Under the pieces are notes generated by a model that was not told the origin of the DNA, did no database searches, and was given only the letters and a program-made list of their open reading frames with translations. The position numbers and the translations under genes were made by a program. This document shows positions 1 to 36,070 of a stretch of 36,070 bases of DNA, piece by piece. Source of the stretch: Bacteroidota bacterium (lineage in GTDB: Bacteria; Bacteroidota; Bacteroidia; Chitinophagales; Chitinophagaceae); the NCBI GenBank assembly GCA_003175695.1, contig PSRA01000047.1:1-36070 (forward strand). Direction: 5' to 3'. How positions within the stretch are numbered: the first letter of the stretch is position 1; each line of letters begins with the position of its first letter.

Positions 1-1254
1 ATGCCTTATTTATTTACTTCCGAGAGCGTTTCTGAAGGCCATCCGGATAAAGTGGCCGACCAGATTTCCGATGCGTTGATCGATCATTTCCTTGCCTTTG
101 ACCCCCAATCAAAAGTTGCCTGCGAAACACTTGTAACAACCGGGCAGGTGGTACTTGCCGGAGAAGTAAAATCAAAGGCATATCTCGACGTCCAGGAAAT
201 CACGCGCGGTGTAATTCGGAAAATTGGATACACCAAGAGCGAATATATGTTCGAGGCAAACTCATGCGGCATTTTCTCCGCTATTCACGAGCAATCTTCG
301 GATATTAACCAGGGTGTAGATCGCAAGAAAAAAGAAGAACAAGGCGCTGGTGACCAGGGAATGATGTTCGGTTATGCCAGCAATGAAACAGAGGATTATA
401 TGCCTCTTGCCCTTGACCTCGCACATAAGATTCTGCTCGAACTGGCGGCCTTAAGAAGGGAAAACAAGCAGATTAAATATTTGCGCCCGGATGCGAAAAG
501 CCAGGTAACGCTTGAATACGATGACAACAATAAACCGGTAAGAATAGATGCGATTGTCGTTTCTACGCAACACGACGACTTCGGCACAGAAGAAAAAATG
601 CAGGAAAAGATCAAATCTGACATTGTAAACATCCTCATTCCCCGTGTAAAAACGAAATACAAAAAATATGCTGGCCTCTTCAACGGCAAAATAAAATATC
701 ATATCAATCCCACAGGCAAGTTCGTCATAGGGGGTCCTCACGGAGATACAGGCTTAACAGGCCGCAAGATCATTGTTGATACCTATGGTGGAAAAGGCGC
801 ACACGGTGGTGGTGCATTCAGTGGTAAGGATCCTTCCAAAGTAGATCGCAGTGCAGCTTACGCTACCCGTCACATCGCCAAGAACCTGGTTGCTGCCGGA
901 ATTGCTGACGAAGTTTTGGTTCAGGTTTCTTATGCTATTGGTGTTGCCAAACCCACATCCATAAATGTGAATACATTTGGTACAGCAAAAGTAAAAATGA
1001 CGGATGGCGAGATAGCGCAAAAAGTAGAATCTTTGTTTGACATGCGTCCTTATTTTATCGAACAAAGATTGAAATTGAGAAACCCTATCTATAGCGAAAC
1101 AGCCGCATATGGACATATGGGTCGCAAGCCGGAGGTAATAGAAAAAACTTTCGTTTCACCAGATGGAAAAGCTATAAAAAAGAAAGTTGAACTCTTTACC
1201 TGGGAGAAATTGGATTATGTAGCAAAGATCCGCAAGGCTTTCGACTTAAAATAG
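1..1254 (+). CDS. metK: S-adenosylmethionine synthase
   Basis: This cytosolic enzyme makes S-adenosylmethionine from methionine and ATP, the methyl donor for the methyltransferases of the cell. The 417-residue protein has the family hallmarks: a [16 protein letters not shown] segment near residue 14 (ATP and methionine binding), [12 protein letters not shown] near residue 115, and the glycine-rich [15 protein letters not shown] loop near residue 264 followed by DRSAAY. Length is usual for Bacteroidota. The window begins exactly on its ATG, so its promoter and any SAM-responsive leader lie outside the view. A strong hairpin terminator follows 18 bases after the stop, so it is probably not cotranscribed with the Nudix gene downstream. 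Confidence 0.98.
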
Positions 1255-1272
1255 ATTTAATAAGACTAATAA

Positions 1273-1304
1273 CAAACAGGGCCAACCGAAATTGGCCCTG
1301 TTTG
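1273..1304 (+). terminator. Intrinsic terminator-like hairpin after metK
   Basis: CAAACAGGGCCAA (1273-1285) pairs perfectly over 13 bp with TTGGCCCTGTTTG (1292-1304) around a six-base loop, CCGAAA. The descending arm is T-rich at its end and is followed by GCATTT. The position directly after the metK stop supports a terminator; no other use is apparent. Confidence 0.8.
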
Positions 1305-1348
1305 CATTTCAGGCCAGGTTATTATAAAAGTTTTATTTTCGGGTCATA

Positions 1349-1909
1349 ATGGAAGGATCAAATCCATGGAAAATATTGGGTGAAAAGGCGATCTATGAAA
1401 ATAATTGGATCAGCCTGACCGAATATGATGTCCTCAATCCCAATGGAGGCAAAGGAATATATGGCAAGATACATTACAAGAGTTTGGCGGTTGGAATTCT
1501 TCCTTTGGATGAAGAGATGAATACGTATTTAGTCGGACAATATCGCTTTCCCCTGAATTCGTTCAGTTGGGAGATTCCCGAAGGGGGAGGAGATCTTCAG
1601 GTGGATCCGCTGGAATCAGCCAAACGGGAATTGCGGGAGGAAACGGGACTCGTAGCCAGCAAATGGACCATCTTGCAAACCATGCATCTTTCAAACTCTG
1701 TCTCTGATGAATTCGCCATTATTTTCCTGGCCAGAAACCTGGAACAACATGATGCCAAACCGGAAGAAACTGAAAAACTGATCATAAAGAAGCTTCCTTT
1801 TTCCGAAGCATACAGCATGGTTCACAAAGGACAAATAACAGATTCCATGTCGGTTGCCAGTATACTCAGATTACAGCTACTTTTGACGGAAGGAGGATTG
1901 GAAGGATAG
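1349..1909 (+). CDS. Nudix hydrolase, ADP-ribose pyrophosphatase-like
   Basis: This 186-residue protein is likely to cleave a nucleoside diphosphate linked to another group, such as ADP-ribose. The Nudix core is clear at about residues 76-99: the IPEGGG lead-in, then RELREETGL, giving the REUxEExGU metal-binding helix. In the strict GX5EX7REUXEEXGU spacing, the first conserved Glu is replaced by Val (GGGDLQVDP). The WEIPEGGG lead-in and a C-terminal helical part resemble the ADP-ribose group of Nudix enzymes, but the substrate cannot be read from sequence. Start is the ATG at 1349. It stands alone between the metK terminator and the rlmB-like gene 81 bases downstream. Confidence 0.85.
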   Translation: MEGSNPWKILGEKAIYENNWISLTEYDVLNPNGGKGIYGKIHYKSLAVGILPLDEEMNTYLVGQYRFPLNSFSWEIPEGGGDLQVDPLESAKRELREETGLVASKWTILQTMHLSNSVSDEFAIIFLARNLEQHDAKPEETEKLIIKKLPFSEAYSMVHKGQITDSMSVASILRLQLLLTEGGLEG

Positions 1910-1990
1910 ATTTTTCCACACACTCTTCCGGATTCTTTCGAAATAAACTGTTAAAAGCTCGTTACAGGCCTCAAGTTAACTTACGTTGTG

Positions 1991-2734
1991 ATGAAAAAAT
2001 CGTCTATTATAATAGGCAGGCAGCCTTTGATAGAAGCAATTTCCTCGGGCAGGGCCATTGACAAGATTCTTCTTCAGCGAAATGTGAGCGGCGAATCAAT
2101 TGGTGAGATCAGAAAATTGGCGAGAGAAAAAAATATTCCCTTGCAACAAGTACCTGCTGAGAAGCTTCATGGAATGACTCGCTCCAATCACCAGGGAGTG
2201 ATTGCCTTTGCAGCGCTCATTGAATACATCAATCTGCAACAAGCGATTGACTTTGTGGTAGGAGAAGGAAAGCTTCCTTTTTTTGTCATGCTCGATGGCG
2301 TGACCGATGTTCGAAATATTGGTGGAATTGCCAGAACAGCAGTGTGCTGCGGGACCCAACTGATCATCATCCCCGACAAAGGCATCGCTGCATTAAATGA
2401 AGAAGCAGTCAAAGCGTCGGCAGGTGCCCTGGAAAAAATTCATGTCTGCAGGGTGGGCAGCCTGCTGAAGGCAATAGACGAACTCCACCTGAACGGAATC
2501 CGCGTTTTCACAACAGAATTAAACGCTAAGATGAAATTGCCAGAAATCGATTTTGGTGTTCCTTGTTGCGTGGTGATGGGAAGCGAAGACAAAGGGGTGC
2601 AGGCGTATATCAGCAAAGCAGCAGATCAACATTTTTCCATTCCCATGCAGGGCGATTTTGATTCGTTGAATGTTTCAGTAGCAACTGGCATTGTGCTCTA
2701 CGAAGCGATGAGGCAAAGAATGGCAAAGGAATAA
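1991..2734 (+). CDS. rlmB: TrmH-family (RlmB-like) 23S rRNA 2'-O-methyltransferase
   Basis: A SpoU/TrmH-class enzyme that uses SAM to methylate a ribose 2'-OH, in RlmB a guanosine of 23S rRNA. The three SPOUT knot motifs are present: DVRNIGGIARTA near residue 105, VVMGSEDKGV near 196, and SIPMQGDFDSLNVSVATG near 217. The N-terminal part (IIIGRQPLIEAISSGRAIDKILL) matches the L30e-like RNA-binding domain that precedes the catalytic domain in RlmB and TrmH-type enzymes. A GTG at 1988 sits directly before the ATG at 1991; the ATG is preferred and gives 247 residues. No Shine-Dalgarno site is evident. The exact nucleotide target is inferred from the family. Confidence 0.92.
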   Translation: MKKSSIIIGRQPLIEAISSGRAIDKILLQRNVSGESIGEIRKLAREKNIPLQQVPAEKLHGMTRSNHQGVIAFAALIEYINLQQAIDFVVGEGKLPFFVMLDGVTDVRNIGGIARTAVCCGTQLIIIPDKGIAALNEEAVKASAGALEKIHVCRVGSLLKAIDELHLNGIRVFTTELNAKMKLPEIDFGVPCCVVMGSEDKGVQAYISKAADQHFSIPMQGDFDSLNVSVATGIVLYEAMRQRMAKE

Positions 2735-2832
2735 TTGCAATTGAAATTATTGGAGAGAAGGCTGCAAAAGTCATTCATTCGAGGCCTGTTTCCTTCAGAA
2801 AATGATAAGTTGCAAGAAGTGGCAATCCGCAT

Positions 2833-2864
2833 ATTGTGATTTGAGAAAAATCATATTACATTTA
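2833..2864 (+). promoter_or_regulatory. Promoter/operator region of HTH regulator 1, conserved with regulator 2
   Basis: A 32-base segment ends in TACATTTA (2857-2864), which differs from the Bacteroidota -7 consensus TAnnTTTG only in its last base. ATTG lies 20 bases upstream as a -33-like element. The segment matches the one at 5445-5476 at 26 of 32 ungapped positions, although sequence further out is not alike. It lies 48 bases before the chosen ATG. Conservation of the spacer as well as the boxes suggests a shared operator, possibly for autoregulation. Confidence 0.6.
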
Positions 2865-2912
2865 ATGGCAGATCAGATTCACCCTTCCTCTAAATTCTTA
2901 AACCTTTTGGCC

Positions 2913-3917
2913 ATGGAGCAATCATCGGTTCAACAGTTGTTTTTTCAGCATATAAAAAATAACCTGGCTCCTCACCTCTCTTTTGTCGACGAAATCGGTG
3001 AAATCCTGGGCATCAGCAATGACAGTGCATATAGAAGAATCAGAGGCGAGAAGGAGATTACATTCGAAGAAATTCAAAAACTCTCATCACATTATAAAAT
3101 CTCCCTAGACCAGTTTCTTCATCTGAAAAGTAATTCCTTTCTTTTTTCCGGCAAGTTATCACAAGATGCCGATGGTTATGAACAATGGTTAAAATACTTG
3201 CACCAATATTTGACTTATCTGCTGGGCTTTGAACAAAAACATCTTTATTTCCTGAGTAAAGATATTCACGGGGTGTATTTTTTTCAGGAACCTGTGCTGA
3301 GTGCTTTTAAATCCTTTGTATGGATGAAATCATTTCTCAATTATGAAGACCTGAAAGGGAGAAAATTTTCCCTTAAGAATGTTGTCTATCCTGAGAGCCT
3401 CGAGCTGGCGAAGAAGCTCACCTATTTGTACAATCAGATTCCAACGACCGAGATTTGGAATTTGGAATGCATAAACGTACTGATCCAGCAGATCCAGTAC
3501 TATGCAGAGTCGAATATGTTCGAAAGTGATGAAGATATGAAGATTGTATTCGACAAGTTCATCCAACTAATTGATCATATTGAAAGACAAGCGGAAATCG
3601 GAAAGAAATACAACATGTATGAATCAATAAAACCCAATGCCGCAGAATTTAATCTTTTCTATAACGAAGTAGTTATTGGCGACAATAGTTTTCTTGCCGA
3701 CCTCGGCAAAGCCAAAGTTGCATTTCTCAACCACAGTGTTTTGGATTTTATGTCTACACAGGATGAACGATTCTGCAACCACATGCTTAATAATATCCAA
3801 GGAATAATCCGAAAGTCTACACAAATAAGCCACGTGGGTGAAAAAAACCGTAGTCACTTCTTCAATATGTTAAGGCAAAAAATCAATCGAAGAAGAAAAA
3901 TGCTTGGCGTCTTCTAA
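2913..3917 (+). CDS. HTH transcriptional regulator 1 (BetR-like N-terminus), paralogue of 5544-6557
   Basis: A 334-residue probable DNA-binding regulator. Residues about 22-70 form a helix-turn-helix of Xre/BetR type (VDEIGEILGIS, then DSAYRRIRGEKEITFEEI and KISLDQF). The remaining 260 residues are a C-terminal region I do not recognise, with conserved patches shared with the paralogue (TEIWNLE, GDNSF, NHSVLDF, IIRKSTQISHVGEKNR). An in-frame upstream ATG at 2802 would add 37 residues, but the paralogue begins MEQ..VQQLFFQHIKNNL at the equivalent Met and the conserved promoter lies between the two candidates, so 2913 is chosen. The stop directly abuts that of the convergent fatty acid hydroxylase. 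The target genes are unknown; the enclosed lipid gene is a candidate. Confidence 0.8.
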   Translation: MEQSSVQQLFFQHIKNNLAPHLSFVDEIGEILGISNDSAYRRIRGEKEITFEEIQKLSSHYKISLDQFLHLKSNSFLFSGKLSQDADGYEQWLKYLHQYLTYLLGFEQKHLYFLSKDIHGVYFFQEPVLSAFKSFVWMKSFLNYEDLKGRKFSLKNVVYPESLELAKKLTYLYNQIPTTEIWNLECINVLIQQIQYYAESNMFESDEDMKIVFDKFIQLIDHIERQAEIGKKYNMYESIKPNAAEFNLFYNEVVIGDNSFLADLGKAKVAFLNHSVLDFMSTQDERFCNHMLNNIQGIIRKSTQISHVGEKNRSHFFNMLRQKINRRRKMLGVF

Positions 3918-4532
3918 TCAATCGTGCTTATGGCCTTTAAAGTAGAAGGCAGTCACTTTTTCCGAAATCAATTTCTTACTGGACGGTCCTGTGCCAAAGA
4001 CCAGGTCCCAGCATGTACAGGATATACCGAAACACCTGTCGGGTTCTTTACAGTGATGAGTAATATGATATTCCAATAAGCGTGGAAAAACTTTCTTTGA
4101 CCATCTTTGATGCAAAAAATAGTGCATCATAAAGAACCAGAAAAAGCCAATCCATATTCCGGCAAGGAAGGTTATGAAATTATCTGTCCGACTGGAAATT
4201 GATATCAGTACGAATCCAATCAATACCATCGCCAGTCGTTGCTTTCCAGTTACCTTAATTTCGGTTGGGTGGGTATGGTGATGAAGATGGCGTTGTACGA
4301 TAGCATTTTGCTTATCAGCAGACTTTGAATGGTTCCAGAAACGATGTAGAATGTATTCAATGAAAGTCCATGTGAGCCAACCATCGATGAATAGGATTAT
4401 GTGAAATACCAAACGGTTTTCGCTGAACCAGTTCGCCAAGGCCAGGGGCACTATACAAATCAGGAAAAATATGCCGATACATTTGATTTGTTGCCTGAAT
4501 TCTATTATTCTGTTTGCAGTTAAATTTTTCAT
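3918..4532 (-). CDS. Fatty acid hydroxylase / sterol desaturase superfamily membrane protein
   Basis: An integral-membrane di-iron enzyme expected to hydroxylate a lipid chain; the substrate is unknown. With the Met at 4532 it has 204 residues. It carries the histidine clusters of the superfamily in order: EYILHRFWNH, QRHLHHHTHP, MMHYFLHQRW and EYHITHHCKEPD. Hydrophobic segments surround them (IFFLICIVPLALANWF, LAMVLIGFVLI, FLAGIWIGFFWFFMM). The layout resembles the catalytic half of fatty acid 2-hydroxylases acting on sphingolipid chains, which are plausible in Bacteroidota, but this is inference. An upstream in-frame Met at 4595 would start inside the relic repeat at 4585-4629, so the inner Met is preferred. 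It converges on HTH regulator 1 with no gap. Confidence 0.8.
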   Translation of the reverse strand: MKNLTANRIIEFRQQIKCIGIFFLICIVPLALANWFSENRLVFHIILFIDGWLTWTFIEYILHRFWNHSKSADKQNAIVQRHLHHHTHPTEIKVTGKQRLAMVLIGFVLISISSRTDNFITFLAGIWIGFFWFFMMHYFLHQRWSKKVFPRLLEYHITHHCKEPDRCFGISCTCWDLVFGTGPSSKKLISEKVTAFYFKGHKHD

Positions 4533-4584
4533 ACGGAAGTGGTTTAAGGTTGTGATGGAATTGATTTGTGATGTGCTTTCTTTC

Positions 4585-4629
4585 GTGTCCTTCAAAGTAG
4601 AAACGCCGGATCTTTTCGGTGATAATGAG
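4585..4629 (-). pseudogene. Relic of the 3' end of a second fatty acid hydroxylase gene
   Basis: On the minus strand this stretch reads LIITEKIRRFYFEGH, closely matching the intact hydroxylase C-terminus LISEKVTAFYFKGH at 3930-3971. From EK onwards 8 of 11 residues are identical. At DNA level a 14-base run (4589-4602 against 3934-3947) has a single mismatch. No histidine-motif sequence precedes it; the DUF6134-like gene ends 30 bases upstream. I read it as the stump left by a tandem duplication. The match is short, so chance or a conserved short peptide remains possible. Confidence 0.5.
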
Positions 4630-4658
4630 CGTTTGGTCCAAATTCATGGCTGTATTTG

Positions 4659-5312
4659 TTATTCGTTTAATACAAAATCTAAATGGAAAAGCGATTGGTC
4701 AACTTCCACTTTTGTACAAACCCCATTATGGTAAGTGTAGTAATTCTCGTGACCGTTAGGAAATTTTACCCGATACCTGCACGAATCGACTTTTTCAACA
4801 GGCACATATTTTTGAAAATTGTCGGAAAACACTTCCCGCAGACCAACCGGTTCCGTATAATAAAGCCATAGTATGGAAGCACGGATGGGATAATAAGGCA
4901 ATTGAGAAGTTCCAGATCTTTCCTTCAGCTGGTAAGAAAATCCTGTTGCCTGTACCTGTTGTTTCACTTTTTCATTTCCGTTGACGATGCGGCTTAGGTA
5001 GGACGAGACCAGGATACCCTTTTCAAAGATTGCTTCTTCTATAGTTTGAACTGAAATCATGACAAGAATCCTCATTTTTACATCTGACTCAATGCGGATC
5101 CGGACAATATTTGATTCCACATTTTCATACAGCCTTAAAGTACCCTGTTCGGAACCGTTATGGTATACTGTGTAATGGATGGTCTTTTTTTGGGCGGACA
5201 ATGATAAGGCCCATAAGAGCGAAAAACAAAAGGCATAAGCGAATTTGAGAGCTGGCGGTCTCCTGGATATTTTATAACGCCGGAGCAACCAGACAAGAAT
5301 TAAAGGAATCAT
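4659..5312 (-). CDS. Secreted DUF6134-like protein of unknown function
   Basis: A 217-residue exported protein. A signal peptide is visible at residues about 23-40 (FAYAFCFSLLWALSLSA, cleavage before QKK), but it is preceded by an unusual hydrophobic and basic leader (MIPLILVWLLRRYKISRRPP). No other ATG offers a shorter start, so the 5312 start is kept with caution. The mature part is beta-rich and opens with TIHYTVYHNGSEQGTLRL, the style of DUF6134 proteins, and it ends in repeated aromatic strands (YYTYHNGVCTKVEVDQSLFHLDFVLNE). I assign the family from memory of this pattern, not from a search, and no function is known to me. It is read in the same direction as the hydroxylase. Confidence 0.65.
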   Translation of the reverse strand: MIPLILVWLLRRYKISRRPPALKFAYAFCFSLLWALSLSAQKKTIHYTVYHNGSEQGTLRLYENVESNIVRIRIESDVKMRILVMISVQTIEEAIFEKGILVSSYLSRIVNGNEKVKQQVQATGFSYQLKERSGTSQLPYYPIRASILWLYYTEPVGLREVFSDNFQKYVPVEKVDSCRYRVKFPNGHENYYTYHNGVCTKVEVDQSLFHLDFVLNE

Positions 5313-5444
5313 AAAGTAAGTTTTAGGAGTTAATGTCTGGTGCTAAATTATTTTTTGAATGAGGGGAGTCCTAATTGCTTTCTGCTCCGTATTTATTAAA
5401 TCAAGCAAGCAGCGCCAGTGCGGCAGTTTTTGCAAATGGCTGGT

Positions 5445-5476
5445 ATTGCTAATTGCAAAAAATCATACTACATTTA
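5445..5476 (+). promoter_or_regulatory. Promoter/operator region of HTH regulator 2, conserved with regulator 1
   Basis: The segment ends in TACATTTA (5469-5476), a near-consensus -7 box, with ATTG 20 bases upstream. It aligns without gaps to 2833-2864 at 26 of 32 positions, including the spacer run AAAAATCATA. It sits 67 bases before the ATG at 5544. Retention of the spacer suggests that a protein, perhaps the regulators themselves, binds here. Confidence 0.6.
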
Positions 5477-5543
5477 TAGGAAGTAGCAGCTCCTGAGAAA
5501 ATCCATCTCCTTTTTTTGCAATAATTACTAAACAAGTTTGGTT

Positions 5544-6557
5544 ATGGAACAGCCTGATGTTCAGCAACTTTTTTTCCAGCATATCAAAAACAACCTGCCC
5601 CGGCATCTATCACTGGTTGACGAAGTGGCTGAACTCTTAAATATTAGCACTGATAGTGCTTACAGGCGAATTCGGGGGGAGAAAATGATGTCATTTGATG
5701 AGATCCGGACTCTATGCAAACAATTCAATATTTCACTTGACCAGTTCTTTTTCCTCACAAGCCAGTCCCTTATTTTCACAGGTAAGAATGCTGATAGCAG
5801 CGATTTCAGTTTAGAGATGCATCTACGTAGTATTCTGGCTGAGTTAGTCTACATAAATTCATTTGAGCGCAAAGAGATGATCGTTTCGAATAAGGATGTG
5901 ACCATATTTCATTATTTCAATTATAATGAACTAGCAGCATTCAAGTTCTTTTTCTGGATGAAAACCTTGTTACAGGTTCCTCTCTTTGGCAGGAAATTAT
6001 TTGATGTAGATGAAATGACTCAAAGCCTTCAAAATTTAGGCCACCAGATTATTGAAGAGTACAATAAAATTAATTCGCAAGAGATCTGGAATGTAGAAAA
6101 CATTCATACTATTATTTACCAGATAGAATATTATAAGGAAACCAAGATGTTTGCTTCTCCGCAGGATATAATCAACTTATATGAGTGCGTGGAAAAAATG
6201 GTAAATCACATTGAAAAACAGGCCGAACTGGGATATAAATTCGACGTCAACGGAAAATATCCTCCGGAAAAGGCGAGTTATAAGATGTTTGTAAATGAAT
6301 TTGTTCTTGGGGATAATTCTTTTTTTGCTGTTCTCAATGATACAAAGATTGTGCATATTAATCATTCAGTATTAAATTTTATCACGACTAAGGATACACG
6401 ATTTGTCGAATATACTTATCAGCATTTGCAAAATATCATCCGGAAGTCCACGCTCATCAGTGATGTTGGTGAAAAGGATAGAAAAAGATTTTTTGACCGA
6501 ATGCGGGAAAAGATACAGTTGAGGAAGAAGGCTGCTGCCAACTACAATCCCAAATAA
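5544..6557 (+). CDS. HTH transcriptional regulator 2 (BetR-like N-terminus), paralogue of 2913-3917
   Basis: A 337-residue regulator homologous along its whole length to the one at 2913-3917. The first 70 residues are about two-thirds identical by eye (shared VQQLFFQHIKNNL and DSAYRRIRGEK), while the C-terminal part has drifted to perhaps 40% and keeps EIWN, GDNSF, NHSVLNF and IIRKST.IS.VGEK. This implies similar DNA targets but different signals. The ATG at 5544 is chosen over a TTG two codons earlier because it matches the paralogue. The HMG-CoA lyase-like gene follows after 25 bases in the same direction and may be cotranscribed. The C-terminal domain is not one I can name. Confidence 0.82.
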   Translation: MEQPDVQQLFFQHIKNNLPRHLSLVDEVAELLNISTDSAYRRIRGEKMMSFDEIRTLCKQFNISLDQFFFLTSQSLIFTGKNADSSDFSLEMHLRSILAELVYINSFERKEMIVSNKDVTIFHYFNYNELAAFKFFFWMKTLLQVPLFGRKLFDVDEMTQSLQNLGHQIIEEYNKINSQEIWNVENIHTIIYQIEYYKETKMFASPQDIINLYECVEKMVNHIEKQAELGYKFDVNGKYPPEKASYKMFVNEFVLGDNSFFAVLNDTKIVHINHSVLNFITTKDTRFVEYTYQHLQNIIRKSTLISDVGEKDRKRFFDRMREKIQLRKKAAANYNPK

Positions 6558-6582
6558 GTTCATTATTGCTTAGTTTCGCTGC

Positions 6583-7467
6583 ATGGAAAAGCAGCCAGCG
6601 GAAGGCCAAAAGGGAAGGATTCACCTCGTTGAATGCCCCAGGGATGCCATGCAGGGATGGAAGAGCGTGATTCCGACCACCGAAAAGATCTCTTATCTAA
6701 ATCAGCTATTACAAGTCGGTTTTGGCACACTCGATTTTGGAAGTTTTGTATCTCCCAAGGCCATTCCGCAGATGGCAGATACAAAGGAAGTGATTGGTGG
6801 GCTGGACATTTCGGCTACCCATACCCGCCTGCTTGCCATTGTGGCCAATTTGCGGGGTGCCGAAGAGGCCGCTGCCTTTGATGAGATCAGTTTTATTGGT
6901 TTCCCCTTTTCTATTTCAGAGACGTTCCAACAAAGAAATACCAATAGCTCCATGGCAGAGTCCCTGGATAGGGTAAAAAAGATTCAGGAACTTTGTATGT
7001 CCCGGAACAAAGAATTGGTAATCTATATTTCCATGGCTTTTGGCAATCCATATGGTGATCCTTATGACAAGAACATTGCATTGGATTGGGCATTCAAATT
7101 GGGTTCCCTCGGCATTAAAACTATTTCGCTGGCTGACACAGTAGGATTGGCTACGCCGGATCAGGTTTTTGAATTGACCAGCTTTTTGGTGAAAGAAATG
7201 CCGAATCATGAAATCGGCGTTCATTTGCACTCCAGGCCCGAAAACAGGATGAAAAAAATAGATGCGGCTCTGCAGGCAGGGTGTTTACGGTTCGATGGTG
7301 CATTGAAGGGCATTGGTGGTTGCCCCCTGGCCAATGATGAATTGGTTGGCAATATGGACACGGAATTGATGATAGAATATTTTAATGAGAAAAGACTACT
7401 CGGACCTCTAAACCACCAGGCACTCGCCAGGAGCATTGCCCTGGCAAACGAGATATTTATATCATGA
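6583..7467 (+). CDS. Hydroxymethylglutaryl-CoA lyase-like enzyme (HMGL family)
   Basis: A 294-residue TIM-barrel enzyme expected to split 3-hydroxy-3-methylglutaryl-CoA into acetoacetate and acetyl-CoA, the last step of leucine breakdown. The catalytic features of HMG-CoA lyases are present: ECPRDAMQ (Arg20 and Asp21), GSFVSPKAIPQMAD near residue 53, metal-binding VHLHS (His214 and His216), the active-site loop GIGGCPLA (Cys247), and Asn257. The usual HCHD is HLHS here, so the Asp after the second metal His is lost; the effect is unknown. It lies 25 bases after HTH regulator 2. A related aldolase specificity such as another 3-hydroxy-acyl-CoA cannot be excluded. Confidence 0.87.
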   Translation: MEKQPAEGQKGRIHLVECPRDAMQGWKSVIPTTEKISYLNQLLQVGFGTLDFGSFVSPKAIPQMADTKEVIGGLDISATHTRLLAIVANLRGAEEAAAFDEISFIGFPFSISETFQQRNTNSSMAESLDRVKKIQELCMSRNKELVIYISMAFGNPYGDPYDKNIALDWAFKLGSLGIKTISLADTVGLATPDQVFELTSFLVKEMPNHEIGVHLHSRPENRMKKIDAALQAGCLRFDGALKGIGGCPLANDELVGNMDTELMIEYFNEKRLLGPLNHQALARSIALANEIFIS

Positions 7468-7516
7468 GTGGACAGACACATCCGAAAAGTCTTCTGCCCA
7501 TTTCAAATTAGTTTTT

Positions 7517-8527
7517 ATGCAATTCATGTTAGATGCTGACATTAGCGCTCCGCGGGAGAGAATCAATTATCGTCACGCGGTAATGCTTGTGGGATCCTGT
7601 TTCACTGAACATATGTATAATAGTCTGGCAGAACTGAAATTTGATTGCCTGCTGAATCCAAATGGCATCCTCTTTGATCCGTGGAGTGTCTCCAGCAGCT
7701 TAATTTCTTATATTCAAAACAAACAATATGAGCAAAAGGATTTGTTTTTTTTGAATGAGGTCTGGCAAAGTTGGCAACATCATAGTAAGTTTTCAAACAT
7801 GGATCCTGCGAGGGCCCTTTTGGAAATTAACGCATCGCAATCAAGCGCGCATACATTCTTAAAGAGGGCAAAATGGCTCATCATTACGTTGGGTACAGCA
7901 TTCTCGTATCGGCTGATCCCATCCAATTTGCAGGACAGATGGAACCAGGATTCAGATTCAGAACTGCCTGTGGCGAATTGTCACCGCGCGCCTGCGCAAT
8001 GGTTCAGAAAATTTCTGATGCCAATTGAGGAGATAAATGCGGCATTTGACAATTGCGTGCATCAGCTTTTTCAGTTCAACCCTGATATTCAAATCATATT
8101 TACTGTCAGCCCAGTCCGCCATATTCGTGACGGGGTGGTGGATAATAATCGCAGTAAAGCCAGGTTGATAGAGGTCGTCCACCTTCTTGCAGCGAAGTTT
8201 GACCGGATACACTACTTCCCCGCATATGAGTTGGTCATCGATGTATTGAGGGACTATAGATTTTATGATATTGACCTCGTTCATCCAAATTACCAGGCAA
8301 CAGAATTTGTGCTCGAAAAATTCGAGGAACATTACATCGATACCGAGTCAAGAGCAATCATGAAACAGATAAGCACAATTGTGCTGGCCAAAAAACATAA
8401 AGCATTTCAACCGGATACACAGGCCCACAAAAAATTTTTGCAATCCAATTTGGAAAAGGCGAGTCGTTTAAAAAGGGATTATCCTTTTCTTGATCTGGAC
8501 GAAGAGTTGAAGTTTTTTTCTATTTGA
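7517..8527 (+). CDS. GSCFA domain-containing protein
   Basis: A 336-residue cytosolic protein of the GSCFA family, whose function is not established; the fold resembles SGNH/GDSL hydrolases. Visible hallmarks are the family-naming motif as GSCFTE at residues 26-31, NPNGILFDPWS shortly after, ITLGTAFSYRL, the VSPVRHIRDGVVDNNRSKARL block, and DLVHPNYQATEFVLEKF near the C-terminus. If it acts like an SGNH hydrolase, the Ser of GSCF and the late His-Pro would be the active-site candidates. An in-frame upstream ATG at 7436 lies inside the HMG-CoA lyase gene; the Met at 7517 gives the usual N-terminus and a 49-base gap. Same strand as the lyase, so probably one transcript. Confidence 0.87.
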   Translation: MQFMLDADISAPRERINYRHAVMLVGSCFTEHMYNSLAELKFDCLLNPNGILFDPWSVSSSLISYIQNKQYEQKDLFFLNEVWQSWQHHSKFSNMDPARALLEINASQSSAHTFLKRAKWLIITLGTAFSYRLIPSNLQDRWNQDSDSELPVANCHRAPAQWFRKFLMPIEEINAAFDNCVHQLFQFNPDIQIIFTVSPVRHIRDGVVDNNRSKARLIEVVHLLAAKFDRIHYFPAYELVIDVLRDYRFYDIDLVHPNYQATEFVLEKFEEHYIDTESRAIMKQISTIVLAKKHKAFQPDTQAHKKFLQSNLEKASRLKRDYPFLDLDEELKFFSI

Positions 8528-8562
8528 AGCAAGCCTCAAAGAACCCGAATGTTAAAGGCGTA

Positions 8563-9624
8563 TCAATATGAAAAAGAATATTCTCTTTTCAAAAACTCCT
8601 CCATTTTTTCTAACAGGATCAGTTGATTGAGTGCCCGGTTAAGATTCTGCTCCGGATAGCTTGTCTTATAGTACTTATCGCTTTCCAGGAAATCAGTCAG
8701 AAATCGCAGCGCCTGCATATAAATCATGATGAGTCCGGCGAAGTGGATATTTGTTTTTTCCAGGTCAGTAAAACTATTTCCGATTCCCTCGAGGTATCCA
8801 TCCACGATCGTTCTGTAATAGGTGGGCCTGATTTCAATTTCCTCCCAAGCTGTGCTATTTTCATCCACAGTACAGGCCATAGACCTTATCATGTCCCCAA
8901 GATCTGAAAAGAATTTGCCCGGCATGACTGTATCCAGGTCAACAGGACAAATTACCGATCCGGTTTTTTTATCAAACAGGATATTGCTGATCTTCGCATC
9001 GTGATGCATCACTTTATCCGGGTACCCCGTGTTATCCCGGATTGATTCAAAAAAATCAACAAGTTTTATTCTTTGTCTCAATTCTGCAATTACGTGGGTA
9101 GATTTCAGCAAACGGTCCATAGAAGCTGTGCCAATACCATCCTCCATTCGGCTATACCTGTACGAAAGATCATGGAAATGGGGGATGATGCTTTGCAATT
9201 TTTTTAAGTCCAATCCTTCAAGCGCTTGCGTGAAACCGGCAAAAATTCTGGCGACTGTCCAGGCAGCTTTTTCGTCAGAAGCGATATCCGGGGAAAAACT
9301 ATTCTCCCTAAATTCATTGGCCCGCCAGAAACCTTGTTCTTCATCAATCCAAAATAGTTGACCTTCACGCGTTTTCAGGGGCCTTGGGATCATCCTATCC
9401 ATGCCCTTTTTGGAGAGGTGGTTATAGATTGCATCGTAATTGTGAAGAATATTTTCCGGACGCAGAAAGACATCTCTGTTGACCTGCTGTAGAAGAATGG
9501 ATTGCCCGGAAAGATTCGATACCTTATAGGTATGATGAATAAGTCCATGCCCAATCGGCGCAATTTCCCTCCTTTCGGTTTGCAAAAATTGATCAGCCGC
9601 CTTTTCAATCAGAACATTTTTCAC
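8563..9624 (-). CDS. NahK-like sugar kinase (aminoglycoside phosphotransferase fold)
   Basis: A 353-residue kinase of the APH/choline kinase fold. It carries an ATP-binding loop-like IGHGLIHHTYKV (residues 24-35), the catalytic loop VMHHDAKISNILFD (Asp209 as base, Asn214), and the metal site PVDLDTVMPG (Asp229, Asp231) followed by DLGDMIRSMA. The last block closely recalls Bifidobacterium N-acetylhexosamine 1-kinase, which has DLDT-type and GDM-R-type motifs at the same place. The gene directly follows, by 11 bases, a GH109 alpha-N-acetylgalactosaminidase-like gene on the same strand, so phosphorylation of released GalNAc or GlcNAc at C1 is the best guess. Substrate identity is inference from motif and context; another sugar or choline is possible. 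Confidence 0.75.
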   Translation of the reverse strand: MKNVLIEKAADQFLQTERREIAPIGHGLIHHTYKVSNLSGQSILLQQVNRDVFLRPENILHNYDAIYNHLSKKGMDRMIPRPLKTREGQLFWIDEEQGFWRANEFRENSFSPDIASDEKAAWTVARIFAGFTQALEGLDLKKLQSIIPHFHDLSYRYSRMEDGIGTASMDRLLKSTHVIAELRQRIKLVDFFESIRDNTGYPDKVMHHDAKISNILFDKKTGSVICPVDLDTVMPGKFFSDLGDMIRSMACTVDENSTAWEEIEIRPTYYRTIVDGYLEGIGNSFTDLEKTNIHFAGLIMIYMQALRFLTDFLESDKYYKTSYPEQNLNRALNQLILLEKMEEFLKREYSFSY

Positions 9625-9635
9625 GTCAAAAACGT

Positions 9636-10985
9636 TTAGAATTCATCATTGAGTGAAAATTCATTTTTTCTATACATCCATTGGCCGCTTGTAAAATCCG
9701 GAAACTCGACAGTTTGATTACCCAGGTCAACACTCATCTCACTGAGAGGGGTAATCGCACTCCAGGCTGCAGCATCGTAAACGTCCAATGGGGTGGGAAC
9801 TTTCCTTTTTATCGATTCAATGAAGGCGTGCAAAACGAAAAAGTCCATGCCCCCGTGACCGGCACCTTCTGTAGACTTGCTCCATCTTTGCCACAGGGGG
9901 TGGTCGTATTTATCCAGATAAGGTTGTGCAGCTTCCCATTCATCGGGCTTGACACTAATGCCTTCTATGTACAGAGATTTGTTGACATCCATCCAAATAC
10001 CCTTTGTTCCCTGCACGCGAAATCCCAGGGAATAGGGCCTGGGATTATTTGTGTCGTGTTGTAAAAGTATGGTCTCTCCGTTTGCACATTTAATATGAGT
10101 GGTGACAATATCTCCCAACTTAAAAATCACTTTTGCGTTCGGATGGTTGGGGCCGCCCTTTTCCACAATATAATTATGTAGTCCCCTCGATTTTGTGGCA
10201 AAGGACGAAAGTGACAGGAATCGATTTCCCCTGTTGATGTTAAGCATTGTTGAAACGGGCCCCACACCATGGGTAGGATAGAGATCGCCATTTCGATAGA
10301 CTGAATGATGGGTTCGCCATCTTGCCTCGGAAAAAGCTTTCTCCCCAAATTCAGCGCCCACATTATTTTCGGCAGCTCCGTTATTAAATTTTACATTTCG
10401 CAAATCGTGCTGGTAACCGGCCTGCATATGAAGTAATTCTCCAAAAAGGCCTTGCCTTACCATATTCAGGATGGCCATTACATCCCGCCGGTAACAAACG
10501 TTTTCCAACATCATGACATGAGCTCCCTGTCTTTCTGCTTCTCGCACGACGTCCAAGTGATCCTGCAACGTAATACCTAAAACAACTTCGGTAGCCACAT
10601 ATTTGATGCCTGCACCCAAACTATCTAATATCATGGGAGTGTGCCATTCCCATGGCGTTGCAATCAAAACCGCATCTATGTTTTTCAGTTCCAGCATTTT
10701 TCTATATGCATGAGGGTCTCCCCGGAATACCTGTGGCATCGCCCTGCCGGATTTCTTAATTTCATTCCTGGCCATCTCTAGCATGGAATCATCGATATCA
10801 CAGATCGCAACGATCTCCGTATCATTGCGGCGAAGAACGTTTGAGAGATGTGTCTGACCCCGGAGGCCAGTGCCAATGATTGCCAATTTTATTTTAGTAT
10901 CAGGGGGAGCAAAAAAGGATGATGGAAATAAACTGGCGCCGGCTGCAGCGAGTGCCGAACTTTTAACAAATTCTCTCCTTTGCAT
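9636..10985 (-). CDS. GH109-type alpha-N-acetylgalactosaminidase (Gfo/Idh/MocA fold)
   Basis: A 449-residue NAD-dependent glycosidase candidate that would remove terminal alpha-GalNAc from glycans. The N-terminus has a twin-arginine signal (MQRREFVKSSALAAAGASLF), so export folded with its cofactor is expected. A Rossmann motif follows (IIGTGLRGQTH, residues 37-46). Several blocks match, from memory, the characterised Elizabethkingia meningoseptica GH109 enzyme: LENVCYRRDVMAILNMVR, EKAFSEARWRT, LYPTHGVGP, LSSFATKSRGLH, and the late YDHPLW and GAGHGGMD. Candidate catalytic residues are Tyr165 (CYRRD) and His239 (PTHG). A weak -7 box, TATCTTTC on the minus strand at 11011-11018, lies just upstream. 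It is transcribed with the kinase behind it. Confidence 0.88.
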   Translation of the reverse strand: MQRREFVKSSALAAAGASLFPSSFFAPPDTKIKLAIIGTGLRGQTHLSNVLRRNDTEIVAICDIDDSMLEMARNEIKKSGRAMPQVFRGDPHAYRKMLELKNIDAVLIATPWEWHTPMILDSLGAGIKYVATEVVLGITLQDHLDVVREAERQGAHVMMLENVCYRRDVMAILNMVRQGLFGELLHMQAGYQHDLRNVKFNNGAAENNVGAEFGEKAFSEARWRTHHSVYRNGDLYPTHGVGPVSTMLNINRGNRFLSLSSFATKSRGLHNYIVEKGGPNHPNAKVIFKLGDIVTTHIKCANGETILLQHDTNNPRPYSLGFRVQGTKGIWMDVNKSLYIEGISVKPDEWEAAQPYLDKYDHPLWQRWSKSTEGAGHGGMDFFVLHAFIESIKRKVPTPLDVYDAAAWSAITPLSEMSVDLGNQTVEFPDFTSGQWMYRKNEFSLNDEF

Positions 10986-11079
10986 GGTTGGTTGATTTTT
11001 GAAGAATGTCGAAAGATAGGAAGAAACCGCGAATGCATTTGGAGCGCCAAAATCAAGGATTCAATCAAATTATTTTCTC

Positions 11080-11787
11080 ATGAAAGTTCATTCTTCCCAG
11101 GCCGACGCCATTCTCTATTTCTATAAGAATTTAAGATCGCCCCGGGGGATTCCAGATGATGTTTCTGTCATGAACCCTTTCAATGATGCAAAAATTTGGA
11201 AGATCTGCGAACAATTTTATAGAAACTTCTATAACGATGAATTTCCGAGGATATTCTTGTTTGGAATCAATCCAGGTCGTTTTGGAGGAGGTATTACCGG
11301 TATTCCTTTCACAGATCCTATCAGGCTGGAAAAAAATTGTGGCATCAAAAATGATTTGACCAGACGGCAGGAGTTGTCTTCTTTGTTTATTTATGAGATG
11401 ATTGAAGAATTTGGTGGAGTGAATGCTTTTTATGGAAGATTTCTGTTTACAGCATTGTCTCCTTTGGGGTTTGTGCGGGACGGCAAGAATCTTAATTATT
11501 ACGATGACAAATCATTACTCCGCGCATGTGAACCCTATATTCTATCTACAATCAAAATTCAATTAAAGGAAATAAAAACAGGCATAAATGCAATTTGCCT
11601 GGGCGAAGGACAGAACTTTAGCATCTTCACACAATTAAACAGGAAACATAAACTTTTCGAATCGATAGAAGCTTTGCCTCACCCGCGGTGGATTATGCAG
11701 TACCGGGGGAAAAAGATCAAAGAGTACATTCAAAAGTACGTCGAGGTCTTGAACGCTATTTCTCCCCGCCCCGCCGGGGCACAGTGA
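11080..11787 (+). CDS. SMUG2-type uracil-DNA glycosylase superfamily protein (DUF4918)
   Basis: A 235-residue base-excision repair enzyme candidate. Motif 1 of the uracil-DNA glycosylase superfamily is FGINPGRFGGGITG at residues 61-74, with Asn64 in the SMUG position, and motif 2 is LPHPRWIMQYR at 199-209. These match the SMUG2 subgroup described from Pedobacter heparinus, known also as DUF4918. The expected activity is excision of uracil or related damaged bases from DNA. The C-terminus ends in NAISPRPAGAQ, encoded by an unusually GC-rich stretch that can form a short hairpin. It diverges from the GH109 gene and converges on miaE, with 8 bases between stops. Confidence 0.85.
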   Translation: MKVHSSQADAILYFYKNLRSPRGIPDDVSVMNPFNDAKIWKICEQFYRNFYNDEFPRIFLFGINPGRFGGGITGIPFTDPIRLEKNCGIKNDLTRRQELSSLFIYEMIEEFGGVNAFYGRFLFTALSPLGFVRDGKNLNYYDDKSLLRACEPYILSTIKIQLKEIKTGINAICLGEGQNFSIFTQLNRKHKLFESIEALPHPRWIMQYRGKKIKEYIQKYVEVLNAISPRPAGAQ

Positions 11788-11795
11788 AAATTTCT

Positions 11796-12422
11796 TCAAT
11801 GAATCCGGTCTCCTCTCACTTCGAGATCCACCATGACCCCGGCTTCATATTTCAACCAATCCCTCCACCTCGCGCGGACTTTTTCTTTTTCGATATAGGT
11901 CTCTGCCAACTCAATAAACAAATGATAATGCCCTGCCTCGCTCTCCATAAACCGCCTGTAAAAATTACAGAGGTATTCATCTTTTAGACCTTCGCTCAAT
12001 CTTTTAAATCGTTCACAACTTCTTGCTTCGATCAAAGCCATGGTCAGTAGCTGGTCCAGGAAGCGCATGTCGGCATCTCCACCTTTTTGCTGAAAGTCAA
12101 GCAATTTATTGACGTATTGATCCTTGCGCTGCTTACCTAATTTCCAACCTCTTTTTTGCAATTCAGCAAGCACCATTCTGAAATGGCCCCATTCTTCGGT
12201 AACAATCGGAGCCAGTTCAGATACCAGTTTCTCTTTGTCGGGATAACGTTGTATCAGGCTAATGCAGCTGGTTGCTGCTTTTTGCTCGCAATAGGCATGG
12301 TCGGTCAGGATCGCTTCCAGAGAAATCCCTGCAAGATCAACCCAGCGGGGATCTGTGGGCAATTCCAGGCCGAGTATATTCTTTTGGATCACTATTGTGT
12401 CATGCATTGATGGTGCTTCCAT
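11796..12422 (-). CDS. miaE: tRNA 2-methylthio-N6-isopentenyladenosine hydroxylase
   Basis: A non-haem di-iron monooxygenase of ferritin-like fold that hydroxylates the isopentenyl group of ms2i6A37 in tRNAs. In 208 residues the metal-binding set is visible: LTDHAYCEQKAA (Glu46), EEWGHF (Glu77 and His80), EARSCERF (Glu132) and MESEAGHYHLF (Glu160/162 and His165). The start may be the Met at 12422 or a second Met five codons later (12407); sequence alone does not decide. The promoter box TATATTTG on the minus strand at 12474-12481 would serve either. It diverges from bioF and is not linked to other tRNA-modification genes here. Confidence 0.93.
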   Translation of the reverse strand: MEAPSMHDTIVIQKNILGLELPTDPRWVDLAGISLEAILTDHAYCEQKAATSCISLIQRYPDKEKLVSELAPIVTEEWGHFRMVLAELQKRGWKLGKQRKDQYVNKLLDFQQKGGDADMRFLDQLLTMALIEARSCERFKRLSEGLKDEYLCNFYRRFMESEAGHYHLFIELAETYIEKEKVRARWRDWLKYEAGVMVDLEVRGDRIH

Positions 12423-12460
12423 ACTTTGCTAAAAATAAGCTGTCAGGCAATTGGATACAG

Positions 12461-12481
12461 TATATTTGAATGACAAATATA
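12461..12481. promoter_or_regulatory. Overlapping inverted -7 boxes between miaE and bioF
   Basis: TATATTTG (12461-12468) and CAAATATA (12474-12481) form a perfect 8-base inverted repeat around AATGA. Each arm is an exact TAnnTTTG -7 box, one for each divergent gene. On the minus side TTTA lies 19 bases upstream (12501-12504) as a -33-like element; the plus side has no clear -33. Both transcripts would start within a few bases of each other, so polymerase binding should be mutually exclusive. The repeat may also be an operator. Confidence 0.55.
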
Positions 12482-13614
12482 TGAACGAAGATTTTTTACT
12501 TAAAAGATTAGCAGAACGAAGCGACCAGGCTGCATTTAGACAGTTACGTTTGCCGAATGATAAAATAGATTTTTCATCTAACGATTATTTGGGCATTGTA
12601 AAAAGGGAACTCCTGAGAGAAACCAAATTAAGAGATGCTGAATCTGCTAAAAGATGGCATGGAGCAACTGGCTCGAGATTGTTGAGTGGGAATTATTCTT
12701 ACATAGAAGAAACAGAGGATTTCATCGCAGGATTTCATGAAGCACCCCGAGGGTTGCTATACAATTCTGGATATGATGCGAACCTTGGATTATTAAGCGC
12801 CGTTCCGCAGAGAGGAGATACAATTATCTACGATCAGCTCTGCCATGCTTCTATCCGCGATGGCCTCAGGTTGTCGTTTGCGCAATCGCATTCTTTTATT
12901 CACAATGATATAAGCGACCTCAAAGAAAAGCTAAGGCGCGGATCAGGTACCTTGTTTGTGGTAACCGAATCTGTTTTTTCTATGGATGGTCACCTGGCAC
13001 CCCTGAAAGAAATTTTTACGATTTGTGAAGAATTCAATGCAAACCTGATCGTGGATGAAGCGCATGCCACCGGTGTTGTCGGAGAAAGAGGAGAGGGGCT
13101 TGCACAGCAATTGGGAATTCATAGTAAATGTTTTGCCCGCGTGCATACATTTGGTAAGGCACTAGGTTGTCATGGAGCCATAGTTTTAGGTACGGATACC
13201 CTTCGGAATTACCTTATCAATTTTTCGAGACCTTTTATATATACTACTGCAATTCCGTCTGTCAACGTTAACGCTGCCAGAAATTCCTATGAGATCTTTC
13301 CTTCCATGCGAAAAGAAAGAAGCCAATTAGCGGATTTAGTTAGAATATTCCAGACTGAACTTTTCACTTCTGGTGCAGGTTCCGAAAAAATACAGGTGTT
13401 GAATAGCCCCACGCCCATTCAGGCAGTTATTTTGCCGGGTAATGAGCACGTCAAAAACCTTTCTAACACTTTGGCGGAACATGGGTTTGACGCCAGGCCC
13501 ATTCTCTATCCAACAGTTCCAAAAGGCAAAGAGCGATTGCGGATTGTGTTGCACAGCTTTAATACTGTTGACCAGCTAATGAATTTGATTGACGTCATTA
13601 AAAACTCAGACTAA
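12481..13614 (+). CDS. bioF: 8-amino-7-oxononanoate synthase (alpha-oxoamine synthase family)
   Basis: A PLP enzyme that condenses pimeloyl-ACP or -CoA with alanine at the first committed ring step of biotin synthesis. The 377-residue protein has FSSNDYLGI near residue 31, TGSRLLSGNY, DEAHATGVVGERGEG, and the PLP-binding Lys226 in HTFGKALGCHGA. These are closer to BioF than to serine palmitoyltransferase, whose N-terminal blocks differ. An ATG at 12451 would add ten residues, but the likely promoter at 12461-12468 lies after it, so the ATG at 12481 is chosen, giving a leader of only a few bases. No other biotin genes are in the window. A related amino acid-acyl condensation remains possible. 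Confidence 0.85.
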   Translation: MNEDFLLKRLAERSDQAAFRQLRLPNDKIDFSSNDYLGIVKRELLRETKLRDAESAKRWHGATGSRLLSGNYSYIEETEDFIAGFHEAPRGLLYNSGYDANLGLLSAVPQRGDTIIYDQLCHASIRDGLRLSFAQSHSFIHNDISDLKEKLRRGSGTLFVVTESVFSMDGHLAPLKEIFTICEEFNANLIVDEAHATGVVGERGEGLAQQLGIHSKCFARVHTFGKALGCHGAIVLGTDTLRNYLINFSRPFIYTTAIPSVNVNAARNSYEIFPSMRKERSQLADLVRIFQTELFTSGAGSEKIQVLNSPTPIQAVILPGNEHVKNLSNTLAEHGFDARPILYPTVPKGKERLRIVLHSFNTVDQLMNLIDVIKNSD

Positions 13615-13924
13615 TTCAATAATGACGCAAACAAAAATATTTCAGCCCAGTTGTTTGAGCTGGATATTGCCATTGGATAAGGTTTAAGTTTTTATAGCAT
13701 TTGATTAACTAATTTGGAGCATTTCACACGTCAAAAAAATACCAATTTGTGGTTATTTTCAGGCAAAATGTGTCTAGCTGTGAGCTGTCATTTGCCCGTT
13801 GTTTGCCTGGATTTCAGATATCTTTGAGACATGGAGACTATCGACTGACAACTCATAGCCCTTAAGCGAAGCTCACCCGGAAATAGAAAAAAAACTTTAT
13901 TTTTAAATACTATTGCGTTCATTC
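13615..13924. other. 310-base intergenic region with a palindromic repeat
   Basis: No gene is supported here. It contains an imperfect inverted repeat, AGCTGTGAGCTGTCA (13776-13790) against TGACAACTCATAGCC (13846-13860), with 12 of 15 positions paired across a 55-base middle. The TGACAACT core recurs in the hairpin at 21087-21180. The rest is AT-rich leader before the penicillin acylase gene with no exact -7 box; TACTATTG at 13908-13915 is one base off. Confidence 0.6.
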
Positions 13925-16366
13925 ATGAAGAGTATAAGGATCCTGCCATTTATTATTCACTTGTGCATCACCGTGATACTGATCATCGTGTTGAACAGGC
14001 AATGGGGAAACGTGCCTCCGGTCGGTAAGTTTCTGAGTCCTCAGCATGGCTTCTGGCAAAATGCAGATGCTGTTGATAAGGATTTTTCGGAAGATTTAAA
14101 ATTCGATGGTATACAGGATAAGGGTTCAGTCTATTTCGATGACAGGCTTGTACCCCACATTTTCGTAACCAAAGAATCCGACGCTTATTTCATACAGGGA
14201 TACCTGCATGCGAAATATCGGCTTTGGCAAATGGAATTCCAGGTTCTGGCGGCAGCTGGCAGAATCAGCGAGATAATAGGCCGCAAAGCGCTGAACTATG
14301 ATAAAGAAAAACGAAGACTGGGCATGGTCTTCGGAGCTGAGCAGTCCCTCTCCGAAATAGAGAAGGATTCGATTACCAAATCACAATGCGATGCATACAC
14401 AGCTGGCGTGAATGCCTATATTGAAAATTTGAAAGAAAGCGAATTGCCGATTGAATATAAGTTATTGAATTATGTTCCTGAGAGATGGACGAATCTCAAA
14501 ACAGCTCTTTTCCTGAAATACATGTGCTTCGAGTTAGCAGGAAATGAGGATGATTTTGAATATACAAATGCGAAAACTGCATTTGGGATTAAAGATTTCG
14601 AAAAAATGTATCCTTATTTTCAGGACTCGTTGGATCCGGTCGTGCCGAAAGGGACCATTTTTCCCCCACCGGCAATTGCACTGAAACCACCACCTTCAAC
14701 GGATTCTATGTACCTGGGCAGAACTGATTCCTTGGGTGGCGGGCATGCCCGGCCTGATAAAGATAATGGAAGCAACAACTGGGCAGTGAGTGGTAAAAAG
14801 ACAAAATCAGGAGCACCTATTCTCTGCAACGATCCGCATCTGGGTCTCAACCTGCCATCACTGTGGTATGAAATGCAGATTACAACACCTGAGTTTAATG
14901 CCTACGGCGTTAGTTTTCCTGGCTCACCCGGAATAATCATTGGATTCAATGATAGTTGTGCGTTTGGTTTTACCAATGCCATGCGCGATGTGAGAGACTA
15001 CTATGAAATCCAGTTTAAGGATGAAAGTATGCAGGAATATTGGTTCCATGGCGAATGGAAAAAGGCAACTTTCAGGTATGAAAAAATTCGAATAAAAGGG
15101 GAACCAGATTTGATTGATACGGTGGCGTATACCATTTTCGGCCCTGTGATGTACGATAAAAAATTTACAGGCAGCCGTCGGACGAGTGGAAATTATTATG
15201 CGGTAAGATGGAAAGCGCACGATCCAAGTAATGAACTAATGCTATTTAACAGGCTCGATCATGCGAAGAGCTACGATGATTATTATTCGGCTATTCAATG
15301 GTTGCATACGCCCGGGCAAAATTGTGTATTTGCCACGAAGAGTGGCGATATTGCTATTTGGAGTCAGGGCGAATTTCCTGCAAAATGGAGAAGACAGGGA
15401 GACTTTATCATGCCTGGAACAGACAGTGCTTACATGTGGCAGGGGACGACCCCGCAACCCGAAAATCCGCACCTGATCAATCCGGAGCGCGGATTTGTCA
15501 GCAGCGCAAATCAATTTCCTGCTGATCCCGCTTATTATCCATATTATATGGGTGGAAGTTATCCTGCTTATCGGGGCTGGCTCATCAATAAATTCTTAAA
15601 TCAATGGACAAACATAACGCCAAAAGATATGATGACGCTCCAAACGGAGAATGAAAATGCATTTGCAGAAATGGCGAAGCCTGTTGTGATGAGAAATATT
15701 GACCTTACTACACTGTCAGAGGAAGAGAAAAAACTCTATGACATATTGGACGCCTGGGATATGCGGGATGATCCGGAATCTAAGGGTGCTACGCTATTTG
15801 ATATTCTTTGGGAAGAGTTCACCAAATTAGTTTGGGATGATGAATTAGGCCAAACAAAATTGCCCACCGTATATCCGCATGAAAGTACATTGCTTGAAGG
15901 AATATTAAGGGATTCCACCTTTAAGTTTTTAGATAACATCAATACACCAGAAAAGGAAACATTGCGCGACCTTATGACGATAGCTTTTAAGAAAGCTGCT
16001 GCACGTTGCAAGACCTTGAATGCCGATGGCAGGTTACTTTGGGCAAAGTACAAAGCGACCAGAATTAATCATTTAGCTCGGTTAGCTCCTTTCAGTCGCA
16101 TGGATCTGCCAATAGGAGGGGGCACCAATTGTATTAATGCAGCAAAGTCAGATCATGGACCAAGCTGGCGAATGATCGTGGAACTGGGGCCAGTTACGGA
16201 AGCATATGGTGTTTATCCTGGCGGGCAAAGTGGCAACCCCGGTAGTCCATATTATGATTCCTTTGTGGACACCTGGGTGGTAGGAAAATATTATTTGTTA
16301 TGGGTGATGAATAAGGATGATGTGAATGATAAGCGGGTGAAATGGACAATGAGTTTTTCTAAGTAA
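13925..16366 (+). CDS. Penicillin acylase family (Ntn) amide hydrolase
   Basis: An 813-residue N-terminal-nucleophile hydrolase precursor that would self-cleave into two chains and hydrolyse an amide, such as an N-acyl amino acid, acyl-homoserine lactone or beta-lactam side chain. The cleavage site is the family motif NGSNNWAVSG; Ser283 becomes the nucleophile of the large chain. It is followed by GAPILCNDPHLGL, the usual metal and substrate loop, and SFPGSPGIIIGFNDSCAFGFTN. Residues 5-24 (RILPFIIHLCITVILIIVLN) are a membrane anchor or uncleaved signal, placing the enzyme in the periplasm. The ATG at 13925 is preferred to a TTG at 13913. The natural substrate cannot be told from sequence. Confidence 0.92.
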   Translation: MKSIRILPFIIHLCITVILIIVLNRQWGNVPPVGKFLSPQHGFWQNADAVDKDFSEDLKFDGIQDKGSVYFDDRLVPHIFVTKESDAYFIQGYLHAKYRLWQMEFQVLAAAGRISEIIGRKALNYDKEKRRLGMVFGAEQSLSEIEKDSITKSQCDAYTAGVNAYIENLKESELPIEYKLLNYVPERWTNLKTALFLKYMCFELAGNEDDFEYTNAKTAFGIKDFEKMYPYFQDSLDPVVPKGTIFPPPAIALKPPPSTDSMYLGRTDSLGGGHARPDKDNGSNNWAVSGKKTKSGAPILCNDPHLGLNLPSLWYEMQITTPEFNAYGVSFPGSPGIIIGFNDSCAFGFTNAMRDVRDYYEIQFKDESMQEYWFHGEWKKATFRYEKIRIKGEPDLIDTVAYTIFGPVMYDKKFTGSRRTSGNYYAVRWKAHDPSNELMLFNRLDHAKSYDDYYSAIQWLHTPGQNCVFATKSGDIAIWSQGEFPAKWRRQGDFIMPGTDSAYMWQGTTPQPENPHLINPERGFVSSANQFPADPAYYPYYMGGSYPAYRGWLINKFLNQWTNITPKDMMTLQTENENAFAEMAKPVVMRNIDLTTLSEEEKKLYDILDAWDMRDDPESKGATLFDILWEEFTKLVWDDELGQTKLPTVYPHESTLLEGILRDSTFKFLDNINTPEKETLRDLMTIAFKKAAARCKTLNADGRLLWAKYKATRINHLARLAPFSRMDLPIGGGTNCINAAKSDHGPSWRMIVELGPVTEAYGVYPGGQSGNPGSPYYDSFVDTWVVGKYYLLWVMNKDDVNDKRVKWTMSFSK

Positions 16367-16371
16367 GGTTA

Positions 16372-16388
16372 AACCAGCAATTCTGGTT
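16372..16388 (+). terminator. Weak hairpin after the penicillin acylase gene
   Basis: AACCAG (16372-16377) pairs with CTGGTT (16383-16388) around a five-base loop just after the stop. The stem is only 6 bp and there is no T-run, so termination would be partial at best, and the small membrane protein gene downstream may be read through. Confidence 0.3.
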
Positions 16389-16438
16389 CGACCGCTATTT
16401 CGAAAAACTAATCGGAAAATTCAAAAGTCAATCGATTC

Positions 16439-16786
16439 ATGTTGAAATATTTTGTAGCTATTGTTCTGACAGCATTATTGTCCCTCGTCGCAGGGCTTTA
16501 CCTGCCTTGGTGGAGCATTGCGGTGACGGCATTCCTGGTTAGTGTCATTATTCCTCAAAAACCTTTATACGCATTCTTTTCTGGGTTCATTGGTGTCTTT
16601 CTTCTTTGGGAAATACTGGCCTGGTGGCGGGACACGAGAAATGACGGCATCCTGTCCCAGAAAATCGCGCAGGTGTTACCGCTAGGGGGTTCAACGCTGC
16701 TTCTCATTCTTATTACGTCATTGATTGGTGCAATTGTTGCCGGATTTGCTGCCCTGGCTGCCAGTTACCTGAGGAAGCCGGAGTAA
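16439..16786 (+). CDS. Small hydrophobic membrane protein of unknown function
   Basis: A 115-residue protein I do not recognise. It is very hydrophobic, with about four membrane segments: FVAIVLTALLSLVAGLYL, WSIAVTAFLVSVIIP, YAFFSGFIGVFLLWEILAWW and LLLILITSLIGAIVAGFAALAASYL. A short polar loop (RDTRNDGILSQKIAQ) lies between the third and fourth. ATG at 16439 is the first start. It lies 72 bases after the penicillin acylase gene on the same strand and may share its transcript. Nothing in the residues points to an enzyme; a structural or accessory membrane role is as far as the sequence goes. Confidence 0.7.
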   Translation: MLKYFVAIVLTALLSLVAGLYLPWWSIAVTAFLVSVIIPQKPLYAFFSGFIGVFLLWEILAWWRDTRNDGILSQKIAQVLPLGGSTLLLILITSLIGAIVAGFAALAASYLRKPE

Positions 16787-16814
16787 TTCAATTTGGAGAT
16801 TGCTTCCATTTTGC

Positions 16815-16833
16815 TTTTTCGATACTCGAAAAA
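16815..16833. terminator. A/T-rich hairpin between converging genes
   Basis: TTTTTCGA (16815-16822) pairs with TCGAAAAA (16826-16833) over 8 bp around TAC, between the ends of the small membrane protein gene and the P1 peptidase gene. It could terminate either strand because both flanks carry T- or A-runs, but the core stem has few G-C pairs. Confidence 0.35.
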
Positions 16834-16948
16834 ATTATCTTCTTAGATTCCCTAAAAGATGTTGCCTGGATGTCACGTCTTTTTAAACCTGCTTTCCACA
16901 CTATTGCAGCGGCAACGAATCAAACAGGTCGCCGATATATTTGATTCA

Positions 16949-18145
16949 TTAATTCATCCGTTTGTATTTTTTCAGTATCCTGACAACTGCCTCCTTGGGC
17001 AATTCATGAACAATATTGTCGTTGATCCCCACCATGGTTTTGCCGGAAAACAAAGCATTGGTTATCGCTTCTTCCGTTGCCTGAATGGTGGCTGCAAACA
17101 AACTGCCCATGTTATTATTCGGATATAACACAACGTTAGTTTCTTTTTTTAAGTTAAACGCGGTGGCGTTGGCAGTCGAAAAGGCCATGAAAATATCACC
17201 TGATCCATTGCCTCCGATTCCTCCCATTTTTGCAATACCCAACGGAACTCTTTGCGCAATCCTTTTCAATTGATGGGGAAGCAGCGGCGCATCAGTCGCT
17301 ACGATCACAATGATGCTGCCCATTTCAGCATTCGGGTCCCCCGATTTATTTGTTGAAACCACTCCGTTAAAAATATTTGGCAAAGTATCCATCAGCTCTT
17401 TTCCTACCGGCACCCCTGCTATTGTCAATTGACTCCTGATTCCATAATTCGCCTGAACCAAAACACCAACGGTATAGGTTCCGGTTTCAGTTTGTACAAC
17501 TCTTGATGCTGTACCGATGCCGCCTTTGAATCCATGACAGATCATTCCTGTTCCTCCTCCTACATTCCCTTCGGCCACGGGACCTTCACGGGCACTGTCG
17601 AGCGCCATCCAAACGTCTTCCCTTGTGACATGAAAGCCATTAATATCATTCAAAACACCATCATATGTTTCTGCAGTTACCGGGTAGGCATACCATATGC
17701 TGTCGTTCGGATCGGCGCTATAATAGGCATGCTTGTCCATCCATGCCAAAGCTGCATCCCGAACTACTCCAACACTTCCTGTATTCGTAATCAGGATCGG
17801 CGTTTCAAGAAACCCGGATTCTGTTACCCAGTGAGTGCCGGTCATATCCCCATTGCCATTTAGCATATGCCAATTGGCGAATACGGGGGTGTAATTTTTC
17901 CCGCCGGGCAATATAACGGTTACACCCGTCCGAACGGGGCCTTTGCCTTTTTGAAGCTTTCCACTACCACTGATTAATGTTCTGTGGCCAACCTCCACCC
18001 CTCGCACGTCAGTGATTGCATTCCATTTTCCTGGTTTGCCCTCAAAGGGAATACCCCAGTCCCTGGCTCTTTTCGGTTGTGCCTGGCAGATAGTGTTTAT
18101 GATGGCGAGGGTAATAACCAAGCCACTTTTACAAAATGACATCAT
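16949..18145 (-). CDS. P1 family peptidase (DmpA-type L-aminopeptidase/D-esterase)
   Basis: A 398-residue self-processing aminopeptidase. DmpA/BapA-type enzymes cleave N-terminal residues and some also cut beta-amino-acid peptides. Family marks are WNAITDVRGVEVGHRTL, GVTVILPGG, NGNGDMTG, EGNVGGGTGMICHGFKGGIGTASR, and the autocleavage site AEMGSIIVIVATDAPLLPHQL, in which about Ser277 would become the nucleophile. An SGDIFMAFSTAN block follows. The open frame reaches upstream to 18271 inside the aminotransferase gene; the Met at 18145 starts a clean signal peptide (MMSFCKSGLVITLAIINTICQAQ), so export is expected. It ends a three-gene operon with the aminotransferase and dehydrogenase, 25 bases after the former. 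Confidence 0.9.
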   Translation of the reverse strand: MMSFCKSGLVITLAIINTICQAQPKRARDWGIPFEGKPGKWNAITDVRGVEVGHRTLISGSGKLQKGKGPVRTGVTVILPGGKNYTPVFANWHMLNGNGDMTGTHWVTESGFLETPILITNTGSVGVVRDAALAWMDKHAYYSADPNDSIWYAYPVTAETYDGVLNDINGFHVTREDVWMALDSAREGPVAEGNVGGGTGMICHGFKGGIGTASRVVQTETGTYTVGVLVQANYGIRSQLTIAGVPVGKELMDTLPNIFNGVVSTNKSGDPNAEMGSIIVIVATDAPLLPHQLKRIAQRVPLGIAKMGGIGGNGSGDIFMAFSTANATAFNLKKETNVVLYPNNNMGSLFAATIQATEEAITNALFSGKTMVGINDNIVHELPKEAVVRILKKYKRMN

Positions 18146-18170
18146 GGAAGTGGTAAATTGAATCTTGAAT

Positions 18171-19529
18171 TTAAGTAAGTTCCACTTCTCTGTCGGCAAT
18201 TTCCAATGCCTGGCTAATGACATGTAAGGCATCATCAATTTGATCAGGCTGAATGCAAAGCGGTGGGGCAAGAAAAATGTAGTTCCATCTGACGAACGTG
18301 AGCAGCCCCAACTCTTTTAGTTTTGATCCTACGGCATTCATTACGATCATTTCCTCAGCCTTTGCATTGAAAGGTGCCATTGGTTCTTTTGTCTTCCTGT
18401 TCCTGACTAATTCGAGGCAACCTAACAAACCTGTCAACCTGTAGTCGCCAATCGAAGGATGTTTTCCTTTCATTTCATCCAGTTTCCTGCTCATGTAACG
18501 GCCCATTTCAGCGGCGTGACTGATCAAGTCTTCGTCCTCGTAGATTTTCAAAACTTCAACGGCTGCGGCGCAGCAAACGGGATGGGCAGAGTAGGTGAGT
18601 CCCAACCAAAGTACGCGGTCATTGAAATGAGCCGCAATTTTATCATGAACTATCAAAGCTCCCAGAGGAATATATCCGGACGTAATTCCCTTAGCTGTGG
18701 CGATCATGTCTGGTATTACGCCATGCAGATCTGCCGCAAACCATTCACCGGTGCGCCCGAAGCCACTCATCACTTCATCCAAAATGAGAAGGATTCCATG
18801 GCGATCACATATTGCTCTTATTTTTTTCAGGTAATCTGGCGGATATTTGATACAACCTGATGAACCACTTTCACCCTCCATTAAAATTGCAGCAATATTT
18901 TCAGGACCTTCAAATTCGACGACTCGTTCAACATGGCTAACACATTCTCTGGCGCAGGTATTAATTTCCTGGTTCCATGGGCACCTGTAACAATATGGAT
19001 CTTCCACATGAATGATATTGGGTGCCTGTTGAGCATCGGACGCCAGTTTCCTGGGATCTCCTCCGGCGCTCATCGCACCATAGGAAGCACCATGAAATGC
19101 GCGATACCTGGTAATGATTTTATGTCGACCTGTATATAACCGGGCTAACTTGATGGCATTTTCGATCGCTTCTGCACCTCCAGTAGTGAAAAGCGTTTTG
19201 GTTAATCCTTTTGGGGAAATGGCAGCTAACCGTTTACCTAATTCGCCTCTGACCTGGGTTACATGCCCCGGAGCAATATAACTCAGCTCCTGCATCTGTT
19301 TGGTAACTGCTGCGGTTATGCGCTGATTGCCATGGCCGATATTGACATTCATGAGACCAGATGAAAAATCGACGTACCGTTTTCCGTTATAGTCATATAG
19401 ATAGATACCTTCTCCAGATTGAAATGGAATGGGATCTATATTTTTCTGTTTACTCCAGGAAAAAAGCGTGTATTCCAGGTTGTCACGAATAATTTGCTTG
19501 GGATCTGCCCGGATGATGGTTTCATGCAT
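18171..19529 (-). CDS. Class III aminotransferase, likely beta-amino acid or omega-amino acid
   Basis: A 452-residue PLP enzyme of aminotransferase class III that moves an amino group from an omega- or beta-amino acid to a keto acid. The cofactor sites are visible: TTGGAEAIENAIKLAR near residue 115, LDEVMSGFGRTG (Asp251), and the Schiff-base Lys280 in MIATAKGITSGYIPLGA. It also has four cysteines in DPYCYRCPW...CARECV (Cys180, 183, 192, 196). It lies 48 bases downstream of a CoA-forming semialdehyde dehydrogenase, so beta-alanine or 3-aminoisobutyrate is the favoured donor, yielding a semialdehyde for that enzyme. GABA, taurine or another amine would also fit the family. Confidence 0.85.
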   Translation of the reverse strand: MHETIIRADPKQIIRDNLEYTLFSWSKQKNIDPIPFQSGEGIYLYDYNGKRYVDFSSGLMNVNIGHGNQRITAAVTKQMQELSYIAPGHVTQVRGELGKRLAAISPKGLTKTLFTTGGAEAIENAIKLARLYTGRHKIITRYRAFHGASYGAMSAGGDPRKLASDAQQAPNIIHVEDPYCYRCPWNQEINTCARECVSHVERVVEFEGPENIAAILMEGESGSSGCIKYPPDYLKKIRAICDRHGILLILDEVMSGFGRTGEWFAADLHGVIPDMIATAKGITSGYIPLGALIVHDKIAAHFNDRVLWLGLTYSAHPVCCAAAVEVLKIYEDEDLISHAAEMGRYMSRKLDEMKGKHPSIGDYRLTGLLGCLELVRNRKTKEPMAPFNAKAEEMIVMNAVGSKLKELGLLTFVRWNYIFLAPPLCIQPDQIDDALHVISQALEIADREVELT

Positions 19530-19577
19530 ACATTCAAAATTTATGTTCAGATGCTATCACATCCACGAAAATAGTAT

Positions 19578-21035
19578 TTAGGTCATCCAATTGATACCGG
19601 CTTCAGGATTCCACTTGATCGTGCTCTTTTTCAATTTTGTCCAAAACTCTATGCTGCTTTTTCCCGTAATATCCCCCACGCCAAAGCGACTATCATTCCA
19701 TCCACCAAAAGAGAATGGTTCACGAGGAACAGGCACACCCACATTCACTCCAATCATGCCTGCACTGGCCTTTTCCATGACATATCGCGCATACCCGCCA
19801 TTTTGTGTAAACACACTGGCTGCATTGCCGTAGGGATTGGCATTTTCTATAGCGATTGCTTCCTCGAGATTCTGTGTCCGCATAATGCTGATAACAGGAC
19901 CGAAAATTTCTTCCCGGGCCACAGCCATATCGGGCTTTACATAATCGATTACGGTCGGTCCCACATAGGTACCTTCTTCTTTTCCCTCGACTACGCAGCC
20001 CCGTCCATCAACCAGGATTTTCGCGCCAGCAACTTCTGCCTCACCGATGTATCTTTCGATTCTTTCCTTTGCCTCCTTACTAATGACTGCTCCGAGATTT
20101 TTTCCTGGAATGATTTTTTTTGCCTCTTCGCATATTTTATCCACGATATGCTCTACTTCTCCAACAGCTATCATGGCTGAGGCTGCCATGCACCTTTGCC
20201 CGGCACATCCACTCATAGAAGCTACCACATTTTGGGCTGTCATATCAACCTTTGCGTCGGGTAATATGACAAGGTGATTTTTTGCTCCCCCTAATGCAAG
20301 ACATCTCTTCAAATGCTGCGTTGAAAGTCGATAGACATTTTTTGCTGCGTTGCTCGAACCAACGAATGATACAGCTTCTATCCCCGGATGTTGGCAAATC
20401 GAAGTCACAATTTCTTTATCGCCCTGTACAACATTGAACACTCCGTCGGGCAAACCTGCTTCCTTGAGCAAGAGAGCCAACTTGGACACACTCAATGGTA
20501 CTTTTTCTGAGGGCTTAATTATCATGCAATTTCCAAGTGAGATGGCATTAGGGATAGTCCAGTTTGGAACCATGCAGGGGAAATTAAAGGGAACAATGGA
20601 TGCTACCACGCCAAGAGATACCCTTTCTGTTCTGCATTCGATTTCCTTACTAACCTCCAAAGTCTCGCCGACCACCAATTGGGGAAGGGAGCAGGCGAAT
20701 TCTGTTAGCTCTATTGATTTTTCAATTTCAGCATTTGCTTCGCTCAGGGTTTTCCCATTTTCTTCACTGATTAATTGAGCAAGGTCATTTGCATTCCTTT
20801 CTAATAATTGCTTATACCTAAAAAATACCTGCACGCGCTCTTTGATCGGAGTCTTGCTCCAGGCAGGGTAGGCTTTTTTTGCGGCATCAACTGCCCTATC
20901 GAGGTCTTCTTTCACCGATAATCGAACGACAGATAATACCGATCCATCCATGGGAGAAATTACTTCAAGGAATCGGTTCCCGGTTGTTTCAACCATTTTA
21001 CCATTAACAAAATTTTGAACGGGGGAATATTTCAT
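19578..21035 (-). CDS. mmsA: CoA-acylating methylmalonate-semialdehyde dehydrogenase
   Basis: A 485-residue NAD-dependent aldehyde dehydrogenase that converts methylmalonate semialdehyde to propionyl-CoA, or malonate semialdehyde to acetyl-CoA, with loss of CO2. MmsA/IolA-specific sequence is strong: the catalytic Cys282 in GCAGQRCMA, VASIVPFNFPCMVPNWTIP, IKPSEKVPLS, SFVGSSNAAKNVY, LGGAKNHLVILPDA, and the C-terminal VPVPREPFSFGGW. The frame opens at 21077, but the Met at 21035 gives the normal family N-terminus (MKYSPVQNFVNGKM). It is the first gene of the minus-strand operon with the aminotransferase and P1 peptidase. It acts in valine, pyrimidine or inositol breakdown depending on what feeds it; the neighbour suggests beta-amino acids. 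Confidence 0.94.
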   Translation of the reverse strand: MKYSPVQNFVNGKMVETTGNRFLEVISPMDGSVLSVVRLSVKEDLDRAVDAAKKAYPAWSKTPIKERVQVFFRYKQLLERNANDLAQLISEENGKTLSEANAEIEKSIELTEFACSLPQLVVGETLEVSKEIECRTERVSLGVVASIVPFNFPCMVPNWTIPNAISLGNCMIIKPSEKVPLSVSKLALLLKEAGLPDGVFNVVQGDKEIVTSICQHPGIEAVSFVGSSNAAKNVYRLSTQHLKRCLALGGAKNHLVILPDAKVDMTAQNVVASMSGCAGQRCMAASAMIAVGEVEHIVDKICEEAKKIIPGKNLGAVISKEAKERIERYIGEAEVAGAKILVDGRGCVVEGKEEGTYVGPTVIDYVKPDMAVAREEIFGPVISIMRTQNLEEAIAIENANPYGNAASVFTQNGGYARYVMEKASAGMIGVNVGVPVPREPFSFGGWNDSRFGVGDITGKSSIEFWTKLKKSTIKWNPEAGINWMT

Positions 21036-21086
21036 GCGTGGTATTATTTCTGCATAGTAAGTTAGAAAAAAAATCACGCAAAAGCT

Positions 21087-21180
21087 CGGAATAGTTGACA
21101 GTTGACAGCCTTTAACTATTGTCTATACAACTGATACGAACTTCTATGCAATCGAAGACCATCAACTGACAACTATTCCG
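21087..21180. repeat. Long imperfect palindrome with TGACAACT-type arms
   Basis: CGGAATAGTTGACAGTTGA (21087-21105) pairs with TCAACTGACAACTATTCCG (21162-21180) at 18 of 19 positions across a 56-base centre. No gene lies inside and no transposase is nearby. It stands between the divergent starts of mmsA and the DUF5686 gene. The arms share the TGACAACT core with the palindrome at 13776-13860, so both look like members of one dispersed family. Confidence 0.75.
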
Positions 21181-21241
21181 CGTCCTGCCGCGAAACAGCA
21201 ACCAATTAGATCGTAAATTCGTTCTTCTATTAAATGACCGG

Positions 21242-23803
21242 ATGAAAAAGTTTTTGCTGCTTATACTCCCCACAATAATCTACGTTCTTCAGGCAAATGC
21301 AGGAAAACTCACGGGCATCGTAACTGACGACAAAGGCAATCCGCTGCCTTATGCTTCCGTCTTCGTCAAAGGAACATCCAAAGGAACTACCACAAACAAC
21401 CAGGGTCGCTATTTTCTGGAACTCGATGAAGGTACTCACACCATCGTTTGCCAATATGTCGGTTACACAAGGCAGGAAAAAACAATTGAGATGCATCAGG
21501 AGACTGTGACTCTGAATTTTCAAATGCCTTTGCAAAGGACAACAATGAAAGAAGTTGTTGTAAGGGCAGGTGTGGAGGATCCGGCTTATGAAATTATCCG
21601 GCACGCCATTAAAAAAAGAAAAGAATACGAAAATCCCCTGGACTCATTTACATGCGAAGCGTATATCAAAACACTGATAAAAACGCGAAAGCTGCCGTCA
21701 AAGATCTTCGGCAGAAAAATGCAGGATGAGGACAGGAAGCAAATGGGCGTTGATTCCGTCGGGAAAGGGATCATTTATCTTTCTGAGTCTCTTACAAAGA
21801 TTGCATTTAAAAAACCTGACAAAATTAAATTGGAAGTCGTTTCCGGGAGGGAAAGTGGTACAAATGGATTTGGTTTTAATTTTCCAACCTTTATCAATTT
21901 CTATAATAACAATGTAAATATTTTCATAACCCAAATTAATCCAAGAGGCTTTGTTTCGCCCATTGCCGAAGGAGCACTTAATTATTACCGCTATAAATTC
22001 CTAGGCTCATTCATTGAAGATGGAAAAGAAATTAACCAAATACAGGTGATTCCCCGCCGGAAATACGAACCACTTTTTGCTGGAACGATCAATATTACCG
22101 ATAGCGACTGGCGGATCCACAGTCTCGATCTTTACCTCGTAAGGGAATCCATGCTTGAAATTATTGACACACTCACCATAAAACAAATCCACGTTCCTAT
22201 CGGGCCAAATATGTGGCGTACCAAAGACCAGATCGTTTACTTCACGTTTAATAAAATGGGAATCGATGCGACTGGAACTTTCCTGAATGTCTACAGTAAA
22301 TATGATACGCTGCCTCAATTCAGAAAGAAATATTTCAACAATGTCATTATCAAGTATGACACAGCCGTCACAAAGAAATCAAAATACTATTGGGACTCTC
22401 TTCGGCCGGTTCCGCTGGAGCCTGAGGAATTGAAAGACTACACTACAAAAGATAGTTTATTCAAGAGTCAGAAAGACTCATCTTATTCAAAACGTGTGAT
22501 TGATTCATTAAGAAAGCAACAGGGTCGTATAACGGTGTTGAATGTACTGTGGAATGGATTCCAGCGGGAAAATTTTGACCCTCAACACCCAACAACTTTG
22601 ATTTGGCAACCACTGATTAGAAGCATGCAATACAATACGGTAGAAGGATTGGTCTTGAATGCAGAGGCAACAATCGAAAGAAAATTCCCTGAATCCAGAA
22701 ACCGGTTATCATTTACTCCTCATATCAGGTATGGTTTCAGCAATGCACATTTGAATGCTTGGGCAACGGTAACCTATGTTAAAAGAACATTTGACTGGGA
22801 TATTGATGGCAGCACAGCAAGCAGATCAGTCTGGTCATTTTCAGGCGGGAAGAGAGTTAGTCAATTTAACCACGAAAATCCCATCTCGCCTTTATTGAAT
22901 GCGATCTATACACTTTTTCTCCGCGAAAATTACATGAAGATCTATGAGAATTATTTCGGATCTGTCAATTATAGCAATCGTTTCGATAATGGCTTGCGAA
23001 TAAATGGAAACCTCTTGTATGAAGACCGGATCCCAATCGAAAACACTACTGATTTTTCTTTTTTCGGGGATAAAAGCAAAGCATTCACTCCAAATTATCC
23101 ATACGAAAAAATTGGCGAACAGTTCACACAGCACCAGGCTCTCATTGCAACGATAGAATTGCAATACAAGCCGGGCCAACGTTACATCGAGTTTCCCAAT
23201 AACAAGATTTCGCTTGGTTCAAAATATCCAACATTGGCGCTCACATATCAAAAAGGGATTAATAATCTTTTGGGTAGCGATGTGGATTTTGACAAGTGGA
23301 AATTTTCAATCTGGGATGAGATCAATTTCAAACTCAGGGGGCTTCTAAAATATCGGTTCGATATAGGCGGATTCCTCAACAATCATATTGTTTACATTCA
23401 GGATTATCAACACTTCAACGGAAACCAAACCATTTTTGCAAGCCAGTACCTGAATAGTTTCCAGCTGGCGCCTTATTATGCTAACAGCACGACGGCTTCG
23501 TTTTACGCGGTGGGACACCTGGAACATCATTTCAATGGAATGCTGACCAATAAGATTCCTTTGTTCAGGAGATTAAACTGGAACCTGGTGGTTGGATCCA
23601 ATGCATTTTATGTCAACACACAGAACAACTATGTTGAATTCTTCGGCGGTCTCGAAAACATTTTCAAAGTATTGCGGGTCGATGCGGTATTCTCTTATTT
23701 AAATGGGAAAACAGGTACTTTCGGCCTGCGTTTTGGATTTGGAGGTTTGCTCGGCGGGTTTGCAACAGCCGGCAACAACGCTCCGCGATCCAGACCGAAC
23801 TAA
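21242..23803 (+). CDS. DUF5686 protein with carboxypeptidase-like regulatory domain
   Basis: An 853-residue outer-membrane protein of a Bacteroidota-specific type. A signal peptide (MKKFLLLILPTIIYVLQANA) leads into a carboxypeptidase-D regulatory-like beta-sandwich at residues about 22-100 (GKLTGIVTDDKGNPLPYASVFVKG... YVGYTRQEKTI). The rest fits DUF5686: DPAYEIIRHAIKKRKEYENPLDSF and FTCEAYIKT just after the sandwich, then amphipathic strands to the C-terminus (GGFATAGNNAPRSRPN), consistent with a barrel. The role is unknown; unlike a TonB-dependent receptor it has no plug domain that I can see. ATG at 21242 fits the signal peptide. TAAATTCG at 21214-21221 is one base from a -7 box. Confidence 0.9.
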   Translation: MKKFLLLILPTIIYVLQANAGKLTGIVTDDKGNPLPYASVFVKGTSKGTTTNNQGRYFLELDEGTHTIVCQYVGYTRQEKTIEMHQETVTLNFQMPLQRTTMKEVVVRAGVEDPAYEIIRHAIKKRKEYENPLDSFTCEAYIKTLIKTRKLPSKIFGRKMQDEDRKQMGVDSVGKGIIYLSESLTKIAFKKPDKIKLEVVSGRESGTNGFGFNFPTFINFYNNNVNIFITQINPRGFVSPIAEGALNYYRYKFLGSFIEDGKEINQIQVIPRRKYEPLFAGTINITDSDWRIHSLDLYLVRESMLEIIDTLTIKQIHVPIGPNMWRTKDQIVYFTFNKMGIDATGTFLNVYSKYDTLPQFRKKYFNNVIIKYDTAVTKKSKYYWDSLRPVPLEPEELKDYTTKDSLFKSQKDSSYSKRVIDSLRKQQGRITVLNVLWNGFQRENFDPQHPTTLIWQPLIRSMQYNTVEGLVLNAEATIERKFPESRNRLSFTPHIRYGFSNAHLNAWATVTYVKRTFDWDIDGSTASRSVWSFSGGKRVSQFNHENPISPLLNAIYTLFLRENYMKIYENYFGSVNYSNRFDNGLRINGNLLYEDRIPIENTTDFSFFGDKSKAFTPNYPYEKIGEQFTQHQALIATIELQYKPGQRYIEFPNNKISLGSKYPTLALTYQKGINNLLGSDVDFDKWKFSIWDEINFKLRGLLKYRFDIGGFLNNHIVYIQDYQHFNGNQTIFASQYLNSFQLAPYYANSTTASFYAVGHLEHHFNGMLTNKIPLFRRLNWNLVVGSNAFYVNTQNNYVEFFGGLENIFKVLRVDAVFSYLNGKTGTFGLRFGFGGLLGGFATAGNNAPRSRPN

Positions 23804-23865
23804 TTGATAATGGTCACAGAGTTGAAATTTAACTCCCTCTGCCCTTATTTTACCTGAATTTTAGC

Positions 23866-23873
23866 TAAATTTG
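23866..23873 (+). promoter_or_regulatory. -7 promoter box for trhO
   Basis: TAAATTTG matches the Bacteroidota -7 consensus TAnnTTTG exactly; a clear TTTG at -33 is lacking. The predicted leader of about 70 bases holds a small hairpin, CGGATC (23912-23917) with GATCCG (23927-23932), ending 16 bases before the ATG. Confidence 0.5.
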
Positions 23874-23948
23874 CGCCCGAAGAAATTTGGTTCACCCTGC
23901 AAGTGTCCTTACGGATCTAGTTAAACGATCCGCTTCAAATTTCAAACT

Positions 23949-24989
23949 ATGGGAGTATTACACAATCGTATCTCGCAGCGCGAGTTAAAGGAACGTCTGT
24001 ACAAAGAAAAAGAAGCCCGCACCACAATTTCCTTCTATCAGTATTTTCACATAGCCGATCCAAAACAATTCAGGGATCATTTGTACAAATCACTGCATGC
24101 CATGCAGGTCTTTGGCCGGATATATGTCGCGCATGAAGGTATTAATGCACAAATAAGCGTTCCCTGCTCAGGATTTGAAATCTTGAAAAGGTACTTACAC
24201 AGCATTCCATCGCTGGAAAATCTCAGACTGAATGTTGCAGTGGCTGACAATGGCAAATCATTTTGGGTCCTGAAAATAAAGGTTCGTGATAAGATTGTCG
24301 CTGATGGGATCGATGATCCAGGTTTTGATATGACAAAAAAAGGGAACTATGTCGATGCGGAAGCCTTCAATCGTTTGACTGAAGATCCGGGCACGATCAT
24401 AATCGATATGAGAAACCACTATGAGTATGAAGTGGGGCACTTCCAGAAAGCATTAGAAATTCCCAGTGATACTTTTAGAGAGCAGTTGCCGATGGCTGTC
24501 GACATGATGAAAGAAAAAAGAGATCAAAATATCATCATGTATTGCACGGGAGGAATCCGGTGCGAAAAAGCAAGCGCGTATATGCTCCATCACGGCTTCA
24601 AAAATGTATTCCACCTTGAAGGGGGCATCATTAATTATGTCAACACCGTAAAAGAAAAGGGATTGTCAAATAAATTCATTGGAAAGAATTTTGTTTTTGA
24701 TGATCGACTGGGCGAAAGGGTAACCGATCAGATTATTGCTACATGCCATCAATGCGGAAAACCAGCGGATACGCACACCAATTGCAGGAATGATGGGTGC
24801 CATCTCCTTTTTATTCAGTGTGAAGAATGTGCAGAGAAGTATGAAGGATGCTGCAGCGCGGAATGTCAGCATGAAATCCATCTGCCTGCCGATGAGAGAA
24901 AAAAAATCCGCAAAGGAAAGCAAAACGGCATGATGATTTTTAATAAGTCACGACACAGGCTAAAGTCTGCCAGGCATGATAAGATATAG
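23949..24989 (+). CDS. trhO: tRNA uridine(34) hydroxylase, rhodanese-like
   Basis: A 346-residue TrhO/YceA-type enzyme that forms 5-hydroxyuridine at the wobble position of tRNAs using oxygen. The N-terminal acylphosphatase-like domain has [19 protein letters not shown] (residues 54-72). The central rhodanese domain has [15 protein letters not shown] and the catalytic loop [16 protein letters not shown] with Cys199. After it comes GGIINYV, then a cysteine-rich tail (Cys266, 269, 279, 284, 291, 294, 301, 302, 306) typical of the longer members and perhaps metal-binding. ATG at 23949 fits the usual start. It converges on purC with only 3 bases between the stops. Confidence 0.93.
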
Positions 24990-24992
24990 CCA

Positions 24993-25916
24993 TTATACCA
25001 GGTTGCTCAACGAAAAGAGGATGCGTTGATAGGTCTCTCCATCACTTAATGTTTGGGGATGAAATGTTTCCCCAATTACTTTTTCATACAGTTCTATGTA
25101 GCGCTGCGATATAGTCTGAATCCATTCATCATCCATAGGCGGTACATGCTGACCTTCTTTGCCCATGAAATTGTTGGCGATCAACCATTCGCGAACGAAC
25201 TCTTTGCTTAGTTGCTTTTGTTTTTCTCCTCTTGCCTGCCTTTCCTCAAATCCTTCCGCATAAAAATATCTTGATGAATCAGGTGTGTGAATTTCATCCA
25301 TCAGGTAAATTTTTCCATCGATGTGCCCAAATTCATATTTTGTATCGACCAGGATCAAGCCTTGTTTGGCTGCTATCGATTTACCGCGATCGAATAGAGC
25401 CAAAGTATATTTTTCCATTAGAGAATATTCCTCTTCGCTGGCAATTCCACGATAAATGATTTCCTGTTTCGATATATCTTCATCATGGCCAACTTCAGCC
25501 TTGGTAGAAGGCGTTATAATTGGCTCCGGAAAAAAATCATTTTCTTTCATTCCATCCGGAAGCGGAACTCCGCAAAGTTCTCTTTTCCCGGATGAATACG
25601 TGCGCCACGCATGCCCGGTCAGGTTTCCTCTCACTACCATCTCTACCCGATATGGGATACATTTTTTTCCTATTGACACATTGGGAGCAGGTGTGTCCAG
25701 TAGCCAGTTCGGACATATATCGCGGGTAGCTTTCAACATGAAGGCTGCGATCTGATTTAACACCTGGCCTTTATAAGGAATTGGTTTGGGCAGAATAACA
25801 TCGAAAGCGGAGATCCTGTCGGAAGCAACCATTACCAGCCATTTATCCTGGATAGTATATACGTCTCTTACCTTTCCGCGATAAAATTTAGTTTGATGAG
25901 GAAATTGCAATTGCAC
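24993..25916 (-). CDS. purC: Phosphoribosylaminoimidazole-succinocarboxamide synthase
   Basis: SAICAR synthase joins CAIR and aspartate with ATP in de novo purine synthesis. The 307-residue protein has [29 protein letters not shown] at the N-terminus, the [14 protein letters not shown] signature, the [20 protein letters not shown] loop and [30 protein letters not shown]. It is of the longer, yeast-like type used by many Bacteroidota. No ATG fits the N-terminus; the start is GTG at 25914-25916, giving [13 protein letters not shown] matching -7 box lies at 25936-25943, leaving a leader of about 13 bases. No other purine gene is in the window. Confidence 0.96.
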
Positions 25917-25935
25917 GAATGATGAATTTGGGCCA

Positions 25936-25943
25936 CAAATTTA
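25936..25943 (-). promoter_or_regulatory. -7 promoter box for purC
   Basis: On the minus strand this reads TAAATTTG, an exact TAnnTTTG. No good -33 TTTG is seen. The distance to the GTG start predicts a short leader and supports that start codon. Confidence 0.5.
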
Positions 25944-26139
25944 GCCAATTGCCAATACATGCCAGTAATTTCTGATCTTCGGATATCCTACTTATTCACA
26001 TTTGAAGAAATCAAACCATAAAAAAACTCAATTACCAATTATTCGTTATATAATTTCTCATGCAATAAGTTGCCCTATGTTAACGTAATATGAATTGTGT
26101 TATTATTTTGCTTAACATTGTCTAACCAAATTGATTGCC

Positions 26140-28818
26140 ATGAGAAAAAGCTCATCTAACCTGATTGCTTTATTAGCATGTATTCTCATTTCCACAGCTA
26201 CTTATGCCCAAACCGTCATTACAGGGAACGTTCGTAATAGCCAAACAAGCGAGTTCGTTCCTTCGGCATCTGTCACCATCAAAGGTTCCACTACCGGTAC
26301 AGTCAGTGACAGTCGCGGGAATTTCAAATTGACAACCAGCCAGGCCCCTCCATTCACACTTGTGGTCAGTTCTGTTGGTTTTGAAACAAGGGAGATCCAG
26401 GTAACTGATGCTTCAGCTCCTGTCCAGGTCGATTTCAATCCCAGCTCGATGTTAGGTACCGAAGTAGTTGTTTCTGCCAGCCGTGTTCCACAAAGAATAT
26501 TGGAATCGCCTGTGTCGATTGAAAAAATGAATGCAGCAACTATCCGCCAATTACCCGTTCCAAATTTTTATGATGCATTACCGAGCTTGAAAGGAGTGGA
26601 GTCGAGTGTGCAAAGCCTCACATTCCGTGGTATTACCACTAGAGGCTTTAACTCTAACGGCAATACGAGATTCAATCAATTCATAGACGGAATGGATAAC
26701 CAGGCTCCCGGTTTGAATTTTTCGGTTGCAAATATTGTCGGAATTTCAGAATTAGATCTTCAAAACCTCGAGTTGCTACCTGGAGCGTCTTCCGCGTTGT
26801 ACGGCGCAGGTGGCATGAATGGAACTTTATTGATGACAAGCAAGAGCCCATTTGATTACCAGGGACTCAGTGTGAAATTGCAGGCGGGAGTAAATCATAT
26901 CGGAACAGTTCAGCAACCCAATGTGGGATTTGTGCCTGATGTAATGCTTCGCTACGCAAAAGCATTTGGAAGATTTGCCTTCAAAGTGAATTTCGCTTAT
27001 ATGCAGGCCGATGATTGGAGAGCGCAGGATTCAAGCAATTTTGATAGGCTCACCAATAGTGTAAAACCAGGTTTCTCTCACCATGATGATCCAAATTATG
27101 ACGGTGTGAATGTTTATGGCGATGAAATTAACCATACTTATAGGGGCATTCCGGCGCCGTTAAACAATGTGACTGTTTCTCGAACCGGTTATCGTGAAGA
27201 AGACCTGGTAGACTATAATACAAAAAGCCTGAAAGCCGGACTCGCATTACATTATAAGATCACTGATAACATTGAAGCCATTGCGCAGGGAAATTATGGT
27301 TCTGGTACCACGGTCTATACTGGTTCAGACCGATACTCTCTTCGCAATTTTAATATCGGGCAATATAAATTGGAACTGCGGGGAAGAAATTTCTTCCTGA
27401 GAGGATATACCACGCAAGAGCGTTCAGGGGAAGCTTATAACGCTACCGCTCTGGGTACTATATTGAATGAGGCTTATAATCCAAGCACTACTTGGTTTAC
27501 AGAATATGCCGGTGCATTCTATACGGCGCTTGGCGGCGGAAAGACAGTTGCGCAGGCTCATGATGCAGCAAGGGCTTATGCAGATAGAAACCGATTAATG
27601 CCAGGAACCCCGCAATTTAATCAGGCGAAAGACGCGATTACCAGTGCTTATATTGGGTATGGTCCAGGAAGAAACGGAGCTAAATTCAACGACAAATCAA
27701 ATCTCTACCATTATGAAGGCATGTATGATTTTAGCCAGCACATCAAAATTTTCGAATTGCAGGCTGGAGCGTCTTATCGTCGTTACGTTCTAAATTCTAA
27801 CGGAACCATTTTTGATGACGCCAACGGTTCAATCAAGGTAGATGAATACGGCGCATTTGTTCAGGCAGGAAAGAGACTTTTTGATCGCCTGAAGTTAACT
27901 GCATCTGTGCGATATGACAAGAATCAGAATTTTGATGGCCGGTTTACGCCTCGCGTAGCAGCTGTCTTTACTGTTGCGCCAAACAACTTCATCCGTGCAT
28001 CATTTCAGACAGGCTATCGCAATCCAACGAATCAGGATCAGTATATAGACCTTCCAATACGTGCGAATACGAGATTAATTGGTGGATTACCTCAGATTAT
28101 CAATGATAAATATCATCTGGATACAAATCCGGGATATACGTTAGAAAGCGTACAAAAATATCTGACGACAGGCAATCCTGCTGATTTAGTAGTTTATCAT
28201 TTCGGAAAATTCAAACCCGAAACTGTGAGCGGTGCATTTGAAGTAGGTTATAAGGGACTTATCAACAATCGATTAATGATTGACGCTTCTTATTATTACC
28301 AAGCCTATAAGGATTTTCTTTCTTATTTAGTAGTCATTCAGAATCTGGGAACTCCAAATCAGGCAAATTATGCAACTTATGTCAACAACCCAAAAGCAGT
28401 CACAACCCAGGGTTGGGCATTGGGACTGGACTACGTAATGCGAACCTGGAATGTTTTTGGCAATGTTTCTTATAACAGCATACAAGAACCTAACAGCGCT
28501 TTATCAAGCACTTTCAATTCACCCAACTACAGATTCAACATTGGATTTGCCAACAAGAAAGTGTACGACAATATAGGATTCAACATCATGTATCGCTGGC
28601 AGAATTCATTCTTCTGGAATTCCAGCTTTGCTGCCGGAAATGTTCCTGCATTCGGAACTATAGATGCACAGATAAATTATAGATTGCCAAAGGCAAAGAC
28701 CATGATCAAACTGGGAGGATCGAATGTGCTGAATCATTACTACCAAACTTCATTCGGCAATCCGAAGATCGGGGCAATTTATTACGTAGCGATTGTTTTT
28801 GATGAAATGATGAAATAG
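26140..28818 (+). CDS. TonB-dependent outer-membrane receptor
   Basis: An 892-residue receptor that would import a ligand across the outer membrane using TonB energy. Signal peptide MRKSSSNLIALLACILISTATYAQ, then a carboxypeptidase-like regulatory domain at residues about 27-105 (GNVRNSQTSEFVPSASVTIKG... SVGFETREIQV), a plug (VVSASRVPQRILESPVSIEKM, LPSLKGVESSVQSLTFRGITTRGF, FIDGMDNQAPGLNFS, LLPGASSALYGAGGMNG), and a 22-strand-type barrel ending in YYVAIVFDEMMK. No SusD partner, transporter or regulator is adjacent, so the ligand is unknown. A TTG at 26131 is in frame, but the ATG at 26140 fits the signal peptide. The AT-rich 220 bases upstream hold only a weak box (TATTTTG, 26104-26110). Confidence 0.93.
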   Translation: MRKSSSNLIALLACILISTATYAQTVITGNVRNSQTSEFVPSASVTIKGSTTGTVSDSRGNFKLTTSQAPPFTLVVSSVGFETREIQVTDASAPVQVDFNPSSMLGTEVVVSASRVPQRILESPVSIEKMNAATIRQLPVPNFYDALPSLKGVESSVQSLTFRGITTRGFNSNGNTRFNQFIDGMDNQAPGLNFSVANIVGISELDLQNLELLPGASSALYGAGGMNGTLLMTSKSPFDYQGLSVKLQAGVNHIGTVQQPNVGFVPDVMLRYAKAFGRFAFKVNFAYMQADDWRAQDSSNFDRLTNSVKPGFSHHDDPNYDGVNVYGDEINHTYRGIPAPLNNVTVSRTGYREEDLVDYNTKSLKAGLALHYKITDNIEAIAQGNYGSGTTVYTGSDRYSLRNFNIGQYKLELRGRNFFLRGYTTQERSGEAYNATALGTILNEAYNPSTTWFTEYAGAFYTALGGGKTVAQAHDAARAYADRNRLMPGTPQFNQAKDAITSAYIGYGPGRNGAKFNDKSNLYHYEGMYDFSQHIKIFELQAGASYRRYVLNSNGTIFDDANGSIKVDEYGAFVQAGKRLFDRLKLTASVRYDKNQNFDGRFTPRVAAVFTVAPNNFIRASFQTGYRNPTNQDQYIDLPIRANTRLIGGLPQIINDKYHLDTNPGYTLESVQKYLTTGNPADLVVYHFGKFKPETVSGAFEVGYKGLINNRLMIDASYYYQAYKDFLSYLVVIQNLGTPNQANYATYVNNPKAVTTQGWALGLDYVMRTWNVFGNVSYNSIQEPNSALSSTFNSPNYRFNIGFANKKVYDNIGFNIMYRWQNSFFWNSSFAAGNVPAFGTIDAQINYRLPKAKTMIKLGGSNVLNHYYQTSFGNPKIGAIYYVAIVFDEMMK

Positions 28819-28829
28819 AAAAGAAGTTT

Positions 28830-28901
28830 CCGCCTAAGGCGGGACAACAAAGCGCAAAGGCGCAAGGGTGGCAGCCTTCTCCCTTAGCGCCTTTGCACTT
28901 T
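28830..28901. repeat. Double hairpin repeat between the receptor and ychF genes
   Basis: CCGCC (28830-28834) pairs with GGCGG (28838-28842). Then AAAGCGCAAAGGCGCAAGGG (28849-28868) pairs with 28881-28901 over about 20 bp with one mismatch and one bulge, around a 12-base loop. The GCGCAAAGGCGC/CTTTG wording is a type of short dispersed repeat seen in Bacteroidota. Its place between two converging genes suits a two-way terminator. Confidence 0.7.
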
Positions 28902-28929
28902 ATTGGCGTCTTTGTATGAAGAACTTAAA

Positions 28930-30030
28930 TTAAACGTTGAATCTAAAATGCATCACATCTCCGTCCTTCACAATATATTCCTTTCCTTCTACCCGTAATT
29001 TTCCGGCTTCCCGTGTTGCAGATTCAGATCCATATTTAACGAAATCATCATAAGCAATCACTTCAGCTTTGATGAAGCCTTTTTCAAAATCTGTATGAAT
29101 AACTCCGGCCGCCTGTGGTGCTTTCCATCCTTCATGGATTGTCCAGGCCCGGACTTCCTGTTCACCTGCTGTGAAATATGTTTGCAATTGAAGTAATCTG
29201 TAAGCAGCACGAATCAATTTATTTAATGCCGGTTCCCCCATATTATATTCTTCCATGAATAAAGCTCTGTCAGCCGGATCTTCCATTTCCGCAATCTGCT
29301 GCTCAATGGAGTTATTCATGATAATTACTTCGGCTTCCTCATTCGCAACTGCTGACCTTAACGCCTCTGAATAGACGTTGCCGGTATGCATAGACGCTTC
29401 ATCGACGTTGGCAACATAGAGAACCGGCTTTTCTGTCAACAGAAATAAATCCGCAACAGCTGACCTTTCTTCCCTCTCCAATTTCAGTTCACGAATATTT
29501 TTTCCTTTCTCAAGCCAATCCCTGCATTTCTTCAAAACTTCATATTCCGCTTTTGTTTTGGGATCTCCGGTTTTTAGCATTTTTTCAGTGCGCTGCAATT
29601 TTTTATCTACGCTTTCCAGATCTTTTAATTGCAATTCGGTGTCGATAATCTCTTTGTCATTCACTGGGTTGATTGGTCCTTCTTCACGCAAAATATTTTC
29701 ATCCTCAAAACAGCGAACCACTTGAACAATCGCATCTACTTCACGAATATTAGCCAGGAACTTATTGCCTAATCCTTCACCTTTGCTTGCACCTTTCACT
29801 AATCCGGCGATATCTACTATTTCAATTTGTGTCGGAACAATCCTGTTCGGATGCACCAGTGTGGCTAATTTGAATAATCTTTCATCTGGTACATCCACTA
29901 AGCCCACATTAGGTTCAATCGTACAAAAACGATAATTGCTGGCCTGCGCCTTTGCACTGCTGCTTACAGCATTAAATAAAGTCGATTTTCCAACATTGGG
30001 TAACCCTACAATTCCTGCTTGTAATGCCAT
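28930..30030 (-). CDS. ychF: Redox-regulated ATPase/GTPase YchF (Obg family)
   Basis: A conserved 366-residue P-loop NTPase of the OBG group that binds ATP rather than GTP and associates with ribosomes and stress responses. Visible parts are the G1 loop GLPNVGKSTLFNA (residues 8-20), switch region TIEPNVGLVDVPDER, G3 DIAGLVKGASKGEGLGN, a G4 replaced by YVANVDEAS (the YchF-type Asn-Val-x-Glu), a coiled-coil stretch (LQLKDLESVDKKLQRTEKML), and the C-terminal TGS domain (FTAGEQEVRAWTIHEG... VMHFRFNV). ATG at 30030. A perfect -7 box at 30059-30066 gives a short leader. It stands alone. Confidence 0.97.
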   Translation of the reverse strand: MALQAGIVGLPNVGKSTLFNAVSSSAKAQASNYRFCTIEPNVGLVDVPDERLFKLATLVHPNRIVPTQIEIVDIAGLVKGASKGEGLGNKFLANIREVDAIVQVVRCFEDENILREEGPINPVNDKEIIDTELQLKDLESVDKKLQRTEKMLKTGDPKTKAEYEVLKKCRDWLEKGKNIRELKLEREERSAVADLFLLTEKPVLYVANVDEASMHTGNVYSEALRSAVANEEAEVIIMNNSIEQQIAEMEDPADRALFMEEYNMGEPALNKLIRAAYRLLQLQTYFTAGEQEVRAWTIHEGWKAPQAAGVIHTDFEKGFIKAEVIAYDDFVKYGSESATREAGKLRVEGKEYIVKDGDVMHFRFNV

Positions 30031-30357
30031 GATTTATGGTGAATTTGTATAAAGGGCGCAAAGATAGGTTTAAATCGATTCATATTGCTGAGGAAAATGG
30101 ACTGGGCGGTATGCATTTCCACGCATAACCGCCTGCAGATTCAGGATTTAAATTCTTAGCTAAAGTCCTTTTGTTGGCCAGGATTCACGGCTAATAATAG
30201 CTGCAAAAAGCGCTTGTAGGAAAATGCGGAAAATAGTTGAATGAAAAGTGATAAAATTCTTCTGTGTTTTCGCAATTCAATTCTGGCCTCATACAATAAA
30301 GCATCCGCCGGCGCCGATATTATTATAATGCTTATTTTCAACCCTTAATTCATATTC
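30031..30357. other. 327-base intergenic region between ychF and the SpmAB-like gene
   Basis: This divergent gap contains the ychF -7 box and a hairpin (GGCGGT at 30105-30110 with ACCGCC at 30128-30133, extended by ATGC/GCAT around a bulge). No gene is supported: the longest open stretch on the minus strand (30156-30341, 61 codons) has no recognisable protein character. No clear -7 box for the plus-strand gene is seen. Confidence 0.6.
30059..30066 (-). promoter_or_regulatory. -7 promoter box for ychF
   Basis: The minus strand reads TATCTTTG, an exact -7 consensus followed by CGCCC, as also seen after the trhO box. No TTTG is present at the usual -33 distance. It predicts a leader of about 20 bases before the ATG at 30030. 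Confidence 0.5.
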
Positions 30358-31590
30358 ATGGTCCTAAATTTCATCTGGATCGCATTTTTTCTCATTGCGT
30401 TCATTATGGCCTTGGTGCGCATGCTCGTGTTTGGTGATACGGATATTTTTAAGACTCTGGTCGATGGGATTTTTGATGCAGCAGGGACCTCCGTTCAATT
30501 ATCGATCGGCCTGATCGGCGTCATGTCTCTTTTTCTTGGCTTCATGAACATTGGAGAAAAAGCAGGTGCTGTGAATTTCATGTCGAGAATTGTCGGCCCC
30601 TTCTTCAATAAATTATTTCCTGAAGTGCCGAAAAACCATCCATCTGTTGGACATATGATGATGAATTTTTCTGCAAACCTGTTAAACTTAGATAATGCAG
30701 CCACACCTTTTGGACTAAAGGCCATGCAAAGCCTGCATGAATTGAATCCGGATAAAGACAGGGCTTCGAATTCGCAGATCATGTTTATGGTGCTGCATGC
30801 GTCCGGACTCACACTCATTCCCATCAGCGTGATCGCGCAAAGAGCAATTATGAAATCGAGTGATCCAACGCTAATCTTTATCCCTTGCATGATAGCTACT
30901 TTTGCTGCTACTGTCACAGCGCTTGTAGCGGTTTCAATCCGGCAGAAAATTAATTTATTCAATCGTGTTGTTATCCTATGGATCGGTGGGCTCTCCGCAT
31001 TGCTTGTTGCATTGATCATTTATCTGAGAACTTACCCCGGGCGGATTGATACCTTTTCGAAAGTTGTCAGCAACGGCCTCATCCTTTTCTTATTTGCAGC
31101 ATTCATTATCGGTGGGCTCGTTAAAAAAATCAACGTATACGAAGCTTTCATCGAAGGAGCAAAAGGTGGTTTCGAAATTGCAGTAAAGATTATTCCCTTC
31201 CTTGTGGGCATGCTGGTTGCTATCAGCGTGCTGCGCAATTGCGGGGTGTTTGACTACATAATTCAGGGTTTTAGTTGGCTGTTTGGTTCTATGGGGTTGA
31301 ACACTGACTTTGTCAAGGCACTGCCCACTGCTTTAATGCGACCGTTGAGCGGAAGCGCTTCGAGGGCTATGATGATCGATACCATGAAACAATACGGTCC
31401 CGATTCATTTCCGGCCTTACTCTCCGGAGTTATGCAAGGCTCGTCTGACACCACTTTCTACATCGTGGCATTATATTTCGGATCTGTGGGAATCAGGAAA
31501 ACGAGATACGCTATTCCGGCAGCGCTCCTGGCCGATCTCGCAGGAATTGTAACGGCCATCGCCATATCTTATTTATTCTTTCACCGTTGA
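30358..31590 (+). CDS. Fused SpmA/SpmB-type nucleoside-recognition (Gate) membrane protein
   Basis: A 410-residue membrane protein joining, in one chain, the two Gate-domain halves that are separate SpmA and SpmB in Bacillus. About ten hydrophobic segments are visible. The first half (residues 1-195) has SIGLIGVMSLFLGFMNIGEKAG and the hallmark MMNFSANLLNLDNAATPFGLKAM; the second half (residues about 235-410) has GAKGGFEIAVKIIPFLVGMLVAI, LMRPLSGSASRAMM and GSSDTTFYIVALYFG. In Bacillus the proteins act in spore-core maturation, but this organism type does not sporulate, so a solute channel or transporter role is only a guess. The ATG at 30358 fits the first membrane segment. It converges on the next gene with a 3-base gap. 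Confidence 0.88.
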   Translation: MVLNFIWIAFFLIAFIMALVRMLVFGDTDIFKTLVDGIFDAAGTSVQLSIGLIGVMSLFLGFMNIGEKAGAVNFMSRIVGPFFNKLFPEVPKNHPSVGHMMMNFSANLLNLDNAATPFGLKAMQSLHELNPDKDRASNSQIMFMVLHASGLTLIPISVIAQRAIMKSSDPTLIFIPCMIATFAATVTALVAVSIRQKINLFNRVVILWIGGLSALLVALIIYLRTYPGRIDTFSKVVSNGLILFLFAAFIIGGLVKKINVYEAFIEGAKGGFEIAVKIIPFLVGMLVAISVLRNCGVFDYIIQGFSWLFGSMGLNTDFVKALPTALMRPLSGSASRAMMIDTMKQYGPDSFPALLSGVMQGSSDTTFYIVALYFGSVGIRKTRYAIPAALLADLAGIVTAIAISYLFFHR

Positions 31591-31593
31591 TTC

Positions 31594-32052
31594 TTATTTC
31601 AAAGTAAACCGGACTGATAGTGCAAAAGCATCAGGAATAAAATTTATGGCAGGCGAAATATCCAATTCAGGTTTCCAATCTAATGAGAGATTGATTGGTG
31701 CATTATCAAATTTGTAATCTATGCCTATGATTCCCGTTGGCCCCGTATATACTTTTCCGTCAGCAAAACCAATATAGGCACCCCCTCCATAAAACCAATT
31801 GAGACTCTGCACTCCTCCGATCAATTGATGCATTTCAAACAATCCACCCAATCCAAAGCGAGGAGCGAATGATACCAATCCTTCAACCGCCGCACGGTCA
31901 TTCAGAAAATATTTTCCGGACACAGAATTGGCCAGGGTAGGAGCACCGGTGCTCAAACGCAGACCAATCCCAAACTTATAATCCTGCGCAGATAAGCGAT
32001 TAAACAACGCCGTAAGTAAGACCAGGCTGATGGCTAACTGAATTTTCCGCAT
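31594..32052 (-). CDS. Small predicted outer-membrane beta-barrel protein
   Basis: A 152-residue exported protein with a clear signal peptide (MRKIQLAISLVLLTALFNRLSAQ) and about eight alternating amphipathic strands: YKFGIGLRLS, AAVEGLVSFAP, GLGGLFEMHQL, LNWFYGGGAYIGFA, GIIGIDYKFD, INLSLDWKPEL and a last strand ALSVRFTLK ending in a positively charged residue. The pattern fits a small OmpA/porin-like barrel of the kind common in Bacteroidota; I do not know its role. A perfect -7 box (32090-32097) lies upstream. It is a single-gene unit, convergent with the SpmAB-like gene and followed on the other side by the envelope operon. Confidence 0.75.
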   Translation of the reverse strand: MRKIQLAISLVLLTALFNRLSAQDYKFGIGLRLSTGAPTLANSVSGKYFLNDRAAVEGLVSFAPRFGLGGLFEMHQLIGGVQSLNWFYGGGAYIGFADGKVYTGPTGIIGIDYKFDNAPINLSLDWKPELDISPAINFIPDAFALSVRFTLK

Positions 32053-32089
32053 GAGAGTCGATTTATTCCCGTGGGAACGATTATATGCG

Positions 32090-32097
32090 CAAATATA
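32090..32097 (-). promoter_or_regulatory. -7 promoter box for the small barrel protein gene
   Basis: The minus strand reads TATATTTG, an exact TAnnTTTG, 37 bases before the ATG at 32052. No convincing -33 TTTG is present. Confidence 0.45.
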
Positions 32098-32172
32098 TTG
32101 GAGAAAATTTTGTTAGAGTTTTCTTAAAAGGAAAGTGAGAGCATTTTTAGGGAGAAGGCCGGAATGTTGTTC

Positions 32173-33789
32173 TCAATCCTCAAATAATTCGAATTTTGAT
32201 TTTGGCCTCCTGGCATCCAGCCATTTGAAGCTGCGAAGTTTCATGTCGTCAATATTTGCTTTGCGGATAGGGTACATAGTTCCCTCAGCATCATTTCGTA
32301 ATACCACTTTGTTTAATTCTTTATTGGCGAAGATCATATCGATGACATCCGCCTTGGTAACCCGGTTCACTCCCACCAGGGCCAGGCTGTCATCTTTTAC
32401 ATAGTAGACAGATTCTGCGTTGCCTTTCGCTCGCATGTAATCGATCTCTCCATCTTTAAAATAACCATGCAGGGTTCTTCCTTTCACCTGGTTGTACATG
32501 TTTTCACCCGATTTTCCTATGACCATGGAGTTCTCAAAAACATAAATCTGATCTGGTTTCTTGTTCTTGGTGTAGAGATACATCGTATCACCTGTCACCT
32601 GGTATCCACTCGCCCATGCTATGGGATTTGTGAACAAGCGAAAAATTGAATCCATTCCTGAATAATACATACTATCAGCAACTGCCTGCATAGAATCTGA
32701 ATAGATGCGGACATTGTGAAAGCCCTGCATATAACGGTGACTACTGTCGGACTGGCGCCGGTTCTCAAATCCGGAACCGCCTCCCAACGAGTCGTTTTTT
32801 ATTAATATTGAGTCCGGGATCACACCGGAGAAGAGCGTATCGGCCCTGACATAGATAGAATCTCGGTCTTGCTTTATGATGAGCAAAGGCTTGTCAGTTG
32901 CCAATAAAGTATTTTTTCTCGCATTCTGAATCATAATGTTGGCAATGATTACAGTTCCTTCAGCGGTATCTTTCACAACGGCATTTCCCTTGGCAATATT
33001 AACACCCGCGCTGTCGTCAAATTGAATAGAATCGGCAATAATAGACTGCGCACCATCTGTGATCTTCGACCGTTTGCCAAATTGAGCCCGATGATTCTTC
33101 AAATCATAAAAACCTTCCTTGGTATGGACGGTTCGACCGCTGCTGTCTTTAATAAAAGTCTCGGTGATGAAAGTCGCTATCTGCGAATCGGTGTTATAAA
33201 GTAATGAATCGGCTTTAAGATCATAAGCCGGATCTTTTAGCACAACGTCTCTTTTAAAATATACATCTTTCGTCTCCGCGTAATAAGTACCGTCCTTACT
33301 GGTTACGACTGTTTCTTTGTTCACCACTTTCCCCCCAGATGTGTAATTCCCTATTCGCTGGTTCAAATCATACTGCAGGTCCTCTGTAGTGAGTGTACCT
33401 TTCCCATCTGTTAGCGTGACCTTATTTTGGAAGATGATATATTTTTTGTCCACGTAATATTTCATGTACTGGGAGTAAATATTCGTGGTGTCTGCATCAT
33501 TTATATGCACATTTCCAAAAGCCTCTACCGTATTGTCTTTTTGGTCGATGGCGACGCTGTCTGCATAGAAAATAGTTCGCTCCTGTTGCAATTTGACATG
33601 TCCGAAAAGGGACTGTATGGTGGTTAATGAATCCTTCTTTGCTTCCCGCAAGGTGTCGGAATGCCAGATATAGACAGTGCGCATTGTATCGCTGTCCTTT
33701 GATTTAAAGGAGACAACTGACTGCGAATGGGTTTGCAGACTGATAATGCTTAACAGAGCCAGGAAAAACAGGAAGAAAACCTGCTTCAT
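32173..33789 (-). CDS. OstA-like (LptA/LptD N-domain) periplasmic protein
   Basis: A 538-residue exported protein built from repeats of the OstA/LptA type, the beta-jellyroll that carries lipopolysaccharide across the periplasm. A signal peptide (MKQVFFLFFLALLSIISLQTHSQ) precedes repeat-like units such as FGHVKLQQERTIFYADSVAIDQKDNTVEAFGNVHI, FQNKVTLTDGKGTLTTEDLQYD, GKVVNKETVVTSKDG and FYDLKNHRAQF. Each pairs a 'make material/remove' strand with a D-S-rich turn (LKADSLLYN, IADSIQFDD, VRADTLFSG, ADSMYYSG). It abuts the MCE gene (TAA then ATG with no gap), implying translational coupling. An LPS- or lipid-bridge role is likely by family; whether it equals LptA is not settled. Confidence 0.85.
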   Translation of the reverse strand: MKQVFFLFFLALLSIISLQTHSQSVVSFKSKDSDTMRTVYIWHSDTLREAKKDSLTTIQSLFGHVKLQQERTIFYADSVAIDQKDNTVEAFGNVHINDADTTNIYSQYMKYYVDKKYIIFQNKVTLTDGKGTLTTEDLQYDLNQRIGNYTSGGKVVNKETVVTSKDGTYYAETKDVYFKRDVVLKDPAYDLKADSLLYNTDSQIATFITETFIKDSSGRTVHTKEGFYDLKNHRAQFGKRSKITDGAQSIIADSIQFDDSAGVNIAKGNAVVKDTAEGTVIIANIMIQNARKNTLLATDKPLLIIKQDRDSIYVRADTLFSGVIPDSILIKNDSLGGGSGFENRRQSDSSHRYMQGFHNVRIYSDSMQAVADSMYYSGMDSIFRLFTNPIAWASGYQVTGDTMYLYTKNKKPDQIYVFENSMVIGKSGENMYNQVKGRTLHGYFKDGEIDYMRAKGNAESVYYVKDDSLALVGVNRVTKADVIDMIFANKELNKVVLRNDAEGTMYPIRKANIDDMKLRSFKWLDARRPKSKFELFED

Positions 33790-34782
33790 TTATTTAACGC
33801 CAGATTTTGTGGTTGAATCATTTAACGGCTCAGTGAGCGGTCCGGTTTTATCCTTTTTGCCAAAAACTGAAACATTAACGTATCGTTTGGGGTGAAGGCG
33901 AAGATCATCAAGCAGAATGTTAAGGCTCTTGGTTGTATTCTCGAGGTTCTGGTAAAGCCTTTTATCATTTATTAACAATCCAAGAGTTCCGTTGCTACTG
34001 TTTATTTTGGCAATTACTTGTTTCAATTCGTTCATGGTGGATTGCACTGAAGCCACAGCTTCGTCAATTTTTGCATTCGACAATCTGTCGGTCGTTCTTC
34101 TGAGGTTGTTCAGTGTTGCATCTATATTCTTGCTATTCCTGGATAAACTAACAGTGAAGCTGTCAATATTTTTCAGGGACCGCGACAAAGCGCTGTTTTC
34201 TGAACTCAGTATCTTCTCCATCGAAGCTGATGAAGCCGCCAGGTGGGTAAAAATAGAGGTGAAATTATTCTTCAACTTTGGATCGAAGAGTTGACCCACA
34301 ACTTCTATTAGTGAATCGAGCGACTCAAGAGTGCCATTCAGTCTCGCTACTATTGGATCAATATTGCGTTCGACCTGTGACATAAGATTTGGCTTATCCT
34401 GGGTCTGTATCGTATCTCCATTGGCGAGAAAATCGGTGGCATCCCCTTTTGTTATTACGATTGAAGAAGAACTGATGAGACCCGAACTAATATAGGCGGT
34501 TGAATTCTTGGGTATATTAACATTCTTTTTTAAATTGATAGTCACAACAATTCCGCTGATATCAGCGTCCTTTTCATTAATGGCCGCGACGGTGCCAATT
34601 TGAAGCCCTTTGATTCTAACGGTATTTGATACCTCCATTCCTTCCACATTCCTGAAAACGGCATATATCTTATTTGCCCGTTTAAATAGTTCCCTTCCTT
34701 TCAGAAAATTAAATCCGAGAATCAGCAGTGTAATTGCGATGGCAGCTAGTGCTCCAACCTTGGTTTCGTTTGAGATTTTCAT
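33790..34782 (-). CDS. MlaD/MCE family lipid-transport protein
   Basis: A 330-residue membrane-anchored protein. Residues about 8-28 form one membrane segment (VGALAAIAITLLILGFNFL), followed by an MCE domain at about 38-115: YAVFRNVEGMEVSNTVRIKGLQIGTVAAI, then NSTAYISSGLISSSSIVITKG. The C-terminal 200 residues are helical and heptad-like (LNGTLESLDSLIEVVGQ, SLKNIDSFTVSLSRNSKNIDATLNNL), the kind that trimerises or hexamerises into a tunnel. MCE proteins shuttle phospholipids between membranes; the permease and ATPase partners are not in the window. It lies behind the amidase gene and has its own strong promoter at 34845-34875. The OstA-like gene follows without a gap. Confidence 0.9.
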   Translation of the reverse strand: MKISNETKVGALAAIAITLLILGFNFLKGRELFKRANKIYAVFRNVEGMEVSNTVRIKGLQIGTVAAINEKDADISGIVVTINLKKNVNIPKNSTAYISSGLISSSSIVITKGDATDFLANGDTIQTQDKPNLMSQVERNIDPIVARLNGTLESLDSLIEVVGQLFDPKLKNNFTSIFTHLAASSASMEKILSSENSALSRSLKNIDSFTVSLSRNSKNIDATLNNLRRTTDRLSNAKIDEAVASVQSTMNELKQVIAKINSSNGTLGLLINDKRLYQNLENTTKSLNILLDDLRLHPKRYVNVSVFGKKDKTGPLTEPLNDSTTKSGVK

Positions 34783-34844
34783 TCATCAGTCATTTAATAA
34801 GGATATCAATTCTGCTGCCTTACGCCCGGCTATCATTTATTCAA

Positions 34845-34875
34845 CAAACGTACAGGAAAAAGCTGATTAAGCAAA
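34845..34875 (-). promoter_or_regulatory. Complete Bacteroidota-type promoter for the MCE-OstA operon
   Basis: On the minus strand TTTG (34872-34875) is followed after exactly 19 bases by TACGTTTG (34845-34852), a perfect -33/-7 pair. The start should fall near 34839, leaving a leader of about 57 bases to the ATG at 34782. It is the only exact two-part match I found in the window. Confidence 0.7.
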
Positions 34876-34938
34876 GATGATGACCCGAGAGGATAGACTC
34901 CTCATCATTAGTCGCGAATTGAACGGAACTATATGCCT

Positions 34939-35922
34939 TTAATGAAATCCTCCGATGGCGCCACCGGGAGCATGACTGTTTTCAATATCGTCTTTATATC
35001 TTTTGAGAGCTGCTATGATATTATCGACGATTTCTGACTGTCCCTTGTCGCTATTCAGGTATTCTTCTTCTTCTTTATTTGTTATAAAACCTGTTTCTAT
35101 TAAAATGCTGGGCATACCTGTGGCCTGCAAAACCCAAATGCCCTTGTTATTTCTTTGCATTACCCCATCACTTTTCCTTCCTGATTTGCTGAATTCATCT
35201 TCAACATATGATGCAAGCAGTGCACTATTATCAAAATATTTCTTTTCATAGAGTTGAGCCCTGATCTTTGCTTCAGGCGTATTCAGGTCAAGAATATTCG
35301 TGCTGTCCTCAACATCTTCTCCACCCTCATCGCCACGATCATTGATTGATCCACCCTTAGGACCACTTCTGTCGGCGGCCCATATATATGTTTGCGTTCC
35401 AATCCTCGTATTCTTCACCCAGTACGCTTCATAGATTGGTTCTTTGACCAGTTTCTTTTTCTTCTTACTTCCTTTTCCCACATATTTGTAAACATTTTTG
35501 TGACCAACTACGCGCTTAGCATAAAAGCCGCCTGCCGGTTGTCCGTTGGCGTTGCAATGAATGCTGACGAATAAATCTCCCCTGGCTTTATTGGCCATAT
35601 CGGCCCGAACGCGCAAGGCTTCGTGAATATCATCTCCATTTCCAGGCAATATGTCGCTGGTGCGCGTAAACACAACTTTAATATCCGGGAATTCTTTTTG
35701 AATGGCATTGCCCAATTTCAATGAAATGTCCAGGGCAACATCTGCTTCATGCGATGTTAAACCTTTTGCCCCCGGATCAATCCCACCATGTCCGGGATCG
35801 ATAATAATCGTGCGGATTTTTGGCGGTTTTTGCGCGTCAGGATTTTTTTTGAAAGAGGAAAATGTAAAGATCAGGGATAAGAAAAGGAAAACGGATATCG
35901 TTCTCAGCTTACTTTGTTTCAT
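34939..35922 (-). CDS. N-acetylmuramoyl-L-alanine amidase (Amidase_3)
   Basis: A zinc amidase that cuts the bond between MurNAc and the stem peptide in peptidoglycan, acting in the periplasm during cell separation. Signal sequence LRTISVFLFLSLIFTFSSF is followed by the catalytic domain: IIIDPGHGGIDPGAKG (zinc His45), SHEADVALD (Glu59), FVSIHCNAN (His122) and the catalytic LIETGFITN (Glu276). Between His122 and the final motif there is a long insert, with a lysine-rich turn (GKGSKKKKKLVKEP) and an acidic one (DRGDEGGEDVEDS), as is usual for the Bacteroidota branch; no LysM or SPOR domain is seen. ATG at 35922. It diverges from the truncated gene at the window edge and lies 156 bases before the MCE gene. 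Confidence 0.93.
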   Translation of the reverse strand: MKQSKLRTISVFLFLSLIFTFSSFKKNPDAQKPPKIRTIIIDPGHGGIDPGAKGLTSHEADVALDISLKLGNAIQKEFPDIKVVFTRTSDILPGNGDDIHEALRVRADMANKARGDLFVSIHCNANGQPAGGFYAKRVVGHKNVYKYVGKGSKKKKKLVKEPIYEAYWVKNTRIGTQTYIWAADRSGPKGGSINDRGDEGGEDVEDSTNILDLNTPEAKIRAQLYEKKYFDNSALLASYVEDEFSKSGRKSDGVMQRNNKGIWVLQATGMPSILIETGFITNKEEEEYLNSDKGQSEIVDNIIAALKRYKDDIENSHAPGGAIGGFH

Positions 35923-35971
35923 TTTAACACTAGGATTGTATTCTACACGTATTCTTTAAACTGGTAAACCC

Positions 35972-35979
35972 TATTTTTG
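35972..35979 (+). promoter_or_regulatory. -7 promoter box for the truncated right-edge gene
   Basis: TATTTTTG matches TAnnTTTG exactly and lies 14 bases before the ATG at 35994, implying a very short leader. No TTTG is found at the -33 distance. Confidence 0.45.
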
Positions 35980-35993
35980 TATCAATACAAGGT

Positions 35994-36070
35994 ATGAATA
36001 ACGGACGCAAAATTAACTCAAAATATGTTCCGGCGTTGATTTTTACCGCGTTATTCTTCTGTATAACGCT
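35994..36070 (+). CDS. Truncated exported protein, possibly LptD
   Basis: Only the first 25 codons are present (starting MNNGRKINSKYVPALI and continuing FTALFFCIT); the gene runs off the right edge. A basic start and a hydrophobic stretch make a signal peptide. In many Bacteroidota the gene divergent from this amidase encodes an LPS-assembly protein LptD, and the OstA-like and MCE genes alongside would suit that, but nothing in the visible residues proves it. Start and direction are supported by the -7 box just upstream. Confidence 0.5.
   Translation, partial: MNNGRKINSKYVPALIFTALFFCIT

Follow-up and report, generated by a model that had tools for sequence, protein, structure and literature searches.

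Whether two neighbouring paralogous regulators answer to one operator, and whether each then controls itself or the other, is the question raised by the locus analyzed here. It lies in a stretch of 36,070 nt of Bacteroidota DNA (the window), in which two HTH regulator genes, R1 and R2, had been described in an initial annotation as keeping near-identical promoter segments, with the suggestion of a shared operator and of self or mutual regulation. The features considered are collected in Table 1.

Table 1. Genes and candidate regulatory sites of the R1–R2 locus (scores of elements are from models trained with R1 and R2 held out)
Feature	Position	Strand	Evidence and remarks
R1	2913..3917	+	XRE-type HTH and predicted PLD-like C-terminal domain; homology to R2, BetR match, family alignment
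R2	5544..6557	+	paralogue of R1; homology, family alignment, AlphaFold2 structure prediction
E1 of R1	2832..2865	+	TTG 2834-2836, 20-nt spacer, TACATTTA 2857-2864; putative promoter with putative operator O1; begins 81 nt before ATG; 16.8 bits
E1 of R2	5444..5477	+	TTG 5446-5448, 20-nt spacer with TTGCAA core, TACATTTA 5469-5476; begins 100 nt before ATG; 22.3 bits
E2 of R2	5515..5534	+	putative operator O2; highest-scoring E2 site of the window (21.3 bits); no counterpart at R1
Weak operator-like site	5420..5439	.	between R2 E1 and the divergent DUF6134 gene; 10.1 bits forward, 8.6 bits reverse
Fatty-acid hydroxylase gene	3918..4535	-	putative target; PF04116 47.6 bits (cut-off 31)
DUF6134 gene	4659..5312	-	divergent from R2; putative target; PF19630 78.1 bits (cut-off 27.9)

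R1 and R2 are distant paralogues with an XRE-type HTH

R1 and R2 were aligned by BLASTP over residues 1–329 of both, with 150 of 330 positions identical (45%) and 2 gap positions. The identity was 50/75 in residues 1–75, the HTH part, vs. 100/258 (39%) beyond, confirming the end-to-end homology and the better-kept DNA-binding part that had been described, and showing that the C-terminal parts are related as well. The start codons at 2913 and 5544 are consistent with the family alignment, while a mechanical ORF list puts the starts earlier, at 2802 and 5538, respectively. The Pfam family BetR was matched by R1 at 23.7 bits, above the cut-off of 21.6, and by R2 at 20.9 bits, just below it; at E ≤ 0.1, BetR was found in 33 and HTH_3 in 30 of 35 family members, by which the HTH is assigned to the XRE type. 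Structure matches of the N-terminal HTH included PrgX, DdrO, and ClgR. R1 also gave a weak Terpene_synth_C match (17.4 bits vs. a cut-off of 26.3), which was set aside.

The source genome, which is 79% complete, held no matches at E ≤ 0.001 other than R1 and R2. A tree of 96 rows joins R1 to L066, a protein from the same genus (support 100/97), and places R2 in a group of nine rows that also comprises L032, L033, L078, L084–L087, and L092 (support 82/94, under the starred level). As the two proteins fall in different clades, they do not stem from a recent duplication. No literature on this regulator family was found among the open-licence papers searched.

A phospholipase-D-like fold is predicted for the C-terminal domain

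No Pfam or NCBIfam family above cut-off covers the C-terminal domain, which the initial annotation had been unable to name. R2 was modelled by AlphaFold2 with a pLDDT of 89.6, and the C-terminal domain alone with a pLDDT of 92.4 and a pTM of 0.90. The structure matches of the domain were SauUSI (Z 9.0, the highest among the matches listed), F13 (8.3), NucT (8.3), FAM83B (8.1), polyphosphate kinase (8.1), PLD4 (8.0), Zucchini (7.8), TrmBL2 (7.6, over 128 residues), and TrmB (7.1, over 122 residues), and by the warning of the tool itself a Z of 7–8 can reflect a common arrangement. Foldseek gave no match of the domain at E ≤ 0.001, the first being TrmBL2 at E 2.2e-3. The 50 best-listed structure matches are, as we take them, all phospholipase-D (PLD)-fold proteins or proteins with such a domain, and because this list is consistent the domain is predicted to be PLD-like despite the middling scores. 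The catalytic motif HxK(x)4D is not conserved, as it occurs in 2 of 96 members (residues 79 and 148). Thus, the predicted structure points to a PLD-like fold without the catalytic motif, which to our knowledge is not a usual fold in bacterial regulators.

The predicted fold resembles that of the PLD-superfamily nucleases NucT, SauUSI (N-terminal domain), and Zucchini, from which the R family differs in not conserving HxK(x)4D. An N-terminal HTH is also present in PrgX, Rgg2, ComR, and PlcR, which are XRE-type regulators with a C-terminal sensor, and the HTH structure matches were PrgX with Z 8.7 over 66 residues and Listeria 3op9 with Z 8.6 over 69; however, their C-terminal parts are helical repeats, whereas that of the R family aligns with PLD-like proteins. 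In the archaeal TrmB and TrmBL2 an HTH precedes a C-terminal domain whose fold is similar to the one predicted for the R family, with no sequence match, but the HTH of the R family is of XRE type, and Pfam TrmB was absent at E ≤ 1 for R1 and R2 and among the families listed for 35 members at E ≤ 0.1. The C-terminal effector domain of TrmB binds sugars, and TrmBL2 is described in the same source as lacking the sugar-binding part (PMC4158304). By analogy with TrmB, the C-terminal domain of the R family is probably a sensor.

R1 and R2 share the upstream element E1

The segments 2833–2864 and 5445–5476 are alike at 26 of 32 positions, while simulated pairs, generated by a first-order Markov model from both 160-nt upstream regions, reached a maximum of 23/32, and this twice among 2000. 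The flanks at the same offset were at background (8/60 before and 11/45 after), so that the earlier observation of a match that includes the spacer and ends at unlike surroundings stands. The element, named E1, has the same layout in both genes, namely TTG, 20 nt, and TACATTTA, and lies 19 nt closer to the ATG in R1. The TTG may be the −33 box of a Bacteroidota primary-sigma promoter. TACATTTA, the putative −7 box, fits TAnnTTT without the final G of the −7 consensus TAnnTTTG reported for flavobacteria (PMC9723704).

E1 and a second element, E2, recur upstream of relatives

Among sampled genomes, relatives of R1 and R2 were found in 50 of 198 for the order and in 104 of 394 for the taxonomic family (read as Chitinophagaceae), sometimes in tandem pairs; nine other same-genus genomes in the family sample gave one match in each of five and none in four. 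Relatives from named organisms were also seen in Algoriphagus, Cyclobacterium, Aquiflexum, Lunatimonas, and Hymenobacter. A de novo search of 82 upstreams returned the motif TTTGCAattaTTaCyAAA with a best log-likelihood of 276 (width 24, 40 starts), compared with 76–80 for three mononucleotide shuffles (12 starts each), and a second pass after masking returned the TATTGnTTTTTGCAAAAAAT motif, which is the segment seen in the initial annotation. A subset motif was also given by the masked second pass.

Models were then retrained on 49 upstreams, that is, 54 selected outside the set labelled Cytophagales, minus three near-duplicates and with R1 and R2 held out. Among the 113 control upstreams of the same loci, the highest E1 score was 12.2 bits and the highest E2 score 16.1 bits. 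Five of the eight top E2 controls were genes divergent from R, and the high values at L104 (16.1 bits), L108 (14.5), and L100 (13.5) arise because the E2 model recognises, on the reverse strand, the E1 spacer of R itself, as would be expected if a single protein bound both elements.

E1 scored at least 16 bits in 18 of the 54 upstreams, 17 of them at 96–102 nt before the ATG with R1 as the exception, and E2 scored at least 14 bits at 24–32 nt before the ATG in 16/54; both elements were present in 13/54. The near-duplicate pairs L077/L081 and L079/L080 are included in the 18-gene E1 and spacing counts. The distance from E1 to E2 was 69–71 nt in 13 of 15 genes and 39 nt in two. By eye, an E2-like box often lay about 40 nt before the ATG, and the best E2 copy of L085, L086, and L032 was placed at 57–60 nt. 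In a further check, 40 more upstream stretches gave 50 gene hits (none for L176), of which 3 were duplicates, 11 had too short an upstream, and 36 were counted; the upstream region of L147 is identical to one already used, and some of the 36 are preceded by coding DNA, being the second gene of a tandem pair. Scores above the control maximum were seen for E1 in 7/36, all at 96–106 nt before the ATG, and for E2 in 8/36, five at 26–34 nt. Judged by sequence conservation, E1 is a family-wide element in many Chitinophagaceae-type relatives and not private to R1 and R2, and orthologue upstreams share more than the −7 box, since the spacing is common and in most E1-bearing genes the spacer too. In the tests made, the elements are real, conserved, and family-specific, and from them we infer the mechanism discussed below.

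E2 at ≥16.2 bits was not found in 28 Cytophagales upstreams. L039, set aside with the Cytophagales set in the motif and neighbourhood analyses, groups with Chitinophagaceae-type rows in the tree and has an E2-like site upstream. Another subclade carries TTACGGATTTTCCGTAA or variants, mostly starting 27–30 nt before the ATG (L106, L109, L165, and others), and both operator types occur in the genomes G427 (L106 and L077) and G510 (L104 and L075). At the position of R2 residue 39 in the recognition helix, Val was found in 12 proteins of the TTACGG type, 1 of the TTTGCAA type, and 3 of neither, and Ala in 2, 25, and 82, respectively; because the Val pattern is largely one clade, this residue is not claimed as a specificity determinant.

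When the 45 nt ahead of the start were searched without supervision for inverted repeats of 17 bp, no excess was seen, with a mean of 5.10/8 pairs in 138 family upstreams vs. 4.96 in 113 controls (p 0.14), and therefore we make no claim of operator symmetry for the TTTGCAA type; in the E2 of R2, 6 of 8 inverted-repeat positions pair. Genome-wide, E2 at ≤1 mismatch gave no excess in 18 genomes, with 81 hits vs. 76 for the reversed control, and hence a wider regulon is not claimed. The hits numbered 1–11 per genome, and nine were perfect, five of these before R genes. Among 13 E2-hit loci examined, L116 and L117 are R-gene sites; a mechanical ORF contains the hit in six of the remaining 11, and in five the hit falls outside any such ORF.

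The promoters of R1 and R2 are not equal

With R1 and R2 left out of training, the two segments of the initial annotation ranked first (5444) and second (2832) among the E1 sites on both strands of the window, followed by 25518 (13.7 bits). In the source genome, the E1 pattern, written from these two sites, was found at ≤3 mismatches only at 5446 and 2834. The R2 spacer alone scored 11.6 bits vs. a control 95th percentile of 9.7, although one control reached 13.5. The R1 spacer, in which the GC core of the family consensus is lost, scored 5.3 bits, less than the median best-anywhere score of the controls (6.1); both boxes at E1 spacing were present in just two control sites, too few for a test of this spacer.

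Among 22 E1s, that of R1 is nearest to that of R2 (27/34) and vice versa, only seven of 231 pairs being more alike, and the two have nine departures from the consensus in common, tied for most. The E1 of R1 is thus nearer to that of R2 than to any orthologue's, though the proteins belong to different clades, indicating that the version of the operator depends more on the genome than on the position of the protein in the tree. The E1 of L069, a same-genus relative, matches R1 at 25/34 and R2 at 24/34.

E2 of R2 is TTTGCAAT-like, begins 29 nt and ends 9 nt before the ATG, and is followed among the E2 sites on both strands of the window by the same place on the opposite strand (16.8 bits) and by 33854 (14.2). 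Before R1, the best score of the held-out model was 4.5 bits, that is, R1 is without E2. The R2 E1 spacer is unrecognised by the E2 model on the reverse strand (2.6 bits). The operator-like site at 5420..5439 does not reach the 95th percentile of the controls (12.7) and may be due to chance. Consequently, the near-identity of the promoter segments holds for E1, but the promoters as a whole are unequal, with E2 only at R2 and the R1 spacer weak against the family model.

A model of shared regulation and its alternatives

The reading that we favor, and to which we give an even chance, is that R1 and R2 are autoregulating one-component regulators with a PLD-fold sensor and, here, one common operator. 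Each would comprise an N-terminal XRE-type HTH (about residues 1–70) and a C-terminal PLD-like sensor domain. R2 would be transcribed from a Bacteroidota-type promoter whose 20-nt spacer, within E1, holds the operator O1, while O2, which is E2, would lie about 70 nt beyond O1, just ahead of the start codon. Protein at O1 would exclude RNA polymerase, and protein at O2 would assist, through cooperativity or as a roadblock, resulting in negative autoregulation that is lifted when a ligand binds the C-terminal domain. R1 would have retained E1 and not E2. Given the same E1 version at both genes and 67% identity between the HTH parts, both promoters are probably targets of each protein. We infer DNA binding, repression rather than activation, cross-regulation, targets, and ligand, as well as the binding of the protein to its own promoter, the latter from the conserved sites. 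Of the original suggestion, the common promoter/operator is thereby supported by the spacing and spacer of the relatives and by the uniqueness of E1 in the genome; self-regulation would follow naturally, and mutual regulation is plausible. Weak operator symmetry, the degenerate spacer of R1, middling fold scores, and the lack of a genome-wide E2 excess were counted against this reading, as were the failure of the E2 model to recognise the R2 E1 spacer and the small share of further relatives (7/36 for E1, 8/36 for E2) above the controls.

E1 could instead be no more than a strong core promoter inherited by both genes from their ancestor, without an operator, its A-tract serving the polymerase. 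Its putative −33 TTG, its near-fit to the flavobacterial −7 consensus, and the missing GC core of the R1 spacer agree with this; however, control upstreams of the same loci do not exceed 12.2 bits, and the R2 spacer alone lies above the 95th percentile of controls, though one control scored higher, and we consider the explanation unlikely. To much the same degree we doubt that the likeness of the E1s came from local copying, by gene conversion or a recent promoter transfer, rather than from a binding need of both regulators. The genes are only 2.6 kb apart, and their E1s are nearer to each other than either is to its own clade, with unlike flanks, but the same-genus L069 keeps a similar E1, which makes this version older than the source genome.

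Somewhat less likely still, in our judgement, is that E2 acts in the RNA leader, at the translation start, and not as a DNA operator. Its closeness to the R2 ATG would suit such a role, as would the report that Bacteroidota lack Shine-Dalgarno sequences and that leader features tune initiation (PMC6847099), but control genes are without E2 at such strength, the best copy in L085, L086, and L032 lies farther from the ATG, another subclade has TTACGGATTTTCCGTAA at the same place, and no Rfam match above cut-off was found within the window.

Neighbouring genes suggest further targets

A fatty acid hydroxylase gene does lie between R1 and R2, as previously noted, and the second gene there, whose product had been described as secreted and would be so only putatively, is the DUF6134 gene. 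Of 53 long loci with R relatives, 17 have an FA_hydroxylase gene nearby, 15/29 in the set labelled Cytophagales, whose loci are related to each other, and 2/24 in the others, and two loci have a desaturase gene. As the source genome has 8 FA_hydroxylase genes, a chance neighbour should be uncommon. DUF6134-type genes (cluster C17) lie near R relatives in six other loci, seven with the window. Under the model of autoregulation from a common operator, control probably extends to the hydroxylase and DUF6134 genes, and the signal may be linked to lipids.

A broader version, which we regard as conceivable though rather doubtful, is that an unstudied, widespread Bacteroidota family combines an XRE HTH with a catalytically dead PLD-fold sensor of lipid or phospho-ligands and controls itself and local membrane-lipid genes. 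Half-sites would differ by subclade (TTTGCAA and TTACGG types) at the same place, insulating most paralogues, while R1 and R2 would be cross-wired via one operator. If the favored reading is right, the family would be a bacterial counterpart of the TrmB design with an XRE HTH, and would offer a natural case in which to ask how regulators remain connected, or grow insulated, after duplication. The family gains candidate targets, a prediction for its sensor fold, and a map of its putative promoter and operator.

Other genes near R encode an unnamed protein, C8 (10 loci; no Pfam family above cut-off), a CAAX-protease-like protein, two short-chain dehydrogenases, and DUF6268. Many Chitinophagaceae-type loci contain, wholly or partly, the recurring set of MetK, NUDIX, RlmB, variable genes, R, an HMG-CoA-lyase-like gene, and GSCFA. 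Though RlmB and lyase homologues were not found in L095, C8, C18, and C20 stand beside R there.

Upstream elements of R1 and R2 relatives

In another subclade of the family of R1 and R2, the two paralogous XRE-type HTH regulators, a near-perfect palindrome, TTACGGATTTTCCGTAA, occupies the place that E2, the second element before the ATG of R2, has at R2. In Algoriphagus loci, e.g., L037, L038, L042, L043, and L045, the regions upstream of the relatives were similar by eye around a CATACATT-like stretch, which differed from both E2 and E1, the putative promoter/operator of the two regulators; the Algoriphagus-group genes may have an operator different from the E1/E2 type. An E2-like site with one mismatch was also found directly upstream of a gene in genome G501, which from its sequence we take to be metallophosphoesterase-like.

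Locations of upstream elements and of a broken relative
Feature	Locus	Position
TTACGGATTTTCCGTAA palindrome	L106:4001, L109:6001, L104 second gene, L165, others	27-30 nt upstream of ATG
E2-like site	L122 (G501)	1501-1518
Broken relative	L111 (G501)	about 5998-6903

Genomic context of the relatives

The closest R1 orthologue (L095, G407) is located apart from RlmB and the HMG-CoA-lyase-like gene, and genes of the neighbour clusters C8, C18, and C20 still adjoin it. The broken relative belongs to the same genus as the window; in the homology search, its match began at query residue 29 and contained two in-frame TAA stops.
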